From Chlorobium sp. (GTDB taxonomy: Bacteria > Bacteroidota > Chlorobiia > Chlorobiales > Chlorobiaceae), in assembly GCA_005862225.1 (NCBI GenBank), contig SZXV01000002.1:1-64000 (forward strand): 64,000 nt of DNA, read 5' to 3'. Shown here piece after piece: positions 1-64,000 of the stretch. The position numbers and the translations under genes were made by a program. Position 1 is the stretch's first letter, and each line of letters opens with the position of its first letter. The notes under the pieces are model-generated. The model was not told where the DNA came from. It did no database searches and worked only from the letters and a program-made list of their open reading frames with translations.

Positions 1-1674
1 AGGAATAAACGATGGCATATCGACGGCAAGCTCCATCTGATGAACTCCCCTTGCGAATTCCTTTGCTGCCCTCACAAAGCCGTGAAAAAGAGGATGCACT
101 TTCTGCACTCTTGATTTCAGCTCTGGATGAAACTGCACTCCGATAAACCAGCGATGATTTTTCAGCTCAATGATCTCGACAAGCTCTCCGTTCGGAGATG
201 TACCTGAAAAAATCATACCGAACTCTTCCATGTTCTGGCGATAAACATTATTGAACTCGTAGCGATGACGGTGCCGTTCGTTGACAAGAAATTTTTGGTA
301 CGCTCCATGTGCCTTTGAACCCTCCGTTATAATGCACGGATAGCTCCCCAGACGCATGGTACCACCCTTCTCCTTGACCTTTTTCTGATGCTCCATGAGA
401 TCAATGACCGGAAAACGGGTACGCTTGTTAAACTCGGTGGAATTCGCTTCAACCAGACCTGCGACATTACGGGCAAACTCAATAGAGGCGCACTGCATTC
501 CAAGACAAATGCCAAGGAAAGGGATGTTCTGTTCCCTTGCATACTGGATATATTTTATCTTCCCCTCAATGCCTCTGTCGCCGAAGCCGGGTGCAACAAG
601 AATCCCGTTGACACCATCCAGCTCCTTTGCAAAATCAAAGGCACTCAATTCGGCATCCTCTGCCCTGAGCAGCTTGACATTAACCTTGACGTTGTTGCTT
701 GCCCCTGCATGAATAAATGATTCAATAATTGACTTATAGGCATCAGGGTATTCGGTATATTTGCCACAGATGCCGATAGTCACCTCACCATCCTGGGGAA
801 ATTTGACCTTGTTGCAGAAGTCACGCCAGTAATTGAGCACCGGCTCCTTGTATTGTTTCAGTCCCAGTTTTTTAAGGACGCGCAGATCGAGCTTTTCCTG
901 GAGAAGCATCAGCGGAACCTCGTAAATTGTGTCGCAGTCGTTCAGACCAATAACATCAAACTCGTTGAGGTTGCAGAAATAACCAACCTTGTTCTTGATT
1001 TCCCGAGAGAGCTGTTTTTCACTTCGACAGACAAGAATATCAGGCTGAATACCAACGCCAAGCAGCGTCTTGACGCTGTGCTGCGTTGGTTTTGTTTTGA
1101 GTTCACTCGCCGCCTTGATATAGGGCACAAACGTAAGATGAATGTTCAGCAGATTACTGTCACCCATCTCAAGCTTCATCTGCCTCATGGCTTCAAGAAA
1201 AGGAAGCGATTCGATATCGCCAATTGTACCGCCGATTTCAGTGATTAAGATATCAAGGTTTCCGTTTTTTGCCTGTTCGGCCATCCGGTCCTTGATTTCG
1301 TCAATGACATGGGGAACTACCTGGACGGTAGCGCCCAGATAGTCCCCGTTTCGCTCCTTGTCAATAACTGATTTATAGACTCGACCCATGGTAAGGTTCG
1401 AATTCTGCGAGGTCGATTCATCAAGAAAACGCTCGTAATGACCCAGATCGAGGTCGGTTTCAGCCCCGTCATCAGTAACATAAACCTCACCATGCTGATA
1501 GGGTGACATCGTGCCGGGATCAACGTTGATATAGGGATCATATTTCTGAATAGCAACCCTTAACCCTCGTGATTTAAGCAACATCCCGAGAGAGGCGGAC
1601 AGAATGCCCTTGCCGAGGGAGGAAATTACCCCTCCGGTCACAAAAATATATTTTACATTTTTCGGTCGCGCCAT
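1..1674 (-). CDS. pyrG: CTP synthase (3' end outside window)
   Basis: CTP synthase makes CTP from UTP, ATP and glutamine, the last step of pyrimidine nucleotide synthesis in the cytoplasm. The reading frame is open from the ATG at 1674 down to base 1, 558 codons, so only a short C-terminal tail is missing (family about 540-565 residues). The N-terminus [15 protein letters not shown] followed by VISSLGKGI is the P-loop amidoligase start. The glutaminase domain shows the nucleophile elbow GICLGMQ (near base 520) and the HPE of the catalytic triad (near base 100). It is the last gene of a minus-strand run after gyrA and the CDGSH gene, with about 40 bases separating it from the latter. Identity is near certain. 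Confidence 0.97.
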
Positions 1675-1715
1675 GACATCGTTCGTCGTTTGTTAATAGG
1701 GAAAATGAGTTGTTT

Positions 1716-1940
1716 TTATTCGGGTGTTTTATGAGCCCCATCACAGAATGGAAGTTTGGCTGATCTGCCACAACTGCATATTGACACAGTTTTCTCTTCT
1801 TCGATCACCACTGAACGTGGATATAAGTCAGTTCCTTTATGGGAACCATCGCAGTAGGGAAGATTCTGTGACCTGCCACATCCGCAGTAATATTTTGTTC
1901 CGGGTTGCTCCTTGATGATATAAGGCTTTTTCTGATCCAT
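1716..1940 (-). CDS. Small double-CDGSH iron-sulfur protein
   Basis: A 74-residue protein made almost entirely of two CDGSH zinc-finger-like [2Fe-2S] motifs. The first is C-G-C-x6-YCDGSH, about residues 19-34; the second is C-S-C-x6-FCDGAH, about residues 55-70. Each gives the 3-Cys/1-His ligand set known from mitoNEET-type proteins. It has no membrane anchor or signal peptide, so it should be cytoplasmic. Such proteins are thought to carry electrons or clusters; the specific partner here is unknown. The gene starts 18 bases after gyrA stops, so the two are probably co-transcribed. The family call is strong, the role open. Confidence 0.88.
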   Translation of the reverse strand: MDQKKPYIIKEQPGTKYYCGCGRSQNLPYCDGSHKGTDLYPRSVVIEEEKTVSICSCGRSAKLPFCDGAHKTPE

Positions 1941-1958
1941 AGCTCCTCCGTAAGTTAT

Positions 1959-4445
1959 TTATTCAAAAAGATCAATCTGACCGTCTGCATCTTCAATAGG
2001 AAATTCCGTATCCACATCTTCATCGCTTTTCGGAACTCTGGCCAAAGCTGAAATCATATCTCCCGGCATAAGCCTGACAAGCCTGACTCCCGAGGTGTTC
2101 CTTCCTGTCAACCGTATATCCGAGACATGCTGACGATTGACAATCCCATTGGTTGTAATGATAATCAGATCATCGTCATCATTGACATCAAGCAGACCAA
2201 CAAGTGCGCCAATCTTTTCATGAGCCTTGAGCGTAATGACCCCGCGAGCGCCGCGACGCGTCAGACGGTAGTCCTCAACCCTGCTTCGTTTGCCAAAACC
2301 ATTATCGGTAACAGCCAGCAAGGCGGTATCAAAACGCTTCGTTGTGACCATTGAAATACATTTCTCTCCATCGTCAAGCGTAATTCCCTTGACACCCATG
2401 GCAGTACGCCCCATCGGACGAATTTCAGCCTCAGGAAAACGGACGACAAAACCGGAACTTTTGGCAAGGATAATCTGATGATCCCCATCCGTCAAGCGAG
2501 CATCAAGCAGCTCATCATGCTCCTCAATCGTAATGGCGGCAATCCCGTTCTTTCGTGGGTGAGAAAAATCATCCAGCGACGTTTTTTTCACGATACCGTT
2601 GGTCGTCGCCATAACAATGTAGCCCGGCTCATCAAAGTTCCTGATGTTGATATATGCCCGTATTTTCTCGCCCGACTGCAACTCCATGATGTTTGCCAGC
2701 GCCCGGCCCCTTGCCGCACGTCCCGCTTCAGGAATTTCGTACACTTTAAGCCAGTGGCATCGGCCTCGGCTGGTAAAGAAAAGAATATAATTATGGGTCG
2801 AAGCAATAAACATGTGCTCGACAAAATCGTCATGCTTTGCCTGTGCACCGGTGACCCCTTTGCCGCCACGCGCCTGACGGCGGTAACCGGAAACGGGAAA
2901 GCGTTTGATAAAGCCGTCATGCGTAATGGTGATCACCACATCTTCCTGGGCAATCATGTCTTCAATAGAGAAATCTCCCTCCTGAGGCACAATCTCGGTG
3001 CGGCGGGCATCACCGTAAACCTCACGGACCTTCAACAGCTCCTCCCGGATAATCTCCATCTGTTTCTGCGGACTGCTGAGAATAAACCGCAGCTCTTCGA
3101 TCAGCGCAAGCACTTCGATGTATTCCTGATCAATCTTCTTGCGCTCCATGCCGGTCAGACGCTGGAGGCGCATCTCAAGAATCGCTTTCGATTGCAGTTC
3201 CGACAGACCAAAGCGTACCATAAGCCGTTCCTGGGCGGTAGCCGCATCCGGTGATTCACGAATCGTGGTAATCACCTCGTCAAGATTGTCGAGACAGATT
3301 TTCAGCCCTTCGAGGATATGAGCTCTTTTTTCGGCAGTATTAAGATCGAACTGTGTACGGCGCAGAATAATCTCATTGCGATGCTTGATATAGTAGTGCA
3401 TCATCTCTTTGAGATTGAGTATCCTCGGGATACCGTCAACCAACGCAAGCATGATCACCCCAAAGGTGTCCTGCATCGGGGTATGTTTATAAAGATTGTT
3501 CAGCACAACCTTTGCAACCGCATCGCGTTTCAGCTCAATCACCAGTCGCATCCCGTCACGATCCGACTCGTCACGAATATCCGCGATACCTTCAAGCTTT
3601 TTATCATGAACCAGTTCAACGATTTTTTCAATCAATCGTACCTTGTTGACCTGATAGGGTAATTCGGTAACAACAATGGATTCCCGGCCGTTTTTCTGGG
3701 TAACCTCCACAATGGCTCTGGCACGAATGACCACTTTGCCTCTGCCGGTCAGGTACGCTGAACGAACACCCTCATAACCGTAGATAATGCCACCTGTCGG
3801 GAAATCAGGCGCAATAACATATTTCATCAGATCGGCGATTTCCAGCTCAGGATTGGCAATCAGTGCTATCATGCCATCAACAACCTCTCTGAGATTCTGC
3901 GGCGGAATATTCGTTGCCATACCGACAGCAATACCGGACGAACCATTCACCAGAAGATTGGGAATAGCAGAAGGAAGAACGGTCGGTTCCTCAAGGGAGT
4001 CGTCAAAATTAAGTGCAAAATCAACAGTGCCTTTATCAAGATCCTTGAGCATTTCACCGGCAATACTCTTCATGCGCACCTCAGTGTACCGCATGGCAGC
4101 AGGGGAGTCGCCATCAACGGAACCAAAGTTCCCCTGACCGTCAATAAGGGGATAGCGCATGGAAAATTCCTGCACCAGACGCACCAGACTGTCATACACC
4201 GCTGTATCACCATGGGGGTGAAACTTGCCAAGCACTTCACCGACAACACGCGCAGACTTTTTATGTGGCTTGCCCGCCTGCAGTCCAAGCTCGTGCATAC
4301 CAAAAAGCACCCGACGGTGCACCGGCTTCAGACCGTCCCGCACATCAGGCAACGCACGACTGACAATGACCGACATTGAGTAATCGAGATAAGAACCCCG
4401 CATTTCTTCTTCTATACTGATCGGGACTATTCTTTCACGCTGCAT
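1959..4445 (-). CDS. gyrA: DNA gyrase subunit A
   Basis: The breakage-reunion subunit of DNA gyrase, acting with GyrB to introduce negative supercoils. At 828 residues it has normal length. The catalytic tyrosine is Tyr120 in AMRYTEVR. The quinolone-determining region reads [10 protein letters not shown], with Thr81 where E. coli has Ser83. The C-terminal beta-pinwheel carries a GyrA box QARGGKG (E. coli: QRRGGKG), which separates gyrase from ParC, and the tail is acidic as usual. gyrB is not in this window. The start at 4445 gives the usual short N-terminus before [16 protein letters not shown]. The CDGSH gene and pyrG follow on the same strand. Confidence 0.97.
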
Positions 4446-4567
4446 ATATGGATCCTGGGTGATAATTGAAAGAAATAACTCAAAGGCATAATGTATAAAA
4501 AACTGTCTGAATTCTTACTGAAGCGGACACTGCAACACATTGAAATTGCAGATATACCGGCAGAAGA

Positions 4568-4957
4568 TCAGCTCAACAGTACTTCTGGCGCATCCGACCA
4601 AAGGGATTCCAGATCATAATAACGGCGCTCATCCGGCATGAAAATATGCACAACAACATCAACATAGTCCATCAGAATCCAGTGCATGGACTCCATTCCT
4701 TCCACATGCATTGGGCGTTCTCCATCCTCCTTCAGCTCATCAATAATGTATTCTGCCGCCGCCTTTGCCTTCCGCTCAGAATCGGCGGTTAGAATCACAA
4801 AAAAATCAGTCATCGAGGTCAATCCCCTCAAATCAAGAATCTTCACATCTTCACACTTCTTCTCAAGCGACAACTCAGCAGCTCTCTTCGCCAGCAATTC
4901 AGCGACAGCTATCTCTCTGCCCTGGCCCACGCTTTCTCCATCTTTCAAACTACTCAT
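4568..4957 (-). CDS. rsfS: Ribosomal silencing factor RsfS
   Basis: RsfS (formerly Iojap/YbeB) binds ribosomal protein uL14 on the large subunit and blocks subunit joining when nutrients are short. The protein has about 129 residues and the family core: the segment [19 protein letters not shown], a lysine/alanine helix, then [20 protein letters not shown] and YYDLESLW. I chose the ATG at 4957 (MSSLKDG...) because GAGG lies seven to ten bases upstream; an in-frame ATG nine bases earlier is possible. It lies upstream of gyrA on the same strand with about 120 bases between, so linkage is uncertain. Confidence 0.93.
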
Positions 4958-5059
4958 AAACCTCAATCCTTCATAAATGAACTATATTTCACAATAACTT
5001 ACCAATACCCGGCTACGAAACAACCCATAGAGGCCAATAATGGCAGTTTTTTAACATAC

Positions 5060-5079
5060 AAAAAAGCCAGCTCACTGGC
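5060..5079 (-). terminator. Rho-independent terminator of the scpA-tsaB operon
   Basis: Read on the minus strand: stem GCCAG, loop TGAG, stem CTGGC, then six T. It lies about 50 bases beyond the tsaB stop codon and closes the operon. Confidence 0.8.
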
Positions 5080-5129
5080 GCAAAAAAAGGCAGCGAGAGG
5101 CCCGGCATACGCAGACTGAAAGACAAGCG

Positions 5130-5810
5130 TCACCCTTTCCCGCCATTCGGGCTGAACGCCTGCCGGTAATCCGGAGTAACTCCATTCAACTCCGCAGCAC
5201 TATCCAACGAAAAAAGCCTTTCAGCAGCCGAAAAAAGTGCACGGGCGGAAAAGAAGTCCGCTTCCCGGTACCCTGCACCGGAACCAGGAAGCAAAGGTAT
5301 CAACTCATTGAGCCTGCGCCCAACCACAACAGTTTCGGAACTTCGGACAAGACCAGCTGCGGCAGCAACAACATCAGCCGCAGAACCGCAATGCACCTCA
5401 TCATGCCACAGGCCTGAAAAAAGATCTTCAGAATGATAATCCGCATAGTAATATTCACCTTTCCGGGCAGGAATAACTGCCATAACCCTACCTGCGGTTG
5501 CCCGCAATGATGAGGCCATAGCAGGCATGGTGGGTACCGGCACAAGCGGAATACCGAGCCCACAGGCAATCCCTTTGGCCACAGACATGCCAATTCGCAA
5601 AGCGGTAAACGAACCCGGGCCTGAAGAAATGGCTATTGCAGATAACTCCTTGCGCTGAAGACCACTCTCCTTCATCACCTTTTCGACAAGCGGCACAAGC
5701 GATTCCGCCACCTTTTTCCACTCCAGGCTCACAGCCTCGGTAACGATACCGGAGCACGACACCGCAACACTCAGTGCTTCATGGGTACACTCAATGGCCA
5801 GAATATTCAT
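5130..5810 (-). CDS. tsaB: tRNA threonylcarbamoyladenosine biosynthesis protein TsaB
   Basis: TsaB is the scaffold partner of TsaD in making t6A37 on ANN-decoding tRNAs. The 226 residues have the ASKHA-fold N-terminus MNILAIECTHEALSVAV and the conserved AIAISSGPGSFTALRIGM segment (about residues 58-75), typical of TsaB rather than the longer TsaD. The ATG overlaps the tsaE stop by four bases (ATGA), so translation is coupled. tsaD is not in this window. The operon ends at the terminator about 50 bases on. Confidence 0.94.
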   Translation of the reverse strand: MNILAIECTHEALSVAVSCSGIVTEAVSLEWKKVAESLVPLVEKVMKESGLQRKELSAIAISSGPGSFTALRIGMSVAKGIACGLGIPLVPVPTMPAMASSLRATAGRVMAVIPARKGEYYYADYHSEDLFSGLWHDEVHCGSAADVVAAAAGLVRSSETVVVGRRLNELIPLLPGSGAGYREADFFSARALFSAAERLFSLDSAAELNGVTPDYRQAFSPNGGKG

Positions 5811-6253
5811 CGAACAGAGCGTTTAATAATAATTCGGCGGCTTTCGTCGCCAGCGTACTCAAGGGAAACCGCCACCGTATAGAGAGAGGAGGATTCGGGA
5901 AATCGCTCCGCCCACTCCACAAAAGAGAAGTCGCCGCTGGAAAGATATTCGTCGAACCCGATAGCTTCAAGCTCCCGAAGTGATTCAATTCTATAGAGAT
6001 CAAAATGGTGCAACACAACCTCTTCGCCTTCAAGTGACCCCTTGTAAATATTGAACAGGGAGAAGGTGGGACTGGAGAGCTGTTCATCGCAGTTAAAAAA
6101 CTCCGTAACACCCCTCATGAAAAGAGTTTTACCCGCGCCAAGCTCTCCTGTTAGAGAGATAATCTCGCCCGGTTTCAGACTTGCCGCAAACTGCCGGGCA
6201 ATCCGGCAAGTGTCATACCCGGAATGCGAAAAAAACTCTTCGGTCATTGGCAT
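5807..6253 (-). CDS. tsaE: tRNA threonylcarbamoyladenosine biosynthesis ATPase TsaE
   Basis: TsaE is the small P-loop ATPase that cycles the TsaB-TsaD complex during t6A synthesis. The protein has 148 residues, with the Walker A motif GELGAGKTLFMRG at about residues 37-49 and the family segments SSPTFSLFNIY, HFDLYR and FVEWAERF. It starts directly after the DUF1015 gene stop and overlaps tsaB by four bases, so it sits in the middle of a translationally coupled operon. Confidence 0.94.
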   Translation of the reverse strand: MPMTEEFFSHSGYDTCRIARQFAASLKPGEIISLTGELGAGKTLFMRGVTEFFNCDEQLSSPTFSLFNIYKGSLEGEEVVLHHFDLYRIESLRELEAIGFDEYLSSGDFSFVEWAERFPESSSLYTVAVSLEYAGDESRRIIIKRSVR

Positions 6254-7528
6254 TCAGGCAATCGAATGAAACACAAGGCCAGTCATGATCTTGGGGTAGA
6301 AAAAGGTTGACTTTTGAGGCATAACCTCCCCCGTCTCCGATACCGCCAACACCTCTTCAACCGTTGTCGGCTTGACCACAAACCCAACCTGCACCTTGCC
6401 CGATTCCACGGCGTCAAAAACCTCCCTGTCGTCCTTGACATAGGTGAGATTGCTCTGTTTCGCCATAGCCTCCTGCGAAATACCAAGCAGTTTTCCCAAA
6501 ATAAGATCGTGCAGCAAAACCAGACCAAGCCGCTTCAGTGCTTCCGGGCGCGACGGATCAACCAGAGCCTGCGGATCGCTCTTAAGAGTGATCCCGAGAA
6601 CAGAGCCCGGAGAGACCACTCCGTAGGTAAAGGTTGATGGCTCCCGCTCAAAAAAGAGTTTAAGTCCTGACCTGTCGCACAGTTCAGTCAGAGTAAAATG
6701 CTCTGCCAGAGCAGACCTTAACGTGGCGCCATCAAAACCCGCCAGACTGTGTGCCAGACGATGAATCGGAAAGATAAGCAGCCCTTCGTCATGAATATTG
6801 GCGAGATAGGTCAGAATAAAATTATAGGGCTCCTCGCCCGTATGAGCCGGATTTGCCGCCGCACGCTCATTGCGATAATTGACGCCGGTATCGTAACGAT
6901 GATGGCCGTCGGCAATATAAACAGGAAGCTCCTGCAATGACTGCTGAAACTGTCCGACCAGCGATGGCTCCGTAATCCTCCACATCCGGTTTCTCACCCC
7001 CTGAAACTGAGCATCAATAATTGGCTCATTGACCTCAGCAAAGCTTTTCATCACACGATCAGCAGTTTTGCTTTCATCGGCATAGAGTCCAAAAATACTG
7101 CTGATATTGGTTTTGGTTTTTCTGAAGAGATTCAGCCGATCTGCCTTTGGGCCTGAAAGGGTCTTTTCATGCGGAAGTACCTTTTTTTCTGAAAAATCAT
7201 AGAGACGCATGGCAGTAAAAAAGCCGCATCTGGTGTGTGACACACCATCAGAATCCTCAAAAGTCTGAAAATAGGGATAGATCGCGGGTACAGCATCGTT
7301 CTGAAGCTCTCCCTTTTGCAACCACTCCGCAATACGAGACGCGGCAGCAGCATAGGGATCATCCTCCATGGGCAACTCAAGCCTTATGGCATTAAACGGT
7401 GAACTCCCATAAAGCTTCTGCTGAAACGCAGGAGAGATAACATCGTAAGGCGGGCAAATCAGCTCATCAGCACTTTTGAGTAATTCGGGATTGTATAACA
7501 TTCCCTTGAACGGCATAATGTCTGGCAT
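6254..7528 (-). CDS. DUF1015 family protein
   Basis: A member of the DUF1015 family, about 424 residues from the ATG at 7528. A TTG nine bases upstream is an alternative start. Family signatures are visible: the early ICPPYDVIS segment, LPHEKTLSGPKADRLNL in the middle, and YIADGHHRYDTGVNYRNER with its His-His cluster. No signal peptide or membrane segment is seen. I do not know a firmly established reaction for this family and give none. It is placed between scpA (about 12 bases upstream) and tsaE (contiguous), a tightly packed operon. Confidence 0.85.
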   Translation of the reverse strand: MPDIMPFKGMLYNPELLKSADELICPPYDVISPAFQQKLYGSSPFNAIRLELPMEDDPYAAAASRIAEWLQKGELQNDAVPAIYPYFQTFEDSDGVSHTRCGFFTAMRLYDFSEKKVLPHEKTLSGPKADRLNLFRKTKTNISSIFGLYADESKTADRVMKSFAEVNEPIIDAQFQGVRNRMWRITEPSLVGQFQQSLQELPVYIADGHHRYDTGVNYRNERAAANPAHTGEEPYNFILTYLANIHDEGLLIFPIHRLAHSLAGFDGATLRSALAEHFTLTELCDRSGLKLFFEREPSTFTYGVVSPGSVLGITLKSDPQALVDPSRPEALKRLGLVLLHDLILGKLLGISQEAMAKQSNLTYVKDDREVFDAVESGKVQVGFVVKPTTVEEVLAVSETGEVMPQKSTFFYPKIMTGLVFHSIA

Positions 7529-7540
7529 AGGTCGCAATGA

Positions 7541-8287
7541 TTAGATGGTTATGGCCGGAGAAGACGACCCTGCTCTCAGGGCTATCCAGAAATCGTCATG
7601 GTCATCCTTGACCAGCACAATAATTTTTCTGTTTTTACAAAGCTCAAGCACGGCAAGAAAAGTTACAACAAGAATGAGTCGTTCCGTGAAACCTTCAAGT
7701 ACCGAAAGAAATGAAACCTGCACACTCTCCTGAAGTCTTGCTAAAATGAGGGCGCTCTGCTCTTCGACGGTGACCGGGGCATCCATGACGTTCCGAACCA
7801 TTGGTGCCGGCAAGCTTTCAAGCGCTGATTTATAGGCAAGCATAAGATTGTAGAGCGTTGGACGATGAACCAGCTCTTCAAGTTCATCAATGACGTCAGG
7901 TTCAAACTCCTCAAAACAGCCGCGCGCAAAAAGATTTGCCCGTACTTCGGCAAGCTGATTCAGGGCAATGGAAGCCTCCTTGATCCGCTTGTATTCAAGC
8001 AAGCGCTGCACCAGCTCGGTGCGCGGATCAAATTCGTCAGTGTTCACATCATCCTCAACCTGACGAGGAAGCAGCATTTTTGCCTTGATGCTCATCAGCA
8101 TCGAGGCCATATAGATAAAATCAGCCGCAATTTCAAGGTTAAGGCTTCTTGCGTCGCCGATATAGCTGATAAAATCAGTGGTAATTTTTGAAATCGGAAT
8201 ATTATAGATATCCAGTTCATCACGCCTGATAAAAAAAAGCAGCAAATCAAGCGGCCCTTCAAATTCTTCGAGGCTGATCCTGAACAT
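7541..8287 (-). CDS. scpA: Segregation and condensation protein A
   Basis: ScpA is the kleisin that bridges SMC heads in the bacterial condensin. The 248-residue protein opens with the family hallmark MFRISLEEFEGPLDLLLFFIRRDELDIYNIPISKIT and continues with DFIYMASMLMSIKAKMLLPR. The C-terminal half holds the winged-helix-like part (LILVVTFLAVLELCKNRKI). scpB and smc are not in the window. It is the first gene of the scpA/DUF1015/tsaE/tsaB operon. The promoter should lie in the gap 8288-8467. Confidence 0.93.
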   Translation of the reverse strand: MFRISLEEFEGPLDLLLFFIRRDELDIYNIPISKITTDFISYIGDARSLNLEIAADFIYMASMLMSIKAKMLLPRQVEDDVNTDEFDPRTELVQRLLEYKRIKEASIALNQLAEVRANLFARGCFEEFEPDVIDELEELVHRPTLYNLMLAYKSALESLPAPMVRNVMDAPVTVEEQSALILARLQESVQVSFLSVLEGFTERLILVVTFLAVLELCKNRKIIVLVKDDHDDFWIALRAGSSSPAITI

Positions 8288-8485
8288 GAACTGGTCGGTG
8301 TGTTGAGAAAATGAACTTTAGGCAAGATAGAAAAAGCAGAGAAACATGTACAAATAAACGCCAGTGAAGAGTGTCATGGCACCAGTGATAAAAAAGTCGC
8401 TTCAAATTTCCGAAAACTTCAGTATTTAGCACTGACGCTGCATTCAGGCGTTATCCCATAGATACTTTTGAACTTAAAAACAGCA

Positions 8486-9046
8486 ATGAAAAGGATTTTG
8501 TGTTTTATCTCTGTTGCAGCAATATTGATGATGCTATCAACAGGCATTGCCCTTTCTGAATCGGCCAGCAGCGCTTATGATGTGGGATTTGAAAAGCACA
8601 TGCAGGGCGACCTTAAAACTGCGATAAAATATTATTCCAAAGCAATCGACAAGGAACCATCATTTGCCATGGCTTTCCAGATGCGGGGCATTGCAGAACA
8701 GCAGTTAAAAAAATATTCACAAGCCATCAATGACTATTCAATGGTCATAACAGTTGGTGAACCATATTTCCAGGCTGTCGGCTACTATAATCGTGGAATC
8801 GTAAAAAACATGACCGGGGACTACGCCGGAGCCATTCCTGATTTTACAAAGGCTATTGAGCTCGACAAAAAAATGGCGGTTGCATTTTTTCACCGGGGTA
8901 TCGCCAGAAGTAAAATCGGTGATCTCGCAGGCCGAATGGAAGATTTTCGTCAAGCTGCGCAATTTGGGGATATCAATGCTCAAAAGTTGCTCAACACATA
9001 CTATCCTGATTGGCAAAACAACCCAACACCTGAAGTACCCAAATAA
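8486..9046 (+). CDS. Secreted TPR-repeat protein
   Basis: About 186 residues. The start at the ATG 8486 gives a clean signal peptide (MKRILCF, hydrophobic core, IALSES), better than the in-frame TTG 18 bases upstream. The mature part is a run of tetratricopeptide repeats, for example AYDVGFEKHMQGDLKTAIKYYSKAI, AFQMRGIAEQQLKKYSQAIND and YYNRGIVKNMTGDYAGAIPDFTKAIE. It is probably a periplasmic protein-protein interaction module; the partner is unknown. It is monocistronic and convergent with the PII gene, with a hairpin between the two. Confidence 0.82.
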   Translation: MKRILCFISVAAILMMLSTGIALSESASSAYDVGFEKHMQGDLKTAIKYYSKAIDKEPSFAMAFQMRGIAEQQLKKYSQAINDYSMVITVGEPYFQAVGYYNRGIVKNMTGDYAGAIPDFTKAIELDKKMAVAFFHRGIARSKIGDLAGRMEDFRQAAQFGDINAQKLLNTYYPDWQNNPTPEVPK

Positions 9047-9062
9047 GCAGGAGAAATGCCAA

Positions 9063-9096
9063 TAACGAAAACGGGCAGGAAGAATATCCTGCCCGT
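9063..9096 (-). terminator. Terminator between the TPR gene and the PII gene
   Basis: A ten-base inverted repeat (ACGGGCAGGA/TCCTGCCCGT, 9071-9096) with a six-base loop. On the minus strand it is followed by TTTTCGTTATT, so it mainly serves the amt-PII operon. On the plus strand no T-run follows. Confidence 0.7.
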
Positions 9097-9111
9097 TAAG
9101 CTGATGATCTG

Positions 9112-9453
9112 TCAGATCGCCTTGCCACCACGCTCTCTGGTTCTTATACGAATACACTCCTCAAGCGGTGTTATAAATATCTTGCCGTCACCGATTTCAC
9201 CAACGCCATGACTTGCAGCACTGATGATCGTATCGACAGTGATATCGACAAATTCATTGTTGACTGCGATATCAAGCCTGATTTTAGGGATCAGGTTCGG
9301 GGCTATTTTCTGGCCACGGTAGATATCAATATCCTCTTGCCTGCCATGACCGGTTACCCGGCTGACGGTTATCCTTGTTATATCGGCCTGGATCAGCGCT
9401 TCACGAACATGGTCAAGTCTGTCCGGCTGAATGATTGCTGTTATCAGTTTCAT
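9112..9453 (-). CDS. Nitrogen regulatory protein PII (GlnK-like, lacks Tyr51)
   Basis: PII proteins sense 2-oxoglutarate, ATP/ADP and nitrogen state and block ammonium channels. At 113 residues this has PII length, with the start MKLITAIIQPDRLDHVREAL and the C-terminal signature IGDGKIFI...CIRIRTRERG. The T-loop reads YRGQKI, so the tyrosine uridylylated in E. coli GlnB/GlnK (Tyr51) is Ile50; only Tyr45 (the Tyr46 equivalent) remains. It follows amt by nine bases, the usual amtB-glnK pairing, so its likely partner is that channel. Regulation by uridylylation is improbable. Confidence 0.93.
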   Translation of the reverse strand: MKLITAIIQPDRLDHVREALIQADITRITVSRVTGHGRQEDIDIYRGQKIAPNLIPKIRLDIAVNNEFVDITVDTIISAASHGVGEIGDGKIFITPLEECIRIRTRERGGKAI

Positions 9454-9462
9454 TGCAACAAA

Positions 9463-10797
9463 TTAGTTAAGGTTGATAAGACCATACCCGTGCTCTCCGT
9501 GCATGCTGTGATCGAGACCGGACATTTCATCATTTTCCGAGATACGCAGACCAATTGTTTTTTCCACCAGAAACAGAAGAATAAATGAAACAACTGCTGC
9601 ATAAACAATAGTCACACCTACCGCTGTCGCCTGTACTCCAAGCTGCTGCCAGATTGTCCAGCTTTTGTCAACTGTTTTGGCGGCGGCTTCGGCCATCCAT
9701 GCCGGACGGATAAAAAATACCAGGGCAAGTGCACCAACAATACCCCCGACGCCGTGTACTCCAAACGCATCAAGACTGTCATCATAACCAAGCTTGCTCT
9801 TTATCAGAATCGCGCAATAACAGAAAATTGCAGCCAGAACCCCAAGTGCCAGTGCGCCGGAAGGCTGAACAACGCCTGCTGCCGGTGTGATGGCGACAAG
9901 ACCGGCAAGAATACCAGACGCAACACCAAGACTGGTAGCTTTACCATGCTGGAACATTTCAATGATCATCCAGGTAAAGGCGCCCGATGCAGCAGCAACC
10001 TGCGTTACCGTCAAAGCCCTTGCGGTTGCGATGTTACTTGCAATCGCACTTCCGGCATTGAACCCAAACCATCCAACCCAGAGCAGTCCCGCGCCCATAA
10101 GTGTCATCACAAGGTTGTTTGGATGCATGACGTTGTTCGGATATGCCCGTCTTTTACCAAGATAGAGGGCGGCAACAAGCGCCGTAACACCTGATGAAAT
10201 ATGAACGACAGTTCCACCGGCAAAGTCAATGGCTCCTGCCGCACCGAGGTTAAACAAAAAACCGTCAGCGGCCCATACCCAATGGCAAATCGGACTGTAG
10301 ACAAAAATACTCCACAGGGCAATAAATAAAGCATACCCTTTGAAATTAACGCGCTCTGCAAACGCTCCGGCTATCAGCGCCGGGGTAATGATGGCAAATT
10401 TACCCTGAAACATGGCAAAAACATATTCAGGAATATGCGTGGACATGATGGTTTCATCAATCCCCTGCAACATAAAATACTTGTTGTCCCATCCAACAAA
10501 GCCGCCAAGAATACCAGGACCAAAACTCAGCGAATAGCCAATCATAGGCCAGAGCACACCGATAATAACCATGGCGCCAAAACTGTGCATCATGGTGCCG
10601 AGTACGTTCTTTGTTCTGACCAGTCCCCCATAAAACATGGCAAGCCCTGGAATCATAAGTAATACCAGCGCCGTCGAAGTCAGCATCCATGACGTTGTTC
10701 CTGTATCTGTTACCACCTCTTCTGCTGCATGAGCGGTACCCTGAAACAACGTCGCTGCCAACAGGAACAGCAGTGCCGTTAAAAGTTTTTTTCTCAT
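9463..10797 (-). CDS. amt: Ammonium transporter (Amt family)
   Basis: An Amt/Rh channel of 444 residues for ammonium uptake across the inner membrane. An N-terminal signal peptide (MRKKLLTALLFLLAATLFQGTAHA) precedes about 11 transmembrane helices. The pore twin histidines are present in GGTVVHISSG and DAFGVHGVGGIVGAL. The PII gene lies nine bases downstream, so channel block by PII is expected. The 225 bases upstream are AT-rich and must hold the promoter; I do not see a convincing -24/-12 site there. Confidence 0.96.
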   Translation of the reverse strand: MRKKLLTALLFLLAATLFQGTAHAAEEVVTDTGTTSWMLTSTALVLLMIPGLAMFYGGLVRTKNVLGTMMHSFGAMVIIGVLWPMIGYSLSFGPGILGGFVGWDNKYFMLQGIDETIMSTHIPEYVFAMFQGKFAIITPALIAGAFAERVNFKGYALFIALWSIFVYSPICHWVWAADGFLFNLGAAGAIDFAGGTVVHISSGVTALVAALYLGKRRAYPNNVMHPNNLVMTLMGAGLLWVGWFGFNAGSAIASNIATARALTVTQVAAASGAFTWMIIEMFQHGKATSLGVASGILAGLVAITPAAGVVQPSGALALGVLAAIFCYCAILIKSKLGYDDSLDAFGVHGVGGIVGALALVFFIRPAWMAEAAAKTVDKSWTIWQQLGVQATAVGVTIVYAAVVSFILLFLVEKTIGLRISENDEMSGLDHSMHGEHGYGLINLN

Positions 10798-10962
10798 AAC
10801 AATATTCGGTAAAATTAATTTAATCCTTAATTATTAAAGGCCTCGACGAATATTTAATTATTTTTTAAACTAAAAACAAATATTTGTCGTTTTTTATTAC
10901 AAAAATGTTGGGTTTTTAATAAAAACCCGTCACAAATGTTCGGAAATGACTAAAAACAGAAA

Positions 10963-10993
10963 AGCCAGACAGGGAAAGTTTCCTCTCTGGCTT
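10963..10993 (-). terminator. Terminator of the pyrF-glmS operon
   Basis: Read on the minus strand: AGCCAGA...TCTGGCT with an inner AGGAAA/TTTCCT continuation, then CTTTTCTGTTTTTAG. It lies 30 bases beyond the ferritin-like gene and closes the operon. Confidence 0.75.
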
Positions 10994-11022
10994 GTTGGAT
11001 AGGTGATATGTGCAAGAGATGG

Positions 11023-11520
11023 TTATGACCTGACCAGAAACACCGAAAGATCTTCAAGAAGAGCCTGCAGATCCTCTTCGTGTTCAACCTCATCCTGGAG
11101 AATCTGTACAGCAAGATTGTAGGTTACGGGATCTTTCATGCTGATCTCCTCAATGATACTGTTATAAACATTGATAGCACACTGCTCACCAGAAATGTTC
11201 TGTTCGAGAATCTTTTTCACAAAAGGATCATCGGGAGCAGCATAACCACAGTTCGACAAGGTGAACCAGTCAAGAGGAGTTGATACCGGTTTCCCTCCAA
11301 GCTGAATTATTCTTGTTGTAAGCATATCAGCATGACGAAGCTCATCCGCCGCATGTTGCAGAAGCTCGGCAATAGCAGCATCCTTCATTGGCCCCTGAAC
11401 CACCTTTGCTCCAATCCAGTACTGGTAATAGGCAAGCCATTCGTCAGCAAAAGCCTTGCTGAGCAACTCAAGAACACGGGGAAGGTGCTCTCCAACAATT
11501 TCTCGTCCTCTTGTACCCAT
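11023..11520 (-). CDS. Ferritin-like diiron protein (Dps/bacterioferritin-like)
   Basis: A 165-residue four-helix-bundle protein with a full diiron ligand set: Glu27, Glu60-x2-His63 (DELRHAD), Glu112 and Glu144-x2-His147 (DEVEHEED). That spacing is the ferritin/bacterioferritin pattern, so iron storage or peroxide detoxification is likely. The middle segment is closer to Dps-like archaeal/bacterial proteins than to classical Bfr. No signal peptide. It is the last gene of the minus-strand series pyrF-glmS-SDR, 33 bases after the SDR gene, and precedes a terminator. Confidence 0.85.
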   Translation of the reverse strand: MGTRGREIVGEHLPRVLELLSKAFADEWLAYYQYWIGAKVVQGPMKDAAIAELLQHAADELRHADMLTTRIIQLGGKPVSTPLDWFTLSNCGYAAPDDPFVKKILEQNISGEQCAINVYNSIIEEISMKDPVTYNLAVQILQDEVEHEEDLQALLEDLSVFLVRS

Positions 11521-11553
11521 GTCGCATACTCCTTTTTTAAGTTTTTCAAGCGG

Positions 11554-12495
11554 CTACTTCTTGTGGCCAATAAGATCCGCAAGAGCTTCAGAAAGCTTGG
11601 GATACCTGAACACAAACCCTTGAGCCAGCAGAAATCCCGGTTTAATATTCTGACCTTTTACGGCATAGCCTCCACCTTCACCCATCAGCAGTCGAACCAC
11701 AAACTCCGGAACCGGCAGCAGAGAAGGCCTTCCGAGAACTGCGCCAAGCTTGCTGGCGAACTCCTTCATGGAGACAGGCTGCGGGCTGACCAGGTTGATC
11801 GGGCCACGATAGGCCGGATTATCAATCGCCTCCAGAATACAGGCAATCTCATCGTCGATATGAATCCAGGAGATACACTGACGACCTGAACCTATTGGCC
11901 CACCTGCAAAAAGCTGAAAAGGGGCAAGCATTTTCAGCAACATTCCGCCCCTTGTGGAGAGTACAATACCTGTCCTCAACAACACGAGGCGCTCGACGCT
12001 CTTTTCAGCGGCCATCGCCTCTTTTTCCCAGTCAATACAAATGGTTGCAAGAAAATCACTCCCCTTTGAACCGGATTCGGCCATTTGGGGAGTATCTTCA
12101 CAGTTGTAAAACGATCCGTAATAACCGATGGCCGATGAAGAGATGAAGAGCTTCGGCTTTTCAGATGCCGAAGCAATCGCTGATACCAGATGCCGGGTAC
12201 CAAGAATTCTTGACGCATAGCACTCTTCTTTATGGGCATCAGTCCAACGGCTCTCCAGCAGGGGCTTTCCTGCAAGATGGATCAGAGCCTTCGCTCCGCT
12301 CACAAAGCCGGTCCATTCACCGCTTTCCATATCCGAATCCCAGCGGACATAGTTTGACGCTCCCGGAATTTTAAGGGCCGCCGCATCTGGTGAACGAACA
12401 AACAATACGACCTTCTCCCCTCGCTCTATCAGACTCATCGCAAGCCTGACACCTATGACACCAGTTGCACCTGTAATAATAATATGGCTTTGCAT
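11554..12495 (-). CDS. TIGR01777-type SDR epimerase (SDR39U1-like)
   Basis: A 313-residue extended short-chain dehydrogenase-like protein. The nucleotide-binding motif GATGVIGVRLA lies at about residues 8-18, and YYG in SAIGYYGSFYN follows the SDR active-site pattern. The C-terminal FVVRLLMGEGG...GFVFRYPKL segment is typical of the TIGR01777/YfcH group. The substrate is unknown. It lies 41 bases after glmS and 33 before the ferritin-like gene, and is probably co-transcribed with them. Confidence 0.85.
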   Translation of the reverse strand: MQSHIIITGATGVIGVRLAMSLIERGEKVVLFVRSPDAAALKIPGASNYVRWDSDMESGEWTGFVSGAKALIHLAGKPLLESRWTDAHKEECYASRILGTRHLVSAIASASEKPKLFISSSAIGYYGSFYNCEDTPQMAESGSKGSDFLATICIDWEKEAMAAEKSVERLVLLRTGIVLSTRGGMLLKMLAPFQLFAGGPIGSGRQCISWIHIDDEIACILEAIDNPAYRGPINLVSPQPVSMKEFASKLGAVLGRPSLLPVPEFVVRLLMGEGGGYAVKGQNIKPGFLLAQGFVFRYPKLSEALADLIGHKK

Positions 12496-12536
12496 ACACT
12501 TCCTGCGTTGAAGTTAACGAGCACTGAACGTTTCTT

Positions 12537-14381
12537 TTACTCGACCGTGACTGATTTTGCCAGGTTTCGTGGGCGATCGACATTACATCCCCGGAGTGTT
12601 GCAATATGATAGGCAAGGAGCTGCAGGGGAATAACGGCCAGAAGGGGAGTGATCGGCCCGGAAGCCTGAGGAATATAAATAACATCTTCAGCCAGACGGC
12701 TGATCTCCTGATCACCATCATTGGCAATAGCGATCACCCTCCCTTTGCGACTGCGTACCTCCTCAATATTGCTGAGAATCTTGGAATAGGTATTATCGCG
12801 AGTTGCAATAATAATAACGGGCATATCCTCATCAATAAGAGCTATAGGCCCATGCTTCATTTCGGCGGCAGGATATCCTTCGGCATGGATATACGAAATC
12901 TCCTTGAGTTTCAGCGCACCTTCAAGGGCCACCGGAAAGTTGTATCCGCGTCCGAGGTAAAGAAAGTTTTTGGCATCTTTGAACCGCTGCGCAATCGACT
13001 GTATCTGACTGTCAAGCTCCAGAATACGTGCAGCTTTTTCCGGAATAGAGGCAAGCTCTTTAAGGTTGATAACAATTTCTTCGCCAGACATCGTCCGTCC
13101 CTTACTGAGCGCCAAAGCAAGCATATAGAGCATGATCACCTGGGCGGTAAACGCTTTGGTTGATGCAACACCAATTTCAGGGCCTGCATGAGTATACATC
13201 CCGCACAAGGTTTCACGAGCAATCGTGGAACCCACGACATTACAGATACCCATCACAAGGGCTCCCTTTTCCTTGGCCGTACGAAGCGCGGCAAGGGTGT
13301 CGGCCGTCTCTCCTGACTGGGAAATCAAAATAACCACGTCATCCACACCAACAATCGGATTGCGGTATCTGAACTCCGAAGCATAATCAACCTCGACAGG
13401 AATGCGGGCAAACTCTTCAATAAGATATTCTCCGAGAAGGGCAGCGTGCCAGCTTGTACCACAGGCACAGATAACAATGCGCTTTGCCTGCTTGAGACGA
13501 TCGAGGTAGTCCGCTATCCCGCCAAGAAATATCTGCCCCTCCGCCACACGCACACGACCGCGCATAACATCATGCATAACCGAAGGCTGCTCAAAGATCT
13601 CCTTGAGCATGAAGTGTTCAAAGCCCCCCTTCTCTATTTTTTCAAGTGAAAAATCAAGCTCCGTCACCATCTTTTCCTGTTCAACATTCTCAATGGTCTT
13701 GACTGAATAGCCCTCCCTTGTCACAACAGCAAGTTCACCATCAGAGAGGTAAACCACCTTGTTGGTATGTTCAACAATAGGCGCGGCATCCGAAGCAATA
13801 AAAAACTCGCCAATACCTATACCGATCACCAGAGGGCTGCCTTTTCGAGCCACCACAATCTTGTCAGGTTCACGCGAAGAGATCACACAGAGACCATAAG
13901 CTCCCTCAACATGCCGAAGAGCCCTTCGGGTAACAGACTCCAGATCAAGTGCAGGTTCGTTTTCCCAAATCCGGTCAATCAGATGAACCAGCACCTCGGA
14001 ATCAGTTTCACTCAGAAAGAGATATCCTTGAGAGACAAGCTCCTGTTTCAGCGCTGAATAGTTTTCGATAATACCGTTATGAATAACAGCAATATCTCCG
14101 GTTTCATTCAAATGAGGATGAGCATTCAAATCACTGGGTTCACCATGCGTCGCCCACCGGGTGTGGCCAATACCCACTGTCGCACCAGACATACTGGCAC
14201 TAAAGGTGTCTGCATTATTTTCAAGGTCACCAACACTTCCCTTCTGCTTCATGACCGAAAGAGTTCCATTCAGCAAGGCGATGCCCGCAGAATCGTAGCC
14301 ACGGTATTCAAGGCGCTTCAGCCCTTTCAGCAGCATCGGTGCAGCATCCTGCCATCCTATATATCCAACAATTCCACACAT
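12537..14381 (-). CDS. glmS: Glutamine-fructose-6-phosphate aminotransferase
   Basis: GlmS makes glucosamine-6-phosphate, the entry to UDP-GlcNAc for peptidoglycan and LPS. At 614 residues it has full length. Cys2 of MCGIVGYIG is the N-terminal glutaminase nucleophile, with GHTRWATHG further on. Two SIS domains follow (CGTSWHAALLGEYLIEE and YLGRGYNFPVALEGALKLKE). The end is RPRNLAKSVTVE, the usual isomerase C-tail. The 61-base gap to pyrF is too short for a glmS ribozyme. It is flanked by pyrF upstream and the SDR gene downstream. Confidence 0.97.
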   Translation of the reverse strand: MCGIVGYIGWQDAAPMLLKGLKRLEYRGYDSAGIALLNGTLSVMKQKGSVGDLENNADTFSASMSGATVGIGHTRWATHGEPSDLNAHPHLNETGDIAVIHNGIIENYSALKQELVSQGYLFLSETDSEVLVHLIDRIWENEPALDLESVTRRALRHVEGAYGLCVISSREPDKIVVARKGSPLVIGIGIGEFFIASDAAPIVEHTNKVVYLSDGELAVVTREGYSVKTIENVEQEKMVTELDFSLEKIEKGGFEHFMLKEIFEQPSVMHDVMRGRVRVAEGQIFLGGIADYLDRLKQAKRIVICACGTSWHAALLGEYLIEEFARIPVEVDYASEFRYRNPIVGVDDVVILISQSGETADTLAALRTAKEKGALVMGICNVVGSTIARETLCGMYTHAGPEIGVASTKAFTAQVIMLYMLALALSKGRTMSGEEIVINLKELASIPEKAARILELDSQIQSIAQRFKDAKNFLYLGRGYNFPVALEGALKLKEISYIHAEGYPAAEMKHGPIALIDEDMPVIIIATRDNTYSKILSNIEEVRSRKGRVIAIANDGDQEISRLAEDVIYIPQASGPITPLLAVIPLQLLAYHIATLRGCNVDRPRNLAKSVTVE

Positions 14382-14442
14382 AGTTCAAAAATCCATTTTT
14401 ATTACCATCATGCAAGGCACGGAAAGCCCGTCAAGCTCATTA

Positions 14443-15267
14443 TTATAAAACCCGCCTCATTTCATGACAAATTGTTAACGCCTCTGCGGCAACGGCCTGT
14501 TCATAATCGTCAACTGAAGAAAATATACCTTTCGGGTAGATCAGGGCCCGACTGACATTAATAACCGCGCTCTGCCGCCTGGAATCAACCCCGAGGTTCA
14601 CCGCATCTTCAAGTGATCCGCCCTGAGCGCCAACACCAGGAACAAGAAAAAAAAGATCAGGAGCCTCCTGACGAATTTCTCCAAGAAGAGCGCTTTTCGT
14701 TGCACCAACAACAACGCCACCGTTTCCGTTCCTGCTCCATGAATCCACCTTACCAAGTACAGAGCGGTAGAGTGGTGTGCCATCCGCCATAGCACGCTCC
14801 TCAAAGTCTGCGGATCCCTCATTCGATGTCAGGCACAGCACAAACACCAGCTTATCCGTATAGGAAAAAAATGGCTCAAGGGAATCGCTGCCCATGTAGG
14901 GAGCAACAGTAATTGCATCAAAAGACCAGTGATCAAAAAAAGCCTGCGCATACATTTTACTGGTATTGCCAATATCTGCGCGTTTTGCGTCAGCAATTGT
15001 CATACAGGATTCAGGAATCTCAATCAGCGTCTTCTCCATATCCAGCAATCCCTCAATGCCCCTTGCTTCATAAAAGGCAGTATTGAGCTTGTATGCTACT
15101 GCCAGATCAGATGTCGCTCTTACAACAGAGCGATTAAACTCCAGCACAGGGTTTTGATAGCCAGAAAACACTCCAGGAATTTTCCCGGGGTCACTGTCAA
15201 GCCCGACACACAACAGCGACTTCAGCGCCGATATCCGGCAATTTACCTTCTCCCGAACTGAACTCAT
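14443..15267 (-). CDS. pyrF: Orotidine 5'-phosphate decarboxylase (type 2)
   Basis: Converts OMP to UMP in pyrimidine synthesis. At 274 residues it is longer than the E. coli type and matches the type-2 group. The catalytic signature is IADAKRADIGNTSKMY (about residues 92-107), with CVGLDSDPGKIP near the start and PGVGAQGGSLED for phosphate binding. It is the first gene of the pyrF-glmS-SDR-ferritin series; its promoter should lie in 15268-15474, shared with the divergent ftsH. Confidence 0.95.
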   Translation of the reverse strand: MSSVREKVNCRISALKSLLCVGLDSDPGKIPGVFSGYQNPVLEFNRSVVRATSDLAVAYKLNTAFYEARGIEGLLDMEKTLIEIPESCMTIADAKRADIGNTSKMYAQAFFDHWSFDAITVAPYMGSDSLEPFFSYTDKLVFVLCLTSNEGSADFEERAMADGTPLYRSVLGKVDSWSRNGNGGVVVGATKSALLGEIRQEAPDLFFLVPGVGAQGGSLEDAVNLGVDSRRQSAVINVSRALIYPKGIFSSVDDYEQAVAAEALTICHEMRRVL

Positions 15268-15474
15268 TCTCTAACGTCCTCCGTTTAGCCAACTCCCTAC
15301 AGCCATTGTGAAACTTATAGCCACAAAAGTTCATTTGAAATTTGCTGCAATATAAAATATGTTTTCTTCCAAGATGCTTCATTAAATGGAAGATTCACGT
15401 AAATTGCAAATTACGAATCCGCGAACGGTGAATAACAAACTGCATCGCTCTATTATAACCATGATTGTTGATTG

Positions 15475-17568
15475 ATGGCAAAGAAAACGCTTAAACCTTC
15501 AAATCCCTATAAAAACCAACCGGAAAACAATATACCACGGCCAAAGTTTTCGATAATGTACTATGTGGTCGTCATTGTTCTTCTCATAGGCATTCAGCTT
15601 GCTTTTTTCTGGTCAGGCTCAACACAGGAGATTCCCTACAGCACTTTCCGCAAACTTATTGTTGAAAACAAGGTGTTGTCGGTTAAAATCTCGCCTGAAA
15701 GAATCTATGTCAAACTCAAACCCGGCGCGGAAACCGGCATCGCGACCAAAGATCCGCAAAAGGATAATCCGGGAATCTCTTTTCCCCAGTCTTCATCAAA
15801 ACAGGATGAAATTTATGTCAATCCGGTACGCGATGACACACTGACCGAATTGCTTGAAAGCAAGGGAATCAAGTACCAGGGCCTGCCAAGCAGCACCTGG
15901 ATCAGTGAGCTTCTTCAATGGATACTCCCATTTGCCCTGCTGATTGGCATCTATTTCTTTGTCTTCCGACGGATGGGCGGACCGGGCTCCCAGTTCATGA
16001 ATATTGGCAAAAACAAAGCGGCCCTTTATGAAAATCTGGATGAGCACACCCGCATCACCTTCAAGGATGTAGCAGGTCTTGATGAGGCAAAAGCTGAAGT
16101 CATGGAGGTGGTTGACTTCCTCAAGGATCCCAAAAAATATACCACGCTGGGTGGCAAACTGCCCAAAGGAGTGCTTCTGGTCGGACCTCCGGGTACCGGT
16201 AAAACCCTTCTGGCAAAGGCCGTTGCCGGAGAAGCTGATGTACCGTTTTTCAGCATCAGCGGTTCAGACTTTGTAGAGATGTTTGTCGGCGTCGGCGCAG
16301 CAAGGGTTCGTGATCTCTTCAAGCAGGCCAAGGAAAAAGCTCCCTGTATTATCTTTATTGATGAAATCGACGCGGTTGGGCGCAGTCGCGGAAAAGGGGC
16401 CATGATGGGCGCCAATGACGAACGTGAAAATACCCTCAATCAGTTGCTGGTTGAAATGGATGGATTTGCAACCGACAAGGGCGTCATTCTTATAGCAGCC
16501 ACAAACCGCCCGGATGTGCTTGATTCAGCCTTGCTTCGGCCAGGCCGTTTTGACCGGCAGATCATGGTGGACAAGCCTGACCTCAAAGGCCGCATCGATA
16601 TTTTCAAAGTCCACACCAAGTCTCTTTCGCTGTCGAAAGATGTGAATTTGAAAGTTCTTGCATCACAGACCCCCGGCTTTGCCGGAGCTGAAATCGCCAA
16701 TGCCGCCAACGAGGCCGCCTTGCTTGCTTCCCGCCGTAACAAGCAGAGTATCGAAATGAAAGACTTCGAGGATGCCATCGAGCGATGCGTCGCCGGCCTT
16801 GAAAAAAAGAACAAGGTGATCAACCCTCGTGAAAAACAGATTGTCGCCTATCATGAAGCGGGGCACGCCATTGTCAGTTGGATGATGCCCGACAACGACC
16901 CGGTTCAGAAGATCTCTATTGTACCTCGCGGCATGAGCGCTCTTGGCTACACAATGAACATCCCGCTTGAAGATCGCTATCTCATGACAAAAAGCGAACT
17001 GCTTGGTCGCATCTGCGGACTGCTCGGGGGACGTATCGCTGAAGATATTATTTTCAGCGAAATCTCTACCGGCGCACAGAATGACCTTGAAAAGGTGACC
17101 AGCATTGCCTACAACATGGTAACCGTCTATGGAATGAGCGAAAAACTGGGCAACCTGTCGTTCTACGAAAGCAATAATCCCTATTATGGCAGCCCCGGAA
17201 TTGATAAAAAGTACGGCGAAGAGACCGCCCGCCTCATAGACAGGGAGGTTATGAGCATTGTTGAAGAATCACGCATCAAGGTGGTTAATCTCCTGACACA
17301 GAATCGGGAAAAACTTGAACAGCTTGCCAGTGAGTTGCTGCTGAAAGAGATGCTTCAGTACACTCAGATCGAAGAAATTCTTGGCAAACGTCCCGAAGGG
17401 CTGTTTCCCGTGCACATCGAAAAAGAGAGCATAGCCGAACTTGAGATGGAACCCGATGAAAGCGATGCGCTTGAGGCCAACACAGAACAACTGACAGACA
17501 TGGAACAAAGAGAGCTGGAGGAAGCAGTTGCAAGACTGAGGCAAGAGCGGAAAATTGCTGAAAACTGA
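15475..17568 (+). CDS. ftsH: ATP-dependent zinc metalloprotease FtsH
   Basis: A membrane-anchored AAA+ protease for quality control and regulated proteolysis. About 697 residues from the ATG at 15475; the TTG immediately before it is less likely. The order is TM1 at about residues 25-45, a periplasmic domain, TM2 at about 145-163, Walker A GPPGTGKT at 239-246, the [10 protein letters not shown] Walker B, the second region of homology ([11 protein letters not shown]), and the zinc site HEAGH at about 460. The acidic C-terminal tail ([15 protein letters not shown]) is longer than the catalytic core needs. It is monocistronic, closed by a strong terminator. Confidence 0.97.
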
Positions 17569-17583
17569 ACAAATAGGGGAAAT

Positions 17584-17613
17584 AAAAAAAGGCAGGGAGG
17601 CCTGCCTTTTTTT
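17584..17613 (+). terminator. Terminator of ftsH
   Basis: Stem AGGCAGG/CCTGCCT (17590-17607) followed by eight T (17606-17613), 20 bases after the ftsH stop. The A-run on its left could make it bidirectional and serve the minus-strand tRNA-Val as well. Confidence 0.88.
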
Positions 17614-17622
17614 TATCTGAAA

Positions 17623-17699
17623 TGGTGGGTCCCGAGGGAGTCGAACCCCCGACCTACTGGGTGTAAACCAGTCGCTCTAACCAACTGAGCTAGGAACCC
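17623..17699 (-). tRNA. tRNA-Val (anticodon UAC)
   Basis: On the minus strand a full cloverleaf runs from GGGTTCC to GGGACCC, then A and an encoded CCA. The D-loop is AGCTCAGTTGGTTAGAGC, the anticodon arm CTGG-TTTACAC-CCAG gives anticodon TAC (Val), and the T-arm is GGGGGTTCGACTCCC. It has 77 bases including CCA. Confidence 0.96.
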
Positions 17700-17859
17700 T
17701 TTAATTGGGGAAAAAGTATACTATAAATTCCTGTTAATTACAAAAAGAAATAGCCATTCTGAACGAGTGTCACTATCGGCCACTTGTAAGCACGCACGAA
17801 AAAGCATAACTTCAGGCCGATCATGTATCACCTAAGTCTGACAACTTTTTTTCATCATT

Positions 17860-19008
17860 ATGCGATCACTTTCCATCCTCGGCAGTACCGGCTCCATCGG
17901 CGTCAGCACTCTTGATGTTGTCAGGCAGCATCCCGACAAGTTCACTATTACCGGTCTTGCCGCAGGGCAGGATGTTGCCCTGCTGGCAAAACAGATAGAG
18001 GAGTTCCGGCCTGTCGCAGTATCGCTGAAGGACGAAGAGAGTGCGAAAAAGCTTTATGCCCTCTGCGGAGAGTACAAACCCGAAATTTTGTTTGGTGTTG
18101 AAGGCGCTTCGGCCATTGCCGCAGCAGATGGGGCTGATATGGTTGTATCAGCCATTGTCGGAGCTGCTGGTTTAGTCCCGACGGTTCGCGCTATCAAGGC
18201 GGGCAAGCATATTGCCCTTGCCAACAAGGAGACGCTGGTCGTCGCTGGTCAGCTTGTCTCTGATCTGGTCAAAAAGTATAAGGTGCATCTGCTTCCGGTT
18301 GACAGCGAGCACTCGGCCGTCTTCCAGTCACTTGCAGGTCACCGGCCAGAGGATGTTGAGCGCATCATCCTGACCGCCTCGGGCGGTCCCTTCCGCAATA
18401 CCCCGGCCGAAGAGTTGAAACAGGTCAAACTCGAACAGGCATTGAAACATCCGCAATGGAGTATGGGCGCAAAAATAACCATTGACTCAGCAACCATGAT
18501 GAACAAGGGTCTGGAGGTGATTGAGGCACACTGGCTCTTCAATGTTCCTGCCGAAAAAATCGGTGTTGTGGTACACCCCCAGAGCATCATTCACTCCATG
18601 GTCGAATATATTGACGGTTGCGTCATGGCACAACTTGGCGCCCCCGACATGCGCGCACCGATCGCTTATGCGCTCGCCTGGCCAGAACGCTGCCAAAGCG
18701 GCATTCCAAAACTTGATCTTGCAAAGACAGGCACGCTGACCTTTGAAGAGCCGGATATGACGCGCTTTCCAGCCCTTCGTCTCGCATTTGAGGCGCTTAA
18801 AGCAGGACGAACTTACCCTGCCGTACTCAACGCTGCAAACGAAATCGCTGTAGCAGCTTTCCTCAACAGGAAGATCGGATTTACCGACATTGCCGAAACA
18901 GTCGAAAAGACCATGCAGGCTCACGAAGCGTATAACCCGGTCGAACTGGACGATTATCTGCAAGCCGATCAGTGGGCCCGTGAAACGGCAACAAGACTTC
19001 TTGCATGA
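17860..19008 (+). CDS. dxr: 1-deoxy-D-xylulose 5-phosphate reductoisomerase
   Basis: The second enzyme of the MEP pathway, converting DXP to MEP with NADPH. It supplies the isoprenoid precursors that carotenoids, quinones and bacteriochlorophyll tails need. At 382 residues it has normal length. Signatures: [19 protein letters not shown] fold at the start, ALANKETLV, the PVDSEHSA metal site, [10 protein letters not shown], and [19 protein letters not shown]. rseP follows 86 bases downstream on the same strand, a common arrangement. Confidence 0.97.
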
Positions 19009-19094
19009 ACCATGACAATGCTGCCATGTTCAACTTCGCGTAAAAGCCGTGAAAGGACACAATACTTTTTATTTACTGATAACAAAGGATCTTT

Positions 19095-20459
19095 ATGGAT
19101 TTTCTGAGTACAACATTTTTTTTCATTGTCGCCATTTTCATTCTGGTGACAGCTCATGAGCTTGGCCATTTTTTGACTGCGAAACTCTTCGGGATGAGGG
19201 TTGACAAATTTTATATCGGTTTCGACTTTTTTGAAAAACGACTCTGGAAAAAAACAATCGGAGAAACCGAATATGGCATCGGCGCATTTCCGCTTGGCGG
19301 CTATGTGAAGATTGCCGGTATGGTCGATGAAAGCCTTGACACCTCCTTTCAAAGTGGAGAGCCTCAACCGTGGGAGTTCAGGGCAAAACCGGTCTGGCAG
19401 CGACTGATTGTTCTTGCCGGAGGTGTCACCATGAACCTTATCCTTGCTGCCGTAATCTTTATCGGCATCACCTTGGTCCTTGGAGAATCGCGTACCAGCG
19501 TCAACAATCCTGCCTTTATTGAAAAGGGCTCAGTCTTCGAATCAATGGGCATGAAGACGGGAGACCGACTTCAACTCGCCAATGGCAAACCCCTCGACAG
19601 TTGGGAGGAAGCGCTTGACCCTGAACTCTTTACCGCACGCTCGCTCCGCTACACACTGCTGCGTAATGGGAAAAGCGTCACTGTGGAGGCGCCATCAAAC
19701 ATCATGTCAAAAATTAACACCAATAAAAGTCTTGGCATACGCCCAATTGTTCCGCCAGTCATCGACGAGGTTCTTGAAAAAATGCCTGCCAGCAGTGCAG
19801 GAATAAAATCCGGAGCACTCATTACCGCAATCAATGGAAAAAATGTCTCCGACTGGACCGAGGTTGTCGGAATAATCTCTTCCAACGCAGGCAGACCAAT
19901 CATCATAACCTGGCTGCACCTTAAAGCTCCGCAGAAGGGAAAGACGATCACTGCTGAAGAGATCAGGGCAAACGGTGAGAGCCTGGTCACCACCGTAGTT
20001 CCCAACGCATCCGGCAAAATAGGAATCTCACTGAAACAGACGATTGAAACCGAACGCAGAAAACTCAATGTACCTGAGTCGATGATCAGCGGAGTCAAAC
20101 AGACCTGGAAAATGAGCGCTATGACCGTACAGGGATTCGTTAAAATCTTTACCGGCCAGGAAGATTTCCGTAAATCAGTCGGAGGACCCATCAAGATTGC
20201 AAAAATCGCAAGCCAGAGCGCTGAACAGGGGCCCGTCAGCTTTCTCTATTTTCTCTCCATGCTCTCAATCTCGCTTGCAATTATCAATATGCTTCCTGTT
20301 CCAGCGCTTGATGGCGGACAATTTGTGCTGAATGGTATTGAAGGCATTATTCGCAAGGAACTTCCCTTCGAAGTGAAAATGCGTATCCAGCAGATTGGTA
20401 TGGCGTTGCTTATGGCGCTTTTCGCGTACATTCTGATTAACGATATTTTTAACCCCTGA
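19095..20459 (+). CDS. rseP: Site-2 protease RseP (intramembrane zinc metalloprotease)
   Basis: A membrane metalloprotease that cleaves anti-sigma factors or signal peptides within the bilayer. Of 454 residues, the zinc site HELGHF is at 21-26 in the first membrane segment and the third zinc ligand lies in LDGGQF near residue 405. Two PDZ-like regions lie between ([17 protein letters not shown]... and [19 protein letters not shown]...). The cognate anti-sigma factor is not in the window. prfA follows 18 bases on. Confidence 0.95.
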
Positions 20460-20477
20460 GGCTGACAGCCGAAAGAA

Positions 20478-21551
20478 ATGCTTGACAAACTGCAGTCCAT
20501 AAAAGAGAAGCACCTCGATCTTGAACAGTTGCTTGCCGACCCAAAAGCGGCAAATGATCAGGCTCGTTTCAGAAAACTCAACAAGGAGTACAGCGACCTC
20601 AAGGAAATTGTGCAGGCTTACGATCAGTATGCCGAAAAAAAATCAGAACTTGAAGCCTCCCGGCAACTGCTGAAAGAGGAGAATGACCCGGAAATGAAAG
20701 AGCTTGTCCAGGCAGACATCAACGAGCTGCAGAAAAAACTGCCCGAACTGGAACAGCGCCTGAAGGTACTGCTTCTCCCAAAAGAGGAGGCCGACTCACG
20801 CAATGTCATTATAGAGATCCGGGCTGGCACCGGAGGAGAAGAAGCTGCGCTCTTTACCGCCGACCTGACAAGAATGTACCAGCGATATGCAGAGCAGCAG
20901 GGCTGGCAATGCCACACACTGCACTTCAATGAAAGCTCTGTCCCCGGAGGCTTCAGGGAGATGACACTTGAGGTCAGTGGTAATGACGTCTACGGAACCA
21001 TGAAGTATGAAAGCGGCGTCCACCGTGTCCAGCGTGTTCCTGATACCGAAACACAGGGGCGTATCCACACCTCCGCAGTCAGCGTTGCAGTACTTCCAGA
21101 AGCTGAAGAGGTTGATGTCGAAATCCGCCGAGAAGATCTGCGATTCGATACCTACCGGAGTGGCGGAAAAGGGGGGCAAAACGTCAACAAGGTGGAGACT
21201 GCTGTCCGCATAACCCATATTCCGAGCGGCATAGTCGCCGCATGCCAGGAAGAGCGCTCACAGCTCCAGAACAAAGAGCGGGCCATGCAGATGCTCCGCA
21301 CAAAACTCTACGACATCCAGCTTGCTGAGCAGCAGCAGCAGCGGGCTGACCTGCGGCGCTCTATGGTCACAACCGGTGACCGAAGCGCCAAAATCCGCAC
21401 CTACAACTACCCTCAGTCACGGGTGACCGATCACCGAATCGGCTATACCAGCCACGCTCTTCCACAGATCCTGCAAGGCGAACTTCAGGATATTATCGAA
21501 GCGCTCAAAATGCATGATCAGGCTGAACGTCTGCAATCCGAGCTCATGTAA
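20478..21551 (+). CDS. prfA: Peptide chain release factor 1
   Basis: Recognises UAA and UAG stops and hydrolyses peptidyl-tRNA. The 357 residues have the codon-recognition tripeptide P-x-T as PDT (about 188-190, [15 protein letters not shown]), which marks RF1 not RF2, and the catalytic GGQ in [13 protein letters not shown] (near 233). The N-terminal coiled domain is lysine/glutamate-rich as usual. It has no programmed frameshift. It is 18 bases downstream of rseP. Confidence 0.96.
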
Positions 21552-21575
21552 ACGAAACAGGAGAAAAGCGATACC

Positions 21576-22187
21576 ATGGAAATGGAAGCAACAGGTGTAA
21601 GCAAGGGTGACTGGATATTTAACGGGGAATTTAACCGAACCTCAGATTATCTTTCTGATCACAAAAAAATACTGGGGTTTAATCCCTTTTGCCACAGCGT
21701 TGAACTGACCGACACCGCAAATGTCTATAAATGGCTTTTCCGTGTTACCGACCCGCAGAACAACCCGTTTGATGTGATTTTTTTTGTCGAACAGATCGAA
21801 GAACTTTTGCTGGAACTGCCAAAGCATATAGAATACAACGATCCTGCCGACCTCCCGGATGAGATCATCAAATGTTACACTGTTGGCAAAAAGATCCGGT
21901 GGCAACACCACCAAACCCCCGGACAGGTCGAAGATCCTGCCAAATATCTCTTTGAGGGGAAAGCATTTGCCAATATGTCCATGCACCCGGAAGGCCCAGA
22001 AAAAACAAGAGTGCTGTTAGATCTTAAAATCGACGTCCGCTTTACTCTTTACCCGGCGTTCCGCATCGTTCCGGAAAAAATTCTCCATGCCATGACCAAT
22101 GCAGGGATGTCGATCATCATGCAGACCTCGACCAACAAGATGTTTCACTCAATTACCAGGGACTTCAACAACATGAAAAAAACATAA
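21576..22187 (+). CDS. Conserved protein, possibly SRPBCC/DUF1997-like
   Basis: A 203-residue protein starting at an ATG with AGGAG about ten bases upstream. No signal peptide or membrane helix. The alternating strands, the long last helix ([33 protein letters not shown]) and the GWL-less core suggest a helix-grip (SRPBCC) fold such as DUF1997, a group known from phototrophs. I cannot confirm this by eye and give no function. It lies 24 bases after prfA and is probably the last gene of that operon. Confidence 0.5.
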
Positions 22188-22239
22188 AAGAAGACAATCT
22201 TTCGGCGAGATATGTCCGCTGAAGAGAGCTCCCCCCTGA

Positions 22240-22743
22240 TTATTGAATTTTTGCTTTTGCAAGAAAGAGCGACTTGTCAACGGTGGCAAAAAAGTTCTGA
22301 TAAAATTTTTCGTCACTGATTTGCGTCACACTCATCACTGCGCCCCGGTTATTCATCACCTTATTCTTGAAATTAATACGCACTTTGGTCTGCTTGCCAT
22401 ATTCACTAATATTGGCTGATGCTTCTGTGATACTGTTTTTTCTGTATTCAGGTTGATTGGTAAAGGCCCTTGCAAAAAAAGATTCCGCACTATTTTCAAC
22501 ATCCTCTTCTTTCTGCGCCGTTAAAAGCCCTAAATCAATATTTGCCTGCTGAACAATAAATCCATCATCCTGCAAAGCATTCATAACGGCTTTCATAACC
22601 ATTTTTGTATTACTCTGGTCATAGGTGCGGGTTTGAAATTCCCTGATCTCCAACTGGGTTTTTTGGGCAACCGGCTGCATTGTTTCGCAACCACTGATCG
22701 TTATCACTCCGGCAGCAAGAAAGAGCAAGACTAATTTTTTCAT
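22240..22743 (-). CDS. Small lipoprotein
   Basis: About 167 residues from the ATG at 22743, which has GAGGAG a few bases upstream. The N-terminus MKKLVLLFLAAGVITISGCETM is a lipoprotein signal with lipobox ISGC, so it should be anchored in a membrane facing the periplasm. The mature part (TRTYDQSNTKMVMKAVMNALQDDGFIVQQANIDLGLLTAQKE...) resembles widespread uncharacterised lipoproteins. It starts ten bases after the BamE-like lipoprotein gene, so the two form a pair. Confidence 0.75.
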   Translation of the reverse strand: MKKLVLLFLAAGVITISGCETMQPVAQKTQLEIREFQTRTYDQSNTKMVMKAVMNALQDDGFIVQQANIDLGLLTAQKEEDVENSAESFFARAFTNQPEYRKNSITEASANISEYGKQTKVRINFKNKVMNNRGAVMSVTQISDEKFYQNFFATVDKSLFLAKAKIQ

Positions 22744-22753
22744 ATCCGCTCCT

Positions 22754-23155
22754 CTAAAATTGACTGCTGTGATAAGAGTAATCGCTGACATGCCCCTTTA
22801 AAAACTTGATGATAACGGTCAGCGTTTTCTGGGTGGTGGCCGCCGCGCCAGCTTCTCTGCCACCAGTAAACAAAGACAATATCCCGCCTGACCCTGCTGA
22901 ATACGAAGCTTCGGAGGCAATTTTATCATAAATCCAGGTTTCAACCTCATCCGTATCTTTCGAGACAATATTTGGAGAACCAAGAGATTGTGCCACCTCA
23001 GCCTGAGTCATTCCTTTTCTGATATCCTTCTGAACAATTCCGACCGTCAGTGCCCTGTCACGTGACGAAGGAAGCTGATCGGCATGGTTTGCCGCAGTCA
23101 TATTGCAGCCAGCAAGGGTTAATGCCATTAATCCAGTAACAACGAAAGCTTTCAT
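22754..23155 (-). CDS. Small lipoprotein with BamE/SmpA-like fold
   Basis: About 133 residues from the ATG at 23155. A lipoprotein signal MKAFVVTGLMALTLAGC is followed by an RKGMTQAEVAQSLGSPNIVSKDTDEVETWIYDK segment, the pattern of SmpA/OmlA/BamE-like domains. A glycine/alanine-rich stretch follows. Its similarity to the Bam component is only at fold level; partner unknown. Co-transcribed with the next lipoprotein gene ten bases on. Confidence 0.72.
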   Translation of the reverse strand: MKAFVVTGLMALTLAGCNMTAANHADQLPSSRDRALTVGIVQKDIRKGMTQAEVAQSLGSPNIVSKDTDEVETWIYDKIASEASYSAGSGGILSLFTGGREAGAAATTQKTLTVIIKFLKGHVSDYSYHSSQF

Positions 23156-23390
23156 AATCCACCTGTAGACGTTAAGTAAGTAAAACTGTAAGATGTTATG
23201 TCTCTGAATGCTATTAAACCAACGTTTTAATATACCGATTACCTTCTTTTTCGCACAAGTATTTTGCTCTCCCGGCAATACTCCCGGCAAGACTGAAAAA
23301 AACTCGAAATAGTGAAATCATCAGTCAGTCAGCACGCTTGTGTGTAGGTATCTGAAACTGTGAACAAAGCATACTTTCCCTGGAAACATA

Positions 23391-23645
23391 ATGAGAACAA
23401 TTGTTTTTACAGGCAAGGGTAGTGTCGGCAAATCCGTGCGAACTTTGCTCAAATATGTGAGGTAAAGCAAATCTATCTTGAGGAGATGAACCTCCTTCAC
23501 GGCATGGAGAAACTCTTTTCTCTCTCCTATAAAAAAAGAGCCCGCGATCTCATCCAGATGACAGGGAAATAGATTGTCTTCGCCATCCTTCGTGGAGTCC
23601 CGCACAAGACGCATGGAATAATCCTGGCAGTCACTCTGATTGGGT
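23391..23645 (+). pseudogene. Decayed ArsA/Get3-type ATPase fragment
   Basis: The frame from the ATG at 23391 reads MRTIVFTGKGSVGKSVRTLL and stops at 23465. This is the start of an ArsA-family ATPase with its P-loop, GKGGVGK(T/S), changed to GKGSVGKS. In another frame, with a gap, the text continues as IYLEEMNLLHGMEKLFSL then SYKKRARDLIQMTGK and a stop, which resembles the middle part of the same family. Deletion, frameshift and stops mean it cannot make a working enzyme. Green sulfur bacteria carry several ArsA-like ATPases, so this is probably a dead paralogue. No other gene is seen in 23156-23788. Confidence 0.6.
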
Positions 23646-23788
23646 TTACTAACGCTAAAACAGATTTTGACTGAGTCATGCTAAAATATTTTACAAATAG
23701 ATGCAGAGTTGTTTTGCTAAAATTTGCGTATAATAAGGAGTATACTTACGAGTAAAATAACTTTTCAGGAAACCAAAAACACAAAAAA

Positions 23789-24448
23789 ATGAGCCCTCTT
23801 TCAAGCACTGAGAACCGTGTGTTAACAAGTCAGGCACGAGAAGCCCTGAGGGGAAAATGGGGATTGGGAGTTGGTACTGCAGCAGTAGTCTTCTTGTTAA
23901 TGGTAGTGTTGCAATTCTTGTTTATAGTTATCAGTATCAGTATAGCAGGTCCATCAGCATCCGAGGAATCTCTCAAATTATTCACCAACATAATCAACAT
24001 ACTCTTATCCATTCTTATTGACGGCCCAATGGCAGCAGGTTTGTCATATTTTATCTTATCTCTTTCAAGAAAGCAAGATGCAAAACTATCACAAGTATTC
24101 AGTGGCTTCAATATCTATGGACTTTGCGTTGGTACATACGTACTTAAAATCGTATTTATCTTTTTCTGGTCATTACTTCTTTTTATTCCTGGTATTATCG
24201 CAACATTGTCATATTCGATGACCTACTTCATTATTGCTGACAATAATTTTATTACTCCATTAGAGGCTATAACAAAAAGCAAAGAGATGATGCGTGGAAA
24301 TAAATGGAAGTTTTTCTGCCTTGGTCTACGTTTTGTTGGCTGGAGTTTATTGTGCGTCTTTACTTTTGGTATAGGATTCTTATGGCTTGTTCCCTATTGG
24401 AATGTCAGTTACGCACAATTTTACGACGACCTTAAAGAAAAAAATTGA
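23789..24448 (+). CDS. DUF975 family membrane protein
   Basis: A 219-residue integral membrane protein with about five hydrophobic segments. The N-terminal helix SQAREALRGKWGLGVGTA and the PLEAITKSKEMMRGNKWKFF motif are characteristic of DUF975. The C-terminus FLWLVPYWNVSYAQFYDDL also fits. No known function. It is preceded by the ArsA remnant and an AT-rich promoter region, and followed after about 100 bases by iorA. Confidence 0.8.
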   Translation: MSPLSSTENRVLTSQAREALRGKWGLGVGTAAVVFLLMVVLQFLFIVISISIAGPSASEESLKLFTNIINILLSILIDGPMAAGLSYFILSLSRKQDAKLSQVFSGFNIYGLCVGTYVLKIVFIFFWSLLLFIPGIIATLSYSMTYFIIADNNFITPLEAITKSKEMMRGNKWKFFCLGLRFVGWSLLCVFTFGIGFLWLVPYWNVSYAQFYDDLKEKN

Positions 24449-24546
24449 GCGACTTTTGCAGCACAAATAACAAGATGACCTGATTTCATTGGCTTCAAAG
24501 AAAATAATTTCTCATCTTGAGGGACAACTTTTTCAATGAGCGCACG

Positions 24547-26145
24547 ATGAAACAACTTTTGCTGGGCGCCGAAGCCATTGCGCTTGGAGCTCTTGACGGC
24601 GGAATATCCGGCGTCTATGCTTATCCTGGAACCCCTTCGACCGAAATCACCGAATACATCCAGAAAAACAGGGGTGCGCGAGAACAAAACGTTCGTTCCG
24701 CCTGGTCTGCTAATGAAAAAACAGCTTATGAGGCTGCGCTCGGCATGTCTTACGCTGGTAAGCGGAGTCTGGTCTGCATGAAGCACGTGGGGCTGAATGT
24801 GGCCGCTGATGCTTTTATTAATTCGGCCATTACCGGCGTTAACGGCGGACTGGTGGTTGCCGTGGCGGACGACCCTTCAATGCACTCATCGCAAAACGAG
24901 CAGGACAGCCGCGTCTATGGCAAATTTGCCATGGTGCCAGTGCTTGAACCTGCCTCTCAGCAGGAGCTTTACGACGCTGCCCGATATGCGTTCGACCTCT
25001 CTGAATCTCTCAAGCTGCCGGTGCTGCTCCGACTCACCACAAGACTTGCCCATTCTCGTGCTGGTGTAGAAGGGACAGCACAAAGAACACAAAACCTGCT
25101 CAATGCCCCTTATGCTCCTGAACGTTTCGTGTTGATGCCCCATAACGCACGCCGTCAGTACAGCAAGCTGCTCGAAATGCAGGATCAACTTGAAGAACAT
25201 TCAGAAAACTCATGGCTGAACAGCCTTGTCCCCGGAACGGGCGCGACCGGCGTTCTTGCTTTCGGGATTGCATTTAATTATGTCATGGAGGTACGGCAGG
25301 CTTATGGCCTCGACTGCCCCGTGCTGAAAATTGGTCACTACCCCCTGCCAAGAAAGAAAATTGAAGCGCTCTTCAGCGCCTGCGATACCATCCTTGTCGC
25401 CGAAGAGGGTTACCCTGTCTATGAAGAGCTGCTGAGAGGATACTTTGGCGGCAAGAATATACGGGGACGACTCGATGGAACACTCCCTCGTGCCGGAGAA
25501 CTCAATGCCGACAGTGTCGCCCTTGCGCTCGGTCTGGCAAAAAAAGAGGTCACTCCTGTCCCTTCAATCATGGTAAACCGTCCGCCAGAACTCTGCAAGG
25601 GGTGCGGCCACCGCGACCTTTACGAAGCACTTAACACCGTCATGAGTTCACACGAGCAGCACCATGTTTTTTCCGATATCGGCTGCTACACCCTTGGAGC
25701 GCTCGCGCCATATAACGCCATCCATACCTGCGTCGATATGGGCGCCTCCATCACCATGGCCAAAGGCGCCGCTGATGCCGGACTGCGACCGGCGGTTGCC
25801 GTCATCGGCGACTCAACCTTCACCCACTCCGGCATGACCGGTCTGCTCGATGCCATCAACGACCGCTCACCGCTCACCGTGATCATTGCCGATAACGACA
25901 CCACCGCCATGACCGGCGGCCAGGACTCTTCGGCAAACGGGTCGAGATTGCTGGAGATCTGCCGGGGACTCGGCGTTGAGGAAGCGCATCTCAGAACCAT
26001 CATCCCGCTGAAATCGCATCTTGCTGAGAACATTGCTCTCCTTGGGGAGGAGATTGCCTGGGAAGGTGTCTCGGTGGTTATTGCACAACGCGAATGTATT
26101 GAAACCGCCGCACGGAAAAAACGGAACCCTGCAGCCAAAGCGTAA
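24547..26145 (+). CDS. iorA: Indolepyruvate ferredoxin oxidoreductase, alpha subunit (no ferredoxin domain)
   Basis: The TPP-dependent subunit that interconverts arylpyruvates and aryl-acetyl-CoA with ferredoxin. About 532 residues from the ATG at 24547; a start 30 bases earlier is possible. The N-terminal pyrimidine domain has GVYAYPGTPSTEITEYI, and the C-terminal TPP-binding part has CKGCGHRDLYEAL, DIGCYTLG, IGDSTFTHSGMTGL and DNDTTAMTGGQ. The usual IorA C-terminal 4Fe-4S ferredoxin domain with CxxCxxCxxxCP motifs is missing: the protein stops at RKKRNPAAKA. It is the first gene of iorA-iorB-paaK. Confidence 0.92.
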   Translation: MKQLLLGAEAIALGALDGGISGVYAYPGTPSTEITEYIQKNRGAREQNVRSAWSANEKTAYEAALGMSYAGKRSLVCMKHVGLNVAADAFINSAITGVNGGLVVAVADDPSMHSSQNEQDSRVYGKFAMVPVLEPASQQELYDAARYAFDLSESLKLPVLLRLTTRLAHSRAGVEGTAQRTQNLLNAPYAPERFVLMPHNARRQYSKLLEMQDQLEEHSENSWLNSLVPGTGATGVLAFGIAFNYVMEVRQAYGLDCPVLKIGHYPLPRKKIEALFSACDTILVAEEGYPVYEELLRGYFGGKNIRGRLDGTLPRAGELNADSVALALGLAKKEVTPVPSIMVNRPPELCKGCGHRDLYEALNTVMSSHEQHHVFSDIGCYTLGALAPYNAIHTCVDMGASITMAKGAADAGLRPAVAVIGDSTFTHSGMTGLLDAINDRSPLTVIIADNDTTAMTGGQDSSANGSRLLEICRGLGVEEAHLRTIIPLKSHLAENIALLGEEIAWEGVSVVIAQRECIETAARKKRNPAAKA

Positions 26146-26152
26146 CGACAGT

Positions 26153-26743
26153 ATGCAAATCAACATTATTCTTGCCGGTGTCGGAGGACAGGGAATACTC
26201 ACTATCGCTGCGGTGATTGACCATGCCGCACTGCAGAGCGGCCTGACCGTTCGCCAGGCAGAGGTACACGGCATGAGCCAGCGGGGCGGGGCAGTACAGT
26301 CGCACCTCCGGATTGCTGACCATGAGATCTACTCGGACCTTATTGCCGAAGGAACCGCAAATCTTATCCTTTCTGTTGAACCTCTTGAAGCATTGCGCTA
26401 TCTTCCATTTCTTGCGCCAGACGGGAAAATAGTCACTGCCACAAACTCCTTTATTAACATGGAAGGCTATCCGGCCATGGAACACATTATCGAAGAGCTG
26501 CACTGCACAGACCATCCGGTACTGGTCAACGCAGCAGAACTTGCCCGTGAAGCGGGGAGTATAAGAACATCAAACATGGTGATGCTCGGAGCTGCCGCAC
26601 CGTTTATCGGTATGGCAGCAGAAGCACTTGAAACCTCAATAGAGACGCTGTTTCAGGCAAAAGGTGCCGATATCACAGCCATGAACATCCGGGCCTTCCG
26701 GGCGGGACAAGCATTATCTCAACTTCAAGCGACAGCAACATGA
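26153..26743 (+). CDS. iorB: Indolepyruvate ferredoxin oxidoreductase, beta subunit
   Basis: The gamma-domain (pyruvate:ferredoxin oxidoreductase catalytic) subunit that partners IorA. About 196 residues from the ATG at 26153, seven bases after the iorA stop. Signatures: [17 protein letters not shown] at the start and [17 protein letters not shown]. Its stop overlaps the paaK start by four bases (ATGA), so the three genes are translationally coupled. Confidence 0.93.
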
Positions 26744-28041
26744 TCTGGAATAAACAATATGAGTGTATGGAGCGCGAAGAGCTCCTGAACCTTCAGGGAA
26801 AACGGTTGGCCGCAATGGTAAAAAGAGTTTATGACTCCGTCCCTTTTTACCGTCAAAAGTTGCAGGAACAGGGTATTGAGCCCGGCGATATCACCACCAT
26901 TGATGACCTGAAAAAACTTCCATTTACCACCAAACAGGATCTGCGCGACAACTATCCATTTGGCCTTTTTACAGTGCCACAAACTGACATTGTAAGGCTT
27001 CATGCTTCCAGCGGCACAACCGGGAAATCAACGGTTGTCGGCTATACTCATAACGACATTCAAATGTGGAGCGAAGTCGTCGCCCGTTCGCTCACCATGG
27101 CCGGAGTCGGGAAAGCCGATATCATTCAGGTTGCTTATGGCTACGGACTTTTTACCGGCGGACTTGGCCTGCATTACGGCGCAGAAGCGGTTGGCGCCTC
27201 AGTCATCCCTATCTCCGGCGGTAATACAAAAAAGCAACTTCAGCTCATGGAGGACTTCGGCTCAACAGCGCTTGCCTGCACGCCATCCTATGCAGCCTAT
27301 CTCGGTGAAGCGCTTGCTGAAGAGAAGATTGACCGCAAAAATATCAAGCTGAAAGCTGGCGTTTTCGGTGCTGAACCATGGACTGAAGAGATGCGCACTC
27401 AAATTGAGCAACTGCTCGGCATCAAAGCCTACGACATTTACGGCCTCAGCGAAATCATCGGGCCAGGTGTCTCCATGGAGTGCCACTGCCAGAAAGGAAT
27501 GCATATCTTTGAAGACCACTTTATCCCCGAAATCATCAATCCCGAGAGCGGCGAAGTGCTCCCTTATGGCGAACTTGGCGAACTGGTCTTTACCCCCGCA
27601 ACCAAGGAGGCGATGCCGCTCATCCGCTACCGCACCCGCGATCTGACCCGCCTCCACGCCGATCGGTGTGAATGCGGCCGCACGCTGGTACGCATGGAAA
27701 AATGCGTGGGCCGCTCCGACGATATGCTCATTATCCGTGGCGTCAACGTCTTCCCGTCACAGATAGAATCCGTGCTGCTTGAGATGAGCGAAACCAAGCC
27801 GCATTACCTCCTGGTGGTCGATCGTGAAAACAACCTCGACACCCTCGAAATCAGGGTAGAGATTGAAGAGCAGTTCTTCTCCGACGAGGTCAAAGAGCTT
27901 GAAGGGCTGCGCAAGCGTATCAAGGCAAACATATCAAGCCTTCTCGGTATCAGCGCAACCATCCGGCTGGTTGAACCCGGAACCATTGAACGCAGCATGG
28001 GCAAGGCTCAGCGGGTCATTGATAACCGTAAACTGAGATAA
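26740..28041 (+). CDS. paaK: Phenylacetate-CoA ligase
   Basis: An ANL-superfamily enzyme that activates phenylacetate or other aryl acetates to the CoA ester with ATP. At 433 residues it has PaaK length. The AMP-binding motif is [16 protein letters not shown]; then come [19 protein letters not shown] and the hinge/C-terminal [20 protein letters not shown]. Coupled to iorAB it suggests salvage of aryl acids into aromatic amino acids (aryl-acetyl-CoA carboxylated to the arylpyruvate by IOR run reductively), which suits a CO2-fixing anaerobe. That direction is inference. A terminator follows. Confidence 0.93.
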
Positions 28042-28091
28042 GGAAAAAATGTTGGCGAGGGTAACTTCACGTCCACTCATTACGGGAAGTT

Positions 28092-28126
28092 GAGGTGGCA
28101 TTCTGGTGCCACCTCCCTTTACTTTT
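28092..28126 (+). terminator. Terminator of iorA-iorB-paaK
   Basis: A nine-base perfect stem GAGGTGGCA/TGCCACCTC with a six-base loop (28092-28115), followed by CCTTTACTTTT. It lies 50 bases after the paaK stop and faces the end of the convergent flavoprotein gene. Confidence 0.8.
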
Positions 28127-28179
28127 GCTGAGTCGCAAGAGTTCCATGCAATCCGTGTCAAGCTCCTTTCTGAACTGCG

Positions 28180-29484
28180 CTATACTGCTTTCTGATAAGG
28201 CCTTGCCTTCAGCAGCTTCTGCGTACCATACTTTCTTGACTTCATCTTCCACCCGACCGTTCCACCTAACTTGTACAGCCAGACGGGCATCAATGGCTTG
28301 GCTAACAACACCTGCGCATTATCGGGAACAGGTTGTCCAACTGCAAGTGCCTCAGCGGCTATCTCCAGCGCTTTTCTGACAGGTGCGCCTTGTCCACCAA
28401 GCTCATTGAGTGGTTGCGCACGAACCAGACCCTCCCCCTCACCAAGGGAGAGCCCCCCCATCCACGCAAAACCTGCGGAGCGGGAAAACTCGCCGCAAAC
28501 CGCAAGCGCATTATCATTCTGGGAGCCTTCAGGAAAACCGCAATTGACAAGAGCAGCAAAACGCGTCATGTTCAATCTCCCTTTGCCATTCGCCACAATA
28601 TTTTCGAGAACAGAAATAACAGGCGCAGGCAGAGTATCCACATAAAGCGGAAAAGCCAGAACAACCAGATCAGCGTTGTCAATGGCTTGGAGAAGCTCTC
28701 CCATGCGCTCAGTAGCAGTGATCGCCTTATAGAGATAGATCGTCTCTGTCGCAACACCGCGAAGCTTCAGTTGCTCAAAAAGATATGACCCAAGTGATGC
28801 AGAGGTGCTTTTTTGCATACGTGGACTTCCAACCAGCAGCAGCGCCCGACGAAGAGGAGTTGCCGGTACCGATGAATGCCTGATATGCGGCAACGTTCTA
28901 TCATCATCTGATTCAAGACGTTCGACCCTGTCAAGACAATGGCTGAGCTGCTCTTTCATCACACTCTCAGATCGATTCCGATAGAGAATATCACATACAT
29001 GCACCTTCGCATAGAAGTTGATGGAGTTTCGCCAGGCCAGATTCCGAAAAATGGATTCGGTCTGTTCATCAGGTTCACTCAGCAGGCCAATGATAAGCAC
29101 ATCTGGGTACTTGTCATATCGTTTCTGATGATGAATCTCTCCGTCAATGGTGGTAAAAAATGGCAAGGTGTTCTGTATATGATGATCAACCATTTTCTTG
29201 AGCATCACTGAATAACCGCCGAAAGTGATCGGAGTAAGCAGAATAACAAGATCGCTTTCAATGTATTTTTTTGATATCTCCTGCTGGTCATCAGCAGCAG
29301 GGCATTTCCCGGGAGTTTTCAGCCAGCAGAAAAAATCTCCCATGCAGTTGCCGATCTTTTTATCCCGCAGAGCTACCACTTCAGAACTCCAGCCACGAGA
29401 TCCAAGTGCTGCTTGCAGGGTAGCCACCGAATAACTGCCGACCCTATCGCCTGCCAGCGACCCGTCAAGAATCAATGTATTCAT
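28180..29484 (-). CDS. Tandem flavodoxin-fold protein (NADPH-dependent FMN reductase-like)
   Basis: A 434-residue protein with two flavodoxin-like domains. Domain 1 (about 1-190) begins MNTLILDGSLAGDRVGSYS and has the cysteine-bearing motif GNCMGDFFCWLKTPGKC followed by DD, as in FMN reductase/iron-sulfur-flavoprotein relatives, and LLTPITFGGYSVMLKKMVD. Domain 2 (about 210-400) begins RALLLVGSPRMQKSTSASLG and has LAFPLYVDTLPAPVISVLE. It is probably a cytoplasmic FMN oxidoreductase; substrate unknown. The gene lies two bases after the tetR stop, so it is the likely target of that repressor. Confidence 0.75.
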   Translation of the reverse strand: MNTLILDGSLAGDRVGSYSVATLQAALGSRGWSSEVVALRDKKIGNCMGDFFCWLKTPGKCPAADDQQEISKKYIESDLVILLTPITFGGYSVMLKKMVDHHIQNTLPFFTTIDGEIHHQKRYDKYPDVLIIGLLSEPDEQTESIFRNLAWRNSINFYAKVHVCDILYRNRSESVMKEQLSHCLDRVERLESDDDRTLPHIRHSSVPATPLRRALLLVGSPRMQKSTSASLGSYLFEQLKLRGVATETIYLYKAITATERMGELLQAIDNADLVVLAFPLYVDTLPAPVISVLENIVANGKGRLNMTRFAALVNCGFPEGSQNDNALAVCGEFSRSAGFAWMGGLSLGEGEGLVRAQPLNELGGQGAPVRKALEIAAEALAVGQPVPDNAQVLLAKPLMPVWLYKLGGTVGWKMKSRKYGTQKLLKARPYQKAV

Positions 29485-29486
29485 CG

Positions 29487-30176
29487 TTACTCCTCTATAA
29501 ATTGTTTGGCAATTGATTGTAATTCATAGTGATATAGCGCGTCTCCGCCCACCCCGAATGGAGGAAGGCGACCGCCGATTTCAAGCGACACCAGCCCATG
29601 CACACGGCTCCACACGATCAGGGCAACACCATGCGACAGAGAGTGATAATTGCTTGTGCAGGTCTTTATTGCCGAAAGCTGCTCCTCATACTCTGGAGGT
29701 ATTGTCGGGAAGTCCTCGCTCTTCAGCCGTCCGGCCACACGAAACTCTTCGATCACACTGAGCAGTGCGCTGATAGAGCGGGTCGCTGACGGGATAATCT
29801 CCTGATGTTGCTGCTCATAACCCGGAATAGGCGTACCAAAAATAAGCTGGTAGCGCTGGGGATAACTCAGCGCCCAGTCACGATAGGCCAGACCAATCGC
29901 CCGGAAACGTTCAAGGAGCTGCCCTGGCGCAACACTGTCGCGTGCCTTGAGCTGCACATCACCAAAAGAGGTAAAGGCATCAATGGTGAGAGCGGTCACC
30001 AGGGCATCACGATCCGGAAAATAGTTGTAGATCGCCGGGGCTGTAATGCTTAATTCGCGGGCAATGGCACGCAGCGAAAGGGCTGGCGCGCCAAACGCCG
30101 CAATCAGCCGCCACGCGGTCTCCTTGATTGCCTCCTGAAGATTTGGAATCTGCTCTTTTTTGATGGGTCTGGCCAT
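29487..30176 (-). CDS. TetR family transcriptional regulator
   Basis: 229 residues. The N-terminal helix-turn-helix is LSLRAIARELSITAPAIYNYFPDRDALVTAL (about 33-63). The ligand domain contains WALSYPQRYQLIFGTPIPGY and VIVWSRVHGLVSLEIGG-like features (WHG) of the TetR_C_33 group. It is followed two bases on by the flavoprotein gene. A palindromic site just upstream of its start suggests autorepression of the pair; the inducer is unknown. Confidence 0.88.
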   Translation of the reverse strand: MARPIKKEQIPNLQEAIKETAWRLIAAFGAPALSLRAIARELSITAPAIYNYFPDRDALVTALTIDAFTSFGDVQLKARDSVAPGQLLERFRAIGLAYRDWALSYPQRYQLIFGTPIPGYEQQHQEIIPSATRSISALLSVIEEFRVAGRLKSEDFPTIPPEYEEQLSAIKTCTSNYHSLSHGVALIVWSRVHGLVSLEIGGRLPPFGVGGDALYHYELQSIAKQFIEE

Positions 30177-30188
30177 AGTGAAGATCTT

Positions 30189-30226
30189 ATTAATTTTACA
30201 ATGTAAATATACGATGTAAAATTAAT
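30189..30226. promoter_or_regulatory. Palindromic operator upstream of tetR
   Basis: A perfect 12-base inverted repeat, ATTAATTTTACA (30189-30200) and TGTAAAATTAAT (30215-30226), with a 14-base spacer. A nested TTTACA-A-TGTAAA (30195-30207) is inside. It lies 13-50 bases before the tetR start, where an autoregulatory TetR operator is expected. The assignment to this TetR is inference. Confidence 0.65.
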
Positions 30227-30254
30227 ATTGCAAACAATCTTCAGATTTTTCCGT

Positions 30255-30480
30255 TTAGCGATGATAAACCGTGAGCAGCATCGAAAGAGCCTTCTCCAAA
30301 GTGGCTATGGTTTTTTCAATGCCTGCATCACGGCCATGACCAGTCTGACCATGAGAAGTGCAAACTGCCCATCACTGGTGTCAACTTGAGCGCTATATTT
30401 TTCGACAACCTGCGCGAGGCGTTGCTCCACTTGCAACTTGTTGCGTAGAGTATTCACTGCTTCTGTTTTGTTGAGACTTG
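30255..30480 (-). other. Possible gene remnant, unidentified
   Basis: No intact gene is visible in 30227-30639. On the minus strand two overlapping frames look protein-like: one gives KLQVEQRLAQVVEKYSAQ then VDTSDGQFALLMVR, and a shifted frame continues as GHGRDAGIEKTIATLEKALS and stops at about 30255. This could be a frameshifted remnant of one protein. I do not recognise the family, and no start or ribosome site supports expression. Confidence 0.25.
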
Positions 30481-30639
30481 GCAATCAGGGAAAAAAACTT
30501 CTGCTACCATGGTGTCGTGTCAATGAAATGCATCGACCAAGGTATCGTCATGGTTGCGTTTCCCCTCTACAGCGGTAAAAAGCTTCAGGATAACACAATA
30601 GCCCTATTGAAAACCTTCTCACCTTACACCAAAAAAAAA

Positions 30640-30996
30640 TTAATACTCCTTCAGCAAAACGTCAGCAGGGATATGTAGCGCTTTCTGCAAAAGGCGAATC
30701 TGGCGTATCGATAATGGCCGCTTCCGATTTAATATTTCACTGACCCGACTTTTCGAACCGATAATTCGAGTCAAATCCTGTTGATCCATGCCCATTTGAT
30801 CCATCCGAAATCTGATTGCCTCAATCGGCTCTGGCATATCGACAGGAAAATGCTCCTCTTCATAATGCTCAATCAAAATTGCAAGAATTTCCAGCTCATC
30901 TCCCTCTTTTGTGTTCGGCTTCGCCAAAAATATCTCTTCAACACGCAGCAGCACCTGCTGGTAATCGCTTTCACTCTTTATCGGTTTGATCTCCAT
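30640..30996 (-). CDS. higA: Antitoxin HigA (HTH type)
   Basis: A 118-residue antitoxin. The N-terminal part MEIKPIKSESDYQQVLLRVEEIF is the usual HigA dimer/toxin-binding arm; the Xre-type helix-turn-helix follows (MDQQDLTRIIGSKSRVSEILNRKRPLSIRQIRLLQKALHIPADVLL). It neutralises HigB and represses the operon. It starts seven bases after the higB stop, giving the toxin-first order typical of higBA. Confidence 0.9.
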   Translation of the reverse strand: MEIKPIKSESDYQQVLLRVEEIFLAKPNTKEGDELEILAILIEHYEEEHFPVDMPEPIEAIRFRMDQMGMDQQDLTRIIGSKSRVSEILNRKRPLSIRQIRLLQKALHIPADVLLKEY

Positions 30997-31003
30997 GGAC
31001 TAC

Positions 31004-31297
31004 TCAAATAGTGGTTGCATCGATATTGTCGTATTCTGCATGAGTCCCGACAAACCGGATAAACAGTTGACCATAATCAAAATTAATCATGGTAATCAGA
31101 CGGTATGTATTGCCTTTAATGTTAAACACCACCCTGTTTTTACCCAAAATGCTTGCACTTGGATACCGACGCTTCAATTCATCAGGTGAACTCCAACTTG
31201 CTTGCTCGGCCTCTTTGAACCATGCTTTCAAAGGTTGTTCGGCATCGTGGTGCCGCCCCCAAAACTGAACCATAACTCTCCTTGAAATGATTCTCAA
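31004..31297 (-). CDS. higB: Toxin HigB (mRNA interferase)
   Basis: A 97-residue ribosome-dependent mRNA interferase of the RelE superfamily. Family segments are seen throughout: MRIISRRVMVQFWGRHHDAEQPLKAW, SASILGKNRVVFNIKGN and YRLITMINFDYGQLFIRFVGTHAEYDNID. The start is a TTG at 31297; it is chosen over the ATG 24 bases on because the family N-terminus MRIIS is then kept. Paired with higA directly downstream. It looks intact. Confidence 0.9.
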   Translation of the reverse strand: MRIISRRVMVQFWGRHHDAEQPLKAWFKEAEQASWSSPDELKRRYPSASILGKNRVVFNIKGNTYRLITMINFDYGQLFIRFVGTHAEYDNIDATTI

Positions 31298-31611
31298 CGT
31301 CTTTTATGGATAATATGTTCTGTCAAGATACTGCGATCCCATATTGGGAACAATAGCGATTATCGAAAAAACTGAACGTTCATGGAGCAACTTAGTAATA
31401 AAAAGTGTTATTAACGCATTTAATGCGATCCGATATCGAACGATCTTGATCAGTGGTACTTCCCACAAAGCATACACACCCGCTGTTAACATTGAAGAGA
31501 AATTGCCATTCGACAACGCATTTGTTTTATTGAGTAAAATTACTCAACGCATTGAGTAAAACGTTTATGATTATCGGGCGCTCTCAAAAAAGAGTCCTGA
31601 CCCAACGGATT

Positions 31612-31757
31612 GAATCAAAAGCGGTCATGAACAACGCGCATCCGGCATAGCTGCATTTGTGGAACAATGCAAGCCGGATAAGGTGTTGCTGGTCGGGTAT
31701 TCAGGTATTCCGTGGCAGGAGTTCCTTGAAATGTAACCGTTGGAGCTGTTTGGGTAA
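31612..31757 (+). pseudogene. C-terminal remnant of a DUF4143-type ATPase
   Basis: A short stretch translates, with one frameshift and one internal stop, to ESKAVMNN, then SGIAAFVEQCKPDKVLLVG and YSGIPWQEFLEM, then stop and PLELFG. This resembles the end of AAA/DUF4143 ATPases, whose last residues read like EVK...KPDKVLLVG.GGIPWQEFL. No start or N-terminal domain remains. The rest of 31298-31872 holds no gene that I can support. Confidence 0.5.
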
Positions 31758-31872
31758 AGGGATGAGATGTATCGTAGGATCCCTTTGTTTTTCTTTTCGT
31801 TACTCATCAAAATCATATAACTTAAGGTAATATCTTTTCAAGTCAGAACGTCTGCAGAATAGAAAAAACATC

Positions 31873-32109
31873 ATGGAAAAAATTGAATTACCCTTGTCAC
31901 AGTTTACTTATGCTCAAAAGCTTGAGTTGCTTGAGACAATCTATGATGATCTCTCAAGGGATGAAACGGCATTTGAATCTCCGGCATGGCATGAGAACAT
32001 TCTGAATGAACGGAGAGAAGCCATTTCTGCCGGTACAGCGCAACACTCCGACTGGTCAGAACCCAAAGAACGCATAAATAGGAATCCGTTCATGCGGAAA
32101 CATTTTTGA
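31873..32109 (+). CDS. Unstab_antitox/TIGR02574-type addiction module protein (1)
   Basis: A 78-residue protein with the family pattern: LTYAQKLELLETIYDDL-like helix (FTYAQKLELLETIYDDLSRDE), a central SPAWHENILNERREAI with the E-R-x-x-x-I core, and a C-terminal SDWSEPKERI. Such proteins are antitoxins of RelE/ParE-like toxins. No toxin gene follows directly: the next gene is a second antitoxin of the same type 39 bases on. It is probably an orphan. Confidence 0.7.
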   Translation: MEKIELPLSQFTYAQKLELLETIYDDLSRDETAFESPAWHENILNERREAISAGTAQHSDWSEPKERINRNPFMRKHF

Positions 32110-32148
32110 TATATTCAGGTATATGGATAATAAGAGAGGAGAAAAGAG

Positions 32149-32370
32149 ATGCATCTAAAAGACATTCCACAGATTGTTCAACTCAGTATCCCCGAAAAAA
32201 TTTTTCTGGTAGAGGAGCTTTTGGACAGTATCTATGCGGCAGAAGTTGATGTTGCGATTCCCCATGACCATATTTCTGAGCTTGAGAAACGGCTGGCCAG
32301 GCATAGGTCTCATCCCGATGACCTATTATCTTTTGAGGATCTTTGCAAAAAAATAGAATCAAGAAAATGA
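32149..32370 (+). CDS. Unstab_antitox/TIGR02574-type addiction module protein (2)
   Basis: A 73-residue antitoxin with the family start MHLKDIPQIVQLSIPEKIFLVEELLDSI, the core IPHDHISELEKRLARHRSHPDDLLSFEDL and the end CKKIESRK. A strong GAGAGGAGAAAAGAG ribosome site precedes it. Its stop overlaps the ATG of a truncated toxin by four bases (ATGA), the normal coupling of this module type. The two antitoxins in a row share the fold but little sequence. Confidence 0.78.
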   Translation: MHLKDIPQIVQLSIPEKIFLVEELLDSIYAAEVDVAIPHDHISELEKRLARHRSHPDDLLSFEDLCKKIESRK

Positions 32371-32474
32371 CCTGGTCTCTCCAGTTTCTCCCTCACTTCT
32401 ATAAAGATGGCACTTCAAAACAGAGAGAAAGAATAATCTCTGTCCCTGACGATAAACCTTATAGTGAAAACTGA
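32367..32474 (+). pseudogene. Truncated RelE/ParE-type toxin
   Basis: A 35-residue frame coupled to antitoxin 2. It begins MTWSLQFLPHF, which matches the N-terminus of RelE-like toxins that accompany this antitoxin type (MTWxLxFLP...). After that the sequence (YKDGTSKQRERIISVPDD) does not continue the fold and ends at 32474. The toxin core is deleted, so the module cannot act as a toxin-antitoxin pair. Confidence 0.55.
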
Positions 32475-32489
32475 AAATCACAACATACC

Positions 32490-32918
32490 ATGATTATCAA
32501 GCAACTCTCGGTTTTTCTCGAAAACAGGACTGGCCGGCTGACCGAACTGACCGGTATTCTTGCCGCCAACGACATCAATATCTCGGCATTCAGCATTGCC
32601 GATACTGCCGACTACGGTATTCTGCGCATGATTGTCGGAAGACCTGATGCGGCGGCAGAGATACTTCGCAAGGCGGGATTTACCGTTAAAATCACCGACG
32701 TGGTCGGGATGGTTATCCCCCACAGACCCGGCGGACTGCACAAGGCGCTGCAGCTCATTTCCGATAATAACGTCGCCATTGACTACATGTACGCTTTCGC
32801 CTCCGGAGAGTGCAAAGCCACCGTGGTTATCAGGGCGGAATCGTTGCAGAAACTCATTGATGTCCTGCAGGAGCACAAAATGGAACTGCTGCAAGAGGGG
32901 GATGTCTATCAGGTGTAA
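32490..32918 (+). CDS. Tandem ACT-domain protein
   Basis: 142 residues made of two ACT domains. The first begins MIIKQLSVFLENRTGRLTELTGILAANDINISAFSIADT; the second has VIPHRPGGLHKALQLISDNNVAIDYMYAF. ACT domains bind amino acids. This type is often found beside phenylacetate-CoA ligase and IOR genes, so it may sense an aromatic amino acid or modulate PaaK. Here paaK lies 4.4 kb upstream, separated by the accessory patch. About 190 bases on comes an aminotransferase. Confidence 0.85.
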   Translation: MIIKQLSVFLENRTGRLTELTGILAANDINISAFSIADTADYGILRMIVGRPDAAAEILRKAGFTVKITDVVGMVIPHRPGGLHKALQLISDNNVAIDYMYAFASGECKATVVIRAESLQKLIDVLQEHKMELLQEGDVYQV

Positions 32919-33107
32919 CCAACCGCTACCAATATTTCGCTTTTTCGGAGCTTTCTCCTTCAGGGCAATAGAGAACAAGCCCCGCAGGGGCGACATGTTG
33001 CTAGCGCAGGGAAATGAGCATGACGGATACCATCCAACTATAAAGTGTCAATCAACACATCACAAACGGCACCTGTTCATGATAGGTGTCTCATAGCCAA
33101 AACAATC

Positions 33108-34301
33108 ATGCCAAGGTTTTCAAAAGCCGTTTCATCACTCCGCTCTTCCGAAATCAGGGATCTTATGACCCTTGCCTCAAGACCGGACATCATCTCTTTT
33201 GCAGGCGGAATGCCCGGCAATGATCTCTTTCCTGTTCAGGAGATCGAGGATCTTTTCAAAGGACTCGACATCAAAAAAAAGCGCATCGCATTTCAGTACG
33301 GCCCGACACCCGGCCTTCCCTCACTACTTGAGTCACTAAGCGGTTTCCTCGAAAAAAAGGGGTTGCCGGTACACACGAACCGACTGCTCATCACCACCGG
33401 CTCACAGCAGGGGCTTAATCTGCTCGGCAAAGCCTTTATTGATCCCCATGACCCTGTCCTCGTCGAAAATCCCTGCTTTATCGGGGCACTCTCGGCTTTC
33501 CGCTCCTACGATGCTGAACTGAAAGGCATCCCGGTTGACCGCGACGGTATTGTGATGGAGGCGCTGCAACAGGAGATCGACCAAAAAGAGAAGCCGAAAT
33601 TTCTCTACATCACCCCATATTTCCATAACCCGGCAGGGCTGCTCTACAGCACTGAACGCAAAGAGCAACTGATAACCGCGCTTCAGGGCCGCGATATCCC
33701 GCTGATTGAGGATGATGCGTACGGCGACCTCTACTTTTACGAAGAGGATCGGGAACAACTTAAGCCCATCAAGGCGATCAATCCTGAAGGAATTGAGATC
33801 TGCTATACCGGCTCATTCTCCAAAATTCTCGGCCCCGGTCTGCGGCTTGGATGGATGCTTGTGCCCGAAGAGATCTACCAGAAATGCGAGCTGATCAAGC
33901 AATCCGCCGATGCCTGTTCGCCAAGCTTTACCCAGGTGCTGGCCGATGAGTTTATCCGATCAGGCCAGATTTACAGCTATATCGCCACTGTTCGGCAGGA
34001 GTACAAGAGAAGGGCGACCGCCATGGTTGCCGCTCTCCGGGAACATCTGCCCGACTACGTCGAGTGGAACGAACCACGAGGCGGCTTCTACCTCTGGCTC
34101 ACCCTGCCGGAAGAGACCGATGCCACGAAAATTGTGCAACTTGCCATAGAGGGTGGCGCGGTGTTTGTGATAGGAAAAACATTCGATCCGGCAGGAAAGC
34201 GCAACAACTCTCTGCGCCTCTCCTACTGCAACAACACTCCTGAGCAGATCGCTGAAGGAATTCCGATTGTGGCGCGGGCTATAGAGAATATCTGCGGTTA
34301 A
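33108..34301 (+). CDS. PLP-dependent aminotransferase (class I/II)
   Basis: About 397 residues from the ATG at 33108 (MPRFSKAVSSLRSSEIRDLM). An upstream in-frame start would add 21 unlikely residues. Fold-type I signatures: SFAGGMPGNDLFP, TTGSQQGLNLLGKAFIDP, TPYFHNPAGLLYS, and the PLP lysine in YTGSFSKILGPGLRLGW. The closest groups are LysN/2-aminoadipate and aromatic aminotransferases. Together with IOR, PaaK and the ACT protein it could close an aryl acid to aromatic amino acid route; the substrate is inferred. Confidence 0.88.
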   Translation: MPRFSKAVSSLRSSEIRDLMTLASRPDIISFAGGMPGNDLFPVQEIEDLFKGLDIKKKRIAFQYGPTPGLPSLLESLSGFLEKKGLPVHTNRLLITTGSQQGLNLLGKAFIDPHDPVLVENPCFIGALSAFRSYDAELKGIPVDRDGIVMEALQQEIDQKEKPKFLYITPYFHNPAGLLYSTERKEQLITALQGRDIPLIEDDAYGDLYFYEEDREQLKPIKAINPEGIEICYTGSFSKILGPGLRLGWMLVPEEIYQKCELIKQSADACSPSFTQVLADEFIRSGQIYSYIATVRQEYKRRATAMVAALREHLPDYVEWNEPRGGFYLWLTLPEETDATKIVQLAIEGGAVFVIGKTFDPAGKRNNSLRLSYCNNTPEQIAEGIPIVARAIENICG

Positions 34302-34503
34302 AATATTTTACACAGCACCACTCTGCTGTTCCTTGGGGTTGTAACGTATGGTTGACCTGAAAACGTATAATGAAGTTTCCGTATTGCTCTATTATATTGA
34401 ACTAATTCATCATTGTTTACGTCTAACCATTTTCGTATACTTTAGTAACACATTTTTATTCTTAAGTATCGCGACATTGTAAACAAATATCCGGGAGATA
34501 AAA

Positions 34504-34764
34504 ATGACAAAATTGGCAGAATTCTTTCAAGATGGTAATGGCACTTTTTCGGCAACTCGTCTTGGTTTTCTTCTTTGGGTCATTGGCACACTTGTCGTCT
34601 GGATTATTGGAAGTATTGAAAAGAATGCGTTACTGCCAATTGACCAGTCGGTCATAACCATTATTGGTGCATTGATGGTAGGAAAAACTGTGCAGAGCTT
34701 CAGCCCTAACGATGGCAATTCCGGCCAAACTCAACCTGCGGCGCCTGAATCACCTAAGCAATAA
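34504..34764 (+). CDS. Small two-helix membrane protein
   Basis: 86 residues with a GGGAG ribosome site before the ATG. Two hydrophobic segments (LGFLLWVIGTLVVWIIG and SVITIIGALMVGKTV) are followed by a polar, proline/glutamine-rich tail. The layout is holin-like or that of a small phage-derived membrane protein, but no lysis or phage gene is near. No function is given. Confidence 0.6.
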   Translation: MTKLAEFFQDGNGTFSATRLGFLLWVIGTLVVWIIGSIEKNALLPIDQSVITIIGALMVGKTVQSFSPNDGNSGQTQPAAPESPKQ

Positions 34765-34783
34765 AAGGATAACCATCCATTAT

Positions 34784-34818
34784 AACTGGCGCAAAGGGGA
34801 AAATACCATGCGCCAGTT
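34784..34818. terminator. Hairpin between convergent genes
   Basis: AACTGGCGCA (34784-34793) pairs with TGCGCCAGTT (34809-34818), a ten-base perfect stem with a 15-base loop. There is no T-run on either side. The position between two convergent genes suggests bidirectional transcript ends. Confidence 0.45.
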
Positions 34819-34839
34819 ACTCAACTCTATTATCGTCTT

Positions 34840-36936
34840 CTACTGATATCGTTTACAGATACCAAGCTTCTCAATCCGGGAATACAATGTCTTCGGATGC
34901 AGGGCAAGTTGCTCGGCAGCTCCGCCCACTCCGCTCACCCTTCCTTTTGAACGACTGAGAGCATCAAGAATCAGCTCACGCTCCATTGTGGCAACATCAT
35001 CCTCAAAATCACGCATGGTTCTGGTACAACCGGCAGCCGGAAGTTCTGGTGCCGAAGAAGAAGATAAAATCGTCGAGAAATCAAGCGTCGTACCCTCAGA
35101 CACAATAACCGCCTGCTCAATCAGGTGCGCAAGTTCGCGGATATTGCCCTTCCAGTCACGCCCGACCAGGCGATTCATGTCGCTCTCCCGGAAAGAGCGA
35201 ACCGGCTTGCCGAACTCCTTTGAAAACTTTGCCGCAAAATGGGCGGCAAGCATGGCAATATCTTCACGACGCTCGCTGAGCGGCGGAATGGCCAGCGGGA
35301 AGACGTTGAGGCGAAAAAAGAGATCTTCGCGAAAACGTCCTTCGGCAACCTCTTGTGCCAGATCGCGGTTGGTTGCCGCTATAACACGAACATCTACCTT
35401 GATCACCTGTTTTCCTCCAAGCCTCTCAAGCTCTCGCTCCTGAAGCACCCGCAGCAGCTTTGCCTGTAACTCAAGAGGAAGTTCCCCGATTTCATCCAGA
35501 AAAATAGTACCCCCTTCCGCCAGTTCAAACTTGCCGATTCGCCGTTCTGTCGCCCCGGTAAAGCTCCCTTTTTCGTGACCAAAAAGCTCCGATTCAATGA
35601 GGGGAGCTGGCAGGGTAGCGCAGTTGATCTTGATGAGCGCACGCTTGCTGCGGGCTGAAAGATTGTGCAGGGCTCGGGCAAACAGCTCCTTGCCTGTCCC
35701 GGTTTCACCCTGAATCAGCACCGTCGCATCGGTAGGGGCAACCTGGCTGACCCTGCGTAACACCGCCGCAAGAGATGCGCTGCTGCCGATGATCTCCTCA
35801 AAGTTATGTGAGGCCTTGATCTCTTCAATAAGACAGGTGCGCTCACCTTCCAGTTTGCGGCGAAGCTCATCAATCTCCTCAAAGGCAAGGTAGTTCTGCA
35901 AGGCCAGAGAGAGCTGGGGAACAATCAGACTGACCGTTGCCTGGTCTTGCTCTTCAAACGAGCTGGAGGTATGGGAGATAATCAACCCTGCTCGACTTCC
36001 GGGTGTATCCCAAAGCGGAACCGTGAGCAGAGAGCAGATGCCGAATTTTTCTTTGACCAGCTCAAGAATCCGGTACTCTCCGCACAGACGCAGAAAAGAT
36101 TCATCGTAATAGCAACCTGGATTGAAAATCAGGGAAAAGCTCTCCCGGGCAATCTCCTCAATATCGTCAACATCAAACATATCAATCGGAGAGACTGGCA
36201 CAAAACCACCGCCACTGTCACGCATGAAACTGTCAAAAATTCGATAGTTTCCGTCCTCACCCATCACGCGGATACCCAGAAAGGTGCATGGCACCAGCTT
36301 GTCAATCTGATCGCAGACAGCCAAAAGCATCCTGTTGCGATCCTTGATGGTCAGCAGAGCATTGTTAACGGCAAGTTGCATAGCGGTCTGCGCTTCACGC
36401 TGCCGAAGCTCCTCGTAGGCAAGGGCATTGCTGACCGCAACTGCGGTCGGTGACGAAAGCGTGGCGAGCAGCTCTTTTTCGCTCTCCGACCACTTTTTTT
36501 CATCCTTTGAAACAAAACAGAGAAAACCGAGAAGCTTTCCTCCGGTGCGCAGCGGTGAAAGCACAACCTGACGCATACCGAGGTCGTAGAGTATCTGCGG
36601 GAGCGGCACATCCGCCGGATAAAGCCCAAGAGCATCCTCAATACTGAGAACCGAAACCGACATATCGCCAAGATGCGGCTCAATCCATGAGCCCGCAATC
36701 AGCCTTTTTTTGCGATCAAGAGTTTCGGGGAGCTGAAACCGCAGCATTTCAAAAAAGAGATTGCTGTACCGCCCCTCTTTGTCAAAGGTAAGGATGGCGG
36801 CTGAATCAAACTCGAAGACGAGACGAAGCTTGTCGATGACGGTTCGAAAAAGTTCCTGGGGATCACGGATCGAACCAACGGCATCGCTGATGTACTGCAT
36901 CAGTTTATGGGCCTCATGGACGGAAGAGCTGCTCAT
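34840..36936 (-). CDS. Sigma-54-dependent activator with two GAF domains (FhlA-like)
   Basis: 698 residues. Two GAF sensor domains (about 15-165 and 185-345) precede a AAA+ domain with Walker A GETGTGKE (near 409) and the sigma-54-contact loop GSFTGA (near 455; consensus GAFTGA). Walker B is [13 protein letters not shown]. The C-terminal Fis-type helix-turn-helix is [28 protein letters not shown]. There is no receiver domain, so the signal is probably a small ligand or redox state read by the GAF domains. It is divergent from the tolC efflux operon, which has a -24/-12 promoter, so that operon is its likely target. Confidence 0.92.
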
Positions 36937-36983
36937 GACATAAACAGAAGAATAATATTCCTGAAATTTAAGACAACATAATA

Positions 36984-36995
36984 CAGAAAATTCTG
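36984..36995. promoter_or_regulatory. Candidate enhancer site for the sigma-54 activator
   Basis: A palindrome CAGAA-AA-TTCTG lies about 120 bases upstream of the start predicted from the -24/-12 promoter, a normal distance for an activator site. A second dyad, GAATA-A-TATTC, lies about 40 bases further upstream. Assignment is inference. Confidence 0.35.
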
Positions 36996-37082
36996 ATTTT
37001 TTCGGAATCCCAAAGAGAGAGACGCTCTAAAACCACCCTGTAAAGTCATGATGTCACTGATTATTTCGACATTTCAGCATTC

Positions 37083-37098
37083 TGGCACATTAATTGCC
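37083..37098 (+). promoter_or_regulatory. Sigma-54 (-24/-12) promoter of the efflux operon
   Basis: TGGCAC-ATTAA-TTGCC. The GG and GC are separated by ten bases, as in the consensus TGGCACG-N4-TTGCW. Transcription should start near 37109, 30 bases before the tolC ATG at 37141. A divergent sigma-54 activator gene lies next to it. Confidence 0.8.
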
Positions 37099-37140
37099 TT
37101 GAATAAGAGCAACGGATATAACGGAACAAACCATAGCTCC

Positions 37141-38475
37141 ATGATTACGAAGAGAAAACTGACCAGAACCGCAGGTATCGCCGCAACAGCACTGATCCTT
37201 GCATGGCCAAGACTGAGCGTCGCCGGCAACGAACCTGCAGAAGCGCCGCTCACCCTTGAAACAGCAATCCATCTTGTCCGTGAAAACAACCCGGCGCTGA
37301 AGGCGGCAACAGAAGAGATCTCTGCTGCTGAAGCCCGCGTCACCCGGAGCCGCAGCGCATATTTTCCACAGATCACTGCCAGCGGGGGATACACCTGGCT
37401 CGACACGGTTTCCGAAATGAGCTTTGGCGGGGGAGCCCCGATTCAGTTCATGCCCCATGACAACTACGACGCCAAAGTAACCGCCCGCGCAACCCTTCTT
37501 GATTTCGGAAAACGGGGAAACAGTGTCAATCTTGCGCTGACCGGCAAAAAAACGGCTGAACAATCGCTTGAACTTGCTCGCCGGGAGCTCTCCTGGCAAA
37601 CCGTGCAGCTTTTTTACGGTATTCTTTTTCTGCGCGAAAATCTTCTTGTGGAAGAAAAGCAGATTTCTGCGCTGAACAAAGCTCTGGAGTACTCGACAAA
37701 ACGATATCAGGCTGGCGCAGCAACCCCGTTTGATCTCTTTTCCACAAAGGTGCGCATTGCCGCTGCCCGCAACAGAATGCTTGACCTGGAGCATGAACTT
37801 CGCCGCAGCGAGCTGAACTTCCGTCGCCTTACTGGCATAGCAGAAAATCAGCCTCTTGCGCTTCAGGGATCATTTGCGGTGCATCCAAAAAGTGACCATC
37901 ACGAGTCTGGACTTATCGCACAGGCACTGCAGCAGCGCATCGAACTTCAACTCTCCAGAGAAAATGAAATTGCTGCAAAACTGCAACGCTCACTGGTCAA
38001 AAAAGAGGGCCTTCCCGTCGTTACCGGCAGCATCTCCTACGGCGTCACCAATGGTTACCAGCCTGATATCCATGAGATACGGAACAATATGGCCGCTAAT
38101 GTGCATCTGGAGATCCCGCTTTTCACCGGCTTCCGTAACAGCGCAGAGCGGCAGGAAAGCGCCGCCCTGGTACGAGCAGCCGCCCAGCGAAAGCTTGATA
38201 CTGAACAGCAGGTGAAAACCGATGTCGAGGAAACGCTCCACGCACTTCAGACTGCCTCAGAAAAGATGACAACCAGTGAAGTACAGGTACAGCAAGCTGA
38301 GCTTGCGGCAAAACACGCAAGAGCCCGTTACGAAAACGGGATGGCAACAGCGCTTGACCTGCTTGATACTGAAGCAGCTTATTCTCAGGCAGAACTTGTC
38401 CGCCTGCAAGCGGCGTATGCCTATGTTTTGAATACCTATACACTGAAACGGGCAACCGGGGAGGTCTTCTGGTAA
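37141..38475 (+). CDS. TolC-family outer membrane efflux protein
   Basis: About 444 residues. I chose the ATG at 37141 because the sigma-54 promoter lies just upstream; longer in-frame starts would overlap it. A signal peptide (MITKRKLTRTAGIAATALILAWPRLSVAG) is followed by two OEP repeats: LTLETAIHLVRENNPALKAATEEISAAEARV... and a second half with NVHLEIPLFTGFRNSAERQES. It is the outer membrane channel of a tripartite pump whose adaptor and MFS carrier follow. The uspA gene starts two bases after its stop. Confidence 0.9.
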   Translation: MITKRKLTRTAGIAATALILAWPRLSVAGNEPAEAPLTLETAIHLVRENNPALKAATEEISAAEARVTRSRSAYFPQITASGGYTWLDTVSEMSFGGGAPIQFMPHDNYDAKVTARATLLDFGKRGNSVNLALTGKKTAEQSLELARRELSWQTVQLFYGILFLRENLLVEEKQISALNKALEYSTKRYQAGAATPFDLFSTKVRIAAARNRMLDLEHELRRSELNFRRLTGIAENQPLALQGSFAVHPKSDHHESGLIAQALQQRIELQLSRENEIAAKLQRSLVKKEGLPVVTGSISYGVTNGYQPDIHEIRNNMAANVHLEIPLFTGFRNSAERQESAALVRAAAQRKLDTEQQVKTDVEETLHALQTASEKMTTSEVQVQQAELAAKHARARYENGMATALDLLDTEAAYSQAELVRLQAAYAYVLNTYTLKRATGEVFW

Positions 38476-38476
38476 G

Positions 38477-38905
38477 ATGGAAATGTCATTAAAAAAAATT
38501 ATTTGCGCCGTTGATTTTTCAGCCGCATCAGACGCTTTGGTGCAATATGCCGCAGCAATCCACAGCGCCGGCACAGAACTCATGATACTCTATGTGGCGC
38601 CGGGAGATGAGAGTGAGAATGGACTGCTCCGAAAACACCTGCACGAATTCTCGCGATACAGCGATATGCTTTCGTATAACAAGGCTCGCGCGCTCTTTAC
38701 GGTTCAGCATGGTGAACCGGCGGCCGCTATTCTCAGCTATGCAAAAGAACACCATGCTGATATGATTATCATAGGCTCCCACGGAAGTACTGCATTAGGC
38801 CGGCTTCTGGTAGGAAGCACTGCCGAATCGGTCATGCGCCACGCGCCATGTCCTGTCGTGATTTTGAAAACACCTGACAACAAAAACAACCATGGAACAA
38901 CCTGA
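38477..38905 (+). CDS. Universal stress protein (UspA family)
   Basis: 142 residues with the UspA fold start LKKIICAVDFSAASDALVQYAAAIH and the ATP-binding motif GSHGSTALGRLLVGSTAESVMRHAPCPVVI (G-2x-G-9x-G-S). It is placed inside the efflux operon: one base after tolC and overlapping the adaptor gene by 14 bases. It may sense energy or envelope stress for the pump, which is inference. Confidence 0.92.
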   Translation: MEMSLKKIICAVDFSAASDALVQYAAAIHSAGTELMILYVAPGDESENGLLRKHLHEFSRYSDMLSYNKARALFTVQHGEPAAAILSYAKEHHADMIIIGSHGSTALGRLLVGSTAESVMRHAPCPVVILKTPDNKNNHGTT

Positions 38906-39932
38906 ACCCCAAAAAATGGCTGAAAACAATTTTTCCGGAAAAGAGCAGGCGAAGAGACCAAATCCTCTGCGCATGATCACGATCGGGCTTCTCCTTACCG
39001 CAGCCCTGATCTGGGGTGGCAACAGGCTTTACCACTCATTTCTCTTTGTTGAAACTGACAATGCCCAAATAGAGGGAGATATCTATCCCGTCATTTCGAG
39101 GGTTCCCGGAACGATACGAGAAGTGCTTGTCAAGACAAATCAAATCATCAACAAGGGAGATACTCTTCTTCTGCTTGATGCAAACGATTATGAAGTTCGC
39201 AGAGACATTGCCGCCGCAGGGTTACTCAGCGCTCAGGCGGCTGTAGAGGCTACAATAAATCAGGCAAATGCCGCGAAAGCGGAAGTCAGTGCGGCTGAAG
39301 CTACGAGCCGGAAGCAGCAGGCTGACCTGCGCCGCAACGAAAATCTTCGCCATCAGGATGTTATTTCACAAGCGGAATTTGACGGAATCAAGGCTGGCGC
39401 TCAGGCTACATCGGCACAATATGCCGCCGCCGGCAATCAATATCAGGCATCGCTTGCCCAGATACCATTGAGAAAAGCGGAAGTAAAACGGCGTGAAGCA
39501 GAGCTGCGTGAAGCAGAACTGCAATTGTCGTACACAACCATAACAGCTCCTGCAGCCGGTCAGGTGTCCAAAAAGAATGTACAGCCCGGGCAGTTTGTAG
39601 CACCTGGTCAACAACTGATTGCACTTGTCGGAAGCAAAGAACTTTGGGTGGTCGCAAATTTCAAGGAGACCCAGCTTGAAAAAATAGCTCCCGGGCTTCC
39701 GGTCATCATCAAAGTGGATGCCTATCCCGGCAAAGAGTTCCAGGGAAAGGTGGAGTCGCTTTCATTCGGCACCGGTGCAAAATTTGCTCTGCTCCCTCCC
39801 GACAATGCAAGTGGGAACTTTGTGAAGGTGACCCAGCGTATTCCGGTAAAAATCATCTTTACCGAAAAACCTGACCCCCATTACCCGCTTGCCGCAGGAA
39901 TGAACGTCGTTGCTGAGGTAAAGGTAAAATGA
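38892..39932 (+). CDS. EmrA/HlyD-type membrane fusion protein
   Basis: 346 residues. One N-terminal membrane helix (PLRMITIGLLLTAALIWGGNRLYH) is followed by a barrel/lipoyl half FVETDNAQIEGDIYPVISRVPGTI, a coiled-coil hairpin rich in Ala, Glu and Lys (about 100-210), the second lipoyl half LSYTTITAPAAGQVSKKNVQPGQFV, and a C-terminal beta-barrel with PVKIIFTEKPDPHYPLAAGMNV. It joins the inner membrane carrier to TolC. The start overlaps the uspA end. Confidence 0.92.
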   Translation: MEQPEPQKMAENNFSGKEQAKRPNPLRMITIGLLLTAALIWGGNRLYHSFLFVETDNAQIEGDIYPVISRVPGTIREVLVKTNQIINKGDTLLLLDANDYEVRRDIAAAGLLSAQAAVEATINQANAAKAEVSAAEATSRKQQADLRRNENLRHQDVISQAEFDGIKAGAQATSAQYAAAGNQYQASLAQIPLRKAEVKRREAELREAELQLSYTTITAPAAGQVSKKNVQPGQFVAPGQQLIALVGSKELWVVANFKETQLEKIAPGLPVIIKVDAYPGKEFQGKVESLSFGTGAKFALLPPDNASGNFVKVTQRIPVKIIFTEKPDPHYPLAAGMNVVAEVKVK

Positions 39933-40092
39933 GGTTTTTTTTCAGTTTCAAAAAGAGTGCATTCCGGCTCTGTTGAAGCGGAGATTGGGAGAGAGAAACA
40001 GCCTCAACTGCCCCTTGTCAGCCCAGAAAAAGCGACATATTGGCAGCAAGACAACAGGAAGCAAATAACCATTGAACCGAAAAGCATCACGA

Positions 40093-41712
40093 ATGGCCAT
40101 GTCACAACAACCGAACGCCACCGCAGTAGCGGCTATGCTGCCAAATCCTGCACAGACCTACGACACCGGATTTCGGAAAATCATTATCACCCTGACGGTC
40201 ATCGTCTCGGCCATGCTTGAGTTGATCGACACCACCATTGTCAACGTCGCCATTACGCAGATAAGCGGCAACCTTGGTGCCAGCATTGATGACGTTGCAT
40301 GGGTAGTCACCAGCTATGCCATCGCCAATGTCATTGTGATTCCTCTTTCAGGATTTCTCGGCAACCTGCTCGGACGCAGAAACTACTATATCGGATCAAT
40401 TCTGCTTTTTACCCTGGCATCACTTCTTTGCGGAATGGCTACAGACATCTGGGCGCTGGTCTTTTTCCGCTTTCTGCAGGGTATCGGTGGCGGAGCGCTC
40501 CTGCCAACATCCCAGGCTATTCTTTATGAAACGTATCGCCCCGAAGAGCGCGGCAAGGCCACCGGTATTTTTTCTATGGGACTTGTGCTCGGGCCGACCA
40601 TCGGACCACTCCTCGGAGGATATCTTGTAGACTACTTCTCGTGGGAGTGGTGCTTTTTTGTCAATATCCCGATCGGGCTTCTGGCCGCATGGTCCTCCTT
40701 CACCTTTCTCAGGGAACCAAAGGTGAAGCACTCGGTTTCAAAAATTGACTGGACTGGCATCGGACTACTGGCTGTCGGCATAGGCTCACTGCAATTCATT
40801 CTTGAACGGGGCGAATCAAAAGACTGGTTTGAAACACCCTATATCACCTGGTTTACCATCATCGCGGTTATCGCGCTTGTTGCATTTGTCTGGTGGGAAC
40901 TGCATACCGAAGAACCTGCCGTTGACCTTCGCGTGCTGGCACGCAGCCATAACCTGCCCATAGCGGCAGTACTGACGTTTGTTGTCGGGTTTGGACTTTA
41001 CGGCTCGCTCTTTGTCTTTCCTGTCTTTGTGCAACGCCTGCTTGGATTTACCGCAGTGCTGACCGGGCTGGTACTCTTCCCCAGCGCCATGGTGACTGGT
41101 ATGATCTCCATGCCACTCGGGATAGCAATGCAAAAAGGTGTCTCACCAAAAAAGCTGATGGCCTTTGGTATGGTCGCATTCATCATTTTCTGCTGGACAC
41201 TTGGCCAGCAAACCATGCAATCTGGCGCATCAAACTTCTTCTGGATACTGCTTGTGCGCGGATTAGCTCTCGGATTTATCTTTATTCCTGTGACCATGCT
41301 TGCCGTATCAGGACTGCACGGCAAAGACATCGGACAGGCAACAGGCCTCAACAACATGGTGCGCCAGCTCGGCGGCTCATTCGGCATAGCGCTTATCAAC
41401 ACCTTCATCGTCAAAAGGGTAGGAGAGCATAGAATGGAACTGCTGAGTCATCTTTCACCTTTCGACCCGGAAGCCGTTGCAAGGCTTGCTGCCATACAAC
41501 AGGCAGCGACCATGAAAACTGTCCTTTCGCCACCCGAAGCTGAAGTTGCCGCACTAAATGCGCTTGAAGGAACCGTAACCATCCAAAGCCACCATCTTGC
41601 CTATATGGACGCCTTCATGCTTGTGGCGCTGCTGTTTGCAGTCGCTTTACCGCTTTTGTTCTTTATCAAGATAAAAAAAGAGGATAAAGCAGATTTGTCG
41701 GGGGCTCATTAA
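40093..41712 (+). CDS. EmrB/QacA-type drug:H+ antiporter (MFS, 14 TM)
   Basis: About 539 residues from the ATG at 40093. A TTG at 40072 with GGAAG upstream is an alternative. There are fourteen predicted helices. Motif C/D1 region MLELIDTTIVNVAITQISGNLGA is typical of DHA2, and GFLGNLLGRRNYY is the loop 2-3 motif. Also LQGIGGGALLPTSQAI and GLVLGPTIGPLLGGYLVD. It is the inner membrane pump of the tolC-uspA-emrA-emrB set. The substrate is unknown. About 160 bases separate it from the adaptor gene. Confidence 0.92.
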   Translation: MAMSQQPNATAVAAMLPNPAQTYDTGFRKIIITLTVIVSAMLELIDTTIVNVAITQISGNLGASIDDVAWVVTSYAIANVIVIPLSGFLGNLLGRRNYYIGSILLFTLASLLCGMATDIWALVFFRFLQGIGGGALLPTSQAILYETYRPEERGKATGIFSMGLVLGPTIGPLLGGYLVDYFSWEWCFFVNIPIGLLAAWSSFTFLREPKVKHSVSKIDWTGIGLLAVGIGSLQFILERGESKDWFETPYITWFTIIAVIALVAFVWWELHTEEPAVDLRVLARSHNLPIAAVLTFVVGFGLYGSLFVFPVFVQRLLGFTAVLTGLVLFPSAMVTGMISMPLGIAMQKGVSPKKLMAFGMVAFIIFCWTLGQQTMQSGASNFFWILLVRGLALGFIFIPVTMLAVSGLHGKDIGQATGLNNMVRQLGGSFGIALINTFIVKRVGEHRMELLSHLSPFDPEAVARLAAIQQAATMKTVLSPPEAEVAALNALEGTVTIQSHHLAYMDAFMLVALLFAVALPLLFFIKIKKEDKADLSGAH

Positions 41713-41728
41713 CCCTTATCGTATAAGT

Positions 41729-41762
41729 CGCCAAAAGTGCCCCTGCAAAGGGTGTTTTGGCG
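41729..41762. repeat. Inverted-repeat hairpin with CGCCAAA heptamers (3' side of the ATPase gene)
   Basis: CGCCAAAA (41729-41736) pairs with TTTTGGCG (41755-41762); an inner CCC/GGG adds stability. It lies between the convergent emrB and DUF234 ATPase genes. It has no T-run, so a simple terminator is doubtful. The same heptamer occurs on the other side of the ATPase gene. Confidence 0.6.
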
Positions 41763-41805
41763 CATCAAAGCGTTTATCCACAAAAAATAGAGGGGTTACC
41801 ATTAT

Positions 41806-43263
41806 TCAGAACAGTGCATCCAGTGTAAGCACGTTCGATACCAGCTCTTTTCGATAGGCGTTATCGGTTACGCCATACGTGGTAATCATGGTTAAAAAGA
41901 GGTTTTTCCGTGTACCGGTTACCTGGCGGAAAATATTTATTTTTCGACGCAGTTCATTGGCATAAGCAGCATCAAGAGTAAATTCACCTTGATAAAATTT
42001 GATCTCACAGATGTTGATCGTTGCATCACGCCTATCGATCAGCAAATCAATCTGTGCGCCTCCAGGAGGTGACTCTTTAACCGGCATATAGCGCCATGGG
42101 GCATCACTTGTCTGCACTTCCGCAATTCCCAGAGCCGCTTTCAACGCTCGCACATGCTTGATGCAAAGGGTTTCAAAAGCAAAACCAGACCAGGCCGTTC
42201 TTGCCGAATCACTTTGACGCGACATCCAGTATCCCTGCTCCGTTATTTTTTTACCGAGAGGTTTAAGCCATGCAAAGTAAAAGAGTGTAAACTCATCGGT
42301 AAGGCGATAGATGATGTCATGCTCTTTTTTACCGAATGGAATGCGTGACTCAATAAATCCTGATGCCTCAAGCTCCTCAAGAATTTGGGTAAGCCGCCCA
42401 CCTGTTGTGAGGTGTGATGCCGCAACAATCTCGTTTCTGTTCATCCCACTATGCTTTTTTGCCAGTAACGAGACGATTTTACGATGATGCTCGCTTTCGG
42501 CAAAAAGCGATGCAAATAACTGGTCATACTCGGTTCGTAACAAACCTGTTGCTGAAAAACAGACCTTGTCAATAATTTGTGCTGCCGAATAACCCGCTTC
42601 TGCTTGCATCAGGTAAAATGGAACTCCACCCATAACCATATAAAGTTCAGTAATTTGATAACGGGTGAGGTTGATACCTCGATGCAGAAGAAACTCCTCT
42701 GTTTCGGCAAGAGTAAATGGAGAAAGACGGATTTGCCGGGTAAGGCGGTTATGAAGCCCACCTTTTGCACGCACAATATGTTGCAATATCCACGAGGCAG
42801 CAGAACCACAGACAACAAGAACAAGATTATTTTTGCGCGATCCGTAACTGTTCCAGAAATGCTCCAGGGCTGATAAAAACTTTGAGCGAGGAGTGTTCAG
42901 CCAGGGCAATTCATCAAAAAAAACAACTCTCTTCGTTTCTGCCTCTTGAGACAGCAGTGCCTCGAGAAACTGTTCAAGCAGAGCAAATGCCTCAAACCAT
43001 GTTAATGGGCGCTGTGGCAAAAGCGACACTCCTGCAGCCTTGCCAAGCGCGTGGGCAAAGTTAGCTAACTGATCGTTCAGCGAAGCGCGATGTATACCAG
43101 TAATCTCAAAGCATAATGCGTCATCAAAAAACTCCCTGACGAGCCAGGTCTTTCCTACTCGACGACGCCCATAAACAGCAATGAATTCGGGATTTGCCGA
43201 AGATAGTGCTTGCTTTAACAGGTTAATTTCAGCTTTTCTTCCAGAAATATTTTTCGCGCTCAT
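41806..43263 (-). CDS. AAA ATPase with C-terminal DUF234 (archaeal-type ATPase)
   Basis: 485 residues. Walker A is GRRRVGKTWL (about 32-41), Walker B is VVFFDELPWLNT, and a sensor segment is LVLVVCGSAASWI. A winged-helix part follows (KKHSGMNRNEIVAASHLTTGGRLTQILEELEASGFIE). The C-terminal DUF234 domain has nuclease-like DLLIDRRDATINICEIKFYQGEF, with a D...E-x-K pattern. This family is common in archaea and accessory regions of bacteria; its role is unknown. The gene is bracketed by inverted CGCCAAA heptamers, suggesting a small mobile or self-regulated unit. Confidence 0.85.
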   Translation of the reverse strand: MSAKNISGRKAEINLLKQALSSANPEFIAVYGRRRVGKTWLVREFFDDALCFEITGIHRASLNDQLANFAHALGKAAGVSLLPQRPLTWFEAFALLEQFLEALLSQEAETKRVVFFDELPWLNTPRSKFLSALEHFWNSYGSRKNNLVLVVCGSAASWILQHIVRAKGGLHNRLTRQIRLSPFTLAETEEFLLHRGINLTRYQITELYMVMGGVPFYLMQAEAGYSAAQIIDKVCFSATGLLRTEYDQLFASLFAESEHHRKIVSLLAKKHSGMNRNEIVAASHLTTGGRLTQILEELEASGFIESRIPFGKKEHDIIYRLTDEFTLFYFAWLKPLGKKITEQGYWMSRQSDSARTAWSGFAFETLCIKHVRALKAALGIAEVQTSDAPWRYMPVKESPPGGAQIDLLIDRRDATINICEIKFYQGEFTLDAAYANELRRKINIFRQVTGTRKNLFLTMITTYGVTDNAYRKELVSNVLTLDALF

Positions 43264-43292
43264 AAGGGCTTATATTATATACCATAAAGTTC

Positions 43293-43357
43293 ATATCTCG
43301 CCAAAGATAATAAATAACCATCGTTTTGGCGAGATATATATTTTATAATCCGCCAAA
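43293..43357. repeat. Phased inverted heptamers upstream of the DUF234 ATPase gene
   Basis: CGCCAAA at 43299, TTTGGCG at 43325 and CGCCAAA at 43351: alternating orientation with exactly 26 bases between starts. The first two are part of a 13-base perfect inverted repeat (ATATCTCGCCAAA, 43293-43305, and its complement 43325-43337). TGGCG follows at 43364. Operator or recombination/terminal repeat are both possible. No gene is seen in 43264-43698. Confidence 0.6.
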
Positions 43358-43698
43358 GGGAAGTGGCGATTATACTGCTGAGCGAAATTGCAAACCGATC
43401 GAAGAGCATGTTTTGATTCACTCCCTGACAGCCGCTTTTCCAGTTCTGTATAACCATAAGTAGTGTCCACCATCTGATTACAGGTCGCTTTATTGTAACA
43501 GGAGACTGCCGGATGCAGGTGCGTGGCGAAGTAGTTATCGCTGGGTGTTTTGAAGGGGCGACATTATTTCACTATACTTTCAGTGAGGTATTGTTCGTGA
43601 CAAGGCAAGCAATGGAAAAATTTCAAAAATCCGCAGTTGAGGCTGATCCATCTAACAACCGTTAGCCGGATGCCCGAACGGTTGCAGAAGAGGTACCG

Positions 43699-44787
43699 AT
43701 GAAAGAAGAGAGGTGGCATGACGTGGGCGACGTGGCCGAGCTGTCGAAGAAACCACTCCAGCAAATACTGGTAGGTCGTACGAGGATTGCGCTGTCCTGC
43801 GTTGGCGGGAGCTTTGGGGCGATCCACAGTGCTTGCAATCACGTGAACGGACCGCTGGGACAGGGCAGCCTCGACGGCGACTACATCGTCTGCCCGTGGC
43901 ACAACTGGAAGTTCCATCGCATCTCAGGCGAAGGTGAACCCGGCTTCGAGGCAGACCGTGTTCCCCGTTTCGAATTCAAGGTGGAGGGCGACAGGCTTCT
44001 GATACGCGAGATGCCGACTACCGATCGCCAGAAGCTGGCGCATGAGCCGCATCCGCTCGATCGAGATACGCGACGCGAGCCCGGGGCGCTTCGGGTGTTG
44101 GGTATCTCGACCACAGTCATGGACAACAACAACCCGCGCTATTCGACTTCCGAGGCACTGCTGGAAAGTGCTCTTGAGCACGCGCGAATGAACCACTCCC
44201 TTGAAACACGCATGATCAAGCTGCGTGAGCTGTCATTTCGTGCCTGTGAAGGTTACTATTCCAAGAGCGCGCAGGCTTGTACCTGGCCTTGCAGCATCTC
44301 ACAGATGGAGCCGACTGATGGTATGCACGCAGTATATGAAAACCTGGTATTCTGGGCGGACGTCGTGCTGATTGCGACGCCCATCCGCTGGGGTGCGGCG
44401 AGTTCGTTGTACTTCAAGATGGCGGAGCGCCTGAACACGGTGCAGAACCAAATCACGCTGAAGAACCGCGTCATGCTGAAGAACAAAGTTGCGGGGTTCA
44501 TCGTGACTGGAGGACAGGACAACATTCAGGCCGTCGCAGGGCAGATGATGCTGTTTTTTGGTGAACTGGGCATGTACTTTCCCCAGTTTCCGTTCATTGC
44601 TCACAGTCGCGGCTGGACTGCGGAGGACATGGAACGCAACGTTGAGATGGTCAAGCACAACAAAAAGCTGCATGACGATGCCCGTGCCCTGCTTGACCGC
44701 TGTCTGGATATGGCGCAGCGCCTGCAGAGCGGGCCGGAAAACCTCCGGACAATTCGTTCAGGATTGAACAACGCTCAGGGTGAGTGA
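43699..44787 (+). CDS. Rieske [2Fe-2S] - flavodoxin fusion oxidoreductase
   Basis: 362 residues in two parts. The Rieske domain (about 5-115) has the ligand pairs Cys46-x-His48 and Cys65-x2-His68 (ACNHVNGPLG and VCPWHNWKF). The second part (about 130-330) is an NADPH-dependent FMN reductase/flavodoxin fold, with LRVLGISTTVMDNNNPRYST, a cysteine patch, ATPIRWGAASSLYFKMAERL and AGFIVTGGQDNIQ. A short electron chain in one protein is plausible; the substrate is unknown. The gene is visibly richer in GC and in G/C-ending codons than its neighbours, which points to transfer from another lineage. It starts at an ATG after AGAAGAGG. Confidence 0.85.
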   Translation: MKEERWHDVGDVAELSKKPLQQILVGRTRIALSCVGGSFGAIHSACNHVNGPLGQGSLDGDYIVCPWHNWKFHRISGEGEPGFEADRVPRFEFKVEGDRLLIREMPTTDRQKLAHEPHPLDRDTRREPGALRVLGISTTVMDNNNPRYSTSEALLESALEHARMNHSLETRMIKLRELSFRACEGYYSKSAQACTWPCSISQMEPTDGMHAVYENLVFWADVVLIATPIRWGAASSLYFKMAERLNTVQNQITLKNRVMLKNKVAGFIVTGGQDNIQAVAGQMMLFFGELGMYFPQFPFIAHSRGWTAEDMERNVEMVKHNKKLHDDARALLDRCLDMAQRLQSGPENLRTIRSGLNNAQGE

Positions 44788-44865
44788 ATAAGACTATTCT
44801 TGTTCATGTAAGACTCTTGCATTCCTCATCAGGAACATCGTATTTTTTACGTCTTGGGTTACTCC

Positions 44866-46176
44866 TTATGATGAACCATAACTGCTGTAGGCTTTGCGTA
44901 TCCCCCGGCTGGAGATAACAAGCACTGTCGCCGCAAGAATCGTTACCAGACATCCCAGACGAATGGCAACCCCGGTGCCGAAATGTTCCGAAAGATATCC
45001 AATCGCAAGATTTCCGATTGGCATGAACCCCATGAAAACCATCATATAGAGACTCATCACTCGTCCTCTGAAACGGTCATCCACCTCGCCCTGAATCGTT
45101 GCGCTGATGGTTGAAACCGCCGCAACAAGTCCGAATCCTCCGAGAAAAAGAAAAAAAAGTGCCGGTGGAAGCGACGTTGTAAAAGTAAATGCGATAAGAG
45201 CGAGAGAAAACAGCGTTGTACCGCCAGCAATAAAAACAAGCCGATCAACTTTTCCTGAGTACATGGAAACCAGCACCGTACCAACGACCGAACCGAGACC
45301 TGATATCCCGTAAAGCGTGCCAAGCCCGGATGCGCTCATGTGGAAAGTATGCTTTGCTATAACAGGCAGCATAGTCACATAAGACCATGCAAAAATTGAG
45401 ATAACTGCGATATATAGAATTGCTGCCCTGATGACAGGGTGCCGCCATGCGTAGTGCAAACCATCCCTGATCTCCGTTATCGGATGCTGGGGAATATGTG
45501 CTATCGGAGCTTTTTGCTTGTCTTTCATGGAAAGCAGCGAGATAATCACAGCAAAAAAACTGAACCCGTTCACCAGAAAGGCTGTGCCCGTCCCTGTTGC
45601 CGAGATCAGCAGTCCGGCTATGGCTGGCCCGATAACCCGAGAACCATTATAAATTGCAGAATTCATGGCAATGGCTGATGAAAGATGCTGCCGATCCACA
45701 ATTTCGCTGAGAAACGCCTGCAGCGCGGGAACATTGAGAGCATTCACGCATCCAAGGAAAAAAGAGAGGAGAAGAATAATCTCAAGAGTCACATGCCCTG
45801 TCATGGCAAAGAGGCCAAGAACAAAAGCGAGCACCATGGCTGCCGACTGTGTCCAGAGCAAAATCTTTCTTCTTGGGTAACGATCAACAAGCACTCCCCC
45901 AAACAATGAGAGAAAAAGTGTCGGCACCGTTGATGCCGCAGCAGCAAGCCCTACGTCAAACGCTGAGCCTGTTATTTCAAGCACCAGCCACCCCTGTGCC
46001 ACCATCTGAATCCATGTTCCGGTCATGGAGACCACCTGACCGGGGAAAAAACGTCTGAAATTCCGGCTCTCAAAAGCGGGGAACGCCAAAAGAAGTTTTC
46101 CTGAAAGCGAGTCGTTTCCCGGAGGTAACGAAATATCTGGATTGTGTGACGTTGAAGTCTCTGGATTTACAGTCAT
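44866..46176 (-). CDS. MFS transporter (enterobactin-exporter/EntS-like)
   Basis: 436 residues with about 12 helices. Typical segments: FESRNFRRFFPGQVVSMTGTWIQMVAQGWLVLEITGSAFDVG and LFGGVLVDRYPRRKILLWTQ (loop 2-3 motif), and the central cytoplasmic loop near LSMKDKQKAPIAHIPQHP. The group includes macrolide and siderophore exporters; the substrate here is unknown. A polar N-terminal extension of about 30 residues precedes the first helix. The 302 bases upstream (46177-46478) show no gene. Confidence 0.85.
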   Translation of the reverse strand: MTVNPETSTSHNPDISLPPGNDSLSGKLLLAFPAFESRNFRRFFPGQVVSMTGTWIQMVAQGWLVLEITGSAFDVGLAAAASTVPTLFLSLFGGVLVDRYPRRKILLWTQSAAMVLAFVLGLFAMTGHVTLEIILLLSFFLGCVNALNVPALQAFLSEIVDRQHLSSAIAMNSAIYNGSRVIGPAIAGLLISATGTGTAFLVNGFSFFAVIISLLSMKDKQKAPIAHIPQHPITEIRDGLHYAWRHPVIRAAILYIAVISIFAWSYVTMLPVIAKHTFHMSASGLGTLYGISGLGSVVGTVLVSMYSGKVDRLVFIAGGTTLFSLALIAFTFTTSLPPALFFLFLGGFGLVAAVSTISATIQGEVDDRFRGRVMSLYMMVFMGFMPIGNLAIGYLSEHFGTGVAIRLGCLVTILAATVLVISSRGIRKAYSSYGSS

Positions 46177-46478
46177 CGCGTCAAAGCATTGTCATATATG
46201 AATCATCAATGAAGCCTTCCCGACGCAAGCAGCGGGGAAGACAACCTGTCAACATTAAAAACTACGATACAAAAACAGAGCAATATTGTAATTCTTATAA
46301 GCAAGAAATAATGAATACCCGCTCAGAATAACTGGGCCAAAACAGTATAAAGAGGCTCGAAACACAATACTATTATTCTTTAAAAAAAATTAACCTTACA
46401 TTTGATCTTCCGTTGAAATTGCCATTTTTTTGACGGCGTTCTTAATTTTTTCAACTATAAAAACGGAGAATCATTGCA
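46177..46478. other. Gene-free gap between divergent genes
   Basis: AT-rich DNA between the MFS gene (minus) and the acetate-type transporter (plus). It should hold both promoters, but I see no distinct site. No repeat of note. Confidence 0.5.
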
Positions 46479-47024
46479 ATGAATGTTGTTAATCCGGAAG
46501 CTATCGGGGTATTCGGTCTTGTGGTCACGGTCTGGGTATTCGGGTTAGAACAGTTGGGATTCGGACTTGACAAGGAGACTGATCATGCAAAGCTTGGAAG
46601 AAATCTCGGCCATATTGCCTTCTATTTTGGCGGATTGGCGCAGATTTTCACCGCTGCCTGCATGTACTTGTTTGATGTCGGATTACCACCGGAAATCAGG
46701 ATTTACCTGGGAACTATTTTTGCCACCTACGGATTGTTCTGGGTTGTTGTAGCCATGCACTTTTACAACCCCGGTGACAAAAAAGTTTACGCACATCTCT
46801 TTCTCGGTATCTTTTTCATTACAGCCATCTTCAGCTACAAAGCCATTCTTATGGGAAAAATCTGGCCTTTGGCGACGGTGCTGCTGCTCATCAACCTTTT
46901 GACTATTCTGCTGCCATTTGCGTGGTACAAGCAGAATACCCTTATCACAAAAATCTGCGGCGCAACGAATGTTGCCATCGGACTCTGTGCCCTGCCGATT
47001 CTCTTCAAGGCTCTCGGCGTTTAA
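46479..47024 (+). CDS. GPR1/FUN34/YaaH-family (acetate uptake) transporter
   Basis: 181 residues, six predicted membrane helices. The N-terminal motif is NPEAIGVFGLVVTVWVFGLEQLGF, close to the NPAPLGLxxFG pattern of acetate/succinate transporters (SatP/AceTr). The length fits the family. AmiS/UreI channels are an alternative of similar size. Acetate is assimilated by green sulfur bacteria in the light, so the role fits, but the substrate is inferred. Confidence 0.7.
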   Translation: MNVVNPEAIGVFGLVVTVWVFGLEQLGFGLDKETDHAKLGRNLGHIAFYFGGLAQIFTAACMYLFDVGLPPEIRIYLGTIFATYGLFWVVVAMHFYNPGDKKVYAHLFLGIFFITAIFSYKAILMGKIWPLATVLLLINLLTILLPFAWYKQNTLITKICGATNVAIGLCALPILFKALGV

Positions 47025-47037
47025 TCCGCCGCATCTT

Positions 47038-47074
47038 GCCCGAAACAGCCATCAGTGTTACGGCTGTTTCGGGC
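47038..47074 (+). terminator. Strong hairpin after the transporter gene
   Basis: A 13-base perfect stem (GCCCGAAACAGCC, 47038-47050; complement 47062-47074) begins 13 bases after the stop codon. No T-run follows, so efficiency is uncertain. Confidence 0.55.
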
Positions 47075-47242
47075 CGCACCGACTCTCCTGTTATAAACAA
47101 GAAAAAAATGCATCAAATAACGCCGAAGGCACAGTGGTCTTTTGCAGATTTCACCTGATTTGCTAATATAAGAGCTGGCCTGAATGAACTGGTCATAGAA
47201 GTTGTCACTGCCTTTTTTCAAGCACTAAAACCTGTATACACC

Positions 47243-47455
47243 ATGAGCGATCATATCTATAAGAAAATTGAACTTGTAGGCACCTCACAAACAAGCATCG
47301 AAGATGCCGTGAAGAATGCGGTGGCCAAAGCCGCCGAATCAGTCAGAAATATCCGTTGGGTTGAGATTCAGGAAACCCGCTGCCATGTTGAAAACCAGAA
47401 ACTCACCTACTGGCAGGTGGCTGTCAAAATAGGATTTACTCTTGACGAAAACTGA
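47243..47455 (+). CDS. Dodecin
   Basis: A 70-residue flavin-binding dodecamer protein that stores or buffers free flavin or CoA. Family pattern: IYKKIELVGTSQTSIEDAVKNAVAKAAESVRNIRWVEI, then ETRCHVENQKLTYWQVAVKIGFTL. The tryptophan W39-like residue (RW in NIRWVEI) that stacks on flavin is present. Monocistronic, closed by a terminator. Confidence 0.92.
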   Translation: MSDHIYKKIELVGTSQTSIEDAVKNAVAKAAESVRNIRWVEIQETRCHVENQKLTYWQVAVKIGFTLDEN

Positions 47456-47476
47456 TCTGAAGTTTTGGGACACAAC

Positions 47477-47505
47477 AAAAGGGCACCCTATGCAAGTGCC
47501 CTTTT
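47477..47505. terminator. Bidirectional terminator between dodecin and PEPCK genes
   Basis: AAAAGGGCAC (47477-47486) pairs with GTGCCCTTTT (47496-47505), with A- and T-runs at both ends, so it can end transcripts from both sides. Confidence 0.8.
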
Positions 47506-47528
47506 CTCATGCTGCTTCCCAACAAAAA

Positions 47529-49394
47529 TCAGTGTTCGGAAGAGTAGTTTTCCGGAGCCAGTGACCATTGCGCCGGAGACTTCCAGAGCGTCGAAAGCAT
47601 CAGCTCACGAATATGCGGAAACTCTTTTGGCAATCTGTCGTAAATCATTTCAAAAAGCTCTTCGTGTGAAAGAAGCTCATTCTTCCAGGCTTCACGATCG
47701 ACCATCATCAGTTTGGTGAATTTCTCTGCGGTCATACTCTCCAGACCTTTCCAGTCAAGCATCTCATATTTTGGCATCCAGCCCAGCGGACTTTCTACCG
47801 CACCAGCCCTGCCATGAACACGATCAACAATCCACTTCAGCACTCTCATATTTTCTCCAAAACCTGGCCAGAGGAACTTGCCATTCTCATCCTTGCGGAA
47901 CCAGTTAACGCCAAAAATTCTTGGAAGCTCAGGCAGTGTGCGGCCAACGTTGAGCCAGTGAGTGAAATAATCGCCCATGTGATAGCCACAGAAAGGAATC
48001 ATGGCAAATGGATCGCGGCGAACGTCACCAACCTTGCCTGCGGCGGCGGCTGTCTTTTCAGAACCCATTGTAGCGGCAAGATAGACCCCTGAATTCCAGT
48101 TTGCAGACTGGTATACAAGAGGAACCGTGTCACCACGACGGCCGCCAAAAATAAAGGCGCTGATCGCCACTCCATCAGGATCTTCCCATGCTGCATCAAG
48201 GGAAGGGCACTGTTGAGCCGGAGAAGTAAAACGGGCATTAGGATGTGAGGAGAGACGGCCACAGTCAGGCGTCCAAGCATGGCCCTGCCAGTCGATAAGA
48301 TGATCAGGAGCGACATCAGTCATCCCTTCCCACCAGACATCCCCGTCAGGAGTCATAGCCACGTTGGTGAAAATACAGTTTTTCCCGAGTGTCGCCATCG
48401 CATTAGGATTTGATTTGTCCGACGTACCGGGAGCAACACCAAAAAAGCCGTATTCAGGATTGATAGCACGAAGACGACCATCTTCACCGGATTTGATCCA
48501 CGCAATATCATCACCGATGGTTGTTACCTTCCATCCCTCAAAAGATTGGGGAGGAATCAGCATTGCAAAATTGGTTTTACCGCAGGCGCTTGGGAACGCT
48601 GCACCGATGTAGGTTTTTTCGCCATCTGGTGATTCAACGCCGAGGATAAGCATGTGTTCCGCCAGCCACCCTTCATCCCGAGCCATTGAAGAGGCAATAC
48701 GAAGGGCAAAACATTTCTTGCCAAGCAGTGCATTGCCGCCATAACCACTTCCAAAAGAGATAATTGAGCGCTCTTCAGGAAAATGCACAATATATTTGGT
48801 GTCATTGCAGGGCCATGGCACATCCAGCTCACCGGGCTGAAGCGGGGCACCGACAGAGTGAAGACAAGGAACAAATTCGCTGTTTTCGCCAAGCAATTCC
48901 ATAACCTTGCTCCCCATTCTGGTCATAATCCGCATGTTGGTCACCACATAGGGCGAATCCGATATTTCGACGCCGATATGTGCAATCGGCGAGCCAAGCG
49001 GCCCCATGCTAAATGGAATAACATACATGGTACGACCCGTCATACAACCCCTGAACAGCTCCTTGAGTGTCTCCTTCATCTCTTTTGGAGCGACCCAGTT
49101 GTTGGTTGGGCCAGCATCCTGACGTCGAATACTGCATATATAGGTTCTGTCTTCAACCCTGGCCACATCACTTGGATCCGAACGACACAGATAGCTGTTT
49201 GGACGTTTCTCTTCAGACAATTTGATAAACGTTCCACTCTCCACCATCCGCTGGCAAAGAAAGTCATACTCTTCCTGGGAACCATCACACCAGTGAACCG
49301 AACTCGGTTGACAAAGTTCAGCCGTCTCCTGCACCCACTGGATCAGCTTTTTGTTTTTCACATAGTCCGGAGGACAGATCTGCATTGAAGTCAT
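47529..49394 (-). CDS. pckG: Phosphoenolpyruvate carboxykinase (GTP)
   Basis: Interconverts oxaloacetate and PEP with GTP, a link between the reductive TCA cycle and sugar synthesis. About 621 residues from the ATG at 49394 ([11 protein letters not shown]). GTP-type signatures: the kinase-loop [40 protein letters not shown] and FILGG-like [18 protein letters not shown]. In this group the catalytic cysteine is in PSACGKT. No clear Shine-Dalgarno sequence precedes the ATG. A terminator-like hairpin with nine T lies only 27 bases upstream of the start. Confidence 0.95.
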
Positions 49395-49421
49395 GATCGT
49401 GCTGTTATTAACCACGGTTAT

Positions 49422-49459
49422 AAAAAAAAACGTCCGCAATCACCACTGACTGCGGACGT
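49422..49459 (-). terminator. Terminator/attenuator in front of the PEPCK gene
   Basis: On the minus strand a nine-base stem ACGTCCGCA/TGCGGACGT with a 12-base loop is followed by nine T. It lies after the thioredoxin-like gene and ends 27 bases before the PEPCK ATG. It is either a plain terminator of the upstream gene or an attenuator in the PEPCK leader. Confidence 0.8.
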
Positions 49460-49541
49460 GTAGAAGAAAAAATGAGATCCGGATAAACGGCCACCGGAAC
49501 GAAAAACCGTCATTCATGAGGTACAGACTTTCTTTAAATGT

Positions 49542-50111
49542 TCATTGCTTTTTGAGGGCATCAATAATAAAAGCCTCAAAATCGGCCTTTGACCGGGCGC
49601 CGGTAATAACCTGTGTCATTTTGCCAGAAGAGTTTACAACAAAAGAGGTGGGAATAGCATGAATTCCTCCCTCAACATATCGGTTAAAGGCCGACACAAG
49701 CTGATCGTCCGCCATGACTACCGGATAACTGATCTTGTTTCTCGCGATAAAATCACGGATCTTTGGTTCTGTTTCATTGACTGCAACTCCAATAAAAGTA
49801 AATCCCTTGCGGCCATACTGATTCTGGAGAATAACCATATCAGGAATTTCAGCTCTGCACGGGGGACACCAGGATGCAAAAAAATTGACGATATAGGCTT
49901 TGCCTGCCAATTGAGCTGACCCGACAACTTTTCCTTTAAGATCAACTGCCGAAAAAACAGGAGCCACTGGATATGAAACTTTTTGTGGTTGTGGCTTGGG
50001 CTGTGATGGTGACTTGGGCTTGGGAACCGCCGTCACTGAGCCAACAGTGACCGCAAGAAACAGCGCACTGACCAAACATCCCCTGAGAGTCTGACTGATT
50101 ATCTTTTTCAT
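49542..50111 (-). CDS. TlpA-like periplasmic thioredoxin-fold protein
   Basis: About 189 residues from the ATG at 50111. Signal peptide MKKIISQTLRGCLVSALFLAVTVGSVTA, then a proline/lysine-rich linker (PKPKSPSQPKPQPQ), then a thioredoxin domain with the active site ASWCPPCRAEIPDM and cis-Pro segment GIHAIPTSFVVN. It is an exported thiol-disulfide reductase, for example for cytochrome c maturation or sulfur metabolism; the client is unknown. The linker may span or bind the cell wall. Confidence 0.88.
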   Translation of the reverse strand: MKKIISQTLRGCLVSALFLAVTVGSVTAVPKPKSPSQPKPQPQKVSYPVAPVFSAVDLKGKVVGSAQLAGKAYIVNFFASWCPPCRAEIPDMVILQNQYGRKGFTFIGVAVNETEPKIRDFIARNKISYPVVMADDQLVSAFNRYVEGGIHAIPTSFVVNSSGKMTQVITGARSKADFEAFIIDALKKQ

Positions 50112-50274
50112 GCAATCCCGGTTATAAACCAAAATAAAAATAAAATTACTCTGACCATTAATATATCAATTCTTCTTTTTTTTGGAAGACTAATAAATGA
50201 GCCAGTATTTATCTTTGTGATTCTCTGTCAAAAAATTATATTTCGGCTTGATTTTTTATGCTTAAGCCACTTAA

Positions 50275-50347
50275 GCCACCTTAGCTCAGTTGGTAGAGCA
50301 ACTGTTTCGTAAATAGTAGGTCGTGGGTTCAAGTCCCTCAGGTGGCT
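50275..50347 (+). tRNA. tRNA-Thr (anticodon CGU)
   Basis: Acceptor GCCACCT pairs with AGGTGGC; D-arm AGCTCAGTTGGTAGAGC; anticodon arm ACTGT-TTCGTAA-ATAGT gives CGT (Thr, codon ACG); T-arm GTGGGTTCAAGTCCC. It has 73 bases without an encoded CCA. The 5' end is preceded by a short direct repeat TTAAGCCAC. Confidence 0.93.
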
Positions 50348-50433
50348 CGCAGACGGAGCAGAGTCGAAAGAGCGAAACCATCTGATATATCATTTCTGAA
50401 ATACAAGAGAGGCATACAAGCCCTGAATCATGA

Positions 50434-51861
<1,428 letters not shown>

Positions 51862-51876
51862 ACAGACGCAATAACC

Positions 51877-52143
51877 ATGGCGAATTCCGAAAAAGGTTTT
51901 CAGATAGAGATTGTTACCCCCCAGAAACTTCATTTTTCCGGGGAGGTAGTTAGTGTTACTGTGCCGGGAGAGTTGGGGCAACTTCAGATACTGAAAAATC
52001 ATGCCCCGCTGCTTTCTTCCCTGAAAGCAGGAAAGGTGAAGCTTGCTCTGGCTGATCGTAGCGAGCAGTCGTTTTCTGTCACGGACGGTTTTTTGGAGGT
52101 CAGCCGGAACAAGGCGATAGTGTTGACTGAAAACATTTCCTGA
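51877..52143 (+). CDS. atpC: ATP synthase F1 subunit epsilon
   Basis: 88 residues, the beta-sandwich part of epsilon: [49 protein letters not shown] and [20 protein letters not shown]. The C-terminal helical hairpin that inhibits hydrolysis in longer epsilon subunits (about 135 residues) is absent, as in other members of this phylum. A terminator follows. Confidence 0.95.
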
Positions 52144-52164
52144 CATCCATGTCAATGAATTGAA

Positions 52165-52200
52165 AACCATCAGCGTCTCAGGGGATGCTGATGGTTTTTT
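52165..52200 (+). terminator. Terminator of atpDC
   Basis: AACCATCAGC pairs with GCTGATGGTT (52187-52196), then a run of six T (52195-52200). It ends only five bases before the ldcA ATG. Confidence 0.85.
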
Positions 52201-52205
52201 GTTCT

Positions 52206-53159
52206 ATGCAAACACTTACACCACAAGCCCTGCGCACCGGAGATACCATTGGCCTGATCTCCCCCTCATCACATTGCGCTTACCCTGATAAAATCAGTCA
52301 GGCATTTACCTATCTCGAAAAAAATGGCTACCGCGTCAAGCCCTCCCGCCATCTCAACTGTATTGATCCCGATCCGGCAATCGCCGACGAACAGAAACTG
52401 CATGACCTGCATGAAATGTTTTCGGATCCCGACATAAAGGCAATTATCTGTCTGAGAGGAGGCGCTGGAGCATCAAGGTTGCTGAAAAAAATAGATTACC
52501 GCATCATCGCAGCCAATCCAAAAATAGTTGTTGGCTATTCTGACATTACTGCCCTCTCTCTTGCACTGTTTGCCAAAACAGGATTGATCAATTTCTCGGG
52601 CCCCATGCTTGCCACTGAACTGTACGAGCCAACCCCGTACACCGAAGAGCATTTCTGGGGAATGCTGACCTCTCCCTCTTACGCCCGTTCTCTGCAGAAC
52701 CATCCCGACCACCCCGTCACCTGCATCAGAGCAGGAAAAGCAGAAGGCCGGCTTATAGGCGGCAATCTCTCTGTCCTCTCTTCAATGATCGGCACACCCT
52801 ACTTCCCAGTGCTTGAGGATGCGCTGCTGTTTCTTGAAGAGATCAACGAACCGGCCTACCGCATCGACAGAATGCTGTCGCATCTCGACAATGCCGGTTT
52901 GCTTGCGCCCTGCAATGGAGTGCTTCTGGGCCAGTTCAGCAATGTGCGTGAAGTGACAACTGAAGAACATCTGAGGTTGCAGAATATTTTCAGCTATTAC
53001 AGCCAGCACGCCCATAACAACGGGCCCGTCATGAGAGGTCTCTCCTGCGGACATATTAAAAACCTGATGACCATCCCGATAGGCGCCCGATTCAGCATGG
53101 AGGTCTATCCAACCGGCGCATTTTCATTTGGTGCGCTTGAAACAGTTGTTACGCCATGA
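52206..53159 (+). CDS. ldcA: LD-carboxypeptidase (peptidase S66)
   Basis: 317 residues from the ATG at 52206. An LD-carboxypeptidase cleaves the terminal D-Ala of the tetrapeptide in murein recycling. Signatures: [15 protein letters not shown] start, [20 protein letters not shown], and the nucleophile Ser in [13 protein letters not shown] (consensus GYSDxT), then the acid/His part [21 protein letters not shown]. No signal peptide. Its start is next to the atpC terminator, and its stop overlaps the clpS start (ATGA). Confidence 0.92.
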
Positions 53160-53473
53160 ACGCCACTATTTTGCAACAACGGAACACCGCAGTTCCTGGA
53201 GTCGTGACCAGAAAAAATGAACAGGTTTCAGGCACTGAACTCCTCGACGCATATCGTGTTGTTCTCTTCAATGACGAGGAACATAGCTTTGACGAGGTGA
53301 TCAACCAGCTTATAAAGGCCATCAGATGCAGTCGTCAGAAAGCTGAAAAACACACCTGGGAAGTGCATACCCGAGGCCGCAGCATTGTCTATGCCGGCTC
53401 CATGTCTCTTTGTCTGAAAGTCAGCTCCATTCTTGAAGAGATTGCCCTGAAAACAGAGATCCAGACCACTTGA
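53156..53473 (+). CDS. clpS: ATP-dependent Clp protease adaptor ClpS
   Basis: 105 residues. ClpS delivers N-degron proteins to ClpAP/ClpCP. Signature: [24 protein letters not shown], then [31 protein letters not shown]. Asp/Glu in NDEE and His in EVH are at the N-degron pocket. A 25-residue N-terminal tail precedes. It overlaps ldcA by four bases. After it, 53474-53783 holds no gene that I can see. Confidence 0.93.
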
Positions 53474-53783
53474 ACACCCTGAATTGCTCCTTATAAACTC
53501 CTTTGGAGATGTCACTTCTCTCCCGGTTACCACAAAAGAACGGGGGACTTTTTCATTGCTACCAACATACCGCCGATTCAGGATATGACGCGCTCTACCA
53601 TCCTGTTTCTTCAATGTCGCATTCTGGGCATGTTGATAGAAACCCGCATTCGGGAATTCAGACGGTATCGGCGGATACACCTCTGACAGATAATTCTTAC
53701 TGTTTGTTATATTGCGTTGCGTGATATCCAGATGAAAGAAAGGGTATCCTTGACGATTTTTCCACAACATCTCTGAATAAACG
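53474..53783. other. Gene-free gap before glyS
   Basis: Three hundred and ten bases between clpS and glyS with short frames only and no convincing ribosome site, hairpin or RNA gene. It probably holds the glyS promoter. Confidence 0.5.
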
Positions 53784-55259
53784 ATGAGCAATTCTGATCA
53801 AACACGCGTACAGAGCCTGAATCTGTCGCCTGATAAAGTGATGCACAAGCTGGTTTCTCTGGCCAAACGAAGAGGTTTTATTTTTCCTTCATCAGAGATC
53901 TATGAAGGGCTCTCCTCCTGCTTCGACTATGGTCCGCTTGGGAGCGAGATGAAGCGGAATATCAAGGAACTCTGGTGGAACTCCATGACTCGGCGCCACC
54001 AGAATATTGTGGGTCTTGATGCTTCAATCATGATGAACCCGAGGGTATGGGAGGCTTCTGGCCATGTGGCAAGCTTCAATGACCCTATGATTGACGACAA
54101 GACAACCAAGCGACGCTACCGGGCTGACCACCTGATTGAAAATCATATCGAAAAGCTGCGCCGGGATGGAAAAGAGGCAGAGCTCCAGCGGGTACAGGCG
54201 ACCTACGAAGCCGCATCAGGATCAGATGACCTGAACCGTGCGCTGTACGACCTCATTATTGCCGAAGGAATCAAGGCAGCAGACACCGGTTCGGGAGACT
54301 GGACGGAGGTTCGCCAGTTTAATCTGATGTTCCAGTGCAACATGGGCGCACTTGCCGATAAATCCAGCATCGTCTACCTGCGGCCAGAAACCGCACAGGG
54401 AATTTTTGTGAACTTCCACAACGTCCGTGAATCCTCGCGCATGAAGGTGCCGTTTGGCATTGCCCAGATTGGGAAGGCTTTCCGCAACGAAATTGTGAAA
54501 GGGAACTTCATCTTCCGGATGGTTGAGTTTGAGCAGATGGAGATGCAGTACTTCGTCAAGCCCGGCACACAGGCTGAGGCATTCGAAGCCTGGAGAGAAG
54601 AGCGGTTCGCCTGGTACACCAGCGCTCTTGGCATAAGCAAGGAGAAGCTGCACTGGTACAAGCACGACAAACTGGCGCATTACGCTGATCTGGCGTACGA
54701 CATAAAATTTGAGTTTCCGTTTGGTATTGAGGAGATAGAGGGTATTCACTCCCGAACCGATTTTGATCTGAAACAACATCAGGAGTATTCCGGCAAGAAT
54801 ATGGAGTATATCGACCAGCTCACCAATGAGCGCTATATCCCCTATGTGGTGGAGACCTCAGCGGGGTGCGACCGCCTCTTTCTTGCGCTGCTTGCCGATG
54901 CCTATACCGAAGACACTGTTGACGGAGACGAGCGCGTTGTGCTGAAGCTGTCGCCAAAGGTTGCACCGGTAAAAGCTGCGGTGCTGCCGCTGATGAAAAA
55001 AGGCGGGATGGGCGAGAAAGCCTCAGCCTTGTGCAATGATCTGGCAACAGATTTTCTTGTCCAGTATGACGACGCAGGCTCAATCGGCAAACGCTACCGC
55101 CGGCAGGATGAGATCGGCACGCCATTCTGTATCACTATTGACCATCAGTCACTTGAGGAGAACACTGCAACCGTGCGTTATCGCGACACCGCCACCCAGG
55201 AACGAATCGACATATCAAGGGTTCGAGAATTTATCACCACGAAACTTATCGGACTGTAA
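53784..55259 (+). CDS. glyS: Glycyl-tRNA synthetase (dimeric type)
   Basis: 491 residues of the alpha2 class II enzyme. Signatures: KRRGFIFPSSEIYEGLSSCFDYGPLGSEMKRNI, motif 2 region FGIAQIGKAFRNEI, and motif 3-like VVETSAGCDRLFLALL. The anticodon-binding domain is at the C-terminus (LSPKVAPVKAAVLPLMKKGG...GKRYRRQDEIGTPFCITID). This is the eukaryote/archaeal-type length, not the alpha/beta form of proteobacteria. bchP starts three bases after its stop. Confidence 0.95.
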   Translation: MSNSDQTRVQSLNLSPDKVMHKLVSLAKRRGFIFPSSEIYEGLSSCFDYGPLGSEMKRNIKELWWNSMTRRHQNIVGLDASIMMNPRVWEASGHVASFNDPMIDDKTTKRRYRADHLIENHIEKLRRDGKEAELQRVQATYEAASGSDDLNRALYDLIIAEGIKAADTGSGDWTEVRQFNLMFQCNMGALADKSSIVYLRPETAQGIFVNFHNVRESSRMKVPFGIAQIGKAFRNEIVKGNFIFRMVEFEQMEMQYFVKPGTQAEAFEAWREERFAWYTSALGISKEKLHWYKHDKLAHYADLAYDIKFEFPFGIEEIEGIHSRTDFDLKQHQEYSGKNMEYIDQLTNERYIPYVVETSAGCDRLFLALLADAYTEDTVDGDERVVLKLSPKVAPVKAAVLPLMKKGGMGEKASALCNDLATDFLVQYDDAGSIGKRYRRQDEIGTPFCITIDHQSLEENTATVRYRDTATQERIDISRVREFITTKLIGL

Positions 55260-55262
55260 GCC

Positions 55263-56405
55263 ATGCGTTACGATGTCGCCGTCATAGGGGGAGGCCCTTC
55301 GGGAGCTGTTGCTGCTGCCATACTGGCAAAAGCCGGACTCTCCACCGTACTCATTGAACGCAACTTTGACAATGTCAAGCCCTGTGGCGGAGCCATTCCC
55401 CTTGGACTGATTGAAGAGTTCAATATACCCGCAGAGCTGGTAGAGAAAAAGCTCTCAAGAATGAAAGCCAGATCACCGAAAGGGAGAGTCATCGACATGA
55501 ACATGCCCAACGGCTACGTCGGCATGGTGCGTCGTGAAAAATTTGACCGTTACCTGCGAGTCGAGGCTGAAAACGCAGGGGCGGTTGTGGTTGAAGGGCT
55601 GATGAAATCCATCTCCCACTCCGGTGAGGGATTTGTTATCAACACCCTCAACGACAAGGTTGGCCCTCTGCGGGCAAGCAGAATTATCGGGGCTGACGGC
55701 GCCAACTCAAAAACCGCCGATGAGCTTCACTTTCCGCCCAACGAGCTGAAGGTGATTGCCATGCAGCAGCGCTTCAAGTACACCCCTTCCATCCAGAAGT
55801 TCAGCGATATTGTGGAAATATGGTTTGACGGAGAGGTCTCTCCCGACTTTTACGGCTGGATTTTCCCCAAAGCCGACCATCTGGCCATCGGAACCGGCAC
55901 GGAGGATAACCGCCATAATATCAAGGCGCTGCAAAAGAGGTTTATTGAAAAAATAGGCATTACTGATAAACCCTATCTTGACGAAGCGGCAAAAATTCCG
56001 ATGAAACCCCGTAAATCATTTACTCAGGAGAAGGTTATTCTGGTCGGTGACGCTGCCGGGCTGGTAACACCGGCAAACGGAGAGGGGATCTTTTTCGCCA
56101 TGCGTTCAGGCAAGCTTGGAGCGATTGCCATGATCGAAAACCTGAAGAACGGCGCGCCTCTGAAGAACTATGAAAAAGAGTTCCGCAAACTCTATGCCCC
56201 GATCTTTTTCGGCCTTGAGGTGTTACAGGCTGCCTATTACCGTAATGACCGCCTCCGGGAAAGTTTTGTGGCAATTTGTGCTGATAATGATGTCCAGCGA
56301 ATCACCTTCGACTCATATCTTTACAAAAAGATGATCCCGGCCTCCTGGCCCGTCCAGATGAAAATCTTTTCCAAAAATATTTTTCACCTCATCAAGGGCT
56401 CTTGA
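55263..56405 (+). CDS. bchP: Geranylgeranyl reductase (BchP-type)
   Basis: 380 residues of the FAD-dependent geranylgeranyl reductase family. It reduces the geranylgeranyl tail of (bacterio)chlorophyll or its diphosphate to phytyl. FAD motif: [20 protein letters not shown]. Then [13 protein letters not shown], the SHPxD-like [12 protein letters not shown] region ([23 protein letters not shown]), and [26 protein letters not shown]. In this phylum a BchP fits BChl a/Chl a synthesis best; other reductases (archaeal lipid type) are less likely. The Ycf49-like gene starts on the next base. Confidence 0.88.
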
Positions 56406-57092
56406 ATGCTGCTCTCTTTTCCCAACTGGATTATTCACCTCTCCTCAGCAATTGAATGGGGAGTTGCCGCAGCGCTTCTCTTCCGATATGGCAAAATCAC
56501 GGGCAGACGCGAGATCAGCCTCTTTGGTTTGGCCATGCTGCCGCACTGGAGCGGCAGCTTTTTTGTGCTGAGCTACCACGTCTCCGGAGATTCAATTCCT
56601 CTGCTTCTTGATCTGTCGGAGCTCATCAATCTCATTGGAAGCACGGCGCTCCTGCTTGCCACCCTGAACCTGCTGAAATCGACGAACAAAGCGCCCGTAG
56701 CCGCATATACTGGAGCCATGGCCGCCATTATGATTGCCGGAAAACCACAATCCTACCTCGGCGCAGATATTTTCGATGCTATTCTGCAACTCTCAAGCGT
56801 CGTCTATCTCACGTTTCTGGTGCTGCTGCTGATCCTCCATCGACGTGACAAGACAATTTTTTCCGGGCTGACCGTTGCTGGATTCTGGTTTGTGCTTGTG
56901 TTCATCTCTGTCACCATTTTCTGCATGTATCTTGCCACCCAGGTGAGAGGATATCCAACATTGTCGCACGACGATCTGCTGCACGGAGTTGCCGAAAGCC
57001 TGCTTACCGTGAGCAATCTCATGATTGTTATCGGCGCACAACGAAAAATCAGGGAGTATGAACGAAAACAGTTGGCAGAAGCTCAGGGATGA
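56406..57092 (+). CDS. Ycf49-like membrane protein (DUF2499 + DUF3593)
   Basis: 228 residues with about six helices. The N-terminal half (SFPNWIIHLSSAIEWGVAAALLFRYG...LFGLAMLPHWSGSFFVLSYH) resembles Ycf49/DUF2499 of cyanobacteria and plastids. The second half (about 110-215) may correspond to DUF3593, which is a separate gene in cyanobacteria. No activity is known. Its start is immediately after the bchP stop, so it probably acts with pigment or prenyl metabolism. It overlaps the end of the convergent protease gene by ten bases. Confidence 0.68.
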   Translation: MLLSFPNWIIHLSSAIEWGVAAALLFRYGKITGRREISLFGLAMLPHWSGSFFVLSYHVSGDSIPLLLDLSELINLIGSTALLLATLNLLKSTNKAPVAAYTGAMAAIMIAGKPQSYLGADIFDAILQLSSVVYLTFLVLLLILHRRDKTIFSGLTVAGFWFVLVFISVTIFCMYLATQVRGYPTLSHDDLLHGVAESLLTVSNLMIVIGAQRKIREYERKQLAEAQG

Positions 57093-58801
57093 AGCACTGA
57101 GGCATACTTCCTCGAATCAGACAGAACCTCAATCGCTTTGTTGACCTGAGCGTCATGATCAAGCTCCGCCCGTCGTGCAAGACGTTCATTATAATGGCGA
57201 AGAATCTCAACCTCAAGAGCCTGTGCAACTCGGGATGACTCCTTGCCGATTTCCTGCTCTTTCAGTTTCAGAATCTCCTGCTGCAATGCACCAAGAGTGT
57301 TTAACTCCGGGAGACCTTCGGCTGGCTGTGATTTTTTCAGACTCTCCTTCAGCTCGGTGAGATGACGTTCGGAATCAGAGGTATAAACAAATTTCTTTTT
57401 GCGAAGAAAGTCATCAAAAGAGGCCATAAGCTTCTGACGATCAAGCGGCAGCAGAGGAGGAAGAGCATTAGAGGCGCAATAACCGTTTGAAAAAAGGAAA
57501 AGCGCACCCTTTTTTCGAAGTTCCGCAAGAAAAGGAAACATCGCCTGTTCAGAAACGGGAATATCCGGCGTAATTCCTCCACTTCCGTAGACCTTTCTCC
57601 CTTTTTTGGTATAGAAAATCTGCTGGGCATTGCCTTCCGGAGCTTTCGGCAGAACCTTTCGAGACTCATGCGCCGGTTTGATCTCCTTCTGAATCAAACG
57701 GCCCGAGGGAGTATAGTATTTCGCCGTCGTGAGCTTCAGGGCATTATCATAGGAAATCCTGATAACTGACTGCACCAGACCTTTGCCGAAAGAACGCTCA
57801 CCAATAATAACGCCCCGATCAAGATCCTGAATTGCGCCCGAAACAATTTCAGCCGCAGATGCGCTCTCACCGTTGATAAGCAGTGCAAGAGGAATTGCTG
57901 CATCAAGCGGAGGTGTTTCGGTCAGATATGATTTTGAGGATTCCGCTGAACGTCCCCGAATGGAAACAACCTCACTTCCTTTGCCGACAAAAAGCGAGGT
58001 AACATCAACTGCGGCATTCAGCAAACCACCGGGATTGTTCCGCAGATCAAGAATAATCCCTTTCAAAGGAACACGCTGCTCTTGAGCATCTCGCTGCAGT
58101 CCGCGAAAAGCGGCTCGAAGCTCATCAGCCGAACGGGCGCTGAAACTCTTCATTTCAATATAGCCGATGCCTTTCATCACTCCGGCATAGCTCACGGTAT
58201 TGACCCGCACCTCCTCCCGAACCAGCGTGGCGGTAACCGGAGCTGCAGAGCCTTGACGCGCAAGCCTGAACGTCAGCGACGTGCCGGCCACTCCCTTTAT
58301 CATCGCCTTGACATCGGCAAGCGCCATCTTCCTGACATCTTTGTTGTTGATGGCAAGAATCGTGTCGCCAACCCTTATCCCGGCTTTTGCTGCGGCATAG
58401 CCATCGACCACCGAAGTCACAAAAAAAGCATCATCAAGAGAGGCGATGGAAACACCGATACCGACATACTGGCCGCTGGTCATCTCATCAAGCTCACCAG
58501 AATCCTCCTCATCCAGAAAAACGGTATAGGGATCAAGCGAGCGAAGCATACCATCAATCCCTGCATACATCAGCTCACTGGTATCAATCTTGTCGACATA
58601 ACCGGTAGCAACCTCGCGATACACTTCACCGAACAGATCAACACTTTTGACAATGCCCAAATATGTTTTTTCGGAGGCAGGTTCCGCAACAAGAGGCGCG
58701 GTAATGCAAGAAAAAATTAAGACGAACGAAGGCAGTACACGCTGCGCCACCTGGCGCAGGAGGCCCCAACTCCTTCCATTACTCTCGCTCTGGTTCGGCA
58801 T
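57083..58801 (-). CDS. C-terminal processing (tail-specific) protease, S41
   Basis: 572 residues. An N-terminal signal sequence (about 20-41, LPSFVLIFSCITAPLVAEP) is followed by a CtpA N-domain, a PDZ domain (SGQYVGIGVSIASLDDAFFVTSVVDGYAAAKAGIRVGDTILAINNK), and the protease core. The Ser nucleophile is in NGESASAAEIVSGAI and the Lys in GERSFGKGLVQS. About 180 residues after the core form a charged tail of unknown role, longer than in the smallest CtpA. It is periplasmic. It starts three bases after dapD stops. Confidence 0.93.
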   Translation of the reverse strand: MPNQSESNGRSWGLLRQVAQRVLPSFVLIFSCITAPLVAEPASEKTYLGIVKSVDLFGEVYREVATGYVDKIDTSELMYAGIDGMLRSLDPYTVFLDEEDSGELDEMTSGQYVGIGVSIASLDDAFFVTSVVDGYAAAKAGIRVGDTILAINNKDVRKMALADVKAMIKGVAGTSLTFRLARQGSAAPVTATLVREEVRVNTVSYAGVMKGIGYIEMKSFSARSADELRAAFRGLQRDAQEQRVPLKGIILDLRNNPGGLLNAAVDVTSLFVGKGSEVVSIRGRSAESSKSYLTETPPLDAAIPLALLINGESASAAEIVSGAIQDLDRGVIIGERSFGKGLVQSVIRISYDNALKLTTAKYYTPSGRLIQKEIKPAHESRKVLPKAPEGNAQQIFYTKKGRKVYGSGGITPDIPVSEQAMFPFLAELRKKGALFLFSNGYCASNALPPLLPLDRQKLMASFDDFLRKKKFVYTSDSERHLTELKESLKKSQPAEGLPELNTLGALQQEILKLKEQEIGKESSRVAQALEVEILRHYNERLARRAELDHDAQVNKAIEVLSDSRKYASVLHP

Positions 58802-58804
58802 AAA

Positions 58805-59668
58805 TCACCTGAGTGCCTCTTCAAGAGCAGTTGCGCTGTCAGTCCGTTGGTCACGATATTTGATAATCACCGGCGTGTAGATTGAGAGCCCATGTTCAGC
58901 GGCAAAATCACCCTTGATCCTGCGTGAACCGGCAACAACAACCGCGCCTGCCGGAATCTCCAGCGGAGCGCTGGCAGTTTTTCTGTAAATCCTGTTCAGC
59001 GCCAGATCGTAGACCGGCGTTGAACCGTTCAGGATAACGCCAGTGCCGATAACCGCCCGCTCGCGAACAATGGTGCCCTCATAAATGCCGCAGTTCCCGC
59101 CAACCATCACCTCATCCTCAATAATGACCGGCATCGCGCCAATCGGCTCAAGCACGCCGCCAACCTGCACCGCCGCCGAAAGGTGCACCTTTTTACCAAC
59201 CTGCGCACAGCTTCCCACCAGCGCATGAGAGTCAATCATGGTACCCTCATCAACATAAGCGCCGACATTGACATAAGCCGGAGGCATCATCACAACGGTT
59301 GGTGAGAGATAGGAACCGTCACGCACCGACGAACCACCAGGAACAATCCGGACATTGTTGGCAAGAGATATCGTTTTGAGCGGATACGTATCCTTGTCGA
59401 TATAGGAAAACCTGTTGCCATGTTCATCAAGCGGCAGAAAACTCTCTTGCAGCCGCCCAAGACGCATACCGAGCAGAATACCCTGCTTGACCCAGGAGTT
59501 GACAACCCAGTCACTGCCAGATTTTTCCGCAGCCCTCACCAGCCCTTCATTCAGCAACTGCTTGAACTCATCAAAAACCCTCCGCGCCTCTGGAATTTCC
59601 CAGAGTTCAGCGGCGCCAAGCGCGGAAAAACCAAGAATCGACTCTTTCAATCTATCATACTGTCCCAT
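58805..59668 (-). CDS. dapD: Tetrahydrodipicolinate N-succinyltransferase
   Basis: 287 residues. Succinylates tetrahydrodipicolinate in lysine/meso-DAP synthesis. The left-handed beta-helix repeats are seen from [70 protein letters not shown] to [26 protein letters not shown]. The N-terminal helical part is typical of DapD. It is between rng (25 bases) and the protease gene (three bases) in one operon. Confidence 0.94.
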
Positions 59669-59693
59669 AACACTTCAATCCACTGTTTGACGG

Positions 59694-61376
59694 TTATATG
59701 TCGCCATATTCGGCGGTAATATCTTTATTATTTTTTCGGCTGTAAAACCTGAAATCATCACTTCTCAGACTTTCATCCGGCTTCACCTGCACAAAAAGCA
59801 TGTGCTGGAGAAACCACTTCAGCTCCGTTTTCAAGTCACTATTCTGCAACGGTTCAATGACGGTGGGGCTGACATAGAGGTCAAGCTGCTGGAACTGCAT
59901 GGAGTGCTGCAAGGCATACTTCCGCAACCAGCGTTCAATCTGATTGATGGTGGTAAAGCGCGCCTGCACCACACCGCTCCCGCCACAGGCAGGGCACTGG
60001 TCGCCCATACGCTGCATGAGGCTTGGCCGAATCCGTTCACGGGTAATCTGCATGATACCAAAGTCAGACATCGGCAGAATATTCGATTTAGCGCGGTCAT
60101 TGCGCAGCTCCGCCTTCATCGAGTCATAAACCTTCTTGGCATTCTTCTGATCAAGCATATCGATAAAATCGACCACAATAATGCCGCCGATATCGCGCAG
60201 CCGCAACTGGCGCACCACTTCACGCGCCGCTTCGAGGTTGGTCTTCAGGGAGTTCTCCTCCTGCTCGCGCTTTGCCGCATAGCGTCCGCTGTTGACATCA
60301 ACAACCACCATCGCTTCAGTATGCTCAATAATAATATAGCCGCCCGACTTGAGCCACACCTTGCGAGAAAAGATAGACTCGACATCCTTGGCAATCCCGT
60401 ACCCCTCAAAAAGCGGAAGCTTGCCCTGATAGAGAGTGACATTTTTCACCATCTCGGGCGCCGCCCACTGGATATAGTTCAGCGTCTCCTTGTAGATCAC
60501 CGGTGAATTCGCAACAATTTCAGAAACATCAGAGGTGAGCGAGTCACGCAGCACACTTGAGATAATGGTATCCTCCTTGAAAATCAACTGGGGCGGGGCA
60601 GCATCCTGCAACTTCTCCTCAATCTGCGTCCACTTGGCAAGCAGCTTCTCAAGATCCTGCTTCAACAGCGTCTCCTCCTGATCTTCCGCCACCGTACGAA
60701 TAATGGCGCCAAACCCTTCGGGAAGCATTGATCGCACCAGCTTTTTCAGCCTTGAACGCTCCTTGCGTGCAATCACGCGGCGGGAGACCGCAACCTGGCC
60801 GCCGCCAAACGGCAACAGCACCATAAAACGCCCGGCAATAGTAATATCAGAGGTCAGGCGTGAGCCCTTGCTGCTGATCGGCTCCTTGATAACCTGCACC
60901 AGAATAGAGTCATTCGGTTTGAGCTTTCCGGCAATCATCTGCGTATAGGACTGCCTTTTCTCCGCACGCTCCTGATCATCAGCCGAAGGCTTCTTGCTGC
61001 CACTGCGAGCTGCCTGCTTGACATTTGCCTCGCCGTTGCGGGACGCCTGCAGACCATCTTCACCATCAGCATCCTCTGCGCCACCATTCTCGTCATCATC
61101 TTCATCATCCTCAATCAGCGCGCGATAATCCTCATTGGTTGTCCCCACATCAGAAAAGTGGAGAAAACCATCAGACTTCTGCCCGATATCCACAAAAGCC
61201 GCCTTCAAACCCTCCACAACCTTGTGCACCCTGCCGAGGTAAATATCACCGATACTTCTCCGACTCTCAGGCCGCTCAATAATCAACTCAGCAAGACGGC
61301 CCTCCTCAACCAGCGCAACCTGTATCTCGTCGCCGGTCTTGTTCATCAGCAACTGTTTCGTCGAACTTTTCTTCAT
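59694..61376 (-). CDS. rng: Ribonuclease E/G
   Basis: 560 residues of the RNase E/G catalytic core, an endoribonuclease for mRNA decay and rRNA processing. The S1 domain (about 37-140) is interrupted by a very acidic then basic insert ([20 protein letters not shown]). Metal site: [12 protein letters not shown] and [12 protein letters not shown] (the two Asp). The zinc-link is CPACGGSG. It lacks the long scaffold tail of E. coli RNase E. It begins an operon with dapD and the S41 protease. Confidence 0.94.
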
Positions 61377-61590
61377 TCGTTAACTCTTTTTATAATGGGT
61401 CAATACACTCTCTTTTATGAAGTCATGCTGTCACAACAGCAGGCCAGCGGAAAAAGGGCCCGCAATGGGGCACAAAACGATAATCAAGATAATAAATTAT
61501 AGAAGGAAACAGTAATCACAGGAAGCTCCAGCCATTCATTTCCCTCCGTGACCTGACGGTTGTCGCAAAGTCGAAATGGGCGCAAACTGG

Positions 61591-62445
61591 CTAAGGGACT
61601 AAGACAAGGCGGAAGCCAATGTAGGCGTTCCGGTAGTCAGGGGCGAAGGAGTTGCGAAGAGCCGTCCGGCAGAACATCGCAGGGCGATTCCAGCTCCCGC
61701 CACGAAGCACCCTGTCGAAACCGGATGAGGGCCCGGCAGGGTTTGTCACCGTCCCTGACGCTTTACATGCATCATAATAGCGTTCTCCGAACCAGTCACT
61801 GCACCATTCAGCAACATTCCCGTGCATGTTATACAACCCCAGCGCATTCGGCGCAAAACTGTTCACCGGAACCGTGTTTTCCCGGTTCACTCCTTTGGGA
61901 TTATTGTTGTACGGGTAGTTTCCGTCAACGTTTGCCTGATCTGTTGTCAGATTCTCTCCCGTATTGAACGGCGTAGTCGTGCCAGCGCGACACGCATACT
62001 CACGCTCAGCCTCCGTTGGCAAGCGGTACGTTTTTCCTGTCTGTTTCGACATCCATGCGCAATACGCGACCGCATCATTCCAGCTCACATGCACCACCGG
62101 ATGATTATCCTCGGATAAAGGCCGCACAAGACCCCTTATGCCGTGACGCCAGTTGACACCGTCCTGGAATCCGCCCTCGTTGTTTCCCAGATACACAACG
62201 CTAAAGCCCTCTTGTTCAGCATCTGTCTGGTACCCTGTGGCTTCGACAAATCGCCTGAACTCGGCTACCGTCACCGCATATTTGCTCATCGCAAAATCAC
62301 TGACCTTCACCTGATGCTGCGTCTCACTGTAGTCAAGCCCCAGGTTTTGCTGATAAAGCGCCTGGGCTTCTTCCCTCCCGACTTCACTCTCCGGGCTCCC
62401 CATCGTAAACTCACCACCGCTTATATGGACAAAGTCTTCAGGCAT
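61591..62445 (-). CDS. Formylglycine-generating-enzyme-fold protein, likely DGR target
   Basis: 284 residues with the FGE/sulfatase-modifying (C-type lectin) fold: FVHISGGEFTMGSPESEVGR, MSKYAVTVAEFRRFVEATGY, HPVVHVSWNDAVAYCAWMS, YRLPTEAEREYACRAG, GLYNMHGNVAEWCSDW and the end RVLRGGSWN...IGFRLVLVP. There is no signal peptide. The last 40 codons are unusual: in place of the AAC/AAT codons expected at many sites there are TCC, TTC, TAC, GCC, CTT, CGC and CCT, as adenine-directed mutagenesis would give. The catalytic cysteines of true FGE are not seen. It follows a membrane protein gene by 21 bases. Confidence 0.85.
   Translation of the reverse strand: MPEDFVHISGGEFTMGSPESEVGREEAQALYQQNLGLDYSETQHQVKVSDFAMSKYAVTVAEFRRFVEATGYQTDAEQEGFSVVYLGNNEGGFQDGVNWRHGIRGLVRPLSEDNHPVVHVSWNDAVAYCAWMSKQTGKTYRLPTEAEREYACRAGTTTPFNTGENLTTDQANVDGNYPYNNNPKGVNRENTVPVNSFAPNALGLYNMHGNVAEWCSDWFGERYYDACKASGTVTNPAGPSSGFDRVLRGGSWNRPAMFCRTALRNSFAPDYRNAYIGFRLVLVP
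61598..61700 (-). other. Putative DGR variable region (VR)
   Basis: Coding strand from GGCGGGAGCTGG to GGCTTCCGCCTT. Invariant anchors (RGGSW, CR, R-N, PD-R-N, IGFRLV) alternate with changed codons at the surface loop sites of the CLec fold. No template repeat or reverse transcriptase is in the window, so the source would be remote. This is a hypothesis from codon pattern only. Confidence 0.5.
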
Positions 62446-62466
62446 AAAAATTGTTACGTGTTTGAA

Positions 62467-63060
62467 CTAAGAACGATCATAAAGCGCCGCTCTGACAGAC
62501 TGAAAATTCCGATAGGTTAGATAACCGAATGGAACACAAATGATAAACAAGACAAGATCGATTACTCCTATACCGACATATATGTCATCCGGCAATTTTA
62601 TTAAATCAATCTTTAAAAATGATTGAACACAATCAGGAGAGATAAATATGGCAAGATGAGCAAAGCTGAAAAGAGCCAGAAAATGAAATCCGTCAATGTA
62701 CAAAAACCAGAACACCTTGCGCATAAAAGACAATTCGGAAAATGGTGAGAGGAACCAGAGGTGGATCACAGGTAGCTCGTCTGGCATGAGAGAGTTGTTT
62801 GATGAAACACAGGTTTTGAGCAGACGGGATTCAATAAATGTGGTCGCCACAAATAAAGAAAAGAGAATTCCATACGTAGCGGAGAGTGATTCTCGAACTA
62901 CGGTGAACCCGACAAAATCAATAGATTTCCCTTGCAAAAACAAATAACCGCCGAGCGCATCGATAATGAAAGCGAGGTGAAGGGTACAAAGTACTTTCGT
63001 GTAGGTTTGCCAGGTTTTCGCGGCTCGTTCCAGTGCCGTTTCAAAAAGCTTGGATTGCAT
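62467..63060 (-). CDS. Membrane protein of unknown function
   Basis: 197 residues, about four hydrophobic segments (VLCTLHLAFIIDALGGYLFL, GILFSLFVATTF, VFWFLYIDGFHFLALFSFAHLAIFI, IGVIDLVLFIICVPFGYL). No recognised family. It is 21 bases upstream of the FGE-fold gene on the same strand, which suggests co-transcription. The lower GC of this stretch differs from the housekeeping genes before it. No gene is seen in 63061-63435 beyond it. Confidence 0.6.
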   Translation of the reverse strand: MQSKLFETALERAAKTWQTYTKVLCTLHLAFIIDALGGYLFLQGKSIDFVGFTVVRESLSATYGILFSLFVATTFIESRLLKTCVSSNNSLMPDELPVIHLWFLSPFSELSFMRKVFWFLYIDGFHFLALFSFAHLAIFISPDCVQSFLKIDLIKLPDDIYVGIGVIDLVLFIICVPFGYLTYRNFQSVRAALYDRS

Positions 63061-63435
63061 GAAAATATGAAGTAAGCCGTTAACCTATTCCTGGGATTGT
63101 GTGAATTATTACATTATATCGTTGCGTCAAACTCCTCTACTCGTCACAATGTTAATAATTCACAATTTATCTTTTATCAAGCTGTTGAGCAACTTTGCTG
63201 CCTACATATCAACCATACGGAACTCGTTTTTGCATCTTCCTGAATCTACTCCACCTCCGGCAGCTTTGTCCTGCGATTGCAGGCAACAAGAGAACAACTG
63301 AACTACGAAAATCAGACCCGGGCATTGCAACCAAACCTCATAAAGGGCTTCTTTCTCTTTGCAGTACTTCTGTGAAGTTATGTACATTAAAACCAAAGCG
63401 ATTATTGTTGTATTCTGACTCTCCACACTCCCTGT
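63061..63435. other. Gene-free gap before hsdR
   Basis: AT-rich stretch between the membrane protein gene (minus) and hsdR (plus). Short frames only; I see no clear remnant, repeat or RNA gene. Confidence 0.45.
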
Positions 63436-64000
63436 ATGCCAGCTAACGACACTCTGAACCAGACCCCCGAGCAAAACGCTCGCGACATCATCGACCGGCA
63501 GCTCACGGCGGCGGGATGGGCGGTTCAGAAAAAGAGCACGATCGACTGGCATATTTCAGCAGGCATAGCGGTGACGCACTACCCGATGAAGGATGGAACG
63601 GAGGCCGACTACGTTTTGTTTGTTGATCGAAAGCCGGTTGGAATCATCGAGGCAAAAAGAGAGGAGGAGGGGCATCACCTCTCCGCAGTAGAAGATCAAT
63701 CGTCGGGATATGCCGCCACCAAGCTGAAGCATCTGAACAACAACCCCTTGCCGTTTGTTTACGAAAGCACCGGCATCTTGACCCACTTTACCGACTACCG
63801 CGACCCCAAGCCACGCTCACGACCGGTGTTTACCTTTCACCGACCGGAAACACTCCGCGAGTGGCTCGGAAAGGAGCAAAGCCTGAGAGCACGAATGCAG
63901 CAGATGGCGGAGCTGCATCCGCAGGGTTTACGGGAGTGCCAGACCATCGCCATCAATAACCTGGAGCAATCGTTCAGTGACTCACGCCCAAGAGCGCTCG
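63436..64000 (+). CDS. hsdR: Type I restriction enzyme R subunit (5' part)
   Basis: The first 188 residues of an EcoR124/EcoEI-type HsdR, continuing outside the window. The N-terminal nuclease domain has the PD-(D/E)XK pattern: EADYVLFVDRKPVGIIEAKREEEG (Asp ... Glu-x-Lys). The ATG at 63436 gives MPANDTLNQTPEQNARDIIDRQL. The translocase, hsdS and hsdM are not visible. This and the FGE-fold gene mark the start of an accessory region. Confidence 0.88.
   Translation, partial: MPANDTLNQTPEQNARDIIDRQLTAAGWAVQKKSTIDWHISAGIAVTHYPMKDGTEADYVLFVDRKPVGIIEAKREEEGHHLSAVEDQSSGYAATKLKHLNNNPLPFVYESTGILTHFTDYRDPKPRSRPVFTFHRPETLREWLGKEQSLRARMQQMAELHPQGLRECQTIAINNLEQSFSDSRPRAL

Follow-up and report, generated by a model that had tools for sequence, protein, structure and literature searches.

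We place at roughly 85% the probability that a standalone gene for an FGE-sulfatase protein (FGE, formylglycine-generating enzyme) in a Chlorobium genome was once a remote target of a diversity-generating retroelement (DGR), of the kind served by the template repeat TR1, that it then lost its cis homing signals and that one variant has since been kept by ordinary selection. The gene (61591..62445, minus strand) encodes a SUMF1-like protein of 284 aa with a C-type lectin fold (Pfam PF03781, E=1.5e-64). It lies in the window, the 64,000-nucleotide stretch analysed here (C4:1-64000). The genome spans 2.5 Mb in 13 contigs and is given as 99.96% complete.

DGRs in the genome and their templates

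Reverse transcriptase (RT) matches occur at C4:269642, C4:536719 and C12:207517, and none of them falls within the window. The initial annotation, made from the window's sequence, had likewise reported no RT there and had proposed that a DGR lies in another part of the genome; RTs of the DGR type and template repeats with an A bias were indeed found outside the window. The genome has two DGRs, each on the same contig as the window. DGR1 comprises RT1 (C4:269375-270436), an HRDC-domain accessory protein alongside it and TR1 (C4:270469-270570), and is flanked by an NACHT-FGE fusion and a standalone FGE target. DGR2 has the order NACHT-FGE target, bAvd (PF22296), TR2, RT2 (C4:536509-537546), second NACHT-FGE target. 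Both RTs carry the IGNLTSQ motif and match PF00078. The third RT match was rejected; it is a short, apparently truncated ORF (217 aa, L041:3958-4611) that, judged by eye, resembles group II intron RTs.

The genes matched to TR1 and TR2 are textbook DGR targets. Four FGE genes depart from TR1 at 12-16 of its 28 adenines and have 0, 0, 2 and 3 mismatches among the 74 other positions; three genes differ from TR2 at 13-17 of 27 adenines and at 0/75 other positions. Two of the TR1 targets are remote, one at 168 kb on C4 and one at 58 kb on another contig (C3:58). The large FGE fusion proteins (L032:41-2788, L033:79-2724, L033:4576-7503 and L040) are TR-matched DGR targets, with NACHT-FGE architecture in the two that were scanned.

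The former variable region (VR) of the window gene, 34 codons from RGGSW to GFRLV (61603..61704, minus strand), differs from TR1 (102 nt) at 17/28 adenines and 13/74 other positions (Fisher p = 5e-5; because the rows are related, such values describe a contrast and are not strict probabilities). An active VR is expected to differ from its TR at template adenines only; true targets have 0-3 non-A mismatches to TR1 against 13 here, so no DGR currently targets the window gene. Across the 23 TRs collected from the genus, its fewest non-A mismatches to any one is 9. A whole-genome DNA search returned no further significant copy beyond TR1 and its four targets, and TR2 was rejected as a template for the gene, as TR2 and its targets belong to another subtype with no match to the window VR.

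The anchors and the codons singled out in the initial annotation (CGC, CCT, TTC, CTT, TCC, TTC, TAC, GCC and TAC) are present in the C-terminus. Aligned to TR1, eight of the nine stand opposite Asn codons and TCC stands opposite AGG; the claim that the third base is kept fails for CCT and TCC, and the codons GCG, ATG, ACG and GCT, which were not on that list, are off template as well. Differences confined to adenines had also been claimed; the enrichment at TR adenines is real, but the 13 non-A positions differ too. Searching the whole genome for an RT and a near-identical repeat, as that annotation had advised, thus recovered RT1, RT2, TR1 and TR2 but no repeat from which the window VR departs at adenines only. 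Part of the A-enrichment is expected from the protein anchors, because the non-target paralogue at C4:80 is also biased relative to TR1, though less strongly than the window gene.

The 3' tail and the post-stop element

Two DNA features are common to the 3' ends of active TR1-type VRs. The first is the exact 12-mer TTCGTCCCGTAG (12 nt, including the stop codon), present in 63/64 active targets versus 10/44 fixed genes; its synonymous sites are invariant across many genes, which indicates constraint at the DNA level. In the window gene, the corresponding tail is the degenerate IMH-like TTAGTCCCTTAG (61591..61602, minus strand). The second is a non-coding element of ~36 nt after the stop codon, of which a decayed remnant lies at 61555..61590 (minus strand). 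The best local score of the window's post-stop flank against the element is 38, with a maximum of 28 in 200 shuffles, and the flank of the orthologue L044 (introduced below) scores 34 against a shuffle maximum of 24; in the other orthologue, L043, the element is lost. A whole-window nhmmer scan with a model of the element placed 61555..61590 as the top hit but at E=0.48, which is not significant alone, and the claim of a decayed element therefore relies on the shuffle test and on L044. Active targets combine an IMH-like 3' end with the downstream element, and here the one is mutated and the other decayed.

Homing of the BPP-1 phage DGR needs the IMH, a downstream hairpin and VR/TR homology, all three (PMC3240598), which makes loss of the tail and element a plausible cause of freezing. 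By analogy, the Chlorobiaceae tail would be the IMH of this DGR type, and the post-stop element its recognition element.

Two further observations concern these signals. Directly after TR1, at L032:4584-4620 (C4:270583-270619), ~32-34 bp of the VR post-stop element are found inverted: compared with flanks of active VRs such as L032:6081-6112, the local score is 22 when reverse-complemented, where shuffles reach at most 13, and the direct orientation scores 5. An inverted element in this place could let the machinery distinguish VR from TR. Separately, an FGE fragment at L080:6001-6375 has a VR-type 3' flank and a VR that is still Asn-rich (RGGSWNNNAENCRSAYRNNNTPGNRNSN), and so resembles a freshly rewritten or unmutated target.

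Descent of the window gene

Trees were built from the protein bodies after removal of the VR. In them, C3:58 and G013:C8:24750, both TR-matched, form the sister group of the window clade, and G013:C8:18196, also TR-matched, branches outside the window clade and its sister targets. Supports for this nested position are 100/96 and 100/91, and 97-98 SH-aLRT in a second tree; the trees were read by parsimony, under which loss and gain of the target state are not strictly separable. Taken together, the tree and the decayed 3' element make it very probable that the window gene descends from a DGR target. To that extent the initial annotation's proposal of a remote DGR target holds as a statement about ancestry, while none of the 23 TRs now matches the gene at non-A positions.

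The strongest competing explanation, to which we give about a tenth of the weight, is that the gene never was a target. It would then be an ordinary FGE paralogue, the TRs and active VRs would derive from such genes, and the A-biased pattern would reflect common anchors combined with free surface positions. Non-target FGE paralogues do exist in the genome (C4:80, C10 and C11), and the A bias of C4:80, weak but detectable, fits this account. It fits poorly with the strongly supported nesting of the window clade inside active targets, with the sharing of a post-stop non-coding element, albeit in decayed form, and with the finding that C3:58, at 77% identity its closest paralogue within the genome, is a TR1-matched target.

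Conservation of the variable codons between species

A search of 65 congeneric genomes recovered the window gene's orthologues in two other species: L043 in genome G062 (94% aa identity to the window protein) and L044 in G013 (87%), the latter in the same rng-dapD-ctpA neighbourhood. The sample is thus three genes, two of them from MAGs. Each orthologue keeps 13/14 variable codons of the window gene (the single changes are M257I in L043 and I276V in L044) while the bodies have diverged by 5-14%; L043 and L044 differ from each other at 2/14 and share 12/14. An active VR, by comparison, is expected to vary between relatives at its TR-adenine codons. The TR1-matched locus C3:58 and its syntenic counterpart on G013:C8 serve as a control. 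Synteny between the genomes holds for both loci and the bodies are similarly diverged (203/235 aa identical for the window gene and its G013 orthologue, 201/234 for the control pair), yet the control pair keeps only 2/14 variable codons.

The contrast extends beyond this locus. Taking the most-diverged pair per orthologue group, pooled fixed groups (n=7) changed at 8/98 variable codons and 221/1644 body positions, compared with 87/112 and 248/1760 in pooled active pairs (n=8). The fixed groups gave no significant sign of stronger constraint on frozen residues than on the body (8.2% vs 13.4% changed, p = 0.16), and we claim constraint comparable to that of the body, not stronger. A second frozen group in this genome is the standalone FGE gene C4:80498-81295 (L036), whose VR-like end is residue-identical to that of L043:1963-2760 in another species.

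The initial annotation had predicted a hypervariable binder, which the 13/14 variable codons kept in each of two orthologues contradict; the differences between the window gene and its direct orthologues are spread over all base types, the outcome it had named as counting against its proposal. It now seems highly improbable that TR1 or an unseen TR still targets the gene from afar and makes it a hypervariable binder. The presence of RT1 and TR1 on the same contig and the A-biased mismatches would suit a live target, but such a gene should not differ from TR1 at 13/74 non-A positions and from each of the 23 sampled TRs at 9 or more, have a degraded IMH-like tail and 3' element, or keep its variable codons between species. 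Nor did the genome, with its stated completeness of 99.96%, yield another TR.

Directly upstream of the FGE gene, across a 21 bp gap, lies a gene for a predicted hydrophobic membrane protein of 197 aa (62467..63060, minus strand), a possible operon partner. We found no Pfam family for this protein. L043 has an 80% identical neighbour, a homologue adjoining the gene was not found in L044, and in G013 the sequence upstream of the FGE gene is different. Also near the FGE gene is the start of a Type I restriction HsdR-like gene (63436-64000, plus strand; PF04313).

The window protein

The protein ends in RGGSWNRPAMFCRTALRNSFAPDYRNAYIGFRLVLVP followed by the stop codon. Its AlphaFold2 model, built on an alignment of 110 homologues, has pLDDT 96.2 and pTM 0.93, against pLDDT 60 for a model from 20 sequences. 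The best fold matches in the PDB are FGEs (TM about 0.8), which together with the Pfam match bears out the FGE fold read initially from the sequence. The Treponema DGR variable protein 2y3c is also a match (E=1.3e-17), so that the protein has, with PF03781, the FGE/CLec domain and C-terminal VR of DGR variable proteins. PADLOC assigned it to no defence-system family.

In an alignment to solved FGEs, the first residue of the catalytic Cys pair is Arg in the window protein and the second is kept, and an enzyme role is therefore unlikely. Least credible of all is a catalytic FGE in which the VR pattern is irrelevant: FGEs are the best PDB matches, but the first active-site Cys is replaced, and many of the protein's closest relatives in the genus are DGR targets whose residues there are scrambled. 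The window protein is probably a ligand binder whose specificity is now fixed.

Possible capture of variants in genomes that retain DGRs

For the window gene, we infer the following order of events and cause of loss. An ancestor would have been rewritten by mutagenic retrohoming; its cis homing signals, the tail at the VR 3' end and the element after the stop, would then have been lost; and a single variant would since have been inherited vertically, kept at about the body rate in at least three species. In the genomes of at least two of the three (G000 and G013), DGR templates persist together with FGE targets that match them.

Frozen former VRs, near-unchanged between species, occur in at least seven FGE orthologue groups of the genus. 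With up to 4 non-A mismatches taken to define a target and 8 or more a fixed gene, the tree requires no fewer than 15 state changes. This figure may be inflated, since the template of an individual gene may have been missed; the seven cross-species groups are its solid part. We consider it somewhat more probable than the contrary that DGR-made binding sites are captured recurrently as fixed genes in green sulfur bacteria through loss of cis homing signals, and, as part of this reading, that several frozen groups sit in genomes still holding DGR templates and matched targets. Within the open-licence literature, an RT survey was the only paper found for DGRs in green sulfur bacteria, and earlier accounts may exist. 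Remnant remote targets were already known; what is new here is comparative evidence for freezing in genomes where DGRs persist.

DGRs have been studied as engines of continuing variation, and the fate of good variants has mostly been guesswork. With variable and frozen members of one family in the same genomes, it becomes possible to measure together how targeting was lost, what caused this in cis and how selection acted afterwards, and the conserved tail and element offer a simple sequence test for live FGE/CLec targets of this DGR type.

Comparison with known systems

One precedent is Nostoc all3226, an example of the remote DGR variable proteins of cyanobacteria (PMC7517822). Like the window gene, this paralogue has a C-type lectin fold, lies apart from the RT and retains a remnant of TR-VR homology; the idea there was based on one remnant, whereas here cross-species conservation, matched controls and cis-signal loss were measured. 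Strains of Treponema denticola, too, have leftover target genes that survive apart from their template, but in those strains the matching DGR itself is missing, while the Chlorobium genome still has a DGR with TR-matched paralogous targets (PMC4891356). The DGR variable protein TvpA of T. denticola (PDB 2y3c) has the same FGE-type C-type lectin fold and C-terminal variable region, and differs from the window protein, whose gene is without a matching template. In Thiohalocapsa PB-PSB1, DGR targets are diversified in trans and the DGR 1 target is without current variation, but that target matches its TR at all non-A sites and the window gene does not (PMC10907252). The large FGE and NACHT-FGE targets in the Chlorobium genome, for their part, fit the antigen-sensor reading put forward in the same study (PMC10907252).
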